The position numbers and the translations under genes are program-made. Shown piece by piece: positions 1 to 64,000 of a stretch of 64,000 nucleotides of DNA; the stretch's first letter is position 1; every line of letters starts with the position of its first letter. Origin of the DNA: Flavimaricola sp. (GTDB taxonomy: Bacteria > Pseudomonadota > Alphaproteobacteria > Rhodobacterales > Rhodobacteraceae); NCBI GenBank assembly GCA_020629175.1, contig JAHDDU010000006.1, positions 1 through 64,000 on the forward strand. Direction: 5' to 3'. The notes beneath the pieces were generated by a model. It had not been told where the DNA came from, made no database searches, and saw only the letters and a list, made by a program, of their open reading frames with translations.

Positions 1-119
1 GGGATGCCGATGCCAATCAGAAAATAGGCGCGCATCCAATGATTGTCTTTGCTGGGGATCATGGCGAGGACATTGGCCGCAACCAGCCACAGCAGTGCAA
101 GGATGAGCGAGAGCGTCAT
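1..119 (-). CDS. DUF2484 family small membrane protein, partial (3' end outside window)
   Basis: The minus-strand frame opens with an ATG at 119 and runs off the window after about 39 codons. The visible part begins MTLSLILALLWLVAANVLAM, a single hydrophobic segment, and then continues toward a second hydrophobic stretch. It closely resembles the start of the preceding gene (116-370), so the two are tandem paralogues of the DUF2484 type. The ATG overlaps the stop of the upstream gene in an ATGA junction, so the two are translationally coupled at the tail of the murC operon. In related genomes murB usually follows; here it would lie outside the window. The function of DUF2484 is not known. Confidence 0.6.
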   Translation of the reverse strand, partial: MTLSLILALLWLVAANVLAMIPSKDNHWMRAYFLIGIGI

Positions 120-370
120 TCCGGGATCTCCGGATGCTCTCCCCGCGCCCGCCGCCAAAAGTACCGCAACGGGTTTCGAAACATCGACACGAAAGCCAAA
201 AGCGCAAAAACCCCGATGCCCCAGCCATGCACAGCTGACAGCCAGATGATCAGCACAGGCGCGAGGATCAGTAGCGTGATGCCCGGCGCATATTGCCGTC
301 GCATCGGCAAAAGTGCGGTAGCCGTCGCGGCCAGCACCCAAAGGCAGCCCAAAAGGACGGGCAAACTCAT
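116..370 (-). CDS. DUF2484 family small membrane protein
   Basis: An 84-residue protein beginning [20 protein letters not shown], with two or three hydrophobic helices and an arginine-rich C-terminal tail. DUF2484 proteins are typical of Rhodobacterales and sit between murC and murB. I chose the ATG at 370 because it gives a 4-bp ATGA overlap with the gene upstream; a longer frame to 421 would add a polar leader without family likeness. Context suggests an envelope-related inner-membrane role, but no biochemical function is established. Confidence 0.7.
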   Translation of the reverse strand: MSLPVLLGCLWVLAATATALLPMRRQYAPGITLLILAPVLIIWLSAVHGWGIGVFALLAFVSMFRNPLRYFWRRARGEHPEIPE

Positions 371-624
371 TCCAAAGCCTCGGCACGTGTTGTCCGAGCG
401 CGATGCCCCGCCCGCAGCCATGAAGGCCGACCGATCAAGAGCATGCCTGCCCCGCTGGCCACCATCAATCCGCAGAGGGCTGCATCAAAATAGCCCCGCT
501 GCAACGCGACAAGCCCGCTGACCACCAGCGCCCCGCCGACGACGACCATCGTATAGCGGCCCAGTAGCAGAGCCCCGGCCGTGAACGTCCCGGCCAAAAC
601 CGTCAGTGTGAGCCCAAAGATCAT
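367..624 (-). CDS. small hypothetical membrane protein after murC
   Basis: An 85-residue protein beginning [20 protein letters not shown] with about three closely spaced hydrophobic segments and a short basic tail ([10 protein letters not shown]). The start at 624 makes an ATGA overlap with the murC stop, and its own stop overlaps the next start in the same way. murC, this gene and the two DUF2484 genes are therefore one tightly coupled unit. I do not recognise a family. A location in the inner membrane is clear from composition; the role is unknown. Confidence 0.6.
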
Positions 625-2036
625 TCGGACAAACGCGCAGGCAGCGCATTGGCCCATGCGCTGATTGTGCCCGCGCCGAGGCAGACGACGATGTCACCGG
701 GCCGCGCCTGTTCGCGGACCAGGCGGGTCAGATCAGCCTCGTCTGTCACTGCCCGGGCGTGGCGGTGGCCATGCCGGATCAGCCCTGCGACGAGGTCATC
801 GCGCCCGGCCCCTTCAATCGGCTCCTCGCCGGCTGAGAAAACCTCCGCAATGCCTACGACGTCTGCCTCGTTGAAACATGCACAGAAATCATCGAACAGA
901 TTGCTCAACCGGCTGTATCGGTGCGGCTGGTGGACGGCGATGACGCGGCCTTCGCTTGCTTGACGGGCGGCTTTCAGCACGGCTGCAATCTCGACCGGGT
1001 GGTGGCCGTAGTCATCAATGATGGTCACACCGTCGACTTCGCCGACCTTGGTAAACCTGCGGTTCACACCGGCAAAGCTGGCCAGTGCATCGCGAATCTC
1101 GGCCTGCTTCATCCCCAGATGCCGGGCCACAGCCACAGCGGCGAGGGCGTTTGAGACGTTGTGATCGCCGGGCATTGGCAGGGTGCAGCCTTCGATCACC
1201 GCATCCTCGGTCTGTAAAGCGATGTCAAAATGCGCCACGCCTGCTTTGTAGGTCAGGTTCACCGCGCGCACATCTGCCTGCGCGTTAAAGCCGTAGGTCA
1301 AAACCCGGCGGTCCGTGATCTTGCCGACCAGAGCCTGCACCTCGGGATGATCGGTGCAACACACCGCAAGGCCATAGAACGGCACGTTGGACACAAAGTC
1401 CAAGAAGCCGCGGCGCAGATTCTCAATATCGCCCCAATGCTCCATATGCTCGGGGTCAATATTGGTGACGATGGCGATGGTCGCTGGCAGGCGGTTGAAC
1501 GTCCCGTCGCTCTCGTCCGCCTCAACAACCATCCATTCGCCCTGCCCCATGCGGGCGTTGCTTTCAAAGCGATGGATGATGCCGCCATTCACAACCGTCG
1601 GGTCAAAATTTCCTGCGTCCAGCAACGTGGCGACCATCGTTGTCGTTGTCGTCTTGCCATGAGTGCCGCCGATGGCCACGTTGGATTTCAGACGCATCAG
1701 CTCGGCCAGCATCTCGGCCCGGCGGACGACCGGCAAGCCGCGCTTGCGGGCCTCGTCTAACTCGGGGTTGCCCGGTTTGATAGCCGAGGAAATCACGACA
1801 ACTTCGGCCCCATCAAGGTTCTCAGCCCGCTGCCCTTCATAGACGACGGCCCCTAGGTTTTTCAGCCGGTCCGTGATCTTTGAGGCTTTGGCATCGGAGC
1901 CCTGAACGGTGTAACCTAGGTTGAGCAAGACTTCGGCGATGCCCGACATCCCGATGCCGCCGATGCCCACAAAGTGGATCGCCCCTACATCGAGCGGTAG
2001 TTTCGTCGCTGCCAGCATCGTTAGGTTCCCGTCCAT
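621..2036 (-). CDS. murC: UDP-N-acetylmuramate--L-alanine ligase MurC
   Basis: Cytoplasmic ligase that adds L-alanine to UDP-MurNAc, the first amino-acid step of the peptidoglycan stem. At 471 residues it has the normal family length. Visible are the N-terminal nucleotide-sugar fold ([11 protein letters not shown], about 22-32), the ATP loop GTHGKTT at 124-130, the ADESDGTF segment and the C-terminal DDYGHHP motif. The chosen ATG at 2036 shares a base with the murG stop and has an AGGAGG Shine-Dalgarno nine bases upstream; an internal ATG six codons later is possible but lacks such a site. It is part of the minus-strand dcw run. Confidence 0.96.
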
Positions 2037-3142
2037 TAGCCTGTTCCTCCTGCTACCTTGGTTTGCCCCAAGTGTTCAACCAATCCGACCAATCTGTCCG
2101 TCGCGTCAGCCGCGGCCTGCGCATGCGCCGCAGAGGCCATCTTTGCGGCACCCTCCGGGTCGCTAAGCACTGCCACAATTTGCGCGGTCAGCGTGTCTGG
2201 TGTCATCCTGCTTTCCGGCATCAAGATCGCAGCACCTGCATCAACCAACCCGCGCGCATTTGCTGTTTGCTCGTCCCGGACGGCGCTCGCCAATGGCACA
2301 AGGATCGAGGGGCGGCCAATGACGGAAATGTCGGCAACGGAAGAGGCCCCGGCCCGGCTGATCACCAGTTGGGCCGCCGTCATGCGCTCGGGCACGTCCG
2401 AGAAGAAGGGCTGCACATCTGCGGGGATCTTTGCTTCGGCGTAAAATGCGGCAACCCGCGCATGATCCTCCTCGCGCGCTTGATGGCTGACCTGCACTCT
2501 CTCGCGCATCTTGGCGGGCAAGGCGGCGATGGCGGCAGGCACAACGTCTGACAGGATACGAGCCCCTTGCGAACCACCCATCACCAAAACATTCAGTATT
2601 TCACCCGGCGGCACATAGGCTTCTTCCCGGCGCGCAAGGATCGCCGCGCGCACCGGATTGCCCACATATTCCCCTGTTACCCCGCTCGGCAATTCTGTTG
2701 GCCAGGTGCCACAGGCGACGAGATCGACGCGTTTGGCAAACACTTGGTTCACCCGGCCCAGCACACCGTTTTGTTCGTGCAGCATTCGGGGCAACCGCAT
2801 CAACCACGCCGCCCCGACGGCCGGGATCGATGGATAGCCGCCAAACCCCACAACAACATCGGGGCGGTCCCGACGCATTTTGCGCCGCGCGGCCATCACC
2901 CCGGTCAGCACTCGAAACGGCACCGCCAGTTTGGCAAGCGCCCCACCACGCGCAAAGGTCGCAGAGGGGACAACCTCAATCTCTACCGCATGAGAAAAGC
3001 CGCCCGTATAGCGCGCGCCACGTGCATCAGTCGAAAGCTTCACCCGCCAGCCCCGCTTGAGCATCTCTTCCGACAAGGCTTGCGCCGGGAACATATGCCC
3101 CCCCGTGCCGCCAGCCGCCATGATGAGAAGCGGCGACGTCAT
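2036..3142 (-). CDS. murG: UDP-GlcNAc--lipid I GlcNAc transferase MurG
   Basis: Peripheral membrane glycosyltransferase (GT28) that converts lipid I to lipid II on the inner face of the cytoplasmic membrane. The 368 residues show the glycine-rich N-terminal loop [10 protein letters not shown] (11-20), HEQN at 122-125, GGSQGAR at 189-195 and the C-terminal [11 protein letters not shown] donor-binding segment. The start overlaps the ftsW stop by 4 bp and the stop shares a base with the murC start, so the three genes are translationally coupled. Confidence 0.96.
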
Positions 3143-4305
3143 CGACCGATCCGCCCCAAAACATCAGCCATTTCACCCTGTGGACGGCTGCGGGTAAAGG
3201 CAAGCAACATGCCCACAGCAATTCCACCCGCAATGAGAGAGGAGCCACCGTATGACACGAAGGGCAATGTCATGCCTTTTGCGGGCAGCAGTCGCACCGC
3301 AACGCCCATGTTGATCATCGCCTGAACACCAAAGGCACAGGCCAAACCCGTCCCTGCCAGCCGGATGAACATGTCCCGCTCTTTCATCAGCCGCATGAGC
3401 GATCGGACAACGATCACAGCGTAGAGCGCGATGATGACCAGCACGCACACCAACCCATATTCTTCGGCTGCGACTGCAATGATGAAATCTGTATGCGCAT
3501 CGGGCAGAGACCACTTCACCTGCCCCTCGCCGACACCCACACCAAAAAACCCGCCCTCGCGGATCGCGTTGGTCGCGTATCCCAGCTGCGTCGTGGGATC
3601 GACGTCAGCGGAAAGATAGCCGTCAATTCGGCGGGCAAAGTGCTCGGAATTGTAATAAGCGACAAAGCCCCCAAAGACGACAAAGCTTGCCGCAACGATC
3701 ATCAGTGTCATTGGCGCCCCGGCGACAAAGTACATCACGCCCCACGCAAATAGCACGAGGCTTGCTTGTCCGAAGTCGGGCTGCTGCGTGAGGAAGGCCA
3801 CGATGATCAGCGCAAGGATAAGAGAATACGTCTTGCCCGGAGGTCCCCCCACTTGATGGCCAGCGGCCATGAACCATGCGGCGACTACGATAAAGCCGGG
3901 CTTGAGAAACTCGGACGGTTGTACCGAGGCAAAGCCGAGCGAATACCACCGCACCGCTCCCTTGCCAAAATCCGTCCCAAGAATGGGCAGCAAAGCCAGC
4001 GCGATGAATGAACAGATGAAGCCAAGCACCGCCAAACGGCGCACCAAGGTAGGCGACATCATCGAAACAATGAACATCACCGTGATTGCAGTGCCACCAA
4101 AGACGGCCTGCCGCGTCACGTAGTAAAATGGATCAAGCCCGTTGCGCGCTGCCAGCGGGGGCGAAGAGGCAAGGCCGAGGAGCAACCCGATGCCACACAA
4201 CATCAAAATGCACGACAAGCTCCACTTGTCGATCGTGCGCCACCAACGGGGGAGCACAGGGTCGCCGGTGCGCACCGGCACCGTCCCATAGACCATCTCT
4301 GTCAT
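3139..4305 (-). CDS. ftsW: septal peptidoglycan polymerase FtsW (SEDS family)
   Basis: A polytopic SEDS glycosyltransferase that polymerises lipid II at the division septum with FtsI (here at 11076-12869). The 388-residue protein has about ten hydrophobic helices, the PSEFLKP segment, the conserved extracellular loop with [19 protein letters not shown] and the C-terminal [11 protein letters not shown] motif. It is separated from murD by a gene on the other strand, so it needs its own promoter; a good -10 (TATACT) lies on the minus strand near 4357-4362. It is coupled to murG by a 4-bp overlap. Confidence 0.95.
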
Positions 4306-4339
4306 GGATCACCGCCTACTGCCTCAAATCGCCCGTTTT

Positions 4340-4375
4340 CCGGGTCTGTCCCTAAGTATACCCCACTTCCCGCGC
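4340..4375 (-). promoter_or_regulatory. possible ftsW-murG-murC promoter (-10 only)
   Basis: The divergent gap between ftsW and the flavoprotein gene (4306-4433) contains a minus-strand TATACT near 4357-4362, about 52 bases before the ftsW ATG. No convincing -35 box lies 16-18 bases upstream. A promoter is expected here because the gene beyond is on the opposite strand and interrupts the dcw transcript. Confidence 0.25.
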
Positions 4376-4433
4376 TACGGCTAGAACAAAGGCACTCTTG
4401 CAGAGGGGGGAAATTTCCGGCACCCCGCCCGCC

Positions 4434-5612
4434 ATGCAGGTGAATACTCTGATCCTTGGGGCCGGTGCGGCGGGCCTTTTTTGCGCCTCGCGCGCGGGTT
4501 CGGGCGTTTTGGTCGTTGATCACGCCAAAGCCCCGGGCGAAAAGATCCGGATTTCCGGCGGCGGTCGCTGCAATTTTACGAACATTTATGCAGGGCCCGA
4601 GAACTTCCTGTCGCAAAACCCGCATTACGCAAAATCCGCCCTCAGCCGCTTTGCGCCTTGGGATTTCATCTCGCTCGTCGAGGCTCACGGGATCAAATGG
4701 CACGAAAAGACGCTAGGCCAATTGTTTTGCGATACCTCTGCCAAAGAGATCATCGCGATGCTGCTGGCGGAGATGGACCGCGCAGGCGCGCAGCTGTGGT
4801 TGCGCACCGAAATTGGCGAGATCGAAGAGGTCACCGACGGCTACCGCGTTACGCTAACGCGGGACGGGAAGGTGACCCATGTCACCGCCCGCAAGCTCGT
4901 GGTTGCGACCGGTGGCAAAAGCATTCCCAAGATGGGCGCAACTGGCCTTGCGTACCGAATTGCCGGGCAATTCGGTCTCTCCGTCACGGATACGAGGGCG
5001 GCTCTGGTTCCTTTCACGTTCACGGATGATAGGTTCAAGCCGTTGGCTGGCGTGGCGACGCCCGCGCGCGTGACGGCGGGGGTCGGCGCGTTTGACGAGG
5101 CGCTGCTGTTTACGCACCGCGGCCTGTCTGGTCCTGCCGTTCTTCAAGCCTCGTCCTATTGGGACGATGGCATGCCGATCTCTGTGAACCTGTTACCTGA
5201 AACCAAGCTCTTTGATGCGCTACGCACCGCCCGCCAAACCGACGGTCGCAAAGCGCTGCGCACGGTGCTCGCACAACACTTGCCAGCACGGTTGGTGGAG
5301 TTTCTGAGCGCGTCCCTACCGCTCGACGGGAACCTCGCGGATCAAAGCGATTTGCAGCTGGAAGCAATCTGCAGCGCTTTGCACGCATGGGAGCTGACGC
5401 CCTCGGGCACCGAAGGCTACCGGACGGCAGAAGTGACTTTGGGCGGTGTTGATACCGCAGGACTAAATTCGCGCAGCATGGCGGCCAAGACGAACCCAAA
5501 CCTCTATTTTATCGGCGAATGTGTGGATGTAACTGGCTGGCTTGGCGGGTATAACTTTCAGTGGGCCTGGGCCTCGGCCCACGCCGCAGGAACCGACATT
5601 CTCAGCCGATAA
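4434..5612 (+). CDS. BaiN/HI0933-family NAD(P)/FAD-dependent oxidoreductase
   Basis: A 392-residue flavoprotein of the BaiN/HI0933 (YhiN) family. It shows the FAD-binding GAGAAG at 9-14, the family signature [16 protein letters not shown] near 36-51, a VVATGG segment, and the C-terminal [23 protein letters not shown] motif that closes the FAD site. The ATG at 4434 begins at the beta strand before the FAD loop; a frame extending to 4398 adds 12 unlikely residues. Substrates of most family members are unknown. The gene lies on the plus strand between ftsW and murD, and its last 11 bases overlap the murD 3' end tail to tail. Confidence 0.85.
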
Positions 5613-7002
5613 TCCGAGCCACCTCGCGCGCAAAATCCTCGCCCCGTTTTTCAAAGCTGTCGTATTGATCAAAGCTCGCCGCCGCGGGCGCGAGCAGCAC
5701 AGTGTCGCCCGCCTCAGCCTCTTTCGCCGCGGTCGCCACCGCCGTCGCCATGTCGCTGCAGACCGTCACATCGATGCCTTTGAGCTGCAACGCAAAGGCC
5801 TCCGCTTCGCGCCCGATGACATAGGCGCGACGCACGGCACCTGCATGCGGCAACAACGCCTCAAGCCCGCCCTCTTTCTGCAGCCCACCACAAATCCAGC
5901 GGATCGCCTTGAAAGCTTGCAGCGCTTTGGCCGCACTGTCGACGTTCGTGGCCTTGCTGTCATTGACATATGCGACGCCGTCCTTCTCGCCCACGCGCTG
6001 GCTGCGATGCGGCAGGCCCGGATAGCTGTGCAACGCCGCTTCGATCGCGCGGGGGCCAAGGCCCACGGTGCGCGCTGCGGCAAAGGCGGCACAGGCGTTT
6101 TGGTGATTATGTGCACCCGGCAGGCCCGGCACACTGCGCAGGTCAATGCTCGCCACCTGACGCCCCTTGCGCCATTCCGTCAGAAACCCTTTGCGCGCGA
6201 ACACACACCAGCCTTCGGTGGCAAGCTTTTGTCCCGAAGACACCCGGATGACCCGGTCATCCGCCAATGATCCGCTGAGCTGCCCGGCCAGAAACTGACC
6301 CTCGGGCTCATCCACGCCGATCACCGCCCGGTCGGGCCCACCCTCGGCAAACAGGCGACGCTTGGCTGCAAAATAGCCCCCCATCCCACCGTGGCGGTCC
6401 AGATGATCGGGGCTGAGGTTCGTAAACACGGCCACATCCGGCGTGAGCGCGCGGGCCAGTTCTGTCTGGTAGCTCGACAGCTCCAGCACGACCACTTCGC
6501 CGTCATGCGCAGGCTCGAGGTCCAGAACGCCGCGCCCGATGTTGCCGGCTAATTGGCTGGGCCGCCCGCATTCGATCAGGATGTGGTGAAGAAGCGCCGC
6601 CGTCGTCGACTTGCCGTTTGAGCCTGTGATCGCAATGACCTTGGGCTCTACATCCAAATCCGCCCAGTCGCTTGTTGCGTAGGAGCGAAAGAACAGCCCA
6701 ATGTCATTGTCTACCGCAACACCTGCCTTCATAGCGGCTGCAATTGCCGGGTGTGGTGCGGGGTAGAGATGCGGAATGCCCGGCGACGTAACCAGCAAAT
6801 CAACGCCCTGCAAAGCCCCCTGCCGTGTCAAATCACGAAGCTCGAACCCGGCTTCCTCGCCCGCCGCCTGCCCGGTGGCGCCGTCGTCCCAAACGACAAC
6901 CTCCGCGCCGCCTTCGCGCAGCGCCTGCGCCGCAGTCAGACCGGACCGCCCCAGTCCCAGCACAGCCACCATCTGGCCCGCGACACCTTGGACCGGTATC
7001 AT
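5602..7002 (-). CDS. murD: UDP-N-acetylmuramoyl-L-alanine--D-glutamate ligase MurD
   Basis: Cytoplasmic Mur ligase that adds D-glutamate. The ATG at 7002 gives 466 residues with the N-terminal fold ([10 protein letters not shown], 12-21), the ATP loop GSNGKST at 127-133, the [13 protein letters not shown] motif and a C-terminal domain with VNDSKATN. A longer reading frame to 7062 would run into mraY and has no family likeness. The start lies two bases beyond the mraY stop. The 3' end overlaps the convergent flavoprotein gene by 11 bp. Confidence 0.95.
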
Positions 7003-7004
7003 CG

Positions 7005-8087
7005 CTAGCGCACCTTCAGAGTGGCAAGCCCGATCATCGCGAGGATCAGCGAGATGATCCAAAACCGGATAACGATCTGCGGCTCGGCCCAGCCCTTTTT
7101 CTCATAATGGTGGTGGATCGGCGCCATCAGGAACACGCGCTTGCCCGTGCGCTTGAAATAAGCGACCTGAATGATCACCGACAACGCCTCGACCACAAAG
7201 AGGCCACCCACGATGGCCAGAACGATCTCATGCTTTGTCGCCACTGCAATCGCGCCCAGCGCACCACCTAAGGCGAGCGATCCCGTATCGCCCATAAAGA
7301 CTGCGGCAGGTGGCGCATTGTACCACAAAAAGCCGAGCCCGCCGCCGATCAATCCAGCGGCAAAGATCAGCAACTCGCCCGTGTCTGGGACATAGTGGAC
7401 ATCAAGATATTCGGTGAAATCCGTCCGCCCCACCGCATAAGCGATGATGCCGAAGGTGCCCGCCGCAATCATGACCGGCATAATCGCAAGGCCGTCCAAA
7501 CCATCGGTCAGGTTCACTGCATTGGCAGCCCCCACGATCACGATGATCGCAAAGGGAATGAAAAGGACGCCAAGGTTGATCAGCGTGTCCTTGAAGATTG
7601 GCAGAGCGAGCTGGTTGGTCAGTTCCTCGGGGTGGTATTGCGCAGCCCAATACCCCGCAATTGCCGCGACCAGCAGCCCCAACGCAAGCCGAATTTTGCC
7701 GGAAACACCTGCTGTATTTTGCTTGGACACCTTTGCATAGTCGTCGGCAAACCCGATGAGCGCGAAGGACATCGTGACAAACAGCACCATCCAGACGAAC
7801 GGGTTGTCGAGCCGCGCCCAGAGGAGTGTCGAGGTCAGCAGCGCGCCCACGATCAGCAGCCCACCCATCGTGGGTGTGCCTTGCTTTTCAAAGTGGCCTT
7901 CAGGTCCGTCGCTGCGGATCGGCTGCCCTTTGCCTTGTTTGCGGCGCAGAACGTTGATCAGTGGCAATCCAAAGACAAACCCGAACATCAGCGCCGTCAG
8001 AAACGCGCCGCCCGCGCGGAATGTGATGTAGCGAAAGAGGTTATAAAAATCGCCGCCATCGGACAGTGCCGTCAACCAGTAGAGCAT
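7005..8087 (-). CDS. mraY: phospho-MurNAc-pentapeptide transferase MraY
   Basis: Integral membrane enzyme that transfers phospho-MurNAc-pentapeptide to undecaprenyl phosphate, giving lipid I. The 360 residues form about ten helices. Visible are TPTMGG, the aspartate-rich [28 protein letters not shown] and the histidine motif [11 protein letters not shown]. Length and order are normal. It is followed after two bases by murD and preceded by murF with a 26-base gap. Confidence 0.96.
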
Positions 8088-8113
8088 ATCACGCTGTCCT
8101 CAACATCATGTGG

Positions 8114-9541
8114 TTAAACCTCACCCGCGTCGGGATGACCCAATTTCCGGACCGCGTCAACAATCTGCGCCAGTCCCATGGACAGCGATCCCTTGGCCAA
8201 AACCGCATCGCCTGCATCAACAAGACCGCGGACCTGTGGGGCAAGCTCGGCTGCGGTATCCACATGCAGTCCACGCTTCTCAATTGGTAACGCTGCGTAA
8301 AGCGATTGCATCAGCGGGCCAATGCAATGCACCAGATCAATGCGTTCCATAGCGGGCTCGTTGGCAAGGGCAGCATGCATGCCGGGTCCGTCTGGACCCA
8401 GCTCTTTCATGTCCCCCAGAAAGGCGATCCGCCGCCCCTTGCCCACGCGCCCGATGTCGTCCGACACACGCGTTGACGCCAGAACATCCAAGGCCGCGAC
8501 CATGGAGGTGGGGTTGGCGTTATAGGCATCGTCGAGCAACGTCAGCTTCAGCTGTGTCTCCACCGGATCGAGCGTGATTGTTTCGCGTGCACCGCGTCCT
8601 GCTGGTGGCGCCCAGGCGGCCAGACCGCAGAGCGCCTGCGCACGGTCAGCCCCAAGCGCATCACACACCGCCAAAACGCCCAAGGCGTTCAGCGCAAAAT
8701 GCCGCCCCTCACAAGAGACCTTCATTACCGCAGCTTCACCACCAAGGCTCACTTTAGCGACCGTGGCCCCCTCCGTCACATTGGTAGATTGCAGCTGATA
8801 CTCGTGATCTGTACTAGAGCCAAACCTCACGCGACTGGCTTGCGTCGCCGCCTCGGCGAGGATGGGGTATTCGGCGATGTCCGCATTGAGGACCGCTGTC
8901 CCATTAGGCTCTAGCCCTTCGCAGATGCTGCCCTTTTCGCGGGCAATGCCTGCCACGTTTTCGAACGCCTCCAAATGAGCAGCCGCGACGGTTGTCACCA
9001 TCGCCACATGCGGGCGGGCCATTCGGGCCAGAGGGGCAATTTCACCAGGATGGTTCATCCCAATCTCAATCACCGCATAGTCGGTGTCAGCTGGCATCCG
9101 CGCGAGGGTGAGCGGCACGCCCCAGTGGTTATTGTAGCTCGCGACAGACGCATGAATGTTGCCCTGCCCTGCCAGCGCGGCGCGCAGCATTTCCTTGGTC
9201 GATGTCTTTCCGACCGATCCCGTGATCGCCGCAACGCGCGCGTTTGTCCGCGCCCGCGCATGGCGCCCCAAATCTCCGAGCGCTTCCAGAACATCCGGCA
9301 CGATCAACAGGGGCGCATCCTCGGAGACCCCTTCCGGGCGGTGTGTGACCAACGCAGCGGCTGCCCCCTTGGCCAACGCTGCGGCAACGAACTCATGCCC
9401 ATCACGCGCATCCTTCAGGGCGACGAACAAATCCCCCGGTTCCAACGTGCGCGTGTCAATCGACACGCCGGTTGCAGACCAATCACCGGTTTGGCCACCT
9501 GTAGCCTGTGCGGCCTCTGCCGCCGTCCAAAGCACCGTCAT
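8114..9541 (-). CDS. murF: UDP-MurNAc-tripeptide--D-Ala-D-Ala ligase MurF
   Basis: Adds D-alanyl-D-alanine to the UDP-MurNAc tripeptide, completing the soluble precursor used by MraY. The 475 residues show an N-terminal substrate domain (DTRTLEPGDLFVAL), the ATP loop GSVGKTST at 108-115, the IGMNHPGEI segment and the family motif DDAYNANPTSM. Its start overlaps the murE stop by 4 bp (9538-9541). Confidence 0.96.
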   Translation of the reverse strand: MTVLWTAAEAAQATGGQTGDWSATGVSIDTRTLEPGDLFVALKDARDGHEFVAAALAKGAAAALVTHRPEGVSEDAPLLIVPDVLEALGDLGRHARARTNARVAAITGSVGKTSTKEMLRAALAGQGNIHASVASYNNHWGVPLTLARMPADTDYAVIEIGMNHPGEIAPLARMARPHVAMVTTVAAAHLEAFENVAGIAREKGSICEGLEPNGTAVLNADIAEYPILAEAATQASRVRFGSSTDHEYQLQSTNVTEGATVAKVSLGGEAAVMKVSCEGRHFALNALGVLAVCDALGADRAQALCGLAAWAPPAGRGARETITLDPVETQLKLTLLDDAYNANPTSMVAALDVLASTRVSDDIGRVGKGRRIAFLGDMKELGPDGPGMHAALANEPAMERIDLVHCIGPLMQSLYAALPIEKRGLHVDTAAELAPQVRGLVDAGDAVLAKGSLSMGLAQIVDAVRKLGHPDAGEV

Positions 9542-11055
9542 ATCCGGCCCTCCAGCGCTGCGACGGCAACGCTTGCCTGCTCAACATCGTCAAACGGCAG
9601 AACGTCAGAGCCCACGATCTGCCCGCTCTCATGGCCCTTGCCGCAAATCAGCAGGGCGTCGCCCGGTGTCAGCGCGTCCACACCGCGCAGGATCGCCTCG
9701 GCCCTGTCTCCCACTTCGCTGACTTTGGTGGGATCGGCACCTTCCATGGCCCCCGCCAGCACGGCAGCACGAATGCTGGCCGGATCTTCCGTGCGCGGGT
9801 TGTCGTCTGTCACAATGACAATGTCAGCGTGATCGACAGCCGCGCGCCCCATCAGCGGGCGCTTGGTAGCGTCTCTGTCACCCCCTGCCCCCACAATGGC
9901 CACGATCCGCCCCATCACATGCGGACGCAACGCCTGCAGCGCTGTTGCAACGGCATCTGGTGTGTGGGCGTAATCGACAAAGATCGCAGCCCCGTTGTCC
10001 CGCGTCGCGGCAAGCTCCATCCGGCCGCGTACCGTCACCAATTCGGGCAGCGCGGAAAACACCGCCTCAGCCGTCTCGCCTGCGCCAATGCACATCCCAG
10101 CAGCGATCATGACATTCTCGGCCTGAAACCCGCCGATAAGGTTGAGCCGCACCATATGCGCCGCCCCCTGCCACTCAAACCGCAGGTCTTGGCCCGTCGC
10201 ATCAAAGCGCTGTCCCAACAGCCGCAAGCGCGGTGTCGCATCAAGCGCCATTGCCCCGGTGCCCACGCCAATCACCTCCTGACCATGCGCTGTCACGCGA
10301 CTGGCCACATCGCCCCCCTTGGGATCATCGAGGTTGATGACAGCCACGCCATCCTCGGGCAGCACCCGATCAAATAGGCCCATCTTCGCCTCAAAATACG
10401 CGGCAAAAGTTTCGTGGTAGTCTAGGTGATCTTGCGTGAAATTCGTAAACCCCGCCGCAGACAGCAGAACCCCATCCAATCGGCGTTGATCAAGCCCGTG
10501 GGACGAGGCTTCCATCGCGCAATGGGTCACGCCCGCCGCTGCAGCCTCGGCCAGCACTCGGTGCAACGTGATCGGTTCGGGCGTTGTGTGGGCCAGCGGA
10601 TGGGTCCAGGCCCCTTCCACCCCGGTAGTGCCAAGGTTTACCGCCTTGTGCCCGAGCGCGATCCAAATCTGCCGGGCGAAGGACGAGACGGAGGTTTTGC
10701 CATTGGTTCCCGTCACCGCAACCATGGTCTGCGGACCGGGGCCAAACCACAGCGCTGCGGTTTGGGCCAAGGTCTGGCGCGGGTCTTCGCTGATGATGAC
10801 AGCGGCATCACTTGCCTCGAGCACGTCTGCTGCAATTTCCGCCCCTTCTGCGTCCGTCAGAATGGCAGCCGCGTCCATGCGCAAAGCAAACGAAATAAAC
10901 TCGGCGCCATGCACGTTTGATCCTGGTAGCGCAGCAAAGAGGATGCCGGGCTTAACGTCGCGGCTGTCGACTGTCAGGCCAGTGATGCTGGCCTCTCGCC
11001 CACCACGCGCCTGAAGCCCCAATGCCGCCAAGCTGGATGATTTCGGCCCGGTCAT
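9538..11055 (-). CDS. murE: UDP-MurNAc-L-Ala-D-Glu--meso-DAP ligase MurE
   Basis: Adds the third stem residue. The 505-residue protein carries DSRDVKPG near the N terminus, the ATP loop GTNGKTS at 116-122, FTNFTQDHLDYHE, and DDNPRTEDP near the C terminus. The DNPR motif is the signature of meso-diaminopimelate specificity, as expected for a Gram-negative. The gene follows ftsI after 20 bases and overlaps murF by 4 bp. Confidence 0.96.
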   Translation of the reverse strand: MTGPKSSSLAALGLQARGGREASITGLTVDSRDVKPGILFAALPGSNVHGAEFISFALRMDAAAILTDAEGAEIAADVLEASDAAVIISEDPRQTLAQTAALWFGPGPQTMVAVTGTNGKTSVSSFARQIWIALGHKAVNLGTTGVEGAWTHPLAHTTPEPITLHRVLAEAAAAGVTHCAMEASSHGLDQRRLDGVLLSAAGFTNFTQDHLDYHETFAAYFEAKMGLFDRVLPEDGVAVINLDDPKGGDVASRVTAHGQEVIGVGTGAMALDATPRLRLLGQRFDATGQDLRFEWQGAAHMVRLNLIGGFQAENVMIAAGMCIGAGETAEAVFSALPELVTVRGRMELAATRDNGAAIFVDYAHTPDAVATALQALRPHVMGRIVAIVGAGGDRDATKRPLMGRAAVDHADIVIVTDDNPRTEDPASIRAAVLAGAMEGADPTKVSEVGDRAEAILRGVDALTPGDALLICGKGHESGQIVGSDVLPFDDVEQASVAVAALEGRI

Positions 11056-11075
11056 GTCGCCCCCGCGTGTTTTTG

Positions 11076-12869
11076 TTATTCGCTTGAGGTCACTGTTACA
11101 TTGCTGAGCGTGCCAAGTTCAACCGATGGCCGCAGCCCAAGGAGCGGTGCGGTCCGGCGGATCATCTCGGCAGCCACGGGAACAGCCGTCCAGCCCGCTG
11201 TCCGTCGCGGTTCATCGCCCGAGGTTTCGATCGGCTCATCGAGGGTAACCACAAAAACATACTGCGGCTCGCTGGCCGGAAAGACGCCAGCGAACGTGGC
11301 AATAACTCGGTCATCGTAGTAGCCGCCTTGCGGACGTGGCTTGTCCGCAGTTCCCGTCTTGCCGCCCACTTCATAGCCTGCAACTTCGCCCAGAGACGCG
11401 GTGCCACGCTCAACCACCGCACGTAGCATCTCGACCGACCGGCGAGAGACGCTCTCGGACACGATGCGCGGGCCATTCTGCGGGCCATCCTGTCGCAGCA
11501 ATGTTGGCTCCACCAAGGTGCCGCCGTTCAGGAGTGACGCGTATCCGGCTGCGAGGTGCAAAGGCGAAACCGACAGGCCGTGGCCATAGGAAATCGTCAT
11601 CGTCGAAATCTCGGACCAATTGCGCGGTGTAATCGGCTGGCCCGTTGGCCCTTCAACCATTTCAACTGGCGTCGCCTCCAGAAAGCCGAGGCGTTCAAGG
11701 AAATCGCGCTGCCGCGCCTCGCCAATCATCAAAGCGATGCGCGCCGTGCCGATGTTGGAAGACCGCACGATGACGTCTGTGGTGCTGAGTTCATCGCCGT
11801 AGTCATGAAAATCCCGGATGCGAAACCGGCCCCATTCCAGCGGACCTTCGGTATCGATCATCGTATTGGCGTTGACCAGCCCCAGCTCCATTGCTTGCGC
11901 CACGGTAAAGATTTTGAACACCGAGCCAAGTTCATAAACACCCTGCAAGGCCCTGTTAAACAACGGACTATCGGCCTGATCTCCCGAGGTAAGCGGGCGC
12001 GGCCTGTTGTTGGGATCAAAATCCGGCAGGCTCGCCATCGCAACAATCTCGCCCGTGTGGATGTCCATCATCACGGCGGCGGCACCTGCCGCATTCATCA
12101 ACGTCATGCCGTTGTTCAGCACCTCTTCCATCGTGCTCTGGATGGTCAGGTCGATGGACAACTCAAGCGGCGCACCCTCATTCGCAGGATCACGCAGGAG
12201 ATCGTCAAAATGCCGCTCGAGGCCTGCGACGCCAATCACCTCTGCTGCATCCACACCCTCGCGGCCGTAGCTTGCTCCGCCCATGATATGCGCGGCAATC
12301 GGACCGTTGGGGTACAGCCGCATTTCGCGCGGACCGAAGAGGAGCCCGGGCTCGCCAATGTCATGCACAGCTTGCATCTGTTCGGGGCTAATTTGGCGGC
12401 GCACCCACAAGAACCTGCGCTCACCCGTGAAATCACGCACCAAACGGTCGTGATCCAACTCGGGGAAAATGTCGACCAACTGTGCCGCGGCATAATGCGG
12501 ATCAATCATCTGGGGCGGCTGCGCATAAAGCGCATGCGTCTCAAAGTTCGTCGCCAGAATGCGGCCGTTGCGATCAACGATGTCGGCCCGTTGGCCGATG
12601 ATTGGATTGCCGCTGACAGACGCCCGAGGCTCTTCCGCATCGGTGCTCGCCAGCACGCCCATGCGCAGGCCGATGGTGCCGAACGCCATGAAAAATGCGA
12701 GCCCGAGGATCAGCAGGCGCCCCTCAGCGCGGGCGCGTGCTCTATCGCGCATTTCCTCATGCCGTAGCCGCAGGTTCTCTCGCTCGATCTCTTCGGTGTT
12801 TTCGCCTCTGTCCCGCGCCTTCAGAATTCGCGCCAAAGGCCGCAGGGGGCGGCGCAGCGTGCCAATCAT
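11076..12869 (-). CDS. ftsI: penicillin-binding protein 3 / FtsI transpeptidase
   Basis: Class B penicillin-binding protein that cross-links septal peptidoglycan with FtsW. The 597 residues have a charged cytoplasmic N terminus, one membrane anchor (about 51-75), a pedestal domain, and a transpeptidase domain with catalytic Ser316 in SVFK (316-319), the SSN motif at 370-372 and KTG at 504-506. All three active-site motifs are intact. It overlaps ftsL by 4 bp. Confidence 0.96.
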   Translation of the reverse strand: MIGTLRRPLRPLARILKARDRGENTEEIERENLRLRHEEMRDRARARAEGRLLILGLAFFMAFGTIGLRMGVLASTDAEEPRASVSGNPIIGQRADIVDRNGRILATNFETHALYAQPPQMIDPHYAAAQLVDIFPELDHDRLVRDFTGERRFLWVRRQISPEQMQAVHDIGEPGLLFGPREMRLYPNGPIAAHIMGGASYGREGVDAAEVIGVAGLERHFDDLLRDPANEGAPLELSIDLTIQSTMEEVLNNGMTLMNAAGAAAVMMDIHTGEIVAMASLPDFDPNNRPRPLTSGDQADSPLFNRALQGVYELGSVFKIFTVAQAMELGLVNANTMIDTEGPLEWGRFRIRDFHDYGDELSTTDVIVRSSNIGTARIALMIGEARQRDFLERLGFLEATPVEMVEGPTGQPITPRNWSEISTMTISYGHGLSVSPLHLAAGYASLLNGGTLVEPTLLRQDGPQNGPRIVSESVSRRSVEMLRAVVERGTASLGEVAGYEVGGKTGTADKPRPQGGYYDDRVIATFAGVFPASEPQYVFVVTLDEPIETSGDEPRRTAGWTAVPVAAEMIRRTAPLLGLRPSVELGTLSNVTVTSSE

Positions 12870-13243
12870 AGCGGATCCTCCCCGTTGAGGAGGTCATTCA
12901 TCGCAGCAGTGGAGACATCAATGGGGTCCACCACCTCGCCCAGCGGCAGAACCGTTGGAAGCGGGAAGCTCACCCGGTCAATTGATCGAAATGCGTCGGG
13001 AGCAAGCGGCAGAAGGCTGAGGCGGTCAAAATTGAGCTCTACCAGGTCGCGCAACCTGTCAGGACGGTTCAGATACGCCCACTCGGCATTAAGCACATTT
13101 ATCCGCGCGTGCGCCGATCCGATTTGCGCATTTAGGCTCCGCACTTCGCGCAAGGCCGTCTGCGTCTTGTAGTTCTCCTGATAGGCCCAAAAGGCGAGGC
13201 CGATGACCCCGCAGACCGATAAAAAGTATAAAAATCCGCGCAT
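12866..13243 (-). CDS. ftsL: cell division protein FtsL
   Basis: A 125-residue bitopic protein placed between rsmH and ftsI, the usual ftsL position. It has a short N terminus, one transmembrane helix (about 4-20), then a heptad-rich stretch (LREVRSLNAQIGSAHARINVLNAEW) that ends in LNRPDRLRDLVELNF, a motif typical of FtsL/FtsB-like proteins in alphaproteobacteria. It would act in the FtsQLB complex that licenses FtsWI. Assignment rests on synteny and architecture because FtsL sequences are poorly conserved. Confidence 0.85.
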   Translation of the reverse strand: MRGFLYFLSVCGVIGLAFWAYQENYKTQTALREVRSLNAQIGSAHARINVLNAEWAYLNRPDRLRDLVELNFDRLSLLPLAPDAFRSIDRVSFPLPTVLPLGEVVDPIDVSTAAMNDLLNGEDPL

Positions 13244-14211
13244 TACGCCCGTCCTCGTAACATCGGCATGCCCAGTTCGCCTGGGTCGATTTCGCCTGCT
13301 TCCGCCTCAGTGCGCCGAGCCACGCGCAACATCGCCGAACGTGACCGCGGGTTTGCGGCCAGTTCCTCTTCGTCTGCGCCGACCGGCTTTTTATTGATAA
13401 TTTTGAACGCAGGCGCATCGGTTTCGATCACCGGGGCATAGCGGTTGGCGTTACCGCCCCCGCCGCTGCGCAACTGCATAAAGCGTTTGACCATCCGGTC
13501 CTCGACCGAATGAAACGTCACCACCGCCAACAACCCGCCGGGCTTCAGCGCACGTTCTGCCGCCATTAATCCCTGATACAGCTCGCCGTACTCATCGTTC
13601 ACCGCGATGCGCAGCGCCTGAAAGCTACGTGTTGCAGGATGGCTTTGCCCCGGCTTTTGGCGTGGCAAACATTTGCTAATGATTTCCGCAAGTTCCAGCG
13701 TGGTCTTCACCGGTCGCGCGGCAACGACAGCCTTCGCAATCCGCCGCGATGCGCGCTCTTCCCCATAGAGATAGAGGATGTTGGCCAGGTGCGCCTCTTC
13801 GGCGTCGTTCACCAGATCATCAGCTGACACCCCATCTGCTGACATCCGCATGTCCAGCGGACCATCCTTTTGAAACGAGAACCCCCGCTCCGGCGTGTCG
13901 ATCTGCATCGAGGATACCCCGAGATCGAGCGTCACGCCGTCCAGAGGCTCGCCTGCGATTTCGTCCAACCGGGAAAACTGCCCTTCGCGCAGATCGAGCC
14001 TATCGCCGTACTCCCCCGCCCAATCGGCCGCCATGCGAAACACAAGCGGATCACGGTCCACGCCAATGACCTTATCAGCGCCCTCGGCCAGCAATCCGCG
14101 CGTGTATCCGCCGTTGCCAAAAGTTCCATCCAGCCAGACACCCTGAATGGGTGAACAAAGCCGCAGAAGCGGCTGAAGTAAAACAGGAATATGGGGATCA
14201 TGGTCAGGCAT
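13243..14211 (-). CDS. rsmH: 16S rRNA (cytosine1402-N4)-methyltransferase RsmH
   Basis: SAM-dependent enzyme that methylates N4 of C1402 in the ribosomal P site. The protein starts [16 protein letters not shown] and shows the SAM motif [25 protein letters not shown], the family segment [13 protein letters not shown] and a C-terminal [15 protein letters not shown] chose the ATG at 14211 (322 residues) because GGAG lies eight bases upstream; an ATG at 14229 would add six residues but has no clear ribosome site. The stop shares a base with the ftsL start. Confidence 0.94.
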
Positions 14212-14233
14212 CGCGGCAGCTCCAGCCATCTGT

Positions 14234-14746
14234 CTAGACCGCCCCGGGTGGGGCTGCCGGGATCAGGCTGAGTGGGTCGACGCCCGCTGCATTTTCGGCC
14301 AGCCACTCCTCAGTGTCGTCGCTGACGGAGGCTTCAAACACCTCGGACTTCCAGACCTCAAAGTAAGGCCCCATGCCCATGAGTGTTGTCTCGCCCTCAA
14401 CCAGCCCCAGCTTTTCGCGGCGCTTGGCAGGCATCACGAGGCGACCGTCCTTATCAACGGTCAGCTCTTCGGATTGACCCAGATAGAGGCGGTTCAATCG
14501 GATTTGCAGCTCGGACCCTTCGGGCAGGCTGGCGATACGGTCGGCGATCTTGGACAGCGCGTTGACACTATAGATACGCAGGTTCTGCTTTAGATGCGCG
14601 CCATAGTTGAGGTAAAGCTTGACCGGCAGGCCTTCGGTCCAATCCGGATCATTCGCTTCGAGAACACGCCGAAAGGAGGCAGGGACCGACATTCGGCCCT
14701 TCCCGTCCACCTTCTGGGTGAATTCTCCGGTGAAGCTTTGGAGCAT
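14234..14746 (-). CDS. mraZ: transcriptional regulator MraZ
   Basis: First gene of the dcw run. The 170 residues contain two SpoVT/AbrB-like MraZ domains, each with the DxxxR core: DGKGR near 15-19 and DKDGR near 99-103. The C-terminal tail after about residue 145 is longer than in the 152-residue E. coli protein. In E. coli MraZ binds direct repeats of TGGGN with 5-nt spacers upstream of its own gene and represses the cluster; matching repeat arrays lie at 15033-15077 and 15236-15318. Its mRNA has a long leader with a strong hairpin (14806-14839). Confidence 0.95.
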
Positions 14747-14805
14747 CGCCGCTCGTGATCCTCTTTGTCCGTGGGCCCTGCTGTGCTAAGCCCTGAAATG
14801 AATAC

Positions 14806-14839
14806 GGCGGATCGTGCTGCTGCCACTGCACGATCCGCC
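14806..14839 (-). terminator. strong leader hairpin upstream of mraZ (UpsM 3'-end type)
   Basis: A perfect 12-bp inverted repeat (GGCGGATCGTGC at 14806-14817 with GCACGATCCGCC at 14828-14839) with a 10-base loop. On the minus strand it is followed by GTATTCATTTC, which is T-rich but not a clean U-run. It lies 60 bases before the mraZ ATG, inside the mRNA leader. In Rhodobacter sphaeroides the dcw leader is partly terminated at a hairpin to make the sRNA UpsM; this stem sits in the equivalent position. Confidence 0.6.
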
Positions 14840-15017
14840 GCCTGTCCCGTCTCCGGGAAGGTCCGACTGCGCGCGCCACCTGGGGGGATGTCTGCTCGCT
14901 CGCGCGCCGGATCTCGTTGTAAGAAAACCTTGGGAAGGGAAGGCCTGTATGAAACCTGCTTTATTTTTACCGTTCGGTCTTAGCGCCGATTAGCTTTTGT
15001 TTGCCCGTGTTTTCTTG
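14806..15017 (-). ncRNA. upsM: candidate UpsM-like leader-derived sRNA of the dcw cluster
   Basis: Known: in R. sphaeroides the dcw mRNA has an unusually long leader of about 270 nt, and premature termination gives the roughly 200-nt sRNA UpsM. Seen here: a strong hairpin ends at 14806, and a weak minus-strand promoter pair (TTGCGT at 15052-15047, CAAACA at 15029-15024, 17-bp spacing) would start RNA near 15017. That gives a leader of about 271 nt and an RNA of about 212 nt to the hairpin end. The 5' end is inferred; sequence identity to UpsM was not compared. Confidence 0.45.
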
Positions 15018-15023
15018 AGAACA

Positions 15024-15052
15024 TGTTTGCCATGGGAAACCTTGGGACGCAA
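15024..15052 (-). promoter_or_regulatory. weak candidate promoter for mraZ/dcw
   Basis: Minus-strand TTGCGT (15052-15047) and CAAACA (15029-15024) with a 17-bp spacer. The -10 box is poor, so this call leans on the expected leader length. The adjacent TGGGA-type array (15033-15077) would cover the spacer and the -35 box, which fits repression by MraZ. Confidence 0.3.
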
Positions 15053-15077
15053 AGGGATTTTATGGGATCAGCAGGGA
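15033..15077 (+). promoter_or_regulatory. array of five TGGGA/AGGGA boxes, 10-bp period (putative MraZ operator)
   Basis: Plus-strand boxes TGGGA 15033-15037, TGGGA 15043-15047, AGGGA 15053-15057, TGGGA 15063-15067 and AGGGA 15073-15077, each separated by exactly five bases. This is the TGGGN-N5 spacing reported for E. coli MraZ, with five units. The G-rich strand is opposite to the mraZ coding strand. Confidence 0.6.
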
Positions 15078-15100
15078 AGTGCCGATTTGCAACGGCACTT
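15077..15100 (+). other. stem-loop between the two box arrays
   Basis: AAGTGCCG (15077-15084) pairs with CGGCACTT (15093-15100) around an 8-base loop, and the plus strand continues TTTTGACGATTTT. It resembles an intrinsic terminator reading in the plus direction, although no plus-strand gene precedes it. Confidence 0.35.
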
Positions 15101-15235
15101 TTGACGATTTTCAAGTTAACGTGATTTAATATTTGACCCACTAGATGGTGATTTTTGAACCACAACAATCAACATCTTGTGTTTTTATGGTGAATGCGGC
15201 GCCTCTTTCTCAACAGAGAAGCCCGGTCATCTTTT

Positions 15236-15318
15236 TCCCAGAAATTCCCAGCAAAGCCGCTCAAAGCCTAGAATGCCCCTAGTTTCCCAATCATTCCCAG
15301 CGTTCCCAGGCCATCCCA
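15236..15318 (-). promoter_or_regulatory. second array of six TGGGA boxes (minus strand, putative MraZ sites)
   Basis: Read on the minus strand, TGGGA occurs at 15314-15318, 15304-15308, 15295-15299, 15285-15289, 15246-15250 and 15236-15240. Steps are 10, 9, 10, 39 and 10 bp, so most boxes lie on one face of the helix. It sits about 490-570 bp upstream of the mraZ start and faces the opposite way to the array at 15033-15077. The rest of the 14747-15388 gap is AT-rich without any supported gene. Confidence 0.5.
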
Positions 15319-15388
15319 GCAGACAGCGAGTCGCACAGATTCCTTGGTAAAAGGCGTTGCAACGCCGAAAATCGAGCTCAAAAACTGC

Positions 15389-15883
15389 CTAATGCTGCGA
15401 TTTGAGCGATCGGAACATCACATGGCCTGAGATCAGGCCCACTTCGGGATGATCAAAAACGTCCGGAACAATTCCGACCGTCCTAAATCCCAGACGATCC
15501 CAGAGACGCAGAGCACCGTCGTTGGTGCTGAGCACCATATTGAACTGCATGGCGGTGAACCCCAGTTGCAAGGCTTCAGACTGCGAGACGCGGCACATGG
15601 CTTCGGCTACCCCGCGGCCCCGGGCAGCCTCGGCTGTCACATAGCCGCAGTTGCACACATGTGCGCCGCCACCTGCAGCATTCTTCTTTATATAAAATGT
15701 GCCCAAAACATGCTCGCCATCAACAGCCACGTAGCAGGCCGCAGGCGTCCCTACCCAATAAGCCCGGGCGTCCGCTTCGCTTATCTCGCGATCAATGGCG
15801 TAGGTTGTACCGGCCCGAAACACTGGTTTGAGCGCAGCCCACTGCCCCGCCCAATCCCCAGCCTCGGCGGGCCGGATGATCAT
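15389..15883 (-). CDS. GNAT family N-acetyltransferase
   Basis: A 164-residue single-domain GNAT enzyme beginning [11 protein letters not shown]. The acetyl-CoA pyrophosphate loop is visible as [17 protein letters not shown], followed by the motif B region with [24 protein letters not shown]. The acceptor substrate cannot be read from sequence. The start overlaps the stop of the Mrp/ApbC gene by 4 bp, so the two are co-translated, but no functional link is evident. It is the first gene beyond the long dcw regulatory region. Confidence 0.88.
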
Positions 15884-16971
15884 GCAAGCCCGCCTGCGAT
15901 CAGCCCTTTGGCGATTTGGGCATAGCTCTGCGCCATTGGCCCGTCACCCGCCGCAATCGGCGTACCCCCATCGCCCGCCACGCGGGTCTCCAGGTCGATC
16001 GGCAACGCCCCAAGGAACGGCGCACCCAGCGTCTCTGCCTCAGCCTTTACCCCGCCATGACCAAAGAGCTGCGCCTCATGCCCGCAGTTCGGACATATAT
16101 ATAGAGACATATTTTCAATGAGCCCCAGCACCGGCGTGTTCAGCGTTTTGAACATATCAAGCGCCTTGCGCGCATCGAGCAGAGCCACATCCTGCGGCGT
16201 GCTTACAACAATCGCGCCGGTCAAATGGGTTTTCTGGCATAGCGTCAGCTGCACATCGCCCGTGCCGGGCGGCATGTCGACGATCAGAACGTCCAATTCG
16301 CCCCATTCCACCTGCCCCAGCATCTGTTGCAGTGCGCCCATCAACATCGGCCCGCGCCACACCACGGCTTTGGCCGGATCCAGCATCAGCCCGATGGACA
16401 TCATCGTTACACCATGCGCCTTCAGCGGGATGATCGTCTTGCCGTCCGGCGACTTTGGGCGCTCGCTCACCCCCATCATGCGCGGCTGGCTTGGGCCGTA
16501 GATATCAGCATCCAGCAAACCAACTTTGCGGCCCTGTTTGGCAAGTGCGACGGCAAGATTGGCTGAAACAGTGGATTTCCCAACGCCACCCTTGCCCGAC
16601 CCCACAGCAATAATACGGTCCACACCTGGGATTGCTGCAGGTCCGGCCTGCGGCGTTGGATGCCGCCCGATGGTGAGCGACGGCGGCTCGCCCTGCCCGG
16701 CTGTTGGCGCAGGCTTTGCAGCGGGGCCATGCGCGGTGAGCACCGCTTTGGCCGAGGTCACCCCCTCCATCGCCGCGACCGCCTGTTCGGCGCCGCTGCG
16801 CAACGGCTCCATCTGGCGGGCAAGTTCTGGCGTGGGCGCTTCAATGACAAACGAGACTGCGCCATCGGTGACCGTCAGTGCCCGGATCATATCGCGCGAG
16901 ACCAGATCACCACCGTCCGGCAGACCGATCCGGCCCAACATCGCCAATACCTCGTCTTTGGTCGCGGCCAT
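15880..16971 (-). CDS. apbC: Mrp/ApbC-type Fe-S cluster carrier ATPase
   Basis: P-loop NTPase of the Mrp/NBP35 family that binds and transfers [4Fe-4S] clusters in the cytoplasm. In the 363-residue form it has an N-terminal MIP18/DUF59-like domain (about 1-80), a proline/alanine linker, the deviant Walker [10 protein letters not shown] at 126-134, VDMPPGTGD, and the cluster-ligand pair CPNC at 293-296. I chose the ATG at 16971 because GGAG lies nine bases upstream and families start near here; in-frame ATGs at 16977, 16980 and 16986 are alternatives. It overlaps the GNAT gene. Confidence 0.92.
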
Positions 16972-17105
16972 TCTCATCATCTCCATGCTCAAGTTCTGTG
17001 CGTTGATGCTGTCTCCTACACAAAAGAGCAAGGTGACGTTTCGTCAGGGCTCAAATTTGCACCCGGTTGCAGACTAACTGCCTAATAACAAAGCGTTTAC
17101 CACTT

Positions 17106-17162
17106 GCGTATGCTGCATAGCAGCATTGCAAAGACGGGCTATTGTGCAATTGCAGCATACGC
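17106..17162. promoter_or_regulatory. large nested palindrome in the mrp-DUF1127 divergent gap
   Basis: GCGTATGCTGCA (17106-17117) is the exact reverse complement of TGCAGCATACGC (17151-17162). Inside it ATTGCA (17125-17130) pairs with TGCAAT (17145-17150), and the left arm holds a smaller GCTGC-ATA-GCAGC dyad. It lies within 16972-17268, upstream of the DUF1127/sRNA transcript. It could be an operator or an RNA structure; there is no T-run. Confidence 0.5.
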
Positions 17163-17170
17163 CTATCTTA
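17143..17170 (+). promoter_or_regulatory. candidate promoter of the DUF1127-sRNA unit
   Basis: TTGTGC (17143-17148) and TATCTT (17165-17170) with a 16-bp spacer, about 98 bases before the DUF1127 ATG. In R. sphaeroides the equivalent unit is driven by RpoHI/RpoHII; these boxes do not decide between sigma70 and an RpoH factor. The -35 box overlaps the palindrome. Confidence 0.25.
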
Positions 17171-17268
17171 CTCGACAAGGCAGCAACGGTTGCCAGACGA
17201 CAGGGGCCAAGAACAGGTCCCAGACCTTAACCCCACGGGCCACCGGGCTCAGATATGAAAGTTTAGAC

Positions 17269-17484
17269 ATGGCATACGCAAGCGACACACGCACCGCCTC
17301 CACAACGATTGGTCAGCGCCTCACAGAAATGCGCGCTGCACTTCAGGACCGGATTGCCCGCAACCGGGTGTTCCGCACAACACTGAACGAATTGGGCGCT
17401 CTGTCCAACCGCGAGCTGGCCGACCTCGGCATTGCACGCAGCAACATCAAAGCCGTGGCCTTCGAGGCCGCATACGGCAAGTAA
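17269..17484 (+). CDS. ccaF1: DUF1127 small protein (CcaF1-like)
   Basis: A 71-residue protein whose C-terminal half has the DUF1127 pattern: ELGALSNRELADLGIARSNIKAVAFEAAYGK, with the typical L-x-x-L-s-d-r-e-L-x-D-i-G-i spacing. Known: in R. sphaeroides the DUF1127 protein CcaF1 (RSP_6037) is encoded directly upstream of the CcsR1-4 sRNAs, is an RNA-binding protein and affects sRNA maturation. Here the gene is followed immediately by an array of CCTCCTCCC-loop hairpins, so it is the syntenic counterpart. It should be co-transcribed with them. Confidence 0.85.
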   Translation: MAYASDTRTASTTIGQRLTEMRAALQDRIARNRVFRTTLNELGALSNRELADLGIARSNIKAVAFEAAYGK

Positions 17485-17571
17485 CATCGGGTTTCGGCGC
17501 AGCGCTCCTCCCATTTGCTGCTCCGATCCGCGCCCAACCCCTCCTCCTCCCTGGGACGGGCGCACCAATAC

Positions 17572-17604
17572 GCGGCGGCATCTCCTCCTCCCTGATGCCG
17601 CCGC
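17572..17604 (+). ncRNA. cuckoo-type stem-loop 3 (perfect 10-bp stem)
   Basis: GCGGCGGCAT pairs perfectly with ATGCCGCCGC; the 13-base loop CTCCTCCTCCCTG presents an extended anti-Shine-Dalgarno tract. One of the three most stable elements of the array. Confidence 0.75.
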
Positions 17605-17656
17605 TCAAAATCCAGCGGCAGGTGCTTTCCTCCCATATGCACCCTCCGCAACTGGC

Positions 17657-17688
17657 GCGGCGACAACGCTCCTTCCCGTTGTCGCCGC
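17657..17688 (+). ncRNA. cuckoo-type stem-loop 5 (perfect 11-bp stem, variant loop)
   Basis: GCGGCGACAAC pairs perfectly with GTTGTCGCCGC around GCTCCTTCCC. The loop has a T where the others have the second C-C-T step, so the CCUCCUCCC motif is broken here. Confidence 0.7.
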
Positions 17689-17848
17689 ACCGCCAAAGTT
17701 TTTGAGATTGCGGCCTGTCGTCCTCCCACGATGCGCCGCATGCCGGCGGCCCCGCTTTCTCCTCCCAGAGCGGTTGGGTCGCCAAACCAAACGGGCCGCC
17801 ATTGCCTCTCCTCCTCCCTGAGGTCGGCCTGCCCGTAGGTGAATAGCA

Positions 17849-17883
17849 GCGGCACCTTTCGCCTCCTCCCTGAAAGGTGCCGC
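17849..17883 (+). ncRNA. cuckoo-type stem-loop 9 (perfect 12-bp stem)
   Basis: GCGGCACCTTTC pairs perfectly with GAAAGGTGCCGC; the 11-base loop GCCTCCTCCCT holds the complete motif. It ends 20 bases before the stop codon of the convergent Lrp-type gene, and no T-run follows. Confidence 0.75.
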
Positions 17884-17903
17884 TCGCCCAATCCCCCTCC
17901 TTC

Positions 17904-18365
17904 TCAGGCGCGCACATCCTTTGGGCTGCTCATCACGATATGTGACGTGATGGATCGGACGGCCGGAACAGTACCCAAAACGTTGGTGTGGAAATTCTTG
18001 TAAGACGGCAAATCCCGGGCCTCCACGCGCAGCAGATACTCAAACGTGCCCGCAATATTGTGGCATTCCACGACCTCAGCAGCCGTCATCATAGCCCGCT
18101 CAAACCCCTCCTGGGCGGCCTTCGAATGCTCTGAAAGTCCGACTGCGACATAAACGACATAAGAGCGCCCGGTTTGCACCGGATCGAGCCGCGCTCGATA
18201 CCCTCGAATAACACCTCGGCGCTCAAGATCCTGCACCCGGCGGAGACAAGCGGAAGGCGAGAGCCCGACCTTCTCAGACAGCTCGAGATTACTGATCCGG
18301 CCATCCACTTCCAATTCGCGCAATATCGCAGCGCTGATTGCATCAATTTTATCCATGGATTGCAC
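17904..18365 (-). CDS. Lrp/AsnC family transcriptional regulator
   Basis: A 153-residue regulator: N-terminal winged-helix segment (DAISAAILRELEVDGRISNLELSEKVGLSPSACLRRVQDLERRGVI, given here in parts: DNA-recognition helix around LSPSACLRRV, residues about 35-44) and C-terminal RAM/ligand domain with NIAGTFEYLLRVEARD. It is divergent from the LysE-type exporter gene with a 63-bp gap, the usual layout of an amino-acid exporter and its Lrp-type activator. The first ATG (18365) is used; one three codons later is equally possible. Confidence 0.88.
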   Translation of the reverse strand: MQSMDKIDAISAAILRELEVDGRISNLELSEKVGLSPSACLRRVQDLERRGVIRGYRARLDPVQTGRSYVVYVAVGLSEHSKAAQEGFERAMMTAAEVVECHNIAGTFEYLLRVEARDLPSYKNFHTNVLGTVPAVRSITSHIVMSSPKDVRA

Positions 18366-18428
18366 ATTACCCCAAAACTCATATGGATTCGCAATTACAT
18401 TTGCTATTCAGTCGCATATCGTTGCGCC
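18366..18428. promoter_or_regulatory. divergent lrp-lysE control region
   Basis: The 63-bp AT-rich gap holds both promoters. It contains CATATG and CATATC-like steps and near-repeats of ATTCGCAATTACATTTGC, plausible Lrp contacts, but no single box is decisive. Confidence 0.35.
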
Positions 18429-19025
18429 ATGACTTACGAATTACTCATCGGCCTCATCACCTTCGCGCTCGTCTCCTCCATCACGCCGGGACCCAATAAC
18501 CTGATGCTCATGGCCTCGGGGGCGAATTTCGGATTTCGCCGCACGCTGCCCCATATGCTCGGGATTTCCATCGGCCACTCGGTGATGGTGACAATCGTAG
18601 GGCTAGGTCTGGGGACACTCTTTACGCGCTACCCGCAAAGCAAAATCGTCCTGCTGGTGCTGAGCAGCGGGTACCTGCTCTACCTCGCCTGGAAAATCGC
18701 CAACGCTGCCCCGCCGCGTGAGGGCGATGCGGCGGGAAAACCTTTCACATTTCTTCAGGCCGCAGCCTTTCAATGGGTCAATCCCAAGGCCTGGTGGATG
18801 GCAATGCACGCCATCACCACCTTCGCCCCGGAAGGCAGGGGTATCACCGGCATTCTGATCGTCGCGATCGTTTTCGCCTGTACCAACTTCCCCTCCATCG
18901 CCATCTGGGTCACCGTTGGCACGCAAGTCAAACGCCTGCTCACCCGCCCGCGCCTGTTGCGCACGTTCAATTGGACCATGGCCGTTTTACTCGTGTTGAC
19001 GCTGATCCCGGTCTGGCTTGGCTAA
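18429..19025 (+). CDS. LysE/RhtB family amino-acid exporter
   Basis: A 198-residue inner-membrane protein with six hydrophobic segments. The N terminus MTYELLIGLITFALVSSITP leads into the family motif TPGPNNLMLMASG; a conserved GHSVMV segment and QWVNPKAWWMA follow. LysE/RhtB proteins export amino acids such as lysine, homoserine, threonine or leucine; the substrate here is unknown. The start at 18429 follows the divergent gap; longer upstream reading would overlap the Lrp gene. Control by the adjacent Lrp-type protein is likely from arrangement. Confidence 0.88.
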   Translation: MTYELLIGLITFALVSSITPGPNNLMLMASGANFGFRRTLPHMLGISIGHSVMVTIVGLGLGTLFTRYPQSKIVLLVLSSGYLLYLAWKIANAAPPREGDAAGKPFTFLQAAAFQWVNPKAWWMAMHAITTFAPEGRGITGILIVAIVFACTNFPSIAIWVTVGTQVKRLLTRPRLLRTFNWTMAVLLVLTLIPVWLG

Positions 19026-19049
19026 CGGCAGCGCGGGGTGGACATCTGC

Positions 19050-19126
19050 GCCTCCGGCGGAGGTATTTTCAGCAAGATGAGAATGACCTTTGTCTTCGTC
19101 TGACCAGATAAACTCCCGCCGGAGGC
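19050..19126. terminator. inverted GCCTCCGGCGG repeat between convergent genes
   Basis: GCCTCCGGCGGAGGT (19050-19064) faces ACTCCCGCCGGAGGC (19112-19126), complementary but for two bases, with a 47-base loop containing ATTTTCAGCAAGATGAG. From memory, similar CCGG-AGTATTTT-aagatgaag elements recur between genes in Rhodobacterales. Here it lies between the ends of lysE and the helicase gene and may act as a bidirectional terminator or be a dispersed repeat. Confidence 0.5.
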
Positions 19127-19156
19127 TCCGACGGAAGAAGACATGACTCAGGTACC

Positions 19157-21550
19157 TTAGAAGGGCACGTCATCCGCCTGTGTCGCACTGACAACAAATT
19201 TCGCGACGACCTTCTTGTCACCCGCTTTGTCAAAGGAAATGTCGAGCTTGTCGCCTTCGATGGCCATAATCTCTCCATACCCAAACTTCTGGTGGAACAC
19301 CCGCTCGCCCTCGATGAAGGACGAGGATGCGGTCAGATCAATCGTAATGTTCTTGGCTTCGGCCGGTTGCGACATGCCGCGCTGTTGGCTGCGCGCCTGC
19401 AGGCGCCGCCAGCCGGGAGAGTTGTAGACATCTGCACTCGCCGCTTTGTGATGCAGATCCGATCCTGCCATGGCCTGTGCCTGAGGCGACGCGCTGGCAG
19501 ACATGCCCGCAGCCCCATAGCCGCCGCCATAGAGGCCTGGCGGCGTCAGGACATCCACATGGGCTTCGGGCAACTCGTCGATGAAGCGCGACGGCATCGA
19601 CGATTGCCATTGGCCGTACACCCGACGGTTCGCGGCAAAAGAGATCGTGCAAATCTTCTCTGCCCGCGTGATGCCCACATAGGCCAGCCGCCGCTCTTCT
19701 TCGAGGCCCTTCAGGCCGCTTTCATCCATCGACCTCTGTGAGGGAAAGAGACCATCCTCCCAGCCGGGCAAAAAGACCATTGGGAATTCGAGGCCCTTCG
19801 CGGCGTGCAGCGTCATGATACTGACCTTCTCGCCCTGTTCTTCGGTCTCGTTGTCCATGATCAGGCTGACGTGTTCGAGGAACCCTTGCAGGTTCTCAAA
19901 CTGTTCGAGCGCCTTGACCAGCTCCTTGAGGTTTTCGAGCCGTCCAGGAGCCTCTGGCGTTTTGTCGTTTTGCCAATGGCCAGTGTAGCCGCTCTCATCA
20001 AGGATCATCTCCGCCAGTTCGACATGAGTGTCGCTTTCGGCCACGACTTGCCCGTGCCAACGGTCAAGGCCCTGAACGAGCAGGCCAAGCTCCTTGCCCC
20101 CCTTACCTTTGATCAACCCGCCCTCAACGCAGAGCCGCGCCCCTTCGATCAGGTTCACGCCATTGGCGCGGGCAGTGCGCTGGATGGTCTGCACCGCCTT
20201 GTCGCCAAGACCGCGTTTGGGTGTGTTCACAATCCGCTCAAACGCCAGATCGTCGTCCTGACTTACGGCGAGGCGGAAATAAGCCATCGCATCGCGGATC
20301 TCCATTCGCTCGTAGAACCGAGGGCCGCCGATCACGCGGTAAGGCAGGCCGATGGTCAGAAACCGATCCTCAAACGCGCGCATCTGGTGCGATGCACGCA
20401 CGAGGATCGCCATGCTATCAAGGCCCAGCGCTTCATTCCCACGGGTGCCGCGTTGGGCCGCCTCAACCTCTTCGCCGATCCAGCGGGCCTCTTCCTCGCC
20501 GTCCCAGTGGCCGATCAGGCGCACCTTGTCGCCATCCTCGCCTTCGGTGAACAGCGTCTTGCCCAAGCGCCCCTTGTTGGCGGCGATCACACCCGCGGCC
20601 GCCCCCAGAATATGCCCGGTCGAGCGGTAGTTCTGCTCAAGCCGGACGACATGGGCGCCGGGGAAATCCTGCTCAAACCGCAGGATGTTGCCCACCTCGG
20701 CGCCGCGCCAGCCATAGATCGACTGATCATCATCGCCGACGCAGCAGATATTCTTGTGCCCGCCCGCCAATAGCCGCAGCCACATGTATTGGGCCACGTT
20801 CGTGTCCTGATATTCGTCCACCAGAATGTATTTGAACCAGCGCTGGTATTGCTGCAGCACGTCTTCGTTCTGTTGAAAGATCGTCACCATATGCAGCAGT
20901 AGATCACCGAAATCGCACGCGTTCAGCTCGCGCAGGCGGGTCTGGTATTGCGCATAGAGCTCGGGACCCTTGTGATCAAAAGCGCTGCCATCGGCGGCAG
21001 GGATGTTTTCCGGCGTCAGCGCACGGTTCTTCCAGCCGTCGATGATGCCCGACAGCATTCGCGCAGGCCAGCGCTTGTCGTCGATGCCTGCCGCGGCGAT
21101 CAGCTGTTTGAGCAGGCGGATCTGATCATCCGTGTCCAGGATCGTGAAATTCGATTTCAGCCCTACCAGCTCGGCATGGCGGCGCAACAGTTTGACCCCG
21201 ATGGCGTGGAACGTGCCGAGCCACGGCATCCCCTCCACCGCCTCGCCCAGCAGTTTACCGATGCGGGTTTTCATCTCGCGCGCGGCCTTGTTGGTGAATG
21301 TCACCGCGAGGATTTCATTCGGACGCGCAGTCCCCGTGGTCAGCAGATGCGCGATGCGGCTGGTCAGCGCTTTCGTCTTGCCCGTCCCTGCCCCGGCGAG
21401 CATCAAAACCGGCCCGTCCAGCGTTTCAACTGCTTCGCGTTGAGCGGGGTTCAACCCATCAAGATAGGGCATGGGCCGGGCCGCCATGGCCCTCTGGCTC
21501 AGCGGAACGGCGGCAGCCTCAAAGGCATCATCTTCGGAAAAATGCGTCAT
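19157..21550 (-). CDS. uvrD: ATP-dependent DNA helicase UvrD/PcrA
   Basis: Superfamily 1A 3'-5' helicase for repair and replication-fork maintenance. The 797 residues show the Q-motif LNPAQREAVE, Walker A GAGTGKTKAL near 52-61, motif II VDEYQDTN, GDDDQSIYGWRGA, QNYRSTGHIL, and the late motifs TLHAAKGLEFPMVFLPG and RRLAYVGITRAE. The C-terminal end (after about 740) carries the small Tudor-like PcrA tail with VFHQKFGYGEIMAIEGDKLDISFD. All helicase motifs are intact. It is divergent from the hydroxy-acid dehydrogenase gene. Confidence 0.95.
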   Translation of the reverse strand: MTHFSEDDAFEAAAVPLSQRAMAARPMPYLDGLNPAQREAVETLDGPVLMLAGAGTGKTKALTSRIAHLLTTGTARPNEILAVTFTNKAAREMKTRIGKLLGEAVEGMPWLGTFHAIGVKLLRRHAELVGLKSNFTILDTDDQIRLLKQLIAAAGIDDKRWPARMLSGIIDGWKNRALTPENIPAADGSAFDHKGPELYAQYQTRLRELNACDFGDLLLHMVTIFQQNEDVLQQYQRWFKYILVDEYQDTNVAQYMWLRLLAGGHKNICCVGDDDQSIYGWRGAEVGNILRFEQDFPGAHVVRLEQNYRSTGHILGAAAGVIAANKGRLGKTLFTEGEDGDKVRLIGHWDGEEEARWIGEEVEAAQRGTRGNEALGLDSMAILVRASHQMRAFEDRFLTIGLPYRVIGGPRFYERMEIRDAMAYFRLAVSQDDDLAFERIVNTPKRGLGDKAVQTIQRTARANGVNLIEGARLCVEGGLIKGKGGKELGLLVQGLDRWHGQVVAESDTHVELAEMILDESGYTGHWQNDKTPEAPGRLENLKELVKALEQFENLQGFLEHVSLIMDNETEEQGEKVSIMTLHAAKGLEFPMVFLPGWEDGLFPSQRSMDESGLKGLEEERRLAYVGITRAEKICTISFAANRRVYGQWQSSMPSRFIDELPEAHVDVLTPPGLYGGGYGAAGMSASASPQAQAMAGSDLHHKAASADVYNSPGWRRLQARSQQRGMSQPAEAKNITIDLTASSSFIEGERVFHQKFGYGEIMAIEGDKLDISFDKAGDKKVVAKFVVSATQADDVPF

Positions 21551-21671
21551 AGCTTGTGATATAGCCCAAGTGCACCCCTAGATAAAGCAAGGTTCTTACT
21601 TTGTTCCGCAACAAATTGAAACTGGCATTTTATCTCTGTGCTCGGCGAGCAATTGCCGTAAACCTAGGTCC

Positions 21672-22820
21672 ATGACGCTTGATGCCAAAGCCCCATCCAT
21701 CGCTGACCTGCGCGCCCGTGCGCGCAAACGCATTCCGCATTTCGTGTGGGAGTATCTTGACAGCGGCACCGGGACCGAAGCGACGCTGCAGCGTAATCGC
21801 GCAAAGCTCAATGAGGTCCTGTTCCAGCCGTCGATCCTGCATGGAGAGATTGAGCCAGACATCTCAACCCGTTTTCTGGGGCAGGATTATCCGCTGCCTG
21901 TCGGCATAGCGCCGGTGGGGATGTCAGGTCTGATCTGGCCGGATGCCGAACGGATGTTGGCAAAGATCGGCGCTGTGCGCGGCGTACCTTACGCCATGTC
22001 CTCGGTGGCGACGCGCCTGCCCGAAGACATGGCTCCACATCTGGGGGACCATGCGTGGTTTCAGCTGTACCCACCGCGCGATGCCGGTATCAGGCAGGAC
22101 ATGTTGGCGCGCGTACGCGACGCCGGGTTCACAGCGTTGATCCTCACCGTTGATGTTCCTGCTCCATCGCGACGTGAACGGCAAACGAGGGGCGGGTTGA
22201 CGCAACCGCCGCGCCTTTCGCCCCGATTGATGACGCAAGTTGCGCGGTGTCCCGAATGGGCTTGGAAAACAGCGCGTCTCGGGATGCCGCGCATGCGCTT
22301 TGTCGAGAGTTACGCAGACACCAAAATCTCAAACATGTCGCTGCCATCGAATGCGCACGTGGGATACTTGCTGCGGACATCGCCCAGCTGGGACTACCTC
22401 GCTGACCTTCGGCGTGAGTGGGACGGGACAATCATGGTGAAAGGGGTCCTGAACCCTACCGACGCCAAGCAGATCGAAGAGGCAGGGGCCGATGCGATTT
22501 GGGTTTCCAACCATGCAGGCCGCCAGTTTGACGCGGCCCCGGCGCCCATTGAAGTATTGCCCGGTATTCGCGCGGCGACCAGCCTGCCGATCATTGCGGA
22601 CAGTGGCGTCGATAGCGGATTGGATGTACTGCGCATGATCGCAAGCGGTGCGGATTTCGTAATGCTGGGTCGCGCGTTTCACTACGGGCTCGGGGCGTTT
22701 GGGGCCAAAGGAGCGGAACATGTGCTCGATATCCTGCAGGCCGATATGATCTCGTGCATGCATCAGATTGGCGCGCAGAAATTGTCACAACTTTCTGACA
22801 AATTTTTTCTAGATCGGTAG
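21672..22820 (+). CDS. lldD: FMN-dependent alpha-hydroxy-acid dehydrogenase (LldD-like)
   Basis: A 382-residue TIM-barrel flavoprotein of the L-lactate dehydrogenase/glycolate oxidase family. Visible are the N-terminal FVWEYLDSGTG (family F-x-Y-hx-G), the FMN segment GIAPVGMSGLIWPD, FQLYPPRD, TVDVPAPSRRERQ with the substrate arginine region, IMVKGVLNPTDA and the catalytic SNHAGRQFD, then DSGVDSGLDVLRMIASGADFVMLGRAF. Members oxidise L-lactate, mandelate or glycolate and pass electrons to quinone or oxygen; lactate is the best guess but not decided. It stands alone, divergent from uvrD. Confidence 0.85.
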   Translation: MTLDAKAPSIADLRARARKRIPHFVWEYLDSGTGTEATLQRNRAKLNEVLFQPSILHGEIEPDISTRFLGQDYPLPVGIAPVGMSGLIWPDAERMLAKIGAVRGVPYAMSSVATRLPEDMAPHLGDHAWFQLYPPRDAGIRQDMLARVRDAGFTALILTVDVPAPSRRERQTRGGLTQPPRLSPRLMTQVARCPEWAWKTARLGMPRMRFVESYADTKISNMSLPSNAHVGYLLRTSPSWDYLADLRREWDGTIMVKGVLNPTDAKQIEEAGADAIWVSNHAGRQFDAAPAPIEVLPGIRAATSLPIIADSGVDSGLDVLRMIASGADFVMLGRAFHYGLGAFGAKGAEHVLDILQADMISCMHQIGAQKLSQLSDKFFLDR

Positions 22821-22883
22821 GCATACATTAACGAATGCGGTGCCAAAACCTCTGCACGTTCTTGTTTTGTGCGAAGAGAAACC

Positions 22884-23447
22884 ATGTTCGACACGACTGA
22901 TCCGGCCACCCTGTGCCAACTCCTTAACAGTTATCCTCTGCCCATGTTTGCTGCTGAGCGCGCGGATGCGCATCACGCCTTTCGACTGCTTTGCGTGAAC
23001 ACCGCCTACACCCAATGCAGCGGTTTGCAGACCTCTGATGTCGAAGGGATGCGCCCCTCTGACCTGATGTCTGCTGAGGATGGGGCACGCGTCGAAAGCC
23101 GCTTTGCCTATTGTTCCAAGATCCGCCAAACCCTTTCGTTCGAAGAGGCGCGCCATCTGGACAACACCCCACGCAAGTGGCGCACGACCCTCTTCCACGT
23201 CGCCATGAAAGGAGCTGCCCAGCGGATCATTGGATTGTCGATGGTACAGTCAGATCAGAAGCGCCCTGCAGTTATTTTGACACTACCGCAGCGAAAGCCC
23301 AATGAACGGAGCGCGTGCGCCAACGCGCGATCCAAAGTTCGCCGCGCCTTGATCGCCTACCAGGATCCCGCGCAGGGTTTCGGTGCCTCCTCAGCGCCTG
23401 CAGCCAATCTCCCTGCTCTGAAATCGGAAGGTCGCCCGCACGATTGA
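22884..23447 (+). CDS. PAS-like sensor protein without output domain
   Basis: A 187-residue protein. Residues about 10-125 look like a PAS fold: LLNSYPLPMFAAE, FRLLCVNTAYTQCSG, GMRPSDLMS and IIGLSMVQSD. No kinase, GGDEF or HTH segment follows; the C-terminal 60 residues are low-complexity and basic. The ATG at 22884 is preferred over an upstream GTG at 22869, with AAGAG upstream. It may be a ligand or redox sensor acting through another protein. The gene sits between the hydroxy-acid dehydrogenase and pyruvate carboxylase; a link is not shown. Confidence 0.6.
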   Translation: MFDTTDPATLCQLLNSYPLPMFAAERADAHHAFRLLCVNTAYTQCSGLQTSDVEGMRPSDLMSAEDGARVESRFAYCSKIRQTLSFEEARHLDNTPRKWRTTLFHVAMKGAAQRIIGLSMVQSDQKRPAVILTLPQRKPNERSACANARSKVRRALIAYQDPAQGFGASSAPAANLPALKSEGRPHD

Positions 23448-23531
23448 CGCGCAAGTTACCCACAAACCCCGATTGCTGCCCCGGCGGAAAGGCCGTAAAG
23501 AAGCTGCAACTGCAGCATTGGGGGCGACAAT

Positions 23532-26500
23532 ATGTCCGAATTCACCAAAATCCTTGTGGCCAACCGCGGCGAAATCGCCATCCGAATTATGCGCGCCGCA
23601 AACGAGATGGGCAAAAAGACCGTCGCCGTTTATGCCGAGGAGGACAAGCTGGGCCTGCACCGCTTCAAAGCGGATGAGGCGTACCGCATCGGTGAAGGCC
23701 TTGGCCCCGTCGCTGCCTACCTCAGTATTGAAGAGATCATCCGCGTGGCAAAAATGTGCGGCGCCGATGCCATCCACCCAGGCTACGGCCTGCTGTCGGA
23801 GAACCCCGACTTCGTCGACGCCTGTGATACAGCCGGCATCACCTTTATCGGGCCAAAGGCTGAAACGATGCGCAAGCTGGGCGACAAAGCCAGCGCGCGC
23901 AAAGTGGCTATCGAGGCCGGCGTCCCCGTCATTCCCGCAACCGAAGTGCTTGGCGATGACATGAAGGCCATCAAAACCGAGGCCAAAGAGATCGGTTACC
24001 CGCTGATGCTCAAAGCCTCTTGGGGCGGCGGTGGCCGCGGCATGCGCCCGATCATGGGCGAGGATGAGCTGGAAGAAAAAGTCCTCGAAGGCCGCCGTGA
24101 GGCGGAAGCCGCCTTTGGCAACGGCGAAGGCTACCTTGAAAAGATGATCATGCGCGCCCGCCATGTCGAAGTGCAGATCCTTGGCGACAAGAAAGGCAAC
24201 ATTTACCACCTTTGGGAGCGCGACTGCTCGGTCCAGCGCCGCAACCAGAAAGTGGTGGAACGCGCCCCTGCCCCGTACCTCTCTGGCACACAACGCGAAC
24301 AGCTATGTAACCTCGGCAAGAAAATCTGCGAACACGTCAATTACGAATGTGCAGGTACCGTTGAATTTCTGATGGATATGGATTCGGGTGAATTCTACTT
24401 CATTGAGGTGAACCCCCGCGTTCAGGTGGAACACACGGTGACAGAAGAAGTCACAGGCATCGATATCGTCCAGGCCCAGATCAAAATCGCTGAGGGTAAG
24501 TCGCTGGTCGAGGCCACAGGGTGCGCCAGCCAATATGACGTCAAGCTCGATGGACATGCCTTGCAAACACGGGTCACCACAGAAGACCCGCGCAACAATT
24601 TCATCCCCGATTATGGCCGCATCCAAACATATCGCTCGGCCACAGGTATGGGGATCCGGCTTGACGGTGGAACCGCATATTCCGGCGCGGTCATTACGCG
24701 ATACTACGACTCGCTGCTGGAAAAAGTCACCGCGTGGGCCCCGACGCCCGAGGCTGCGATTTCACGTATGGACCGCGCTCTGCGCGAGTTCCGCATCCGC
24801 GGCGTCTCGACCAACATCGCCTTTGTCGAAAACCTGCTGAAGCATCCGACATTCCTGAACTACGAATACCACACCAAGTTCATCGACGAGACGCCGGAGC
24901 TGTTTGACTTCAAACCCCGCCGGGACCGCGCGACGAAAATCCTGACGTATGTGGCCGACATCACCGTCAACGGCCACCCCGAGACTGAAGGCCGCGCCAA
25001 GCCGATTGAGGGCATCAAAACGCCCCGTCCGCCGATGCAACCTCCAGTCGATGCCCCTGCCGGGACGCGTCAGGTGCTTGACCAATTTGGCCCCGAAGCG
25101 GTGGCGGATTGGATGCGCGATCAAAAGCAACTGCTGATCACCGACACGACCATGCGTGATGGCCATCAATCGCTTTTGGCCACACGCATGCGCTCAATCG
25201 ACATGATCCGCGTTGCGCCAACCTATGCCGCCAAAATGTCCGGGCTCTTCTCTGTTGAATGCTGGGGCGGTGCAACCTTCGACGTGGCGTACCGCTTTTT
25301 GCAGGAATGCCCATGGCAACGCCTGCGCGACATCCGCGCGGCCATGCCCAACATTATGACGCAGATGTTGCTGCGTGCCTCAAACGGGGTGGGTTACACG
25401 AACTACCCGGACAACGTCGTGCAAAGCTTTGTCGCCCAAGCCGCTAAATCCGGCGTCGACGTTTTTCGCGTGTTCGACTCACTCAACTGGGTCGAAAACA
25501 TGCGCGTGGCGATGGACGCGGTGATTGAAGCCAAGAAAGTCTGTGAAGGCACGATCTGTTATACTGGCGATCTGAACGATCCAAACCGCGCGAAGTACGA
25601 TCTGAAGTACTACGTCTCAATGGCCAAAGAGCTTGAAGCCGCGGGCGCCCATGTTCTGGGCCTCAAGGACATGGCGGGCCTGATGAAGCCTGCAGCAGCG
25701 ACTGTGCTGATTAAAGCGCTGAAGGAAGAAACCAATCTTCCTATCCACTTCCACACCCATGACACCTCTGGCGGGGCAATCGCTACGATCATGGCGGCCT
25801 CGGCAGCTGGCGTGGACGCGGTGGATGGCGCCATGGACGCTCTGTCCGGCAATACGTCGCAGCCTACGCTCGGAACCATTGTTGAAGCCCTGTCTCGGAC
25901 CGAAAGAGACACCGGGCTCGACGCTGGGACCATTCGCGAGATCAGCAATTACTGGGAACAGGTCCGCGAGCATTACGCGGCCTTCGAAAGCGGCCTGCAG
26001 GCGCCCGCCTCAGAGGTATACCTGCACGAAATGCCGGGCGGCCAGTTCACCAACCTCAAGGCTCAGGCACGCAGCCTTGGCCTCGAAGATCGCTGGCACG
26101 AGGTTGCACAGACCTATGCAGATGTGAACCAGATGTTCGGCGACATTGTCAAAGTGACCCCATCTTCCAAAGTCGTTGGCGACATGGCCTTGATGATGGT
26201 GAGCCAGAACCTAAGCCAGGCGGACGTTGAGGATCCCAAGACCGAAGTGGTGTTCCCAGACAGCGTCATCGACATGATGAGGGGCAATCTGGGCCAACCT
26301 CCGGGTGGCTGGCCCAAGGCGATTCAGAAAAAGATCCTCAAGGGGGAAAAAGGCTCGACCGAGCGCCCCGGCAAATCTTTGCCACCGGTAGATCTGGAAA
26401 AGACCCGCCAGGATTTGTCCGATGAACTGGGCGCCGAGATCGACGACGAAGATCTCAATGGGTATCTGATGTATCCTAAGGTCTATACAGACTACGCCAA

Positions 26501-26972
26501 CCGTCACGAAACCTATGGCCCGGTCAGAACATTGCCGACGCGCACGTTCTTTTACGGCATGGAACCCGGCGAAGAGATCACGGCCGAGATTGACCCCGGC
26601 AAAACCCTCGAAATCCGCCTACAGGCGGTGGGAGAGACGAACGATGACGGCGAAGTGCGCGTCTTCTTCGAGCTCAACGGTCAGCCCCGTACGATCCGTG
26701 TGCCCAACCGCAAAGCAGCCGCCAGCAGTGCCAAGCGTGCTAAGGCCGAAGTGGGCAATCCAAAGCATATTGGCGCACCTATGCCGGGCGTCGTGGCATC
26801 TGTCGCGGCTGTCGCGGGCAAGGAGGTCAAACAAGGCGACTTGCTCCTGACCATCGAAGCGATGAAAATGGAAACAGGTATTCACGCCGAGCGTGACGGC
26901 ACAATTGCCGCGGTCCATGTTACAGCGGGCGGCCAGATCGATGCCAAAGACCTTTTGATCGAATTTGAATAG
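23532..26972 (+). CDS. pyc: pyruvate carboxylase
   Basis: Cytoplasmic biotin enzyme making oxaloacetate from pyruvate. The 1146 residues match the single-chain type: biotin carboxylase/ATP-grasp domain (about 1-450, with KASWGGGGRGMR and IEVNPRVQVEHTVTEE), carboxyltransferase TIM barrel from about 530 (TDTTMRDGHQSLLATRMR at the metal site, and HFHTHDTSGG), the PYC conserved linker, and the biotinyl domain with EAMKMETG, biotinyl Lys about 1112. It supplies the anaplerotic step needed with acetate or lactate use. Confidence 0.97.
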   Translation: MSEFTKILVANRGEIAIRIMRAANEMGKKTVAVYAEEDKLGLHRFKADEAYRIGEGLGPVAAYLSIEEIIRVAKMCGADAIHPGYGLLSENPDFVDACDTAGITFIGPKAETMRKLGDKASARKVAIEAGVPVIPATEVLGDDMKAIKTEAKEIGYPLMLKASWGGGGRGMRPIMGEDELEEKVLEGRREAEAAFGNGEGYLEKMIMRARHVEVQILGDKKGNIYHLWERDCSVQRRNQKVVERAPAPYLSGTQREQLCNLGKKICEHVNYECAGTVEFLMDMDSGEFYFIEVNPRVQVEHTVTEEVTGIDIVQAQIKIAEGKSLVEATGCASQYDVKLDGHALQTRVTTEDPRNNFIPDYGRIQTYRSATGMGIRLDGGTAYSGAVITRYYDSLLEKVTAWAPTPEAAISRMDRALREFRIRGVSTNIAFVENLLKHPTFLNYEYHTKFIDETPELFDFKPRRDRATKILTYVADITVNGHPETEGRAKPIEGIKTPRPPMQPPVDAPAGTRQVLDQFGPEAVADWMRDQKQLLITDTTMRDGHQSLLATRMRSIDMIRVAPTYAAKMSGLFSVECWGGATFDVAYRFLQECPWQRLRDIRAAMPNIMTQMLLRASNGVGYTNYPDNVVQSFVAQAAKSGVDVFRVFDSLNWVENMRVAMDAVIEAKKVCEGTICYTGDLNDPNRAKYDLKYYVSMAKELEAAGAHVLGLKDMAGLMKPAAATVLIKALKEETNLPIHFHTHDTSGGAIATIMAASAAGVDAVDGAMDALSGNTSQPTLGTIVEALSRTERDTGLDAGTIREISNYWEQVREHYAAFESGLQAPASEVYLHEMPGGQFTNLKAQARSLGLEDRWHEVAQTYADVNQMFGDIVKVTPSSKVVGDMALMMVSQNLSQADVEDPKTEVVFPDSVIDMMRGNLGQPPGGWPKAIQKKILKGEKGSTERPGKSLPPVDLEKTRQDLSDELGAEIDDEDLNGYLMYPKVYTDYANRHETYGPVRTLPTRTFFYGMEPGEEITAEIDPGKTLEIRLQAVGETNDDGEVRVFFELNGQPRTIRVPNRKAAASSAKRAKAEVGNPKHIGAPMPGVVASVAAVAGKEVKQGDLLLTIEAMKMETGIHAERDGTIAAVHVTAGGQIDAKDLLIEFE

Positions 26973-26979
26973 CCAAATC

Positions 26980-27015
26980 TGACCCCGGGAATCTTCGCGA
27001 AAGTTCCTGGGGTCA
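26980..27015 (+). terminator. hairpin after pyc
   Basis: TGACCCCGGGAA and TTCCTGGGGTCA form a nearly perfect stem (one mismatch pair) around TCTTCGCGAAAG directly after the pyc stop. There is no T-run on the plus strand, so termination may be Rho-aided or the stem may protect the mRNA end. Its right arm overlaps the last codons of the convergent small frame at 27013. Confidence 0.55.
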
Positions 27016-27312
27016 AAACTCATCCCCGCTTTGCACCCCATGATAGCCACGGCGCACAGCCTCAGCCGCCAGTACGTCATGTCCAATCTCACGGCCAACA
27101 TCCTTGGCCGCGCGGCGAGCGGCACCGCCTTTGGCAACCGAGCAGGCCGAAACGACGCGGTCCGTACACTCAGCCCAAGCTGTTGCGATCGCATCCAGGG
27201 CAGAAACAAACCGTCGCATGGCAAATGGCTCGCCTGTCTTGGTAAACAAAAGATGAAGAAGCGCGGCAGCGTCATAAATTTCGACCCCGAAACGCGTATT
27301 TCCCTCTTGCAC
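27013..27312 (-). CDS. hypothetical protein (uncertain)
   Basis: A minus-strand frame of 99 codons from a GTG at 27312, ending tail to tail with the pyc hairpin. The translation is helix-forming and alanine-rich (YDAAALLHLLFTKTGEPFAMRRF, then AATAWAECTDRVVSACSVAK-like). An internal ATG near 27219 would give about 68 residues. No family was recognised. The sense of the composition is protein-like, and the plus-strand alternative is not, but the overlap of its start with the tRNA-Gly promoter lowers confidence. Confidence 0.4.
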   Translation of the reverse strand: MQEGNTRFGVEIYDAAALLHLLFTKTGEPFAMRRFVSALDAIATAWAECTDRVVSACSVAKGGAARRAAKDVGREIGHDVLAAEAVRRGYHGVQSGDEF

Positions 27313-27335
27313 CCTCGGTCGTCTCTTTATAGATG
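27307..27335 (+). promoter_or_regulatory. tRNA-Gly promoter
   Basis: TTGCAC (27307-27312) and TAGATG (27330-27335) with a 17-bp spacer; the predicted start near 27342 is about 11 bases before the tRNA. Confidence 0.5.
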
Positions 27336-27352
27336 ATGCCTCACGAAACGGC

Positions 27353-27427
27353 GCGGGCGTAGCTCAGGGGTAGAGCATAACCTTGCCAAGGTTAGGGTCG
27401 TGAGTTCGAATCTCATCGCCCGCTCCA
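27353..27427 (+). tRNA. tRNA-Gly (GCC)
   Basis: A complete cloverleaf: acceptor GCGGGCG (27353-27359) pairs with CGCCCGC (27417-27423), discriminator T, encoded CCA at 27425-27427. The anticodon loop reads TTGCCAA, giving anticodon GCC. The T-arm contains GTTCGAATC. A strong intrinsic terminator follows. Confidence 0.97.
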
Positions 27428-27437
27428 TTTCGAACAA

Positions 27438-27467
27438 AAAAGGGCCGCCCAGTTGGGCGGCCCTTTT
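27438..27467. terminator. bidirectional intrinsic terminator
   Basis: AAAAGGGCCGCCC (27438-27450) pairs perfectly with GGGCGGCCCTTTT (27455-27467) around a 4-base loop. It ends tRNA-Gly on the plus strand and serves the DUF2147 gene on the minus strand. Confidence 0.9.
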
Positions 27468-27486
27468 GTATTTCAGCGTGTCAGAT

Positions 27487-27873
27487 TTACTGACGGGTCC
27501 AGGTCCCACCATCACGGCAGATGCCCAGGACACAGCCAGAGACTGACAATGAGTTGCCCGACAGGACCAGACGCGAGTTATATGTCCGGTCGCGGTCCGG
27601 CGCATACACGGTCCCACGATAGTTGCCGCCACCATTGTTTACCGTTTCAGCGATGATGTTGCGACCAGTGTGTGCAGATGAAATTTCGTTGCCGTTGCTA
27701 TCGAACGAGCGCACCAGCGTCCCGCAGAATGCGTTGCCACAAGGCGCCACTTGAATCAGTCCATAGTTGCCGTTGTCATCCGGCGTCGTCCGCCACAGGC
27801 CTTCGATCGGATCGGCAAGTGCGGCGCCTGCGGAAAGGGCCAAAGCGGCCAGCGAAAGTGTGAGTGTTTTCAT
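27487..27873 (-). CDS. DUF2147 family exported protein
   Basis: A 128-residue secreted protein. Residues 1-20 are a signal peptide ([20 protein letters not shown]) with an AxA cleavage site before DPIEGLW. The mature part shows the DUF2147 start [21 protein letters not shown] and four cysteines (two in CGNAFC, two in CVLGIC), likely periplasmic disulfides. The ATG at 27873 is the one that begins the signal peptide; a longer frame to 28143 is not supported. Function is unknown. It is divergent from hisA, separated by 126 bases. Confidence 0.85.
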
Positions 27874-27999
27874 GATGTCCTCCCTAACAATCACGCGCAT
27901 CGTGCGACAGCCTGCCACAACCGGGCAAGACTGACGTGGGGTCGCGTTGCGCTGGGGCGGACGCTGCGTCATAAGGCGCGCAACACCACGGAGGCCGAC

Positions 28000-28719
28000 A
28001 TGATCCTTTACCCTGCCATTGATCTTAAAGACGGACAGGCCGTGCGCCTTGTGCATGGCGAAATGGATCAGGCTACGGTGTTCAACGATGACCCCGCCGC
28101 GCAAGCCCGCAGCTTTGTCGAGGCAGGCTGTGAATGGCTGCACCTCGTCGATCTCAATGGCGCATTTGCTGGCGAACCCATCAATGCAGCCCCTGTCGAG
28201 GCGATTCTACGCGAGTGCAAAGTACCCGCCCAGCTTGGCGGCGGCATTCGGGATATGGCGACAATTGAGGCTTGGCTAAGCAAGGGCCTCGCCCGCGTCA
28301 TTCTTGGTACTGTTGCTGTCGAGAACCCCGCGCTTGTGCGTGAAGCTGCCGCCGCCTTTCCCGGTCACGTGGCCGTGGGCATTGATGCCCGCAACGGACG
28401 GGTCGCAACAAAGGGATGGGCCGAAGAAACCGACGTCATGGTCACCGATCTTGCACGATCGTTCGAGGACGCTGGCGTGGCGGCCATCATCTATACGGAT
28501 ATCCTGCGCGACGGCGCGATGAAGGGCCCCAATGTCGCATCGACTGAGGCCCTCGCCCGCGCCGTGTCGATCCCGGTCATTGCATCGGGCGGCGTCTCCT
28601 CACTCTCCGACCTCACCACTCTGCGCGATACCGGCGTGATCGCGGGCGCGATTTCCGGCCGTGCGCTTTATGACGGGGCGATTGATCTGGCCACCGCCCT
28701 CGCCGCGCTCAAAGCCTGA
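28000..28719 (+). CDS. hisA: phosphoribosylformimino-AICAR ribotide isomerase HisA
   Basis: TIM-barrel isomerase of histidine biosynthesis. The 239-residue protein starts [20 protein letters not shown] with the catalytic Asp in PAIDLKDG, and has GGGIRD for the first phosphate site, [15 protein letters not shown], the second catalytic Asp in YTDILRDG and the second phosphate loop IASGGVSS. The ATG at 28000 is chosen by homology and lies just after GGAGG. hisF and hisE follow about 0.8 kb on; hisH is not in the window. Confidence 0.95.
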
Positions 28720-28973
28720 TGTGGCAAGCCCTTCCCCGGCTGTTGTGGTACGGCGTGATTTGGTTTTGTATCATCACGACGCTAAGCCTGATTGTGTTCA
28801 TGGCCATGCCACCCTTGCTGAACTGTAGCCCAGACCCTGAGGCCTACACCTGCCCGGTCTGGCTCGTACCGTTTCAGATCTTGTCCATTCCGGGCCTTGC
28901 GACAATCATCCCGACGGTGATCGCTGTGCCGGTTTTTGGGTTCATCGCCGCCAAGCGCAAAACACGGCGTTAG
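28719..28973 (+). CDS. small hypothetical membrane protein
   Basis: An 84-residue protein whose ATG shares a base with the hisA stop (TGATG), so it is translated with hisA. It has two long hydrophobic helices (about 8-32 and 50-76), a short loop with two cysteines (CSPDPEAYTC) and a basic tail AAKRKTRR. I do not recognise a family. Its 3' end overlaps the convergent DUF302 gene by 4 bp. Confidence 0.65.
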   Translation: MWQALPRLLWYGVIWFCIITTLSLIVFMAMPPLLNCSPDPEAYTCPVWLVPFQILSIPGLATIIPTVIAVPVFGFIAAKRKTRR

Positions 28974-29410
28974 CCGCCAGCGGCCGCTGTTGTGAGATTG
29001 CCCAAGGCGCCCTCGATCCGACCAAATACCTCGGCCTCGAGATCAACATCAAGATCACCAAACATGGTGTCGATATCTTCATAGGAAATCTGCGTCGTGC
29101 CATCTGCATCATAAACCAAAACATGAAGCGGCAGGACGAGGCCAGCCCGGATATCCTGTTGCATGACAGGCGTGCCCAGCATTGGGTTGCCGAATATCAG
29201 AAGCTGAGCGTCGGCCAACTCCATGTCGACACCTGCGGCCCCTGCCCCGTGATCCACACGTGCAAAAACTGTTGCCCCAGCATTGGTGACTGCGGCCTCC
29301 AGCCTGTCCATTACCTCGGCCACGCTGCCGCTTGCGTCCTTTACAATCATGTCTGCCATTACGCCTGTTCCAAGTGTTGCGAGTAGTGCTGCGTTTAAGA
29401 TGTGTCTCAT
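28970..29410 (-). CDS. DUF302 family exported protein
   Basis: A 146-residue protein starting MRHILNAALLATLGTGVMAD, a signal peptide with likely cleavage after VMA. The mature part has the DUF302 pattern: VAEVMDRLEAAVTNAGATVFARVDHGAGA, LLIFGNPMLGTPVM and LPLHVLVYDADG. DUF302 domains bind small ligands or act in periplasmic stress; the role is not settled. The ATG at 29410 has GGAGC eight bases upstream and begins the signal peptide. It lies head to head with hisF. Confidence 0.8.
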   Translation of the reverse strand: MRHILNAALLATLGTGVMADMIVKDASGSVAEVMDRLEAAVTNAGATVFARVDHGAGAAGVDMELADAQLLIFGNPMLGTPVMQQDIRAGLVLPLHVLVYDADGTTQISYEDIDTMFGDLDVDLEAEVFGRIEGALGNLTTAAAGG

Positions 29411-29498
29411 CGTCAGCTCCTTGCTGTGGTTTGCAGCCAAGTAGACTGCGTTGCCATCAGAGGTTCCAATCACAACTCCGTCAGGCTAGAGAAGCTGC

Positions 29499-30260
29499 AT
29501 GTTAAAGACCCGTGTCATACCTTGCCTTGATGTCGCCGATGGCCGCGTGGTCAAGGGCGTGAATTTCACCCAGTTGATCGACGCCGGTGATCCTGTGGAG
29601 GCTGCCAAGGCCTATGATGCCGCCGGCGCGGATGAGCTCTGCTTTCTTGATATCCACGCCACCCACGAAAACCGCGGCACAATGTTTGACATGGTTACCC
29701 GCACGGCAGAGAGCATCTTTATGCCGCTGACCGTCGGTGGCGGGGTTCGCACGCATCATGATGTCCGTGCTCTTCTTCTGGCGGGCGCGGACAAGGTGAG
29801 TTTCAACTCCGCCGCGGTGGCCAATCCGGACGTCATCACCGAAGCCGCGCTTCGGTTCGGCTCGCAATGCATTGTATGTGCAATTGATGCCAAGACAGTC
29901 TCGCCCGGCAAATGGGAGATCTTTACCCATGGTGGACGGCGCGAAACCGGCATTGATGCCGTCGAATTTGCGCGGATGATCGAAGCGAAAGGGGCAGGAG
30001 AAATCCTCCTGACATCGATGGACCGCGATGGGACAAAGTCGGGGTTCAACCTGTTGATGACCCGCGCCATCACCGATGCCGTCAATATTCCGGTGATCGC
30101 GTCGGGCGGTGTCGGCACACTCGACCACCTTGTCGAAGGCGTAAAGTTCGCGAATGCAAGCGCCGTCCTCGCCGCCTCCATTTTTCACTTTGGAACCTTC
30201 ACCGTGGCCGAGGCCAAGGCCCATATGGCCGCCAACGGTATCCCGATGAGGCTCACATGA
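29499..30260 (+). CDS. hisF: imidazole glycerol phosphate synthase cyclase subunit HisF
   Basis: TIM-barrel partner of HisH that makes imidazole glycerol phosphate and AICAR. The 253 residues show [20 protein letters not shown] with the catalytic Asp11, GGGVRTHHD, the second acidic site [11 protein letters not shown] and the phosphate loop [11 protein letters not shown]. Length is normal. It overlaps hisE by 4 bp. Confidence 0.96.
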
Positions 30261-30562
30261 CACTTCGTTCCCTCGCCGCCACAATCGAGGCCCGCAAATC
30301 CGCTGATCCAGAGAGCAGCTGGACGGCCAAACTTCTTTCCAAGGGGCCGGAGAAATGCGCCGAGAAGTTTGGTGAAGAGGCCGTCGAGGCGATCATCGAG
30401 GCGGTCAAGGGAGATCAGGCGGCGCTGGCCTCTGAGGCGGCGGACGCTCTGTACCACCTGTTGGTGATGTGCGCAGCCCGCGATGTGACGCTCGCCGACA
30501 TTGAGGCGGAATTGGCCAAACGCACCGCACAATCGGGCATCGCGGAAAAAGCGGCGCGCTGA
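30257..30562 (+). CDS. hisE: phosphoribosyl-ATP pyrophosphatase HisE
   Basis: All-alpha MazG-fold enzyme for the second step of histidine biosynthesis. The 101 residues include [28 protein letters not shown], with the glutamates that bind magnesium, and [14 protein letters not shown]-type helix ([14 protein letters not shown]). It is the stand-alone form, without HisI. It is coupled to hisF by ATGA. Confidence 0.95.
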
Positions 30563-30596
30563 CCCAGATAAATTTTGCGACTTTTTTGGGGGCCGC

Positions 30597-31016
30597 TCAC
30601 AGCCCCAACCGAGGGATTTCATTCCGTGGACAACGATCCATGACAACCGTAACACCCCGCGCCTGTGCCCGCGATGCCGCCTCTTCGTGCACGATACCAA
30701 GCTGCATCCAGACCGATTGGAGATCGGGCCAGCGCTTCAGCGCCTCGTCGATGATCCCCGGCACAGCGGTCGAGGCGCGAAAGATGTCTACCATGTCCAC
30801 CTCAAATGGAATGTCGCCAAGCTGCGCATAGACCCTTTCACCCAAGTGAACCTGACCGTCCAACCCCGGATTGACCGGCACGATCCGATACCCCTTCGAC
30901 TGCAAAAAGGCGGCTACGTAGTGGCTCGGCCGGACGGGATTGGCCGAAAACCCGACAATTGCGATGGTTTTGGCCTGCGTTAGGACGTTGCGCAAAACAT
31001 CATCAGACGTCTGCAT
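30597..31016 (-). CDS. CoA-binding domain protein (YccU-like)
   Basis: A 139-residue Rossmann protein. It contains KTIAIVGFSANPVRPSHYVAAFL, the nucleotide loop of the CoA_binding_2/YccU family, VNPGLDGQVHLGERVY, VDMVDIFR and VWMQLGIVHEEAA. Proteins of this family bind CoA; no reaction is established. The ATG at 31016 is preferred; one at 31025 adds three residues. A terminator lies just upstream, so it is transcribed on its own. Confidence 0.85.
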   Translation of the reverse strand: MQTSDDVLRNVLTQAKTIAIVGFSANPVRPSHYVAAFLQSKGYRIVPVNPGLDGQVHLGERVYAQLGDIPFEVDMVDIFRASTAVPGIIDEALKRWPDLQSVWMQLGIVHEEAASRAQARGVTVVMDRCPRNEIPRLGL

Positions 31017-31038
31017 CACATACATCTCGACTTATCAG

Positions 31039-31070
31039 AAAAAAGCGCCCGGTCGGGGTGGCCGGGCGCT
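31039..31070 (-). terminator. intrinsic terminator
   Basis: On the minus strand AGCGCCCGG and CCGGGCGCT form a perfect 9-bp stem followed by TTTTTT. It ends the rlmB and zinc-ribbon transcript about 143 bases after the latter's stop. The gap 31071-31213 shows nothing else. Confidence 0.85.
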
Positions 31071-31213
31071 GAGTGTGGAACGAGGGACAGTGATTGCCAT
31101 CAGAGCAGTTCCAACGCTCTGTGGCCGTACCCATGACATGTGGATGGCAACTGGCCTGTCCAAGAGTATCTCCGCGTTTCGTGAACAGAGCGTTAACACT
31201 CATTGCGGTCAGG

Positions 31214-31492
31214 TTAATCAAAGATGTCTTCGATAAAATCGAATATCTCGCCCAAGGCGCGGCGCTTGAAGCTCTTCTTTTTCTTTTTGGGCTTACGCGA
31301 CATCGCCCGTTCGTGGCTAGAATGCGGTTCAGCACGATGCGCGAGCTTGGCAGACCGCTGTTTGGGCATAACCTTCATGTCGGAAATCGGCGCGCCACAA
31401 GTCCCGCAGGCCAGTATGTGCTGACGCTCCCCCTGCAAAACAAACGCCGCATGTGTCCCACAATAACTGCAGGTTCCAACTTTGATCGACAT
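31214..31492 (-). CDS. small zinc-ribbon protein
   Basis: A 92-residue protein with two CxxC pairs (Cys8/Cys11 and Cys29/Cys32) spaced as in a zinc ribbon, then a strongly basic middle (SRKPKKKKKSFKRRA) and an acidic C-terminal helix (EIFDFIEDIFD). The basic tract suggests nucleic-acid or ribosome contact, which is inference. It follows rlmB after three bases, so a link to rRNA metabolism is possible. No named family recognised. Confidence 0.7.
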   Translation of the reverse strand: MSIKVGTCSYCGTHAAFVLQGERQHILACGTCGAPISDMKVMPKQRSAKLAHRAEPHSSHERAMSRKPKKKKKSFKRRALGEIFDFIEDIFD

Positions 31493-31495
31493 GGA

Positions 31496-32284
31496 CTACT
31501 CCGTCTGCACCGCTTTACTAGCATATAGGGCAACCGCCGCAGCATTTGAGACGTTGAGCGAGCCAAATCCGCCCGCCGCGTCGATTTTCACCAATTGATC
31601 GCAGGTTTCGCGGGTCTTTTCGCGCAGGCCCGGCCCCTCGGCTCCCATCACAATGGCCACGGGCCGATCTGCCCTGCCCCGAACAGCCTGATCAATGGTT
31701 TGCTCCGCCTCGCCATCAAGGCCCAACAGGATGAATCCCATGTCGCGCAGCTGCTCCATCGCGTCCGCGAGGTTGCGCACGCGCACATAGGGTTGCCGTT
31801 CAAGTGCACCGCTGGCCGTTTTAGCCAAAGCGCCGGTTTCCGGGGCAGAATGACGCTGCACACCAACAACCGCCCGCGCACCGAAGACTTCAGCAGATCG
31901 CAGAATGGCGCCCACGTTGTGGGGATCAGATACACGGTCAAGCATCACCACACGCAACGGCATGGGCCCGTCGCGCATCACAACATCTGCAAGGTTTCCC
32001 CAATCGAGAGGTTTGACCTCTAGCGCGGCGCCCTGATGCACAGAGTCAGCATTCAATGGGGCGGCAAACTTGCGGGGGTCCGAAATCTCAGGCTCAATCC
32101 CAGCTTGCGCCACAGCATCTTCCAGCTTGGCCAGAGCGTTGCGTGTCACCACCAACCGCAACCGCTCACGGGCCGGGTTCAGCAGCGCATCCCGCACGGC
32201 ATGTAGACCAAACAGCCAGACCGTTTCAGCCGCCGCAGCACGTTTGGCTTGCTCTTTCTCGATGACCCACTTTGGCTTTTTCAT
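31496..32284 (-). CDS. rlmB: 23S rRNA (guanosine-2'-O)-methyltransferase RlmB (TrmH/SpoU family)
   Basis: SPOUT methyltransferase for a 2'-O-methyl guanosine in 23S rRNA. The 262 residues have an N-terminal substrate-binding domain (WLFGLHAVRDALLN) and the knotted catalytic domain with motif 1 LDRVSDPHNVGAILRSAEVFGA, motif 2 IVMGAEGPGLRE and motif 3 GFGSLNVSNAAAVALY. All three motifs are intact. The exact target (G2251 in E. coli) is inferred from family. Confidence 0.92.
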   Translation of the reverse strand: MKKPKWVIEKEQAKRAAAAETVWLFGLHAVRDALLNPARERLRLVVTRNALAKLEDAVAQAGIEPEISDPRKFAAPLNADSVHQGAALEVKPLDWGNLADVVMRDGPMPLRVVMLDRVSDPHNVGAILRSAEVFGARAVVGVQRHSAPETGALAKTASGALERQPYVRVRNLADAMEQLRDMGFILLGLDGEAEQTIDQAVRGRADRPVAIVMGAEGPGLREKTRETCDQLVKIDAAGGFGSLNVSNAAAVALYASKAVQTE

Positions 32285-32344
32285 CTCGCGCCTCCTGACA
32301 CACGTCCCCTACGCGCGGACGATACAAATGCCAAGGTAGCGCAG

Positions 32345-33163
32345 TCAGCCCATTGCTGACTTAAAGAACAAAATCAGCCCCACAGCGATGACAGTGGCTG
32401 TTGTGATCGCGCTCAGACCGACAATCGTGACCCCATTTCGAACCGCAGCGGAAGGGGTTCCATCGGGTCCGACGTTGGCCATGAAGCGCCCCATCCACGA
32501 CGGGTCATCGCCGCCTTCCATTACCGCCTTCAAGCGAACCGCTGTGTCCCGGCAGGGGTTGATGAAGAACAGGCTGAACATCATCGCAATGCTCAAACGG
32601 CTCAGGTTTTCGACGAACGTCACCTCCACACCATCTTCGCGTTGCTCAAGGTGCACTTCGGATGAGATGATATCGCGCGCCCATGCTGGCACGTCATCGG
32701 CCTTTGGGTACTCGGTCAAAAGGAAACGCTCCGCCTCCTCCTCGACCACACGAACCGCCATCCGGCGTGGCGCGAGCGCGGGCGCCTCCTCTCCCAAATC
32801 GGCCTTGAACTCGTAGTAGAACAAGGAAGTGTCATTCGGATCGGCGATAATCCGAGAGACGACGGGGCGGTAACTCTCACCTCGAGGGCGCAACCGAACC
32901 TCTTCCCAAATATCGGCGATCGGCGCATCAATCAGGGCGCTGCCATACGAGCGATACGGCTTCTTACGGGCCGCCCAATCCTTAGGCAGGACCCAAAAGA
33001 CCAGGATCAACCAGAGGATTGATGCTTCGGCAACCCAGGGCATGTTGAAAAACATCGCGAAACTGGCCGCCAAGAGCGCCAGAGCAAGGTTCGCTCCAAA
33101 GACAGCGCATACGACACAAACCGTCGCAATCACGCTCCACAAGGCAAATTTCAGACTACGCAT
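32345..33163 (-). CDS. membrane-anchored SRPBCC-like hypothetical protein
   Basis: A 272-residue protein with two N-terminal hydrophobic helices (about 5-50), a soluble middle of alternating strands resembling an SRPBCC/polyketide-cyclase fold (IDAPIADIWEEVRLRPRGESY, then FYYEFKADLGEE), a helix near MMFSLFFINPCRDTA and a last transmembrane helix. The ATG at 33163 has GGAG seven bases upstream. No function is known to me; ligand binding at the membrane is a guess. Confidence 0.6.
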   Translation of the reverse strand: MRSLKFALWSVIATVCVVCAVFGANLALALLAASFAMFFNMPWVAEASILWLILVFWVLPKDWAARKKPYRSYGSALIDAPIADIWEEVRLRPRGESYRPVVSRIIADPNDTSLFYYEFKADLGEEAPALAPRRMAVRVVEEEAERFLLTEYPKADDVPAWARDIISSEVHLEQREDGVEVTFVENLSRLSIAMMFSLFFINPCRDTAVRLKAVMEGGDDPSWMGRFMANVGPDGTPSAAVRNGVTIVGLSAITTATVIAVGLILFFKSAMG

Positions 33164-33259
33164 AGCCCGGCTCCGTACGGCATGGCGCGCGTATGACGCC
33201 ACGGACGGGCTCTCATGGAAATGTGCCAGGCTGAGGGCAGAGATTAGCCGTTTTTACGG

Positions 33260-33288
33260 TTGACGGGCCGGGTGTCCAAAGTTATCCC
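33260..33288 (+). promoter_or_regulatory. tRNA-Tyr promoter
   Basis: TTGACG (33260-33265) and TATCCC (33283-33288) with a 17-bp spacer; start near 33295, some 23 bases before the tRNA. Confidence 0.55.
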
Positions 33289-33317
33289 GCATCCGTTGAC
33301 GCCGTTCAGGCGCTAAC

Positions 33318-33401
33318 GGGCGACGGGCTGCAAGGTGCGGCAGCGGACTGTAACTCCGCCGGGGAGACCCACGCCTGGTTCGATTCCAGGGTCGCCCACC
33401 A
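33318..33401 (+). tRNA. tRNA-Tyr (GTA)
   Basis: Acceptor GGGCGAC (33318-33324) pairs with GTCGCCC (33391-33397), then discriminator A and encoded CCA. Anticodon stem GCGGA/TCCGC with loop CTGTAAC gives anticodon GTA. The long variable arm (GGGGAGACCC region) is as expected for a class II tRNA such as bacterial tRNA-Tyr. T-arm CCTGG-TTCGATT-CCAGG. Confidence 0.93.
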
Positions 33402-33454
33402 CAAACCTCTTCCTCAATGTTACCCTGCGAAACGCGCCGGACAACGGTCTGAAA

Positions 33455-34234
33455 TCACTGAAAGATTTCAACTAGGCTGTCGACATTGACGCCCTCTTTG
33501 ACCTCTCGTAGCCTCGCGTACACCAAGGCAACACTCACCGCCAACAAACCGTATGACACGGCGGAAAAAACGGAAGAGATAATGCCCGTGATGCCAAAGG
33601 CACCCGCAGGCTCTAGTGAAAAGCTTGTTCCAACGATTGGCATGATCAGTAATTGAAGTCCAAGCCCGACCAATGAAAGTACAAGAAGAATCCCGACGAT
33701 GGGCCAACGGTATTCCCGGGTAAGGTCAGCACTGCGTCGCAAAGACCCAAAGCCGGCCCGATCAATCAAAACTGCCGGCACCACAACGTAAAAGACAGCG
33801 TAGACCCAAAGCATACCGATGAGGATCAAAAACGCGCCCAGAACTGTGAGTATCATGGAAACAAGCGTGACCGCGATTATCATGGGAATGGACGGCAGAA
33901 CCGTCTTGAAATGTTGAGCCAGCCCGGAAGAGCGCCCGACCTTTGCGTCATATGCAATCAAAATCACGAGACCCGTTACTATTGAGGACAGCAACAGGTT
34001 CACCACAATCGGCAGGAGACCGACTGTCGCCAACGTGGAAGCGCCGTCCGTAAAGCCCGGATCTGACAGCGACCGTACCGCGCCCGCGTAAGTAATGAGG
34101 TAGCCAACATAGGCGGCAATGAACCCAAGGATCATAATCACGACAATGTTTTGAAAGAAAATCTGAAACGTTTCACTCAGGATTTTCCCAACGCCCAATG
34201 GCGGCATGTGGCTGCTTTGATCGGTATCTGACAT
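33455..34234 (-). CDS. polytopic membrane protein, YciC/DUF975-like
   Basis: A 259-residue protein starting MSDTDQSSHMPPLGVGKILS, with about six hydrophobic segments and the typical pattern of this loose family: an amphipathic lead (GVGKILSETFQIFFQN), glycine-rich helices, a WVYAVFYVVVPAVLIDRAGFGSLRRSADLT loop in the centre and a C-terminal helix. The ATG at 34234 has GGTGAG eight bases upstream; 34249 is an alternative. No transport motif is visible and the role is unknown. Confidence 0.65.
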   Translation of the reverse strand: MSDTDQSSHMPPLGVGKILSETFQIFFQNIVVIMILGFIAAYVGYLITYAGAVRSLSDPGFTDGASTLATVGLLPIVVNLLLSSIVTGLVILIAYDAKVGRSSGLAQHFKTVLPSIPMIIAVTLVSMILTVLGAFLILIGMLWVYAVFYVVVPAVLIDRAGFGSLRRSADLTREYRWPIVGILLVLSLVGLGLQLLIMPIVGTSFSLEPAGAFGITGIISSVFSAVSYGLLAVSVALVYARLREVKEGVNVDSLVEIFQ

Positions 34235-34384
34235 TGTCTTACTCACCATTCTTTCGTTGAGATATTCTGTGCGTACGCCCTGTCTGTACGCAACCGAAAG
34301 GCGAATAGACCCGACGAAACGCCCATCATTTGTGGCAAATTCCGCACGACATAAAAGCAATGGCGAGAGTAAAGTGTTTGGTGA

Positions 34385-34460
34385 TGGTGCCCCCACACGG
34401 ACTCGAACCGCGGACCTACTGATTACAAATCAGTTGCTCTACCAGCTGAGCTATAGGGGC
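34385..34460 (-). tRNA. tRNA-Thr (TGT)
   Basis: On the minus strand the acceptor GCCCCTA (from 34460) pairs with TGGGGGC, followed by A and encoded CCA (34387-34385). The anticodon stem CTGAT/ATCAG holds loop TTTGTAA, anticodon TGT. D-arm AGCTCAGCTGGTAGAGC and T-arm with GTTCGAGTC are canonical. Confidence 0.97.
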
Positions 34461-34470
34461 ACTGCGCGCG

Positions 34471-34499
34471 GGTTTAGCGGGCATCGCGGCATCGCGCAA
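34471..34499 (-). promoter_or_regulatory. tRNA-Thr promoter
   Basis: Minus-strand TTGCGC (34499-34494) and TAAACC (34476-34471) with a 17-bp spacer, ending 10 bases before the tRNA. Confidence 0.5.
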
Positions 34500-34517
34500 G
34501 CCCCCAAAACAGCAAAA

Positions 34518-36167
34518 TTATCGGTTCGCTCGGGCGAGGAAAACGACAGCCACAAGCCCCACCAAACTGATGGTCAGCGCGGCCGGTGCAGCCTCGGCGA
34601 TGTTCTCGAGGCTGGCCTTGGCGTGGACGCGTGTGGCCAATGTGTTCAGCGTTGGTGGTTTGAGCAAAAGGGTCGCGGGGAGCTCTTTGACGCAGTCGAC
34701 AAAAACCAGCAGCAACGCCGAGCCGAGCGAGGCGCGGATGAGCGGCACATGCACATCACGCAAGGTGCCCGAAGCCGTGCGTCCAAGAGAGCGCGCCGCC
34801 ATTGGCACGCTGGGCGGCACGCGCCCCAGCGCGGCGTCCGCCGTCCCTTGGGCGATGGCAAAGAAGCGGACGAAATAAGCCAGCACCACCGCAGCCCCAG
34901 ACCCTATCAGGATCAACCCCGGATCCCAGCCGGTCAGCGCCAGCACACCATCTGCCAACGTATGCTCAAACGAGGCCAGCGGGATAAGCAGGCCAATGCC
35001 AAGGACCGCCCCGGGCGCGGCATAACCGATGGCGGTGACCGGCAACAGCAGCTGTGGCAAACGCCGCCCGGACATCCGCACGCCGTAGACCATGAACAAC
35101 CCGCCCAGAACCGTCAGCAGCGCCGCCGAGCCGCAAAGGATCAAGGTGGCAGATAGCGCCCGCAACAGGCCGGGTGCGACCCATTGATCGGCATCCATCG
35201 CATGCGTCAACAACACGGCCACCGGAAAGACAAAGCCCAAAAGAACTGGCAGTGCGCAGAGTACCGTAGCAAATCCGGCCTTTGCGCCGCGCAATTGCTG
35301 CGTTGTAGCAGGACGCTGCCCCCTCCCCGTCCCGAAAAAGCGGCTCTTGCGGCGGCTGGTCTTCTCGAGCGTGACAAGGATCACGATCAGCATCAGCACA
35401 AGCGACGAAATTTGCGCCGCACCTCCCAGGTTGCCCGCCTGATCCCAAACGCTGAAAATGCCGGTCGTCAGGGTCTGCACGGCAAAGTAATCGACCGTGC
35501 CAAAATCGTTCACCGTTTCCATCATCACCACGGCGATGCCGGCCGCGATGGCAGGCCGCGCAAGCGGCAAGCCAACCCGCCAGAACCGGCCAAATGGCCC
35601 CACGCCCAAGGCTTGCGCCACTTCATAGCCCGCGCCCGATTGCTCGCGGAACGCGGCACGCGCCAGGAGGTAAACATAAGGGTAAAGAGAGGCCGACAGA
35701 ACGATAACCGCAGCCCCTCGTGTTCGAATTTGCGGGAACCAGTAGTCCCGCGAAGTGGCCCAACCAAACGTCTCGCGCAGGGCGGTTTGAACAGGTCCTG
35801 CGTATTCAAGAAAATCCACGAGAGCATAGGCCCCGACATAGCCGGGCACGGCCAAAGGCATCAGCAGCGCCCATTGCAGCCATGTTCGCCCGGGAAATCG
35901 GTACATCACCACAAGCCATGCGGTCACCGTGCCGATCACGGCCGTTAGGATGCCGACCGACACCATAAGCACAATGGTGTTGCGCAGGTAGCGCGGCAAT
36001 GTGGTTGAGACGAGGTGCGGCCAGATATTCTCGGTCGGGTTAAACGCGAGCCAAATGATCGCGACAATCGGCATCATCACGATAGCTGCAATCACGACGG
36101 CCCCAAAGGACCAGCGGTCCAAGGGCGTGCGCGCACCTGTGCTAATCTGACTCAATTGCTCGGACAT
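34518..36167 (-). CDS. fused ABC transporter permease, iron(III)-type (FbpB-like)
   Basis: A 549-residue inner-membrane protein made of two homologous permease halves, as in FbpB/SfuB ferric-iron transporters. Each half carries an EAA-type coupling loop: EVAQALGVGPFGRFWRVGLPLARPAI near 200 and MAARSLGRTASGTLRDVHVPLIRASL near 460. Hydrophobic helices number about twelve. Substrate-binding protein and ATPase genes are not beside it in this window, so it must work with components encoded elsewhere. Iron is inferred from the fused architecture; phosphonate or thiamine importers have related forms. Confidence 0.85.
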   Translation of the reverse strand: MSEQLSQISTGARTPLDRWSFGAVVIAAIVMMPIVAIIWLAFNPTENIWPHLVSTTLPRYLRNTIVLMVSVGILTAVIGTVTAWLVVMYRFPGRTWLQWALLMPLAVPGYVGAYALVDFLEYAGPVQTALRETFGWATSRDYWFPQIRTRGAAVIVLSASLYPYVYLLARAAFREQSGAGYEVAQALGVGPFGRFWRVGLPLARPAIAAGIAVVMMETVNDFGTVDYFAVQTLTTGIFSVWDQAGNLGGAAQISSLVLMLIVILVTLEKTSRRKSRFFGTGRGQRPATTQQLRGAKAGFATVLCALPVLLGFVFPVAVLLTHAMDADQWVAPGLLRALSATLILCGSAALLTVLGGLFMVYGVRMSGRRLPQLLLPVTAIGYAAPGAVLGIGLLIPLASFEHTLADGVLALTGWDPGLILIGSGAAVVLAYFVRFFAIAQGTADAALGRVPPSVPMAARSLGRTASGTLRDVHVPLIRASLGSALLLVFVDCVKELPATLLLKPPTLNTLATRVHAKASLENIAEAAPAALTISLVGLVAVVFLARANR

Positions 36168-36253
36168 ATCGCCCCTGCCCTAGCTGAAACCGGTTTCCCT
36201 GTCCATCAACCACATCTATAGTGCGACAAAACAACAATCCGCAGGCCCTCTTC

Positions 36254-37129
36254 ATGCACATCGCCCTTCACATCGGCGCAAATTGTACCGACGGCGATAT
36301 GCTCGTCCGCTCGCTGACCAAAAACGCGCGCACCTTCGCGCCGATGGGCACTGCCATTCCGGGGCTCGCCAAATACCGCAAGCTGCTGCGCGAGACGATC
36401 CAGAACCTGCAAGGCAGCACCCCCCTGCCCGAGACTCGCGACAGGCTGGTCAGCCAGATCACCGATCTGCCAACGCCCCAGCGGCTGGTGATGTCAAACT
36501 CTGCCTTCATCTGTTTGCCTGCGCGCATATACGAGGCAGGCGAGTTTTACGGCCTCACCAACATGAAGATGCGCGCCATTGATCAGCTATTTCCGAATGA
36601 CGAAATCTCGCTCTATTTGGCGCTGCGCAACCCGGCGACCTTTATTCCAGAGGCGTTCGGCATGATCCGCAACCGCTCGTTCGCGGGCTTCATGAATGGC
36701 GTGGACCCCCGCGTGCCGCAATGGTCCGAGCTTGTGACCCGCATTCGCGGGGCTCTACCCCGGGCGCATCTGACGGTTTGGTGCAACGAAGATACGCCCC
36801 TGATCTGGGGCGAGATTTTGCGCCGGATGACCGGCGCTCCGGACGGCACGGCTATGGGCGGCGAATACGATGTGCTGTCCACCATCATGACCGAAGAGGG
36901 CATGAAGCGGTTTCACGCATATCTTGGGACACATCCTCCCAAGGGCGAGGCACAGCTGCGCCGCGTGATCGCGGCCTTTCTGGACAAATACGCCATCCCC
37001 GAGGCGATTGAGGATGAAATCAACCTGCCGGATTGGGATGAAGCGATGGTCGAGCAGCTGACCGTCCTTTACGAGGCGGACGTTGACCGCATCAGTGACA
37101 TGGACGGCGTCACCTTCATCACACCTTAA
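36254..37129 (+). CDS. conserved hypothetical protein, sulfotransferase-like start
   Basis: A 291-residue soluble protein. The opening MHIALHIGANCTDGDMLVRSL resembles the first strand and loop of sulfotransferase-like proteins (LHIG-x-x-x-T/G), but the usual PAPS loop GTxKTGT is not intact. Further on are RLVMSNSAFICLP, LYLALRNPATFIPEAF, and WSELVTRIRGALPRAHLTVWCNEDTPLIWGEIL in the middle. I judge it a divergent or inactive relative, common in Rhodobacterales from memory. Start at 36254; upstream in-frame codons to 36221 look non-coding. It converges with the AhpD-like gene, overlapping by 4 bp. Confidence 0.6.
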   Translation: MHIALHIGANCTDGDMLVRSLTKNARTFAPMGTAIPGLAKYRKLLRETIQNLQGSTPLPETRDRLVSQITDLPTPQRLVMSNSAFICLPARIYEAGEFYGLTNMKMRAIDQLFPNDEISLYLALRNPATFIPEAFGMIRNRSFAGFMNGVDPRVPQWSELVTRIRGALPRAHLTVWCNEDTPLIWGEILRRMTGAPDGTAMGGEYDVLSTIMTEEGMKRFHAYLGTHPPKGEAQLRRVIAAFLDKYAIPEAIEDEINLPDWDEAMVEQLTVLYEADVDRISDMDGVTFITP

Positions 37130-37695
37130 CGTGCTTGGGCAAAATACTCAGTATTTGGTCGCATATCCGTCGCCTGTGCCACGCGCGTGGTCATGTTGAA
37201 AAATCCGGCGACATTGGCGATGTCCCAGATGTCCCGATCACTCCACCCCGCATCGCGCAGCGCCTGCCGGTCCGGTGCGTCGATCTTTGCCGGCGTCTCG
37301 GTCAGTTTCCACGCAAAGTCGAGCATCGCCCGCTGTTTCGGCGGCAGGTTGGCCACGCGATAGTTGATCGCAATCTCCTCGCCCATCACCGGATCGCCTG
37401 ACATCTCGCGGACGGCTGCGCCATGGGCCGTGATGCAATAGAGGCATTTGTTCACGGACGCGACCGTCACGGCAATCATCTCGCGCTCAAGCTTGCTCAC
37501 CCCCGAAGCGCCCAGCATCAGCTCGTTGTACATGCCCGTAAACGCCCGCAACTTTCCCTCGTTAAATGCGTAGGCGATCAGGACGTTCGGAACCAGGCCG
37601 AGCTTCTCCTGACACAGATCAAAATACGCCTGCGTCTCAGCACTGCGCGCATCTTCTTGGGGGATATCAAGGGCGATGACGGGTGTGTCGGCCAT
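37126..37695 (-). CDS. AhpD-like carboxymuconolactone decarboxylase / peroxidase-related protein
   Basis: A 189-residue all-helical protein of the peroxidase-related (AhpD/CMD) group. It shows LSKLEREMIAVTVASVNKCLYCITAHGAAV-type core (here VSKLEREMIAV followed by NKCLYCITAHG), with the redox CxxC and the downstream histidine of the AhpD active site, and the family end DIWDIANVAGFFNMTTRVA. It probably reduces peroxides or acts on thiols with an unknown partner. ATG at 37695 preferred; 37701 adds two residues. Confidence 0.85.
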   Translation of the reverse strand: MADTPVIALDIPQEDARSAETQAYFDLCQEKLGLVPNVLIAYAFNEGKLRAFTGMYNELMLGASGVSKLEREMIAVTVASVNKCLYCITAHGAAVREMSGDPVMGEEIAINYRVANLPPKQRAMLDFAWKLTETPAKIDAPDRQALRDAGWSDRDIWDIANVAGFFNMTTRVAQATDMRPNTEYFAQAR

Positions 37696-37745
37696 GGGCA
37701 TTCTCCTGCGTTACCGCACCACGCTAGGCCCGCTGCGCCGCCTCG

Positions 37746-37994
37746 TCAAACGTGGAGGATCAGGTATCGCCCAATGCCATAAACATAAAGAACGGCGAAC
37801 AAAATATTGATATATTTGAGTTGTGGCTCTGTCCGCAGCCAGGCGCAGTAAATCCAAATCAGGCAGAACGGCAGGCTCAGCACCATTGCGCCCAATTGCC
37901 AGCCCTGGACGACGCAGATCGTACTGCCCAACCCCAGGACAAACGCCACCCACTTCATCGGCTGCTCATATGCAGCAAACGACATCAGGTTCAT
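37746..37994 (-). CDS. small hypothetical membrane protein
   Basis: An 82-residue protein with two or three hydrophobic helices (WVAFVLGLGSTICVVQGW, then LSLPFCLIWIYCAWL and ILFAVLYVYGIGRYLIL). An internal ATG at 37958 would remove the first 12 residues and may be the true start. Its pattern resembles small inner-membrane proteins that are common in Rhodobacterales. No function. The 237 bases between it and the ATPase gene (37995-38231) contain no supported feature. Confidence 0.55.
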   Translation of the reverse strand: MNLMSFAAYEQPMKWVAFVLGLGSTICVVQGWQLGAMVLSLPFCLIWIYCAWLRTEPQLKYINILFAVLYVYGIGRYLILHV

Positions 37995-38231
37995 TATTGA
38001 AATCTCCGAGAAACCAGCGCCGTGGACCCGGCGTTCTGGCCCTCAAAGACTAGCGATCCGCAGCCCACCGTTCAAGTTTCTCGGACGCCCGCCTCTATCG
38101 GGGCGCACATCGGCGCGGCCATGTCGTTTGCCGCGTCACAGCAAAGACAACTTTCACAAAGTGCCAACATTGGGAACTTGCCGCGCAGCAGGGACAAAAT
38201 CTGCTATTCAAAGATCCTGGCCGAGTGCACG

Positions 38232-39005
38232 TCAGAACTGGCTTTGGTCGGGATCGAGGATCGCCTCTTTTATGAACTCTTCGGGATCACTCGAAAACGA
38301 TTGGTACAGTTTGAAATGCTGTGTGTCCCGATAGTCGATGTCCCGAATACCGTGACGTGTCACCTCGTAAACCCGGGCATTGGGCAGCGCCATCAATATC
38401 GGAGAATGCGTTGCCATAATAACCTGAGACATAGCCGCCTCCTGAATTCTGTGGAGAATGCGCAGCAACTCCAACTGGCGCTTGGGTGACAAAGCGCTTT
38501 CCGGTTCGTCCATCAAGTAAATTCCCTGACGGGACATCCTTTCCTCAAAGAACCTCACGAACCCCTCGCCATGGCTCCACGACAAAAAATCAGCACTGGG
38601 GCTTTGGACATCGTCAAGATAACGTGCCACCGAAAAGAACGTTTCAGCTTTAAAGAACCACCCGTTGGTGACCTTTGGCAGCCAGCCTGCCCTCAATGCA
38701 TCGGCGAGGGATGTCCCGCTTTTTTCAACGGCCCTAGAATGATCGACAGGCCGATACCCCTTTCCACCCCCCGATTCATCATAGCCGCTAAGGGCTGCAA
38801 TCGCTTCAATCAGTGTCGACTTGCCGGCGCCGTTCTCACCCACGAAAATCGTCACCGGCGTCGTAAATCGCAGCTCAAAATCCTCAGCTCTCAACCAAGA
38901 CAGATTGAACGGATAGGCCCGCGGTTCCGGAATGTTCTCGGGCAAGAGTGTGAGCCGCTGTAGGAAGGGAGCAGGAAGATTGGTTCCCAGCTTACGTTTT
39001 GCCAT
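38232..39005 (-). CDS. small AAA family ATPase (ABC/SMC-like)
   Basis: A 257-residue stand-alone ATPase. Walker A is GENGAGKST at 56-64 and Walker B is GIYLMDEPESALSP, followed by the switch ATHSPILMALP; there is a signature-like segment near FLSWSHGEGF. The fold is that of AAA_15/AAA_23 ATPases related to RecF/SMC heads, lacking a coiled-coil arm. Homologues occur alone or beside nucleases in defence loci; no such partner is adjacent here (the neighbours are a membrane protein and a TIGR03643-type gene), so no defence role can be claimed. Confidence 0.8.
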   Translation of the reverse strand: MAKRKLGTNLPAPFLQRLTLLPENIPEPRAYPFNLSWLRAEDFELRFTTPVTIFVGENGAGKSTLIEAIAALSGYDESGGGKGYRPVDHSRAVEKSGTSLADALRAGWLPKVTNGWFFKAETFFSVARYLDDVQSPSADFLSWSHGEGFVRFFEERMSRQGIYLMDEPESALSPKRQLELLRILHRIQEAAMSQVIMATHSPILMALPNARVYEVTRHGIRDIDYRDTQHFKLYQSFSSDPEEFIKEAILDPDQSQF

Positions 39006-39103
39006 TTCTGTTCACACTCGCCACCCAGAGACTTCATGTTAATCGGAAGGGGTCAGAGACGAAACAAGGGGCTCGCAAAAGAACTGGCGACTATGCCCCC
39101 ACC

Positions 39104-39343
39104 TTATTTATAGACTTCTCGCCGGTCGCCAAAGGTCCGCACCCGCTTTCGCCACGTCTTGTAGCTGCTCGGCTTCAGCTCACGGCGCATCAGCGCTTTG
39201 ACGTCTTTCTCGCGCAGACCGTATTCGGTTTGAATATCGGCAAAACTTACATGATCGGAGAGCGCCATCTCAATGATGGCGCTGACGTGCTCGGGGGGGA
39301 GGTCAGGTTTGTGCATATCCCGCACATAGCGGTGCGCGCTCAC
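39104..39343 (-). CDS. TIGR03643/DUF2805 family small protein
   Basis: A 79-residue protein with the family core PEHVSAIIEMALSDHVSFADIQTEYGLREKDVKALMRRELKPSSYKTWRKRV, a helix-turn-helix-like three-helix unit rich in basic residues at its end. The start at 39343 overlaps the gapR stop by 4 bp; Met10 at 39316 is an alternative closer to the family start. Function is unknown; DNA binding is plausible. Confidence 0.75.
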   Translation of the reverse strand: MSAHRYVRDMHKPDLPPEHVSAIIEMALSDHVSFADIQTEYGLREKDVKALMRRELKPSSYKTWRKRVRTFGDRREVYK

Positions 39344-39594
39344 ATGCCAAGGGCGGCTTTGTACATCTCCAGTACAGCTTCTTCCTCGGCAATATCATCA
39401 GCATCCCGTTTGCGCAGCGCAATGACTTTGCGGATCACCTTAGTATCATAGCCCCGGCCCTTGGCCTCGGCCATGATCTCTTTCTGACCCTCGGTGATAT
39501 CCTTTTTCTCGGCTTCCAAACGCTCATAACGTTCCACGAACTGACGCAGTTCTTCACCGGCGACGCTAGAGGCGGTGTCCGTGATATCACTCAT
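39340..39594 (-). CDS. gapR: nucleoid-associated protein GapR (DUF2312)
   Basis: An 84-residue, highly charged helical protein beginning MSDITDTASSVAGEELRQFV, with the family segment ERYERLEAEKKDITEGQKEI and KGRGYDTKVIRKVIALRKRD. Known: GapR of Caulobacter forms a ring-like clamp on overtwisted AT-rich DNA and supports replication and gyrase action. The ATG at 39594 matches the family start; a frame to 39642 adds 16 residues with no likeness. It is coupled to the TIGR03643-type gene. Confidence 0.9.
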   Translation of the reverse strand: MSDITDTASSVAGEELRQFVERYERLEAEKKDITEGQKEIMAEAKGRGYDTKVIRKVIALRKRDADDIAEEEAVLEMYKAALGM

Positions 39595-39729
39595 ATCGAT
39601 GGGTCTCCCTTGGTGTGTTCCGCTTCCTACCTCCTGCCTCATGAGGGTTCAATCCCAAAGCCAAGTCGCCCTCCTTGAACCGAGCCGCGCCCCACACTAC
39701 ACACCGTGCAACAACCACAGGAGACTGCC

Positions 39730-39945
39730 ATGCAATGGCTCATCTGGATCGGCGCGGGCATCACCCTTTTGGGATTTGCCGGGGTTGTACTGTCAATGCT
39801 GCGGATCATGCGGGCCAAGCGGGCCCAACTGTCAGATGAAGAGCTTCGGGCGAGGCTTCAAACGGCCCTGCCGCTTAACATTGGCGGCCTGTTTTTGGCC
39901 TTTCTAGGCCTCATGATCCTGATGGTGGGGGCTATGCTGGGCTGA
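39730..39945 (+). CDS. small hypothetical membrane protein
   Basis: A 71-residue protein with two hydrophobic helices (about 4-26 and 50-70) and a polar, charged loop (RAKRAQLSDEELRARLQTALP). The ATG at 39730 has AGGAG eight bases upstream. It overlaps the 3' end of the convergent crotonase-type gene by 14 bp. No family recognised. Confidence 0.65.
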   Translation: MQWLIWIGAGITLLGFAGVVLSMLRIMRAKRAQLSDEELRARLQTALPLNIGGLFLAFLGLMILMVGAMLG

Positions 39946-41275
39946 TTTGATCAGACCAAAATCCTTCGGCCAGCATTGCTGCGGACGAGACATTGGGCGG
40001 AACCGCCCAAACCGGGTCTTCGCGGGCCCATTCCTCCATCTGGCGGACGATGCCCAGCAGACCCAGTGCCATAGCCGCCTGCATGGGCCCGCCGGTCAAG
40101 CGCGGCCATTTCATCCCATGCACGGCCAAAGCGTCAATGTCTGAGGGTCGGGCCACGGCGCCATCTTCGACACAACGCGCCCCTTCTGCCATCACGGCCG
40201 AAAGGATCCGGCGACGCAAAGTACCGCTCCGCGCGTTCTCGACGGCCTCGCGGCCCCCAAACGGTCCGGCTTCAAGCCCAAAGGCAACCATCGCCCCGTC
40301 AATCTCGGCCTCCGTCGCCCCTCCCTCGATGAGCGCGATGACCGCCGAGTCTTGAGCTTCAAATAGCCTCTCCAACACCTCCTGCCCTTGCTTAGTGACC
40401 TTGCGTGCCCCGCGCTGCAAAGGGGCAAGCAGGTCTGTCGAAATTCGGGTCTCAGCCACAAACACATGGCGCAAGGCACGGCTTTCGGGCGTTGTCATAC
40501 AGGCTTCATAGGCGGTCGCCTCGAAATCCACCGCAGCCTCAAATGACATAAGGACCGCGGCCTCAACGCAATCGATGATCCGGGCCTTGGCGTAACTGTT
40601 GCCGGGACGTCTGCGGGCCAATGCAACGTCATTGATAAAGCTTTCGGACTTTCTCACATGTCTGGCCACATCGCAGGTGCGCTGCGGCGGTTTGCCGTCG
40701 GCAATCAGAGCCCGCGCCACTGTGATAGCGGCGCCCACCGCATCTTCTTTGACGACTTTGTCGAACAGCCCAAGCCGCTGCCCCACCATTTCGTTCAATG
40801 GCTTACCGCTCAGCAAAAGCTGAAGTGCCACTTTCGGACCCACAAGCCGTGAAAGCCTTTGGGATGCCCCCCCCGACGGTGTGAGGCCGAGCCCCACATC
40901 CGGAAATCCAAGCGTTGTCGTTTCGTCAGCAACGCGTGCATGCGCAGAAAGCGCCAATTCAGCACCACCCGACAACACAGCCCCGTTCAAGGCCACAACA
41001 ATCGGCTTTGGACATTCCTCGAACTGGGCGCAGAGCGTCCGCAAAGGCATGTCAGGCGCAGAACCGGTCAGGCTCTGCACATCGATCCCTGCCGAAAATG
41101 TTGGTGAATCTGTGCCAAGGACGATGGCTTTTGCACGCTCATCTTGCACGAAATACGCAATCGCCTCGGACAAGGCGGCCCGCATGCGGACGTCCAACGT
41201 ATTGAGTGGAGGATGCGTCATATGCATCACTGCGACGCCTCTCTCGATGCGCGCACGAACGAGTCCGTTCGCCAT
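39932..41275 (-). CDS. FadJ-like enoyl-CoA hydratase/3HCDH protein lacking the NAD-binding domain
   Basis: A 447-residue protein. Residues about 1-190 are a crotonase domain with the oxyanion loop ALNGAVLSGGAELAL and GFPDVGLGLTPSGGASQRL. The linker with TPESRALRHVFVAE is the FadB/FadJ segment that normally precedes the NAD domain. Here the Rossmann domain (GAGxMG, about 190 residues) is absent, and the chain goes straight to the C-terminal dehydrogenase helices (DIDALAVHGMKWPRLTGGPM). The second catalytic Glu of the crotonase site appears as Asp (PDV for PEV). It cannot be a normal bifunctional beta-oxidation enzyme; hydratase or isomerase activity may remain. Confidence 0.75.
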   Translation of the reverse strand: MANGLVRARIERGVAVMHMTHPPLNTLDVRMRAALSEAIAYFVQDERAKAIVLGTDSPTFSAGIDVQSLTGSAPDMPLRTLCAQFEECPKPIVVALNGAVLSGGAELALSAHARVADETTTLGFPDVGLGLTPSGGASQRLSRLVGPKVALQLLLSGKPLNEMVGQRLGLFDKVVKEDAVGAAITVARALIADGKPPQRTCDVARHVRKSESFINDVALARRRPGNSYAKARIIDCVEAAVLMSFEAAVDFEATAYEACMTTPESRALRHVFVAETRISTDLLAPLQRGARKVTKQGQEVLERLFEAQDSAVIALIEGGATEAEIDGAMVAFGLEAGPFGGREAVENARSGTLRRRILSAVMAEGARCVEDGAVARPSDIDALAVHGMKWPRLTGGPMQAAMALGLLGIVRQMEEWAREDPVWAVPPNVSSAAMLAEGFWSDQISPA

Positions 41276-41387
41276 TCCCTAAGTCCTCTCCCGTGACGGT
41301 CGGGTCCCATCCCCAACGTCAGCACACCTGTTACCTCAAATGAGGGGCGCAAATCAATATAGTCAAAAGAACGCGTCGCGGACCGGT

Positions 41388-41717
41388 TTACGCCTCAGGG
41401 CAAAACACTTCGTAAAGAACAGTCAATATGGGCTTGATACGTGCATCCTGCAGCCTGTAGCGCACCACACGTCCTTCTTTATCGGCTGCGACCAATCCGT
41501 CGTTGCGCATCTTTGCCAGTTGGCCCGACACGTAGGACTGGCTCGCTCCGATCTGTTCTTCCAGCGCACTCACCGATTGCGGACCGGGCACCAGCGCGCA
41601 AAGAATCCGCAGCCTTGCGGGATTAGACAAAACCTTGAGCACCTCGGCCGCGTCTTGGGCGGCGCCTTGCATGGGATCGACTTGCTCAATGGTCACAGGG
41701 GAAGAGGAATGCGCCAT
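41388..41717 (-). CDS. ArsR family repressor of the SqrR/BigR sulfide-sensor type
   Basis: A 109-residue winged-helix regulator. The ArsR core is AAEVLKVLSNPARLRILCALV and SQSYVSGQLAKMRNDGLVAADKEGRVVRYRL. Cys40 (in RILCAL) and Cys106 (in EVFCPEA) match the dithiol pair of BigR and SqrR (about 41/107), which forms a tetrasulfide with sulfane sulfur and then releases DNA. No metal-site motif of classical ArsR is seen. It is divergent from the DUF442 gene with a dyad in the gap, the layout expected for its target. Confidence 0.8.
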   Translation of the reverse strand: MAHSSSPVTIEQVDPMQGAAQDAAEVLKVLSNPARLRILCALVPGPQSVSALEEQIGASQSYVSGQLAKMRNDGLVAADKEGRVVRYRLQDARIKPILTVLYEVFCPEA

Positions 41718-41733
41718 GCGATCAATTTATCGC
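41718..41733. promoter_or_regulatory. dyad in the sulfide-regulator/DUF442 gap
   Basis: GCGAT (41718-41722) and ATCGC (41729-41733) flank CAATTT, directly before the ArsR-type start and 40 bp before the DUF442 start. Candidate operator by position and symmetry. Confidence 0.4.
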
Positions 41734-41773
41734 CAACTGCGCTGACAGGCAACTGGACCCCGACGGAAAGCAA

Positions 41774-42205
41774 ATGTATCTCATCGCCATGGATATGAGA
41801 CAGATCACCGCAAGCTACACCGTCTGCCCGCAAATTTCCCCGCTCGACATTCCCGCGATTGTCGAGGCCGGCTTTACGACAATCATCAATAACCGCCCCG
41901 ATATCGAAATCCCGGTCGAGGTTCAGTCAGCCACGATGCGCATTGCGGCAGAGGCGGCGGGCCTGACGTTCATTGATCTGCCACTGACCCATGACACGAT
42001 GCACAGTGAAAATATCGCCCGGCAGATGCAGATCGTGGCCGAAGCGTCTGGCCCGGTATTTGCCTACTGCGCGACAGGCACGCGGTGTACTGTCATCTGG
42101 TGTCTTGGCCAGGCGGGCAAGATGGAGCCCTGCGACATCATCGAAACAGCAGCACAAGCAGGCTATGATATGTCCCTGCTCGAACCGCGGTTGGCCCAGG
42201 GCTAA
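41774..42205 (+). CDS. DUF442/Blh family phosphatase-fold sulfur transferase (TIGR01244)
   Basis: A 143-residue protein with a dual-specificity-phosphatase fold: MRQITASYTVCPQISPLDIP at the start, FTTIINNRPDIEIP, and the active-site loop CATGTR, the C-x4-R version of CRSGTR. Known: Blh/DUF442 domains occur with BigR and persulfide dioxygenases and are linked to sulfide oxidation, probably as sulfurtransferases. Here only the DUF442 domain is encoded, without the dioxygenase. The ATG at 41774 has GGAAAG upstream; Met6 (41789) is closer to the family start. Confidence 0.82.
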   Translation: MYLIAMDMRQITASYTVCPQISPLDIPAIVEAGFTTIINNRPDIEIPVEVQSATMRIAAEAAGLTFIDLPLTHDTMHSENIARQMQIVAEASGPVFAYCATGTRCTVIWCLGQAGKMEPCDIIETAAQAGYDMSLLEPRLAQG

Positions 42206-43218
42206 CCTTCTGGCGCCGCGTCGGGCATCGCTGGCTCCGCCGCAAAATCAGGCGCAGTGTCTGCGATCAAGGCCTGCTCTATCGGCATCTCATCGGCGAC
42301 GCTGGTGTCCTCGGCTTTGCCCCGGATGCCAATGCCGTCTGACATCATCGGCGCGCCCGCACGTTCAATCCGCACGGCCCGCAAGCCCGTGACCTGCCCC
42401 AGCCGCGCTTCGGCCACGCAGTCACCATCCGGCCCCTCCAAGCGGACGCCAGCGACCGATCCGCCCGAAAGCGCAACCATCTGCCCCACTTCAAGCGCCT
42501 CAACCTCAGCCACATTCAGTGTCATCCGGTGCAAGACGGCGCTGAGTTCCGCAGGCGCGTCCATCACTGCGCTTTGCAGAACATCCGCAAAGCTCGGCTG
42601 CTTGGGCGACGGCATCAGATCCGGGCCTGTTTGGCTGGGCAGCGCCACAAGGATAGTCCCCATCCGAGTGCCACCTCCCAGCCCAAAGGTCATGCGCACG
42701 ATCCGCAGCATCCGGTCCTGCAGCATCATCGCCGCCGAACGGGCATCAGGGATCAGGTCCCCCGCGCGCTGGTCATCAGCCCAGCCACCGAGGGCGGTAT
42801 CCTCCGCAGTGCGGGCGAGGTCCTCCAGGAAGTGGGTGATCATCGGCGCGCAGAGTGCCGCATCGGCACTGGTAATCTTACGCGGGCTGGCATCAGCATC
42901 CCTCGGGCGGCCCACAGTCTGAACCTCAACCACTGCGGTGCGGGCCTGAAGATCGACGGCGGCAAAGCCCTTGATCTCATACCCCTGCCCCAGCGTGATC
43001 AGCATCAGCCCGTCATCCAGCGCGGCCAGCGCTTCGTCGAGTGGCATAACCCTCTCACTGACCTCTTGCACCGTCACGCTTAGCCCGACGGACGCCTCCG
43101 CAGAGCGCGCCATGGCCAGCCGAATGGCGCGTGCAGGCGTCACGGTCGAGGATTTGGCCGCCTCACCCGCGTCGCGCAACAAGCGCCGCAATACTGATTG
43201 CGGGGAAAGATCCTCCAT
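42202..43218 (-). CDS. FliM/FliN family (SpoA-domain) protein
   Basis: A 338-residue soluble protein with an N-terminal region SPQSVLRRLLRDAGEAAK that resembles stand-alone FliM/FliN-type proteins of Rhodobacterales, a central part with FGLGGGTRMGTILVALP, and a C-terminal SpoA-like strand region (VLHRMTLNVAEVEALEVGQMVALS, then VRLEGPDG). It ends in an acidic tail. No other flagellar gene is in the window. The start is uncertain: ATG 43218 or GTG 43248. A flagellar-switch-related role is inferred from family only. Confidence 0.7.
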   Translation of the reverse strand: MEDLSPQSVLRRLLRDAGEAAKSSTVTPARAIRLAMARSAEASVGLSVTVQEVSERVMPLDEALAALDDGLMLITLGQGYEIKGFAAVDLQARTAVVEVQTVGRPRDADASPRKITSADAALCAPMITHFLEDLARTAEDTALGGWADDQRAGDLIPDARSAAMMLQDRMLRIVRMTFGLGGGTRMGTILVALPSQTGPDLMPSPKQPSFADVLQSAVMDAPAELSAVLHRMTLNVAEVEALEVGQMVALSGGSVAGVRLEGPDGDCVAEARLGQVTGLRAVRIERAGAPMMSDGIGIRGKAEDTSVADEMPIEQALIADTAPDFAAEPAMPDAAPEG

Positions 43219-43292
43219 AAGCCGGGCCACCTCGCAGGCATTTTGCACGTGCAGGCCTGTCCTACGGGCAAGCTCTTACCAGTGTCCTAACA

Positions 43293-45968
43293 TCAGGCCG
43301 CATCTTGGTCATTTTCATCCGGCAGGGTCACGCGGAAAATTGCGCCGCTGCCTCCGGGGACATAAGCGATCGCCCCACCCAGCCGCTCCATAATCTCGCG
43401 GCAAATGGCCAGACCCAGCCCGGCCCCGCCTGCCTTGGACTGATCCCCAAGGCGGGAAAACTTTTCAAAAATCACCGCCTGATTTTCCGCACTGATGCCG
43501 CTGCCATTGTCTGACACATCCACAACCACACGTCCGTCGATAACATGCGACGTCACCGTGATTTTCGGCGCATCCGCATCACAATACTTCCGGGCGTTCG
43601 CCAGAAGATTGATGAACACCTGCGCCAGCCGATCAAGATCAGTGTGCAGCGCCCGGCCCTCATCCCCGACGCGATGGACCTCCAGCCCGACGGCTGGGAC
43701 ACCTGCCGCAATGAAAGCTTGGTCGAGCACATCGCTGAGAACGCCGTTTTCCATGTTCAGCACGACCTGGCCATTTTCCAGCACGGTCAAATCAAGCAGC
43801 TCGTCCAGCAGCCGGGTCAGGCGTTGGGCCTCGGCATCAATGATGCCCGCGTATTTGCGCTGGCTGTCCGGATCGATACCCGCCTCCCCCAGAATGCTCG
43901 AAAACGCACGGATGGACGTCATCGGTGTACGCAGCTCATGGCTGATCTGGCTGAGAAAAGCGTCTTTCTGGATGGACAGCGCGGTCAGCTTTTCGTTGGC
44001 ATCACGCAAGGCCCGCGCGGTGCGTTCCTGCTCGGCCGATTTGGCTTCTAGACGGTTGGAGTATTCCAGAATTTGCGCTGTCTCATCGGCCACGGCAATC
44101 AAGTCCTCAACCGAAACCGTTGCCCCTTCGGTCAACTGTCCCAGCATCGCGTGCGCCGTCGCCGCGCCAACAGAGCCAGACAACTCGCGTTCCAGCATCT
44201 GCATGAACTCTGGCGTCGTTTCTGGCAAATAGCCGGACTTCCCCTGTGCCGCAGCCGCCTTTTGAAAAACCGATTGCGCTTGCACGCCGCCTAAAATCCT
44301 CTGCGCCATGACCAGCAGGTCTTCGGCCTGCGCGGCACTTGCCCGCGTGGTTTGCGTGCCGACCGAATGTTCAAACACATTCACAAACTGCGCGCCCTGC
44401 AACCGCTCCAGCGGCGTTGGAAAACTGACAAGCGATCCCAAGACAAAGGCGCCGGTGTTCAGCACCATCGACCACATCACGGCGTGCAACAGCGGATCAA
44501 TCCCACCAATCCCGAACAACGCTTGCGGACGCAGCCAATCTATCCCCCACGGCCCACCGGTCATCACATGTGCGGGGATCACGTCTGAGAAACTGGGCAA
44601 AAATAGCGACCAGACCCAAACCGCAAAGCCAAGGGTCAGTCCCGCTGCCGCCCCAACCCGCGTGGCCCCGCGCCAGAAAATCGCCCCCAGCATCGCGGGC
44701 AGCACCTGCGCCACCCCGGCAAAAGAAATCAGCCCCATCGCCGCCAACGCTGCCCCGCCACCCGAGAAGCTGTAGTAGACATAGCCCAGCGCCATCACTC
44801 CAGCGATGGACAAGCGACGCGACAGGATCACGAGGTTACGCACATCGCCCGACATCACCGCCCCCTCAGTGCGTGAGCGTAGCCAGATCGGCACCACGAT
44901 GTGGTTGGAGACCATGGTGGCCAGCGCAATCGTCGCCACAATCACCATGGACGTGGCCGACGAGAACCCACCAAGGAATGCCAGCGTCGCCAACCCTTCG
45001 CGCCCTTGGCTGAGCGGGACGGTCAACACAAAGAGGTCCGGGTTCGATCCAGCTGGCAGAACGTCGAGGCCCACAACCGCAATGGGCACCACAAACAGGC
45101 TCATCGCCATGAGGTACAGTGGAAAGGCCCAGCTTGCCGTGGCCAGATGCCCCTCGTTGTCGTTTTCCACAACCATCACCTGAAACATCCGCGGCAGACA
45201 CAGGAATGCAGCGGCGGCAAGGAACGTTAGCCCCATCCAGCGGCCAGGGCTCTGATCCCATTTGGCAATGTCTGAGGCATCAATCCGCGACAGAGTATCC
45301 GCCACGCCGCCCCCGATGCCCCACACGACAAAGATGCCCACGGCAAGCAATGCAACCAGCTTAACGATCGCTTCCACCGCCACGGCCAGCACCACACCGT
45401 GATGCCGTTCGTTTGCATCAAGGTTGCGAGTCCCAAACAGTACCGTGAACACGGCGAGGCCGATGGCAGAGAGCAGGGCAACGCGGCTCAGATCGGCCTC
45501 TCCCCACACCCGTCCGCCCTCGGCTGCGAACACCCCAAAACTCAAGGTGACCGACTGCAATTGCAGCGCGATATAAGGCGTCACGCCAACCACGCAGAGC
45601 AGCGTGACGATGCCGCCCAGCGCCGGTGACTTGCCGAAACGCGAAGAGATGAGGTCCGCAATAGACGTCACGCGTTGTGCCCGCCCCACCCGCACGAGCT
45701 TGCGCAGGATCCACCACCAGCCCACCATGATCAGCGAAGGGCCAAGGTAGATCGTCAGATACTCGAGCCCTGACCGCGCCGCATAGCCAACAGCGCCGTA
45801 AAACGTCCATGCCGTGCAATAGATAGATAGCGACAGGGTGTAGATGGCGGGCGAACGGAGCCAATTGTCCTGCCCCCGGCTCGCGCGGCGCTCGGCTGCA
45901 AAAGCCACGATAAACAGAAATGCCACGTAAAGCAGCGACACGATAACGAGGACATTGAACGCCAGCAT
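43293..45968 (-). CDS. sodium-solute-symporter sensor histidine kinase (CbrA/CrbS-like)
   Basis: An 891-residue protein joining a transporter and a kinase. Residues about 1-500 form roughly thirteen helices of the SSS/SLC5 fold; a STAC-like linker domain (about 555-620) follows, then a coiled segment, HisKA with the phospho-acceptor His677 in SHELRTP, and HATPase_c (NLLANARKY, DNGSGIS, GAGLGLAI). There is no receiver domain. In pseudomonads and vibrios such kinases (CbrA, CrbS) sense histidine or acetate and control carbon use, including acs. It lies in one operon with a two-helix protein and a receiver protein. Confidence 0.88.
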   Translation of the reverse strand: MLAFNVLVIVSLLYVAFLFIVAFAAERRASRGQDNWLRSPAIYTLSLSIYCTAWTFYGAVGYAARSGLEYLTIYLGPSLIMVGWWWILRKLVRVGRAQRVTSIADLISSRFGKSPALGGIVTLLCVVGVTPYIALQLQSVTLSFGVFAAEGGRVWGEADLSRVALLSAIGLAVFTVLFGTRNLDANERHHGVVLAVAVEAIVKLVALLAVGIFVVWGIGGGVADTLSRIDASDIAKWDQSPGRWMGLTFLAAAAFLCLPRMFQVMVVENDNEGHLATASWAFPLYLMAMSLFVVPIAVVGLDVLPAGSNPDLFVLTVPLSQGREGLATLAFLGGFSSATSMVIVATIALATMVSNHIVVPIWLRSRTEGAVMSGDVRNLVILSRRLSIAGVMALGYVYYSFSGGGAALAAMGLISFAGVAQVLPAMLGAIFWRGATRVGAAAGLTLGFAVWVWSLFLPSFSDVIPAHVMTGGPWGIDWLRPQALFGIGGIDPLLHAVMWSMVLNTGAFVLGSLVSFPTPLERLQGAQFVNVFEHSVGTQTTRASAAQAEDLLVMAQRILGGVQAQSVFQKAAAAQGKSGYLPETTPEFMQMLERELSGSVGAATAHAMLGQLTEGATVSVEDLIAVADETAQILEYSNRLEAKSAEQERTARALRDANEKLTALSIQKDAFLSQISHELRTPMTSIRAFSSILGEAGIDPDSQRKYAGIIDAEAQRLTRLLDELLDLTVLENGQVVLNMENGVLSDVLDQAFIAAGVPAVGLEVHRVGDEGRALHTDLDRLAQVFINLLANARKYCDADAPKITVTSHVIDGRVVVDVSDNGSGISAENQAVIFEKFSRLGDQSKAGGAGLGLAICREIMERLGGAIAYVPGGSGAIFRVTLPDENDQDAA

Positions 45969-46228
45969 CAGCCCGGCTCGGTCGGCGGCGGTGTGTTATC
46001 TTCGGGTCGCAGGAACCGGACGAGCAAAGCGCACAGCACGACAAGCATGGTCCAGACGCTGAACATGTAAATGAGCGCCGTGGCATTGCTTTGCCCTTCC
46101 GCCCCACGCGGCCACAATAGCGGGATCATCCATAGCAACGCCCCCAGCACCGGAAGCATCCGCAGCCCGTCGCGCAAGCGGCGCTGGCGGTAGCGCGTCT
46201 TAGCCAGAAAAACGGGCGGCTGCGCCAT
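45968..46228 (-). CDS. small two-helix membrane protein of the kinase operon
   Basis: An 86-residue protein with a basic N terminus (KTRYRQRRLRDG), two transmembrane helices (about 24-40 and 52-70) and a proline-rich acidic tail. Its start abuts the response-regulator stop and its stop abuts the kinase start, each sharing one base, so all three are coupled. Placement next to an SSS-fold protein recalls the DUF485 partner of acetate permease ActP, but I see no clear DUF485 likeness. Confidence 0.65.
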   Translation of the reverse strand: MAQPPVFLAKTRYRQRRLRDGLRMLPVLGALLWMIPLLWPRGAEGQSNATALIYMFSVWTMLVVLCALLVRFLRPEDNTPPPTEPG

Positions 46229-46596
46229 TACGCGCCCACCAAGGCACGCACGTTCTCAAGCACTTCAGCATTCGAGAATGGCTTGGTCATAAAATGCGTG
46301 GCCCCTAACTGCATCGCCATTTCGCGATCCTTGGCCTGCCCGCGCGCGGTCAGCATCATGACGGGGATGTCCTTGGTCGCCGCATTGCCCCGCAGGTCTT
46401 GCAGGATGTCAAACCCGGACCGGCCCGGCAGCATCACGTCCAATATCACCAGATCAGGTGGTAGTTTGCGCACGCGCTCCGCGGCGGTTTCACCATCTTC
46501 ATGGGTGTGCACCGTCCAGCCATCTCGCGTCAGAATGAAACTGATGGCTTCGATGATGTTCGGCTCATCCTCGATCAACAAAACCCGTCTGGCCAC
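46228..46596 (-). CDS. single-domain response regulator (CheY-like)
   Basis: A receiver domain alone, 122 residues from the GTG at 46596, which has GGGAGGG five bases upstream (a GTG at 46617 would add seven). It has the acidic pair in LIEDEPN, phospho-acceptor Asp in VILDVMLPGRSG, the Thr/Ser switch MMLTARG and Lys in MTKPFSN. No DNA-binding domain follows, unlike CrbR or CbrB. It is the first gene of the kinase operon and should be the kinase's partner, passing the signal on by protein contact. Confidence 0.85.
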   Translation of the reverse strand: MARRVLLIEDEPNIIEAISFILTRDGWTVHTHEDGETAAERVRKLPPDLVILDVMLPGRSGFDILQDLRGNAATKDIPVMMLTARGQAKDREMAMQLGATHFMTKPFSNAEVLENVRALVGA

Positions 46597-46665
46597 GTCG
46601 CCCTCCCAAGCAACCACGCGCTCCCCCGCGCTCGAACGAGACTATCCTCGCTCTGCGATCGTCTG

Positions 46666-47898
46666 TCAAAGTCTGATCTCGTCCCGGCGAGCGGCACACT
46701 CCTGCACCGGGCAACCCCCGCAGCCCGGCCCGACGACATGGGGCAGCTGGGTTGGCGCGTCCGCCACGACGAGCATGGCCGATTGCATGAGTGGCACAGC
46801 ATCATAGCCAACCGGCCCATAAGGGGTAGCACATGCATAAGCCGTCAGTCGCGGTGCTTCGGCAGTGGGCAGAGAGACCACCCGGCGCAACGGTCGGCCC
46901 GGCTGACTAAGCGCCTCAAACACGGGCCAAAGTGGGCAGGCCCCACCGGCCCTTGGAACGGCCAGACCATCGATGGGTTTGAGGTAAACGATTGCACCCG
47001 CCGCATCGCAGATAACCATCCCGATATCCGGATGTCCTACTCCGGACGGCAGCTGTGCCAAACGCCGCATCGCCGCCACCATCGGCACAGAAAATTCCGC
47101 GGCAAGAGCCGCCGGGTCGTATCCCGCTACTCTCGATGCTCGGTCAAACCGCTCCAAGGGCATCGCCGCCGCATCCGCCTTGTACTGCCGCAACCAGCCC
47201 TGAACCGCAGCCTTACCGCCAGCGCTAAGGCTGCTCAGATCAGCCTCTCCGCCCGCTTCGATCTCTGGCACTCTATGTCCGCAGCGGTCGAGGAAGATCG
47301 CGGCCTCCTCTGCCGGACCAACGCTCAAGCTGTCGTCGGGCCCTTCAAGGTAGGTGACCAATGCCTGACTGACCTCGGCCAATCGCAGGCTGTCCGCGTG
47401 GATGTTTTGATGAAACCGCGCCTCCCATTCCGCATCCCCCGCACCTTCCACAAGGATCGATGCAGTGGAGCGAATGGAGGTCACCGTCGACAGCACCTGA
47501 TGCAACGCGCCCGAGAGAATCGGGTCATGCGCCATCCGGTCGGTCAACTCGGTAACCCGCCCCTTGAGCTCTGCAATTTGCTGGTCCTGATCGGCCATCG
47601 CTGCAGCCCAGCTTGGAAAGCCTTCGACAAAGGCTTCCGCTGTGCCCTCCGCCCCATCACGCTCTTGCAGCACCTGCAAAACCGCCGCGTCTCCCGCCCC
47701 TGTTAATCGTCCGACAGGCACCTCCAAGGCTTGCGCAACATCCGCCAAGAGAGCAGCGCCGATTCTACGGCGTCCATGCTCAATCAGGTTGAGATATGAG
47801 GCAGAAATCCCAATTGCAGACGCCAAATCCTTTTGGCTGAGCCCTTGCTCAAGTCGTCTGGCTCGAATGCGTTTGCCGGGCTGGCTGCGGTGCAGCAT
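46666..47898 (-). CDS. ScfR/RamB-type short-chain fatty acyl-CoA regulator
   Basis: A 410-residue regulator: N-terminal XRE-type HTH (RIRARRLEQGLSQKDLASAIGISASYLNLIEHGRR, recognition helix near residues 30-40), a long middle region, and the DUF2083-type C-terminal domain ending CGGCPVQECAARRDE with clustered cysteines. Known: this family includes RamB of Corynebacterium and PccR of R. sphaeroides, which control glyoxylate or propionyl-CoA genes in response to short-chain acyl-CoA. It is divergent from the ABC transporter operon that runs into acs, so acetate or another short acid is a likely signal. Confidence 0.85.
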   Translation of the reverse strand: MLHRSQPGKRIRARRLEQGLSQKDLASAIGISASYLNLIEHGRRRIGAALLADVAQALEVPVGRLTGAGDAAVLQVLQERDGAEGTAEAFVEGFPSWAAAMADQDQQIAELKGRVTELTDRMAHDPILSGALHQVLSTVTSIRSTASILVEGAGDAEWEARFHQNIHADSLRLAEVSQALVTYLEGPDDSLSVGPAEEAAIFLDRCGHRVPEIEAGGEADLSSLSAGGKAAVQGWLRQYKADAAAMPLERFDRASRVAGYDPAALAAEFSVPMVAAMRRLAQLPSGVGHPDIGMVICDAAGAIVYLKPIDGLAVPRAGGACPLWPVFEALSQPGRPLRRVVSLPTAEAPRLTAYACATPYGPVGYDAVPLMQSAMLVVADAPTQLPHVVGPGCGGCPVQECAARRDEIRL

Positions 47899-47948
47899 CT
47901 TATTTCTGCCTTATTCTTTGGTGCCTTCTGCATGTGCGAGAAAGTAAA

Positions 47949-47988
47949 TTTACAAAGACATTTGCGATTTTTGCAAATTATTTGACAG
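47949..47988. promoter_or_regulatory. repeated TTTGC half-sites between scfR-type gene and transporter operon
   Basis: TTTACAAA (47949-47956), GACA, TTTGCGAT (47961-47968), T, TTTGCAAA (47970-47977), TTA, TTTGACAG (47981-47988). From memory the PccR site is TTTGCAAA-N4-TTTGCAAA; the first pair here has that spacing with three changes. A perfect -35 box TTGACA (47982-47987, plus strand) adjoins them, with no good -10 at 17 bp, as in an activated promoter. A further TTGCGAAAC-TTTGTAA lies at 48015-48030. Confidence 0.5.
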
Positions 47989-48117
47989 AAATGTCGTTAC
48001 GTCACAACCCCCTGTTGCGAAACTTTGTAACCCGCGACGATAGTTGCGCAGCACTGGAAAAAGTGCGCGCCCGGCGTGCGAGGAGGCACAAGGGCGATCC
48101 ACCAAAGGGAGAAATAA

Positions 48118-49470
48118 ATGTCCAGATCACGTTTTACACGTCGTGGCGTTCTTAAGACAGGTGCCATCGGTGGCGCGGGCCTTGCCCTGCCAACGTACCT
48201 GCGCGCTGACGGCCACTCCGGTTTCACCAATGCGCCAACCGGCGACACGGTGAAAATCGGTTTCAACGTGCCACAAACCGGCCCCTACGCCGAAGAAGGC
48301 CTCGACGAGCTGCGCGCGCAGGAGCTCGCGGTTGAGCACATCAACGGCGAAGGCGACGGCGGCATGCTCGCCACCTTCTCCGAGCAGAACCTCGACGGCA
48401 CAGGTATCCTTGGCAAGAAGGTTGAGTTCGTCACAGGTGACACACAGACCAAATCAGACGTGGCCCGCGCCTCTGCCCAGCAGATGATCGAGCGCGAAGG
48501 CGTCATCATGGTCAACGGTGGTTCGTCCTCCGGTGTGGCCGTTGCTGTGCAGGCGCTCTGCCAAGAGGCTGGCGTTATCTTCATGGCCGGTCTGACCCAC
48601 TCCAACGACACAACCGGTAAAGACCGCAAGGCCAACGGTTTCCGTCACTTCTTCAACAGCTACATGTCCGGTGCCGCCCTGGCCCCCGTGCTCGAAGGTG
48701 CCTACGGCAACCAGCGCCGCGCGTATCACCTGACTGCGGACTACAACTGGGGCTACACAACTCAGGAAGCCGTTCAGACATCGACAGAGGCCATGGGCTG
48801 GGAAACTGTTGAAACCGTGCTGACACCTGTGGGTGCCGGTGACTTCAACAGCTACATCACACCCGTTCTGAACTCGGGCGCTGACGTGCTCGTGCTCAAC
48901 CACTACGGTGGGGACATGGTGAACTCGCTGTCGCAGGCCATTCAGGCCGGTATCCGCGACCGCATGGTCGATGGCACACAGATGGAAATCGTTGTTCCAC
49001 TGTACTCCGAGCTGATGGCCGCTGGTGCGGGCTCCAACATCGAAGGCGTGTTCGGTTCCATGAACTGGAACTGGCAGCTTGAGGATGCAGGCACAGCCGC
49101 CTTCACACGCTCCTTCGGCGAAAAGTACGGTCGTCCACCATCGAACGCCGCGCACACATGCTACGTGCAGACACTGCTCTACGCAGATGCCGTAACACGC
49201 GCAGGCTCGTTCAACCCATGTGCAGTTGTCGAAGCGCTCGAAGACTTCGAATTCGACGGCATGGGCAACGGCGCGACAACCTACCGTGGCGCAGATCACC
49301 AGTGCTTTAAGGACGTGCTTGTTGTGAAGGGTAAAGAAAACCCAACCAACCAGTACGACACCCTTGAGATCGTGGAAGTTACACCACGTGCACAGGTTGA
49401 GTACGCAGCAGATCACCCCTCCTTCGGCGGTGCTGATGCAACACTGGGCAGCTGTAACCCCGGCGCCTAA
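48118..49470 (+). CDS. HAAT-type ABC transporter substrate-binding protein (Tat-exported)
   Basis: A 450-residue periplasmic binding protein of the branched-chain amino acid/urea/amide class (Peripla_BP_6). The N terminus has a twin-arginine signal (RFTRRGVLKTGAIGGAGLAL), then VKIGFNVPQTGPYAEEG. Further on: INGEGDGGMLATF, VNGGSSSGVAVAVQAL and the LTPVGAGDFNSYI hinge region. GGGAGAAATAA precedes the ATG. The ligand cannot be read; the ScfR-type regulator and acs around the operon suggest a short-chain acid or amide rather than leucine. Codon choice is very biased, pointing to strong expression. Confidence 0.88.
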   Translation: MSRSRFTRRGVLKTGAIGGAGLALPTYLRADGHSGFTNAPTGDTVKIGFNVPQTGPYAEEGLDELRAQELAVEHINGEGDGGMLATFSEQNLDGTGILGKKVEFVTGDTQTKSDVARASAQQMIEREGVIMVNGGSSSGVAVAVQALCQEAGVIFMAGLTHSNDTTGKDRKANGFRHFFNSYMSGAALAPVLEGAYGNQRRAYHLTADYNWGYTTQEAVQTSTEAMGWETVETVLTPVGAGDFNSYITPVLNSGADVLVLNHYGGDMVNSLSQAIQAGIRDRMVDGTQMEIVVPLYSELMAAGAGSNIEGVFGSMNWNWQLEDAGTAAFTRSFGEKYGRPPSNAAHTCYVQTLLYADAVTRAGSFNPCAVVEALEDFEFDGMGNGATTYRGADHQCFKDVLVVKGKENPTNQYDTLEIVEVTPRAQVEYAADHPSFGGADATLGSCNPGA

Positions 49471-49566
49471 GCCACTGATCCAAAATCAAGATGGCGTCCC
49501 CTTCCTTGGGGGCGCCAGTCCCACGCTGCCGCGGTCTGCGGCCCATGAACTCTTAGGGGCACGAGC

Positions 49567-50685
49567 ATGGAAGAGATCCTCCAACAAGTTATCAACGGCC
49601 TTGATCGCGGCTCAGCCTATGCGCTGATTGCCCTCGGCCTCACCCTCATTTTCGGCACGCTCGGCGTGGTCAACTTTGCCCATGGTGCATTGTTCATGAT
49701 CGGTGCCTTCGTCGCTGTTCTGGTCAGTGACCTGCTCGGCGACATCCGCGAGCTGGGCAGTGCTGATGATTTCTTCAAGCTTGTGCAAGTGGTGGAGGAC
49801 CCCACCCAAACCGACTTCTTAGGCAGGCCGCTATCGGTCGAAACCTCCTATTGGGTTGTCTGGTTTGGTGAGAACTTCGGCAATTGGCTAAGCGACTGGT
49901 CCGTGCCAATCGCTGTGCTGATCTCCATCCCGATCATGATCTTCATCGGTTGGGCGATGGAACGCGGCCTCATCCGCCACTTCTACCACCGCCCCCACGC
50001 GGACCAGATCCTTGTGACCTTTGGCCTCGCCATCGTGCTCGGCGACTTGATCCGCGCCATGTACGGCGCAAACCCGATCCAGACGGCGATGCCAGAGTCC
50101 CTCAGCGGCCCCGTCGATCTGGGCGTGTTCCTGGGATATGACGTGGGCACGATCACCTACAGCTCCTGGCGGATCGTCTATTTCTTCTTCTCGATGACCA
50201 TCATCGCCGGTGTCTTTGCCTTCTTGCAGTTCACCACCTTCGGCATGGTCGTTCGCGCCGGCATGGCAGACCGCGAAACGGTGGGCCTCTTGGGCATCAA
50301 CATCAACAAATACTTTACGTTGATGTTCGGCCTTGCCGCAGCGGTCGCCGGGGTCGCCGGCGTGATGTTCGCACCCATTCAGGCGCCCAGCTACAACCTC
50401 GGGATGGAGTACCTCGTCCCCTGCTTTGTGGTGGTCGTCGTCGGCGGTATGGGGTCCCTGCCCGGCGCTGTGCTGGCGGGCTTCCTTCTGGGCATCGTAC
50501 AGAGCTTTGCCTCGCTGCCCACATGGAAGACGTCGCTGGTCGAACGTCTCGGCCTTGATGACGGCAACCTCATCGCCAACCTGATTATCGGTGTCGACCA
50601 GATTGCCATCTACCTGATCGCCATCATCATTCTGCTTACCCGTCCACGTGGCCTTTTGGGTCGCAAGGGCGTCATGGAGGACTGA
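49567..50685 (+). CDS. HAAT-type ABC transporter permease (LivH-like)
   Basis: A 372-residue inner-membrane permease with the LivH/UrtB pattern: an early GLDRGSAYALIALGLTLIFGTLGVVNFAHGALFMIG segment, a long extra loop (about 60-115) not found in E. coli LivH, then RGLIRHFYHRPHADQILVTFGLAIVL and the coupling loop with GMVVRAGMADRETVGLLGIN. Ends near LLTRPRGLLGRKGVMED. It is followed after three bases by the second permease. Confidence 0.9.
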   Translation: MEEILQQVINGLDRGSAYALIALGLTLIFGTLGVVNFAHGALFMIGAFVAVLVSDLLGDIRELGSADDFFKLVQVVEDPTQTDFLGRPLSVETSYWVVWFGENFGNWLSDWSVPIAVLISIPIMIFIGWAMERGLIRHFYHRPHADQILVTFGLAIVLGDLIRAMYGANPIQTAMPESLSGPVDLGVFLGYDVGTITYSSWRIVYFFFSMTIIAGVFAFLQFTTFGMVVRAGMADRETVGLLGININKYFTLMFGLAAAVAGVAGVMFAPIQAPSYNLGMEYLVPCFVVVVVGGMGSLPGAVLAGFLLGIVQSFASLPTWKTSLVERLGLDDGNLIANLIIGVDQIAIYLIAIIILLTRPRGLLGRKGVMED

Positions 50686-50688
50686 CCC

Positions 50689-51882
50689 ATGCTGGGACTG
50701 AACAAAAAAGACTTCAGCCTGCTGCTCTTCGTCGCCTTCCTGGCGATCGCAGCCCCCTTCCTGCTGAACCCCTTCCCCGCCAGCAGCTCTCTGAGCTTTC
50801 TGAACGCGGGCTACCCGGCGCTGATGCAGCTCTTCGCAATCTTTGCCATCGTGCTGATCGGGTTCAACATCCTGTTTGGCCTTACCGGCTACCTTTCCTT
50901 CGGGCACGCAGCCTTTATCGGGATTGGCAGCTACACGGCGATGTGGATGTACAAACTTCTGAACTTCAACGTGATCATCGCAATCCCCATGGCCATGCTG
51001 GTCACAGGTATCTTCGCGCTGCTCATTGGTTGGATCTCGTTGCGGCGGACGGGGATCTACTTCTCGATCCTGACGCTGGCTTTCGCCGAGATGGCCTACC
51101 GGCTGAGCTACTCGGTTTTGACACCGATCACGGGTGGCGAGACAAACCTCTCCCCCGATCCGGTCAACGATCCGATGGTCCTCAAAAGCGAAGGCGGTCT
51201 CACCGTTCCCCACCTCTTCGGCTTTGACCTCAACGCCAAAACAACGTGGGAGGTCGGCAGCTGGTCCTTTACCTTCGAGGCGGGCTACTACCTCTGCGCG
51301 CTGATCCTGATCATCAGCTTTTACATCGCGATCCGCATCTTCCGCTCGCCCTTTGGCATGATGCTGCGCGCGATCAAATCCAACAATCAGCGGATGAGCT
51401 ACACGGGCCTCAACACCAAACCCTATATGCTGGCAGCCTTCGTCATCTCTGGCGTCTATGCCGGTCTGGCAGGCGGCCTGCTGGTGGCCATGGACGCACA
51501 AGCCGGGGCCGAACGCATGTTCTGGACCGAAAGCGGGACCATCGTGATCATGGCGATCCTTGGCGGCGTGGGCACCCTTTTGGGCCCAATCCTCGGTGCA
51601 GGCGCGATCAAGTATATGGAGAAAATTCTCTCCTCGATCTCTGAGTCCCAACTGCACACATGGCTGGGCATTCTGCCCGACTGGCTCGAAGATGCGATGG
51701 TCTACATCCTCGCGAACTTCTTTGTCGGCCATGCCTGGCACCTGACCCTTGGGCTCGTGTTCATGCTCGTCGTGATCTTTGTGCCCGGTGGTCTGGTGGA
51801 GCTTGGCCAGCGGATCGGCAACCGCTTCCGTCGGAAAAAGCCTGACACCGCCCCGAGTGGCGAAACCACACCCGCAGAATAA
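50689..51882 (+). CDS. HAAT-type ABC transporter permease (LivM-like)
   Basis: A 397-residue permease, partner of the gene before. It has [26 protein letters not shown], a typical LivM motif, [19 protein letters not shown] and the coupling loop [21 protein letters not shown], then [13 protein letters not shown]. The C-terminal cytoplasmic tail is short and charged. Twelve bases separate it from the first ATPase gene. Confidence 0.9.
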
Positions 51883-51894
51883 GGAAACGAAACG

Positions 51895-52653
51895 ATGGGT
51901 ATCCTTGAAGTCAAAGGTGTGAACAAACGCTTCGGCGGTCTGCAAGCGCTGGGGGACGTGAACCTCAGCGTCGAGGAAAACACTGTCCACGCCATCATCG
52001 GCCCGAACGGGGCTGGCAAATCGACGCTGCTCAATTGCTTCGTCGGCAAACTGATCCCCGATAGTGGCTCGGTCATGTTTGACGGCCAATCGGTTCTGGG
52101 GCGCAAACCCTATGAGATCAACCAAATGGGCATCAGCCGGGTGTTTCAAACGCCCGAGATCTTTACAGATCTCACCGTGCTCGAAAACGTGATGATCCCC
52201 TGCTTTGCCAAACGCGACGGCGCGTTCCGCATGCACGCGATTGAACATGTGGGCAGTGAAGCCGCAATCCGGGAGCAGGCCGAACAGATGCTTGATGACG
52301 TCAGCATGCTGGACAAACGGCACATGGACGCCTCATCCCTCTCACGCGGTGACAAGCGGCGGCTCGAGATGGCGATGTGTCTGGTGCAGGACCCCAAGCT
52401 GTTGCTTTTGGATGAACCGACCGCTGGCATGGCACGGGCCGACACCAACAACACGATCGACCTGCTCAAAGAGATCAAGGACAAGCGAGACATCACCATG
52501 GCCATTATTGAGCATGACATGCATGTGGTGTTTTCCATGGCCGAGCGGATCACAGTATTGGCCCAGGGCACGCCCCTTGTTGAGGACACGCCCGACAACA
52601 TCAAAGGCCACCCCAAAGTCCGCGAAGCCTACCTCGGCGAAGCCCAAGTCTAA
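51895..52653 (+). CDS. HAAT-type ABC transporter ATPase (LivG-like)
   Basis: A 252-residue ATPase: Walker A GPNGAGKST near 39-47, Q-loop in VFQTPEIFTDLTVLEN, signature SLSRGDKRRLE (a variant of LSGGQ), Walker B LLLLDEPTAGM and the switch histidine in IIEHDMHVV. The signature departs from the usual LSYGQQR of LivG, noted as a feature of this subgroup. GGAAACG lies before the ATG. Confidence 0.9.
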   Translation: MGILEVKGVNKRFGGLQALGDVNLSVEENTVHAIIGPNGAGKSTLLNCFVGKLIPDSGSVMFDGQSVLGRKPYEINQMGISRVFQTPEIFTDLTVLENVMIPCFAKRDGAFRMHAIEHVGSEAAIREQAEQMLDDVSMLDKRHMDASSLSRGDKRRLEMAMCLVQDPKLLLLDEPTAGMARADTNNTIDLLKEIKDKRDITMAIIEHDMHVVFSMAERITVLAQGTPLVEDTPDNIKGHPKVREAYLGEAQV

Positions 52654-52669
52654 CGTCTGATCGGAGAGA

Positions 52670-53422
52670 ATGATGAACGCCCCGTTTAACAAAGACGTCA
52701 ACAACGCCGCGACCCACCCAAAATACCTGAGTGTGTGGAACATCGAGGCGTATTACGGCGAAAGCTATATCGTCCAAGGCGTCAGCTTTGACATTCACGA
52801 GGGCGAAATCCTCGCTCTGTTGGGCCGCAACGGCGCGGGTAAGACCTCTACTTTGCGCACCATTGCGCGGCTGGATGACCCGGCGCTCAAATCTGGCGAA
52901 ATCTGGCTCGACCACCAGCCGCTGCACAAAATGAAGAGCCACGAGGCCGCCACAGCCGGTATTCAGCTCGTCCCCGAAGACCGCCGCATCATCCCCGGCC
53001 TGACCGTGGAGGAAAATCTGAAGCTCGCGCAAATCGCGCCGCCTTTGGGCTGGTCGCTGGATCGGGTCTATGACCTCTTCCCTCGCCTCAAGGAGCGCCG
53101 CAAACAAGAGGGCGTCACTCTCTCAGGCGGCGAACAGCAGATGCTGTCCATCGCCCGCGCGCTGGTACGTGACATCAAGGTTCTACTCCTAGACGAACCT
53201 TATGAGGGCCTGGCGCCCGTCATCGTGCAAGAGATTGCCAAAACACTCGGCATCATCCGCGATCAGGGCATCACAACAGTGATCGTTGAACAAAACGCCG
53301 TGGCCGCGCTGAAGCTTGCCGACCGCGCCGTAATCCTCGACACAGGCTCTGTCGTCTATGATGGCTCCGCTGCCGAAGTGCTTGAAGACGAGGCGCTGCG
53401 CGCGCAATATCTGGCGATCTGA
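52670..53422 (+). CDS. HAAT-type ABC transporter ATPase (LivF-like)
   Basis: A 250-residue second ATPase. Walker [11 protein letters not shown]-loop in [18 protein letters not shown], signature LSGGEQQML, Walker [14 protein letters not shown] and the switch [11 protein letters not shown] are all present. The N terminus is about 20 residues longer than E. coli LivF. Two ATGs in a row (52670 and 52673) are possible. acs follows in the same direction after a 91-bp gap. Confidence 0.9.
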
Positions 53423-53443
53423 CGCCAACACCACCTGCACGTC

Positions 53444-53487
53444 CCATATGCATGGGATGTGCATCGGATGTGCATCACTTGTGCATC
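53444..53487. repeat. four 11-bp tandem repeats in the livF-acs gap
   Basis: Units CCATATGCATG (53444-53454), GGATGTGCATC (53455-53465), GGATGTGCATC (53466-53476) and ACTTGTGCATC (53477-53487). The two central units are identical and the outer two share TGCAT. An 11-bp step is close to one helical turn, the form of a multi-site operator; it ends 26 bp before the acs ATG. Confidence 0.6.
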
Positions 53488-53513
53488 CCCCGAATTCTGC
53501 CCAAGGACCTGCC

Positions 53514-55463
53514 ATGACCAAGATGTTCCCCCCCTCCGACGCCATCGCCAAAAACGCCCACGCAGACCGCGCAACCTATGACGCGATGTATGAGGCGTCG
53601 ATCAATGATCCCGAGGGGTTCTGGGCCGAGCATGGCAAGCGGATCGACTGGATAAAACCCTTTACCAAGGTGAAGAACACCAGCTTTGCCCCTGGAAACA
53701 TTGACATTAAATGGTTTGAAGACGGCACTTTGAACGTCAGCGCCAATTGCATCGACAGACACCTCGCCACCCGCGGCGATCAGACGGCGATCATCTGGGA
53801 GCAGGACGATCCGGGCGACGGCGCACAGCACATCACCTACAATGAGTTGCACCACGAGGTGTGTAAATTCGCCAACGTTCTCAAAGAGATGGGCGTCGGC
53901 AAAGGGGACCGGGTTGTCATCTACATGCCGATGATCCCTGAGGCTGCCTACGCGATGCTCGCCTCTGCCCGGATCGGCGCGATCCATTCCATCGTTTTTG
54001 CAGGCTTCTCACCCGACGCCCTCGGCGCACGCGTGGATGCCTGCGGCGCCAAAGTGGTGATCACCGCTGATGGCGCGCCCCGCGGCGGGCGTGTGACAAA
54101 CCTCAAAGACAACGTGAATCAAGCCCTGCGCGGCGATTTTGATGAGGTCAAATGCCTCGTCGTCAAACGCACCGGCCAGCAAATCGCATGGCGCGAGGGG
54201 CTGGATTTCTGGCTGCACGAGTTGGCCGAAGCCGTCACCGCGGATTGCCCGCCCGAAGAGATGAACGCCGAAGACCCCCTCTTCATCCTCTACACCTCTG
54301 GCTCCACCGGTCAGCCCAAGGGCGTGGTACACACAACCGGCGGATACATCGTCTACGCCTCGATGACGCATCAATATACGTTTGATTATCACGACGGGGA
54401 CGTTTTCTGGTGCACGGCCGACGTGGGCTGGGTCACGGGCCACAGCTACATCGTCTATGGTCCGCTGGCCAATGGAGCCACGACGCTGATGTTTGAGGGC
54501 GTGCCCACCTACCCCGACGCGGGCCGGTTCTGGGAGGTGTGCGCCAAGCATAAGGTCAACCAATTCTACACAGCACCCACAGCCATCCGCGCGCTGATGG
54601 GGCAAGGCAATGAATTTGTTGAGAAACATGACCTGTCGGACCTCAAGCTCCTCGGGACAGTAGGCGAGCCGATCAACCCCGAGGCTTGGAACTGGTACAA
54701 CGATGTTGTGGGCCAAGGCCGCTGTCCCATTGTCGACACGTGGTGGCAAACAGAAACCGGGGGGCACCTCCTCACCCCGCTCCCCGGCGCGATCCCGACA
54801 AAGCCTGGCTCGGCGACACTTCCGTTCTTTGGCATCAAACCTGTGATCCTTGAGCCCACGACGGGTGAGGAGATCACCGAAACTGCCGCAGAAGGCGTGC
54901 TTTGCATTGCGGACAGCTGGCCCGCTCAAATGCGCACCGTCTGGGGCGATCATGAGAGGTTTGAGAAGACCTACTTTGCGGACTACAAGAACTACTACTT
55001 CACCGGCGACGGATGCCGTCGGGACGAGGACGGCTATTACTGGATCACGGGCCGAGTCGATGACGTGATCAACGTCTCAGGCCACCGCATGGGCACGGCT
55101 GAGGTGGAAAGCGCGCTCGTGGCCCATTCCGCCGTCGCCGAGAGCGCCGTCGTGGGCTATCCGCATGATATCAAGGGTCAGGGCATCTACGCTTATGTGA
55201 CGCTGATGAACGGCCAGGAGCCAACAGAAGAGTTGCGCAAAGAGTTGGAAACTTGGGTCCGCAAAGAAATTGGGCCGATTGCCAAGCCCGACCTGATCCA
55301 ATGGGCCCCAGGTCTGCCCAAAACCCGTTCGGGCAAGATCATGCGCCGTATCCTACGCAAGATTGCAGAGGATGATTTTGGTGCCTTGGGCGATACCTCC
55401 ACGCTGGCCGATCCCTCGGTTGTGGATGACCTGATCGAAAACAGGATGAACAAATCCTCATGA
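53514..55463 (+). CDS. acs: acetyl-CoA synthetase
   Basis: AMP-forming ligase that activates acetate to acetyl-CoA. The 649 residues contain the P-loop [76 protein letters not shown] in successive parts, and the C-terminal [11 protein letters not shown] with the acetylation-prone Lys about 608. The ATG at 53514 is the family start; longer reading would cross the tandem repeat. A terminator follows. Confidence 0.96.
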
Positions 55464-55473
55464 CAAATGAAAG

Positions 55474-55499
55474 AGCGGCGCATTCCACGCCGCTTTTTT
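55474..55499 (+). terminator. intrinsic terminator of acs
   Basis: AGCGGCG (55474-55480) and CGCCGCT (55488-55494) around CATTCCA, followed by TTTTTT and CATTTT. Confidence 0.9.
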
Positions 55500-55594
55500 C
55501 ATTTTGAGACAATACTTTTCGGACATCTCAACCTTTCCTCAATCTTTTTGTGGAAGGTTGTTGGCGGGGGTGTTTGGACGAAAGGATCCTCACC

Positions 55595-55870
55595 ATGGAA
55601 CCGGTCAGACCTACCGGCTTCACGCCATCTCACCCCGTTTCGGAACGTGCGACAGACGCGTCGCGCACCGCCACGCCAAAACCGGAAACGTTCGGCACGG
55701 TATCGACTGGTCCAAACCCGGCCTCACTGCCTGCGGAGGCGGAGCGAACGCTCAAACCTTATGGTGTGACGATGCTGCCAGATGGCCGCCCGGACACGCC
55801 CTTAACCTTTCCGCAGCCACCACAAAACATTGGCGATCTCATGCAGTCTGAGGGCGAAGAACAGAGCTAA
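55595..55870 (+). CDS. proline-rich hypothetical protein
   Basis: A 91-residue protein beginning [20 protein letters not shown], rich in Pro, Thr, Ala and Glu with no hydrophobic helix, ending [14 protein letters not shown]. The ATG at 55595 has AAAGGA nine bases upstream. It looks mostly disordered. No family recognised; it stands alone between the acs terminator and accB. Confidence 0.5.
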
Positions 55871-55932
55871 AATCCCTGTCTTCCCCCTCATCGCCGCTTG
55901 GCGTATACACTTTGCAATCTGACATCAGGACT

Positions 55933-55949
55933 TGTGACCCAACGTCACA
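55933..55949. promoter_or_regulatory. inverted repeat upstream of accB
   Basis: TGTGAC (55933-55938) and GTCACA (55944-55949) flank CCAAC, a 17-bp dyad 53 bp before the accB ATG. It has the form of a dimer operator. Confidence 0.4.
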
Positions 55950-56001
55950 TGGCCCATGTACAGGCAAGCGTAAACGCGTCAGGCAACAGGCTGAGGGACA
56001 C

Positions 56002-56493
56002 ATGAGCAAGACCACTTCGCACGACAGCGACGTCACCTTTATCAAAGCATTGGCAGAGCTTCTGCGCGAAAATGACCTGACCGAACTGCAGGTGAAACGC
56101 GACTATGGCGACAATGACAGCCTTAACGTCCGCGTCAGCCGTCAAACCCAAATGGCCCAGCAGGTCACCGTTGCAGCGCCAACTGCCGCTGCCCCGGCCC
56201 CGGTCGCGGCGGCCCCTGCCGCCCCCGCCGCAGAGGCAAGCGCCGATCCCGCCGATTTGCCGGGCGCCGTGACATCGCCCATGGTGGGCACCGTGTATAT
56301 GCAAGGGGAACCGGGCGCTCCGGCCTTCGTATCGGTCGGTCAACAGGTGAAAGAGGGCGACACGCTTCTGATCATCGAAGCAATGAAAACGATGAACCAG
56401 ATTCCCGCGCCGCGCGGCGGAACAGTCAAGCGTATTCTGGTCGAAGACGGCGGCCCCGTCGAATACGGCGCGCCCTTGATGATCATCGAATAA
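56002..56493 (+). CDS. accB: biotin carboxyl carrier protein AccB
   Basis: Carrier subunit of acetyl-CoA carboxylase. The 163 residues have an N-terminal helical region ([21 protein letters not shown]), an alanine/proline linker (about 55-88) and the biotinyl domain with the thumb GEPGAPAFV and EAMKTMN, biotinyl Lys129. GAGGGAC precedes the ATG. accC follows after ten bases. Confidence 0.96.
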
Positions 56494-56503
56494 GGCATTG
56501 GCA

Positions 56504-57853
56504 ATGTTCGATAAAATCCTCATCGCGAACCGGGGTGAAATCGCCCTCCGGGTTGTGCGCGCCGCCCGCGAAATGGGCATTCAATCCGTCGCCGTGCACT
56601 CCACCGCCGACAGCGACGCCATGCATGTGCGCATGGCGGACGAGGCGATCTGCATCGGCCCCCCCTCTTCGGCCAGCAGCTACCTCAGCCTCGCCGCGAT
56701 CATTTCTGCCTGCGAGGTCACCGGCGCACAGGCGGTGCATCCGGGCTATGGGTTCCTGTCCGAGAACGCGGGCTTTGTCCAAGCGCTTGAGGATCACGGC
56801 ATCGCATTCATCGGCCCCACGGCTGAACATATCCGCATTATGGGTGACAAGATCACCGCCAAAGACACAATGAAAGCACTCGGCGTGCCATGTGTGCCCG
56901 GATCGGACGGCGGCGTGCCGACTTTGGAAGACGCCCGTAAAATCGGCGCAGAGATCGGCTATCCGGTCATCATCAAAGCCACCGCCGGTGGTGGTGGGCG
57001 CGGGATGAAGGTCGCCCAGACCGCCGATGATATGGAAGCCGCGTTCCAAAACGCCCGGTCCGAGGCCAAGGCCGCCTTCGGCAACGACGAAGTCTACATC
57101 GAGAAATACCTCACCACGCCGCGCCACATCGAAATTCAGGTGTTCGGTGACGGCAAGGGCAAGGCTGTGCATCTGGCCGAGCGCGATTGCTCGCTTCAGC
57201 GCCGCCACCAGAAGGTGCTCGAAGAGGCGCCCGGCCCCTGCATCACGCCCGAGTTGCGCGCCAGGATCGGCAAAGTGTGCGCCGATGCCTGCGCCAAGAT
57301 CAACTACATCGGCGCTGGCACTATCGAGTTTCTGTTTGAAAACGATGAGTTCTACTTCATCGAGATGAACACCCGCCTTCAGGTGGAACATCCTGTTACA
57401 GAAGGGATTTTCGGCGTCGACCTTGTCCGCGAACAGATCAACGTTGCCGCCGGTCTGCCGATGTCGTTCAGCCAAGATGATCTGGAGATCAACGGCCACG
57501 CCATCGAAGTGCGGATTAACGCAGAAAAGCTTCCGAACTTTGCGCCCTGCCCCGGCACCATCACGCAGTACCACGCCCCCGGCGGCCTTGGCGTGCGGAT
57601 GGACAGCGCCCTCTATGATGGCTACCGCATTCCGCCCTACTACGACAGCCTGATCGCCAAACTCATCGTCCATGGACGCGATCGGCCGGAAGCGCTCGCG
57701 CGTCTGGCCCGCGCTTTGGGCGAGCTGATCGTGGACGGCGTGGACACCACGGTGCCGCTCTTTCACGCGTTGCTGCAAGAGCGCGATGTGTTGACCGGGG
57801 ATTACAACATCCACTGGCTGGAGCATTGGCTCGAGCAAAACCTCAACAGCTAA
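56504..57853 (+). CDS. accC: biotin carboxylase AccC
   Basis: ATP-grasp subunit that carboxylates biotin on AccB. The 449 residues start [17 protein letters not shown] and show [58 protein letters not shown] and EVRINAE. The ATG at 56504 is preferred over a TTG two codons earlier. The same fold forms the first domain of the pyruvate carboxylase at 23532-26972. Confidence 0.96.
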
Positions 57854-57868
57854 ACAGGACCGGGCGCG

Positions 57869-58513
57869 ATGCACGACGAGCGCCTCACGCCCGACCTGCT
57901 GCTCCACGCCTATTCCATCGGCGTGTTTCCGATGAGCGAAAGCCGCGACGACCCTGAGGTCTTCTGGGTCGACCCGCAAAGGCGCGGCATCCTGCCACTG
58001 GATGGCTTTCACATCTCACGCAGCTTGCGCCGCCATATGCTGCGCGCTCCACACCGGATCAGCTATGACACCGCATTTAAGGCCGTGGTCGAGGGGTGTG
58101 CCAACCGCGAGGAAACCTGGATCAACGCACCGATCAAAACACTCTACAGCCAGCTGTTTGAGATGGGACACGCCCATTCGATTGAGGTTTGGCATCAGGA
58201 CGATCTGGTTGGCGGTGTTTACGGCGTCACCATGGGGGCCGCGTTTTTCGGCGAGAGCATGTTTTCAACAGCAACCAATGCCTCAAAACTGGCGTTGGCA
58301 TACCTGACGGATCATTTGAAGGCCGGTGGATTTACGTTGTTTGACACGCAGTTCATAACCCCACATCTGGCCAGCCTCGGCGCCATTGAGATCCCGCGCG
58401 CGACCTACCACAAGCGGCTACGACAGGCGCTCGCAGGTCATGGAACCTTTGCCTCAGACGGCCCGGTGGCGTCGGCTTATGACGTTATACAGCGCAACGC
58501 CCAGACATCGTAA
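57869..58513 (+). CDS. aat: leucyl/phenylalanyl-tRNA--protein transferase Aat
   Basis: N-end-rule enzyme that adds Leu or Phe to proteins with an N-terminal basic residue, marking them for ClpAP. The 214 residues contain YSIGVFPMSE, FWVDPQRRGILPLDGFHISRSL in two parts, WINAPIKTLYSQLFEMGHAHS-type segment, GVYGVTMGAAFFGESMFS and LFDTQFITPHLASLGA. It follows accC after 15 bases. Its 3' end overlaps the convergent DUF2155 gene by 37 bp. Confidence 0.95.
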   Translation: MHDERLTPDLLLHAYSIGVFPMSESRDDPEVFWVDPQRRGILPLDGFHISRSLRRHMLRAPHRISYDTAFKAVVEGCANREETWINAPIKTLYSQLFEMGHAHSIEVWHQDDLVGGVYGVTMGAAFFGESMFSTATNASKLALAYLTDHLKAGGFTLFDTQFITPHLASLGAIEIPRATYHKRLRQALAGHGTFASDGPVASAYDVIQRNAQTS

Positions 58514-58830
58514 CGCGGGTGTTCGAGCGCGCTGATCGCGGGAGCGGACGCGATCATCCAGCCCTCAAACACAGGCGGCTGCTGATCCCGGTAAGTGATG
58601 GTGAGTAACTCGTAAGCGTCGCCAGACGGGTTGGAAGAGGGATACCGGCACTCGCCCAGCTCTATCGTCAGCAGCCCGAACTGTCGGCTCTCGCCATTGC
58701 GCAGCTCAACATCTTCGACAACGCCAGTGATTTTGTCGAGGACGCGAACAACGCCCCCCGGCGCGGTCGAGGCCTCCTGCGCAAACGCAGGCGCTGTAAG
58801 CATGGTGATCAAGAATGCCAAGCGCTTCAT
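58477..58830 (-). CDS. DUF2155 family exported protein
   Basis: A 117-residue secreted protein: signal peptide MKRLAFLITMLTAPAFAQE, then the DUF2155 core VRVLDKITGVVEDVELRNGESRQFGLLTIELGECRYPS and FEGWMIASAPAISALEHPRYDVWALRC. Two cysteines may form a periplasmic disulfide. Function is unknown. The start overlaps the mlaD-type stop by 4 bp, so the two are coupled, and the set with NDUFA12 is a common alphaproteobacterial block. Confidence 0.88.
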   Translation of the reverse strand: MKRLAFLITMLTAPAFAQEASTAPGGVVRVLDKITGVVEDVELRNGESRQFGLLTIELGECRYPSSNPSGDAYELLTITYRDQQPPVFEGWMIASAPAISALEHPRYDVWALRCITS

Positions 58831-59276
58831 TCGCCCTCTCCCCCTCCGACATAGGTCAATAACAGCTGAAGCAGGCTTACCGACCCTTGTGTATCAACGA
58901 TTTCCGCGCCTGTTGCCAAATTGGTCAAGGATCCACCGGGCACGATCTCCACATAGTTCCCACCCAACAACCCTTCAGACGCAATCACTGCGCTGCTGTC
59001 ATCCGGGATCGGAATGGTGGCAGATAGGCTGAGGGACGTGTCGGCGCGATAGGTTTCGGCGTTAAGAGAAATGTCAGACACCCGCCCGATGGAAACACCG
59101 GCCATTCGCACGTCTGAACCAAGCTCAATGCCCTCGACAGACCGAAAACTGGCCGTGAGATTGAGCGCATCTGAGCGCCCGATCAAGCCAGTGGCAGACG
59201 CAGTGTAGGCCGCGAAGAACAAAGCCGCCGCTAGAACGCCCGCACCCACGATAACCTCTGTGGTATCCTCACGCAT
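58827..59276 (-). CDS. mlaD: MlaD family phospholipid-transport protein
   Basis: A 149-residue protein: N-terminal transmembrane helix in VIVGAGVLAAALFFAAYTAS, then the MCE domain with LNLTASFRSVEGIELGSDVRMAGVSIGRV and DDSSAVIASEGLLGGNYVEIVPGG. Known MlaD proteins form a periplasmic hexamer with the MlaFEB transporter to move phospholipid between membranes. ATG at 59276 marks the start of the membrane anchor. The other mla genes are not in the window. Confidence 0.9.
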   Translation of the reverse strand: MREDTTEVIVGAGVLAAALFFAAYTASATGLIGRSDALNLTASFRSVEGIELGSDVRMAGVSIGRVSDISLNAETYRADTSLSLSATIPIPDDSSAVIASEGLLGGNYVEIVPGGSLTNLATGAEIVDTQGSVSLLQLLLTYVGGGEGE

Positions 59277-59281
59277 GACGC

Positions 59282-59665
59282 TTACTCCGGCGTCCAAGCC
59301 TCGTAGTCTTGCCGTGGTGCCGGATCCGCTCTCCGCAAAGAGCCTGCGGGCGCATAGGCCATCTGTGTACCCGTGAGGTTTTCCTGATGCGGCTGCTCCC
59401 AAGCTTTATGCACCAGTGGGCGTTCTGTCGGCGGCTCGTCCCAGGTGCGGTGCAGCCAGCCATGCCATTCCGGGCTGACGCGGCTTGCCTCAGCCTCGCC
59501 GTTGTAGATGACCCAGCGACGCTTGTCGTCGGCAGTGCGGTAAAAGACGTTGCCTTGCGCATCTTCGCCGACCCGCTCACCCTTGCGCCAGGTCCAAAGC
59601 TGCGTGCCCAGGGTTTGCCCATCCCACCAGGTGAAAATCCGTTTGATAAAGCTGGTAACGCCCAT
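59282..59665 (-). CDS. NDUFA12 family accessory subunit of complex I
   Basis: A 127-residue soluble protein with the NDUFA12/B17.2 pattern: [32 protein letters not shown], then [31 protein letters not shown]. Known: the alphaproteobacterial homologue binds the matrix-side arm of NADH:quinone oxidoreductase. The ATG at 59665 has GGGGA six or seven bases upstream. Five bases separate it from mlaD. Confidence 0.93.
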
Positions 59666-59764
59666 GATCATTCCCCGAATAGCTGACCCGTACATGCCGC
59701 AATCCGGCCCAAAGGTCCAGCATGATACGCGGGCCAAACGCGCCAAGGATTTTCGCGAATTTTC

Positions 59765-60151
59765 TTAGCGCGGCAGCCGCGCGGTCACTTCAATTTCGAT
59801 CTTCATCGCGTCTTCTTGCAGGTCCGCGACGAACATGGTGGCCGCAGGCCGGGCGACGGCAAAAGCCTTGGACGTAATCGGCCAGCAGGCCGGCCAATCC
59901 GCTTTCTCCGGCAGGATGTACGTGACACGCACAACATGGTCCAACCCACTCCCCGCCTCTTCCAACGCACGCGCGATGGTGGCGAGCGTGTTTTCACACT
60001 GCTCTTCGACAGAGGCAGGCAACGTCATTGTGGCATAATCATACCCGGTTGTGCCTGCCACGTAGACCCAGCCATCCGCAACAACAGCGCGCGAATAGCC
60101 GATCTTTTCCTCAAAAGGAGATCCGGTTGAGATGTGCCGGACCGCGTCCAT
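59765..60151 (-). CDS. RidA family protein
   Basis: A 128-residue protein of the YjgF/YER057c/RidA group: SPFEEKIGYSRAVVADGWVYVAGTTG, QCENTLATIARALEEAGSGLDHVVRVTYIL and ARPAATMFVADLQEDAMKIEIEVTA. The conserved Arg that contacts the imine carboxylate is present in ARPAAT. RidA proteins hydrolyse reactive enamines and imines; some subfamilies act in catabolic pathways. The ATG at 60151 overlaps the clpX stop (ATGA). Confidence 0.9.
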   Translation of the reverse strand: MDAVRHISTGSPFEEKIGYSRAVVADGWVYVAGTTGYDYATMTLPASVEEQCENTLATIARALEEAGSGLDHVVRVTYILPEKADWPACWPITSKAFAVARPAATMFVADLQEDAMKIEIEVTARLPR

Positions 60152-61416
60152 CAACTGGCGCTTGCGGTTTCTTTTGACGGCTCCGCATAGATCATCAGAG
60201 GTGCCGCATCAGAGGTCACCGCCTCTTCGTTCACGACAACCTCGGTCACGCTGTCCATGCCCGGCAGGTCGAACATCGTATCGAGAAGGATGTCCTCCAT
60301 GATCGAGCGTAGGCCGCGCGCGCCGGTTTTCCGCTCAATCGCACGTTTGGCAATAGCGGCAAGGGCGTCATCGGTGAAGGTCAGCTTGGTCTCTTCGATC
60401 TCGAACAGGCGCTGGTACTGCTTTACCAAAGCGTTCTTCGGCTCTGTCAGGATCGTGACGAGCGCGTCTTCGTCTAGATCGGTCAGTGTTGCCAGAACCG
60501 GCAAACGGCCGACAAATTCCGGGATCAGGCCGAATTTGAGCAAATCTTCCGGCTCAAGCTCTGTGAACAGATCACCGATGCTGCGGCTTTCCTTATCCTT
60601 TACGTCCGCGCCAAAGCCGATAGACGACCCTTGGCCGCGCTGCGCAATGATTTTGTCCAGACCAGCAAAGGCGCCACCGCAAACGAACAGAATGTTTGTC
60701 GTATCAACCTGCAGGAATTCCTGCTGCGGATGCTTGCGCCCCCCTTGCGGAGGTACGGAGGCAACAGTGCCTTCCATAATTTTCAGCAAGGCCTGCTGCA
60801 CCCCCTCACCCGAGACGTCTCGGGTAATAGAGGGATTGTCAGACTTGCGTGTGATCTTATCGACCTCATCAATGTAGACGATGCCACGCTGAGCACGTTC
60901 AACGTTGTATTCCGAGGCCTGCAGCAGCTTGAGAATGATATTCTCGACATCCTCGCCCACATAGCCCGCTTCGGTCAGTGTCGTGGCATCCGCCATCGTG
61001 AACGGGACGTCCAGAATGCGGGCCAGTGTCTGCGCAAGCAAAGTTTTGCCACAGCCCGTCGGGCCGATCAAAAGGATGTTTGATTTCGCCAGCTCTATGT
61101 CACCGGATTTTGCCGCATGGTTCAGGCGCTTGTAATGGTTATGCACGGCCACGGCGAGCACGCGCTTCGCGTGCATTTGGCCGATGACGTAGTCGTTCAA
61201 GACTTCGGCAATCTCTGTGGGTGTTGGCACACCTTCCGAGGATTTCAGCGAGGACGACTTCGTCTCTTCGCGGATAATGTCCATACACAGCTCAACGCAT
61301 TCATCGCAGATGAACACTGTGGGGCCTGCAATCAGCTTGCGCACCTCATGCTGGCTCTTGCCACAAAAGCTACAGTACAGCGTGTTCTTGCCATCACCGC
61401 TGGAAGTATTCGCCAT
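60151..61416 (-). CDS. clpX: ATP-dependent protease ATPase subunit ClpX
   Basis: AAA+ unfoldase that feeds substrates to ClpP. The 421 residues start with a zinc domain (Cys15, Cys18, Cys37, Cys40), then [24 protein letters not shown], Walker A GPTGCGKT, Walker [10 protein letters not shown], the RKSD sensor region, and the ClpP-docking IGF loop in [15 protein letters not shown] lies six bases before the ATG at 61416. It follows clpP by 114 bp. Confidence 0.97.
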
Positions 61417-61530
61417 TTCAATCCTCCGGATCCCGCGATCCATGTCTGTATGTTGGACTGCCCTTGGTCCTTGACACTAGGGCAGCCCCGCGATGGCTAC
61501 AACGCCAAAACCGATCAAAAACGGTAACTG

Positions 61531-62160
61531 TTACTTGTCGTCACCGTCGCCTGTTTCGCGGCTGGTAACAATCTCATCGATATGACCCCATTCTTTGGCT
61601 TCTTCAGGGCTCATAAAGTTGTCACGCTCCAACGCCGACTCGACCTTCTTGAGCGTATTGCCAGTGTGTTTGACGTAGATTTTGTTGATCTGGTCCTTGA
61701 TCTTCTGGGTCTCGGCCGCGTGGATCATGATATCCGTTGCCTGGCCCTGATAGCCGCCAGAGGGCTGGTGGACCATGATCCGGGCGTTTGGCAGCGCAAA
61801 CCGCATGCCAGCCTCACCCGCGACAGACAGGACAGACCCCATCGACGCCGCCTGCCCCACAACAAGTGTGGAAACCTTGGGTCGGATATATTGCATCGTG
61901 TCGTAGATTGACAAACCAGAGGTCACAACGCCGCCTGGGCTGTTGATATACATGGAAATTTCTTTTTTCGGGTTCTCGGCCTCAAGGTGCAAAAGCTGTG
62001 CGACGATCAGCTGGCTCATGCCGTCGTGCACCGGACCATTGACGAAAATGATCCGCTCTTTGAGGAGGCGCGAGAAGATGTCGTAGGCCCGTTCGCCGCG
62101 GCTGGTCTGTTCGACCACCATCGGGACGAGGTTCATGTAGGTCTCTACTGGATCGTGCAT
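61531..62160 (-). CDS. clpP: ATP-dependent Clp protease proteolytic subunit ClpP
   Basis: Serine peptidase forming the tetradecameric chamber. The 209 residues contain the triad Ser106 (GQAASMGS), His131 (MVHQPSGG) and Asp180 (ERDNFMS), all intact; YINSPGGVV and the handle helix are also visible. The N-terminal 10-15 residues are likely a propeptide. It is the first gene of the clpP-clpX-RidA run. Confidence 0.97.
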
Positions 62161-62213
62161 CTGCTCTGCCTCTTTTCGGAACGTTTGGGTGTCTCAATGA
62201 CATCGTAGCACGA

Positions 62214-62242
62214 GTCTTAGTGGCCCATTGTGGCGGCTTCAA
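62214..62242 (-). promoter_or_regulatory. candidate clpP promoter
   Basis: Minus-strand TTGAAG (62242-62237) and TAAGAC (62219-62214) with a 17-bp spacer, about 54 bp before the clpP ATG. The upstream bases read CTTGAAG, so an RpoH-type promoter is possible as well as sigma70. Confidence 0.4.
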
Positions 62243-62338
62243 GGGCAGGTCAAGACACGCTCTGGCCCAAAGCGGCCATTACGCTGTCTTAACCACAACA
62301 TTCCTTGAAACCGGTTACGGTCAGGTTAATTCCGGCAG

Positions 62339-63520
62339 ATGAATTTGGAACAAGCCAGTCACACCCCCGCCCGCGCCCGCCTTGATGCCTTTGTGAGCGG
62401 CCCCGTCACCGATTATGCCCGCCTGCGCAACTTTGACGTCGAAGGGCATCCACACGTATCCAACCTTTCTATGGCGATCCGTCACCGCGTGCTGACCGAG
62501 GTCGACGTGCTGCAGGCGGTTCTGGCCAAACATTCCTACAAAACCGTCGAAAAATTCGTTCAGGAGGTGTTTTGGCGCACTTACTGGAAAGGCTGGCTGG
62601 AGCGTCGTCCGGCAGTTTGGACGACCTACAAAACCGGCCTCGGCCAAGCTCAAAATCGCCTGTCGACCGAAGCGGGCCTGCGCCAAGAATGGGAAGCCGC
62701 GTGCAACGGTGACACCGGGATCGAATGTTTTGATTACTGGGCGCGCGAGCTGGCAGAGACTGGCTATCTGCACAATCACGCACGGATGTGGTTCGCCTCT
62801 ATCTGGATCTTTACCCTGCGCCTACCTTGGGAGCTCGGTGCAGATTTCTTCCTTAGGCACCTGATCGACGGCGACGCGGCCTCCAACACTCTCTCATGGC
62901 GCTGGGTCGGTGGGCTGCAGACCGAGGGCAAAACCTACCTCGCCACGGCCGACAACATTGCGCGCTTTACCGAAAACCGCTTTCGCCCCACAGACCTCGC
63001 AGCCTTTGCCCCTCCCCTGACTGACGGGCCCAAACCCGCGCTGGGGGATGTGCCGGTCAGCGACGCGATTGACGCCGCAAAGCCCACCGCGCATTTGATC
63101 ACAGAGGATGATCTCTCTCCGGCGTGGCTTGCCAACCTCGCCCCCTCCCCGGTCGCGACAGCAACGCTGTCAGCAGTCAAGTACCGCAGCCCTCTCGAGC
63201 CCGCAGCACAGGTCACAGAATGGACTGACCACGCCCTGCGCCAAGCGGCTCCGGATGGCGCTACGCATCTCAAAACTGTGGCTGATACCGTCGCCTGGGC
63301 GCGGGAACAGCTGGTCTCTCAAGTTGTTGCGAGCTACTGCCCAACGGGTCCGGGCGGTGATCTGATGGCGATGCTCCGCCCTGAGCTCGCGGCGCATGGC
63401 ATCGCGCTGGTGCAATGTGTTCGGCCCTATGACAGCGCGTGCTGGCAGCATGCCACGCATGGTTTCTTTCGCTTCAAGGAAAAAATACCCAAGCTTTTGG
63501 AAAAAATGGATAAATTTTAG
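62339..63520 (+). CDS. photolyase/cryptochrome-family FAD-binding protein with reversed domain order
   Basis: A 393-residue protein. Residues about 1-215 match the helical FAD-binding domain of photolyases: YARLRNFDVEGHPHVSNLSMAIRHRVLTE, FVQEVFWRTYWKGW, ECFDYWARELAETGYLHNHARMWFASIWIF and the GDAASNTLSWRWVGGLQTEGKTY segment. No N-terminal antenna domain precedes it. Instead the C-terminal part (about 290-393: VADTVAWAREQLVSQVVASYCPTGPGGDL and HGFFRFKEKIPKLL) looks like a Rossmann-type unit placed after the FAD domain. DNA repair, light sensing or neither is undecided. Confidence 0.8.
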   Translation: MNLEQASHTPARARLDAFVSGPVTDYARLRNFDVEGHPHVSNLSMAIRHRVLTEVDVLQAVLAKHSYKTVEKFVQEVFWRTYWKGWLERRPAVWTTYKTGLGQAQNRLSTEAGLRQEWEAACNGDTGIECFDYWARELAETGYLHNHARMWFASIWIFTLRLPWELGADFFLRHLIDGDAASNTLSWRWVGGLQTEGKTYLATADNIARFTENRFRPTDLAAFAPPLTDGPKPALGDVPVSDAIDAAKPTAHLITEDDLSPAWLANLAPSPVATATLSAVKYRSPLEPAAQVTEWTDHALRQAAPDGATHLKTVADTVAWAREQLVSQVVASYCPTGPGGDLMAMLRPELAAHGIALVQCVRPYDSACWQHATHGFFRFKEKIPKLLEKMDKF

Positions 63521-63538
63521 TGCCGCGCCGTGAGAGAA

Positions 63539-64000
63539 TTACGCTTTCCTACGAAAACCTAAACTTAAAATCAGCGCCTGCGGGCCCCCATGGCGGTCAA
63601 TCTCGCCGTCCAACTGCTCCGCATAAACGTCGATAAGGTCTAGTCGTTTTGGCACTGACGTAACGGGCACCCCAGCCCCGTTCACCTGGACCGTGATTGT
63701 GCATCTTTCGCCCTCTGCACGCGCAATGACGCGACAGGCCCGACGGTGGTCGCCGCCTGCCAAAACGCGAAGCACTTCGGTGACGAAAAGACTTGTCGCA
63801 ACGGCCTGATCGGCTGGCAGCTCCATCGTTTCGAGATCAAGCTCGACCGCGTGGCCATCGACCATCTCCATACGATCAATGACTTCCGGCAGAACATCGG
63901 CAAGGGCCACGGTCTGGGACAAATCGGTGCGAAATACGGCGTCCTGAATGTCTGCCAGACTGCGGACACGCTCTTGCATGCGGCTGAGGATTTCGCGCTC
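63539..64000 (-). CDS. HisKA_2-type sensor histidine kinase, partial (5' part outside window)
   Basis: The frame is open to the window edge: seven codons (EREILSR) precede the first ATG at 63979, so the true start lies outside. The visible 153 residues contain SRMQERVRSLADIQDAVFRTD, the end of a HisKA_2 dimerisation region, then a HATPase-like part with ATSLFVTEVLRVLAGGDHRRACRV and a degenerate C-terminal end LILSLGFRRKA. The N-box is not typical. It converges with the photolyase-family gene. Confidence 0.65.
   Translation of the reverse strand, partial: EREILSRMQERVRSLADIQDAVFRTDLSQTVALADVLPEVIDRMEMVDGHAVELDLETMELPADQAVATSLFVTEVLRVLAGGDHRRACRVIARAEGERCTITVQVNGAGVPVTSVPKRLDLIDVYAEQLDGEIDRHGGPQALILSLGFRRKA

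Follow-up and report, generated by a model that had tools for sequence, protein, structure and literature searches.

Does the crowded row of stem-loops behind a small DUF1127 gene of Flavimaricola sp. belong to the ccaF1-CcsR kind of sRNA locus, and how would an odd number of tightly packed hairpins be divided into separate RNAs? The stretch of DNA that was analysed (64,000 nt, hereafter the window) carries the array between the DUF1127 gene and a convergent AsnC/Lrp gene, both of which were found where the original prediction had placed them. The cuckoo RNA family and the CIN1 loci were reportedly described by Reinkensmeier and Giegerich in 2015 (cited in PMC10253847 and PMC4504443). An anti-Shine-Dalgarno (aSD) sRNA acts through exposed CCUCC loops, which pair with Shine-Dalgarno (SD) sequences and thereby block initiation. 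In R. sphaeroides, ccaF1 encodes a DUF1127 RNA-binding protein and shares its transcript and an RpoHI/RpoHII promoter with CcsR1-4 (PMC10253847, PMC8625941, PMC8307010), and CcsR1-4 are matured from this transcript by RNase E and CcaF1 (PMC10253847, PMC8625941). A DUF1127 gene with such RNAs is termed a CIN1 locus, and the RNAs form the cuckoo family, in which the loop is constant and the hairpins number two to four (PMC10253847, PMC4504443). SmelA075/A099 (PMC3927594) and NfeR1/ar14 (PMC10746234) are further RNAs of the cuckoo type.

Structure of the array

The minimum free energy (MFE) fold of positions 17485-17900 consists of exactly nine hairpins, the number originally predicted for the gap between the two genes. 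Its energy is -200.5 kcal/mol compared to a shuffle mean of -139.7 (z = -11.25), and none of 100 shuffles was as stable. All nine loops contain the aSD core, which was found on average in 0.48 and at most in 3 loops of 300 dinucleotide shuffles. A second, independent caller that places non-overlapping hairpins around aSD motifs also returned nine hairpins in the array (shuffles: mean 0.59, maximum 3), but a mean of only 0.03 and a maximum of 2 in 300 stretches of 416 nt taken elsewhere in the window; on the reverse strand of the array it detected none. The array proper extends from 17494 to 17887, a small correction of the 17495-17890 first given, and starts about 10 nt past the stop codon of the DUF1127 gene (Table 1). 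Gaps between successive hairpins are 0, 8, 10, 3, 10, 1, 2 and 5 nt, and no plain hairpins, i.e. hairpins without an aSD loop, occur between them. The stems are longer than the 5-12 bp proposed earlier, measuring 9-17 bp with internal loops included.

Table 1. Coordinates of the array and of neighbouring features in the window.
Feature	Position	Strand	Remarks
Element core, CTGCATAGCAGCATTG-N13-TTGTGCA	17113-17148	+	palindromic TGCTGCATAGCAGCA half, then TTGTGCA
Predicted RpoH-type promoter	17142-17169	+	putative; columns conserved in ~70 relatives
DUF1127 gene, ccaF1 orthologue	17269-17484	+	71 aa; PF06568, E = 4.3e-11; 117 orthologous loci
Hairpin 1 (h1)	17494-17526	+	weak; loop CUCCUCCCAUU
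Hairpin 2 (h2)	17530-17563	+	weak; loop CUCCUCCUCCCU
Hairpin 3 (h3)	17572-17604	+	strong (-22.7); loop UCCUCCUCCCU; last of predicted unit A (h1-h3)
Linker UCAAAAUCCA	17605-17614	+	AU-rich; predicted RNase E cut
Hairpin 4 (h4)	17615-17649	+	weak; loop UUUCCUCCCAUAU
Hairpin 5 (h5)	17653-17695	+	strong (-27.4); loop CUCCUUCC; last of predicted unit B (h4-h5)
Linker AAGUUUUUGA	17696-17705	+	predicted RNase E cut; sole U-run of the array
Hairpin 6 (h6)	17706-17743	+	loop CCUCCC
Hairpin 7 (h7)	17745-17783	+	loop CUCCUCCC
Hairpin 8 (h8)	17786-17840	+	long; loop UCCUCCUCCCU
Hairpin 9 (h9)	17846-17887	+	strong (-25.4); loop CCUCCUCCC; ends predicted unit C (h6-h9); no U tract
Lrp/AsnC regulator gene	17904-18365	-	convergent

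The loop motif ascribed to every hairpin is thus general as far as the aSD core is concerned, whereas exact CTCCTCCC is confined to six of the nine (h1, h2, h3, h7, h8 and h9). The loops of h4 (UUUCCUCCC), h5 (CUCCUUCCC) and h6 (GUCCUCCC) are UCCUCCC or UCCUUCCC variants. Extended loops, expected in several hairpins, occur in three (h2, h3 and h8) as CUCCUCCUCCC. Elsewhere in the genome CTCCTCCC is found at 78 sites, with no excess over a reversed control.

Between h1-h3 of the window and those of a second species of the genus, 22 of 32 pairs have changed on both sides with pairing intact, and loop and position are kept; the pairs were taken from each species' own fold, which makes the comparison supportive rather than a blind test. 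An alignment of 13 first units contains both-sided changes at 12 of 20 consensus pairs. The MAFFT alignment of the triplets partly misaligns stems, and a loop-anchored stem comparison was used alongside it. These substitution patterns support the view that the stems may be under selection as RNA.

Relation to known RNA families and loci

The ar14 model (RF02344), which represents cuckoo-type RNAs with three hairpins, scores 63.6 bits over h1-h3 (17489-17609), above its gathering score of 58.8. A second full-length ar14 alignment, to h7-h9, stays below threshold (25.8 bits), and so do the full-length alignments of the pair model CcsR1 (RF02791, gathering score 65.3) to h2-h3 (38.2 bits) and to h4-h5 (17625-17693, 24.1 bits). 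A covariance search proposed with the original prediction therefore succeeds for ar14 and fails for CcsR1. A Mrp/ApbC-type gene lies divergently upstream of the DUF1127 gene. Across the family, loci are orthologous in their order of mrp, promoter element, DUF1127 and array; mrp lies upstream in 78 of 93 loci. With this anatomy and the ar14 score, the proposed CcsR/cuckoo identity holds: the locus is of the known cuckoo/CIN1 kind (ccaF1 with CcsR-type sRNAs). What is new is the comparison among relatives, by which the packed build with its odd hairpin number is a real variant of the architecture, common to a subset of them.

The window shares with R. sphaeroides ccaF1-CcsR1-4 the succession of a DUF1127 gene and aSD-loop hairpins on one strand and the arrangement of a weak hairpin 5' and a strong one 3'; its predicted promoter would likewise be RpoH-like. 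In R. sphaeroides, however, there are four separate two-hairpin RNAs and a terminator, whereas the window has nine packed hairpins with a triplet first, lacks plain-hairpin linkers and a U tract, and scores below threshold with CcsR1. Three neighbouring hairpins with CCUCCUCCC-type loops, passing the gathering score in h1-h3, are common to the window and ar14/NfeR1, but NfeR1 is described as a trans-acting sRNA driven by a sigma70-type promoter of its own (PMC10746234), and the window unit forms part of a DUF1127 3' UTR, with six further hairpins downstream. Like other cuckoo/CIN1 members, the array has non-conserved stems, a constant aSD loop and an adjoining DUF1127 gene. The family is defined by two to four adjacent hairpins per RNA; the window has nine, which is consistent with predicted units of 3+2+4, and a relative has up to ~26.

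Array size and unit build in the family

Two partly overlapping surveys place the array among its relatives. In 110 DUF1127 loci of the family (set 1), hairpins were called throughout and array size ranged from 2 to 16. A second set, collected through the upstream DNA element instead of the protein and sharing some genomes with the first, contained 112 arrays with a median of 7 hairpins, and 29 of them had nine or more. Nine hairpins is an ordinary array size in a range of 2 to ~26; it is the build that is unusual. The largest array (locus L274, G191:C1, minus strand), also behind a DUF1127 gene, has ~26 aSD hairpins in triplet units and contains a 140-nt tandem repeat of 6.5 copies with 97% identity. 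In Mesobaculum littorinae (L096), an array of 16 hairpins is made up of 113-nt tandem repeats that are almost identical and have a plain CGGGGTCGCAAGGCCCCG hairpin as spacer.

The common unit in Rhodobacteraceae is a pair, with the weak hairpin 5' and the strong one 3' in 187 of 196 pairs (p about 2e-44). Pair-type arrays have linkers of 18-45 nt which in 161 of 166 cases contain a plain hairpin without an aSD loop, on average more stable than shuffled linkers (-10.2 vs -5.1 kcal/mol). Because the pair is the usual unit, even hairpin counts dominate (87 of the 112 arrays of set 2). The window array belongs to a compact type without hairpin-bearing linkers, which in the DUF1127 tree clusters with Loktanella, Yoonia and Cognatiyoonia, in a weakly supported clade (80/78); the compact label requires 5 changes on this tree vs 16.3 when shuffled. 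A convergent lrp gene is found at 10 of 19 compact-array loci vs 4 of 65 spaced ones. The first unit is a weak-weak-strong triplet in 13 of 18 compact but only 3 of 58 spaced arrays; for the set collected through the element, the corresponding figures are 11 of 23 and 5 of 62. Odd hairpin counts are likewise found in 13 of 23 compact vs 9 of 62 spaced arrays. These comparisons support the original suspicion of a unit structure unlike that of R. sphaeroides.

Gap length in compact arrays increases with the strength of the preceding hairpin (rho -0.42, p 2e-7). The AT content is 64% in gaps of at least 6 nt compared to 37% over whole arrays, and both trends would be expected if units close with a strong hairpin. 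For the window, the gap and energy patterns suggest units of 3+2+4 hairpins (h1-h3, h4-h5, h6-h9). Since h8 and h9 are parted only by GAAUA, a division into 3+2+3+1 is an alternative.

Upstream element and array end

Upstream of ccaF1 lies an element of ~60 bp (about 17106-17171 in the window) in a region shared among relatives. It reads ATGCA-n-TTTGCTGCATAGCAGCATTG, ~10 nt, ATTGTGCA-nn-TGCAGCA, followed by a CC(C/T)AT(n)T-like -10. Of 298 family genomes, 147 contain the strict pattern, nearly all of them in a single copy, and a reversed-pattern control gave 0; the genome analysed here has one copy, that of the window, which is intact. A DUF1127-like ORF follows 117 of 130 fetched copies, in 112 of these 117 with an array of at least two hairpins. 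Among the other 13 copies, aSD hairpins follow in 12, and the thirteenth is ended by a contig edge. The element is retained in 10 of 13 loci that lack the divergent mrp gene, from which it follows that it belongs to the array side.

The predicted promoter comprises a -35 TTGTGC (17142-17147), a 14-nt spacer and a -10 CCTATCTT (17162-17169), and lies ~100 nt upstream of the ATG. For both RpoHI and RpoHII, the decisive -35 triplet is TTG (PMC3441632), and its combination with a C-rich -10 would fit an RpoH promoter. The palindromic half of the element looks like an operator. An assignment to VtlR/LsrB, whose box is GCAT-N3-TG-N3-T (PMC7486931), was considered and dropped, with no match found by eye on either strand. 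The element matched no known regulator, and no published description of it was found in a literature search that left out the key primary papers of the locus.

At the other end, the last aSD hairpin has a run of at least 4 U in or after it in 73% of relatives, vs 5% of inner hairpins, and probably doubles as an intrinsic terminator. Such a terminator is absent at the end of the window array, where the longest T run at h9 is 1, and the same-genus relative also lacks the terminal U tract. A search of the plus strand further downstream, as far as 18460, found no terminator either; the transcript may be ended by Rho or may read through antisense into lrp. The only U-run of the array (17699-17703) sits after h5 and is possibly an attenuator or a leftover of an older array end.

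Proposed mechanism and alternatives

In view of the above, we consider it probable that this is a compact ccaF1-CcsR (cuckoo, CIN1) locus from which one stress-promoted transcript is cut into sRNAs of three, two and four hairpins that block SD sequences. The RpoH-like stress promoter, overlapped by the operator-like element, would drive the DUF1127 gene and its nine-hairpin 3' UTR. By analogy with R. sphaeroides, RNase E, aided by the DUF1127 protein, would cut the two AU-rich linkers after h3 and h5, which would free sRNAs with the strong hairpin last in each. Their exposed UCCUCCC loops could then pair with the purine-rich SD of target mRNAs and block ribosome entry, as other aSD sRNAs do, and nine loops per transcript would mean a multiplied dose. 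Repression through SD pairing is known for the AbcR sRNAs (PMC8844928); AbcR1/2 of Rhizobiales likewise use aSD motifs against SD-dependent translation, but they are neither hairpin arrays nor located behind DUF1127.

As for targets, the pattern GGAGGAG-N3-9-ATG has 44 matches in this genome vs 20 in a reversed control, a weak lead that is barely above chance. The matches include dihydrolipoyl dehydrogenase and a malate/succinate-CoA ligase subunit, both suggestive assignments from partial sequences below curated cut-offs. Two sites 31 nt apart precede a molybdenum hydroxylase large-subunit-like gene (G000:C3:4464-4510, minus strand; L277/L278), which is a candidate multi-site target. The idea that ccaF1 escapes its own loops through a missing SD was rejected as a rule: no SD precedes the window gene (-0.7 kcal/mol), but the average over orthologues lies slightly above background strength.

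Processing may instead follow the classical CcsR scheme, with four pairs and one extra hairpin, the triplet look being due to a shrunken linker. Pairs are the family rule, both in their weak-strong order and in the even counts, and CcsR1 aligns to h2-h3 and h4-h5. Set against this are the single three-hairpin ar14 match above threshold that spans h1-h3, the weakness of both h1 and h2, the triplet start of most compact arrays (13/18) and the 140-nt repeat unit in another genome, and we regard pair processing as fairly unlikely. A 3' UTR that stays uncut and captures SD-bearing mRNAs, Hfq or the DUF1127 protein as a single multivalent decoy would suit the compact spacing, without long linkers or an intrinsic terminator, and the sequence fits one 400-nt structured RNA. 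However, the R. sphaeroides orthologue is processed (PMC8625941) and strong hairpins followed by AU-rich linkers are present here, which makes a decoy unlikely.

Loss of function in this genus, by relaxation of the loops and loss of the terminator, should be considered as well. The strict CCUCCUCCC loop is present in only 4 of 9 hairpins of the window and 2 of 7 of the same-genus relative, compared to 87% in relatives elsewhere, and neither species has the terminal U tract. Yet the UCCUCCC core is retained in 8 of 9 and 7 of 7 hairpins, respectively, the stems are largely compensated (22/32) and the promoter element is intact, so that decay appears quite improbable. The recurrence of the loop motif could also be that of a REP- or attC-like repeat acting as DNA and not as RNA. 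This is contradicted by the occurrence of one site per genome, always oriented alike behind the same gene, by stems that diverge while compensatory evolution conserves their pairing, and by a reverse strand free of aSD hairpins, and we give it hardly any credence.

Beyond the preferred reading of one transcript cut into 3+2+4 units, we tentatively suggest, as a possibility short of being probable, that ccaF1 loci are evolving dosage arrays in which units of two or three hairpins are gained and lost (2 to ~26 hairpins), that the compact lineage switched to triplet-led units, and that a dedicated regulator binds the TGCTGCATAGCAGCATTG/TTGTGCA element. If this is true, the compact lineage left pair units with plain-hairpin spacers for triplet-led multi-hairpin units. 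The survey itself shows the textbook locus of R. sphaeroides to be a single case within a broad spread of array sizes and unit types. This spread offers a natural series for asking how the number of aSD loops sets sRNA dose, and the promoter element, which occurs in about one copy per genome and with the locus wherever checked, gives a handle on the regulator of this stress sRNA system.
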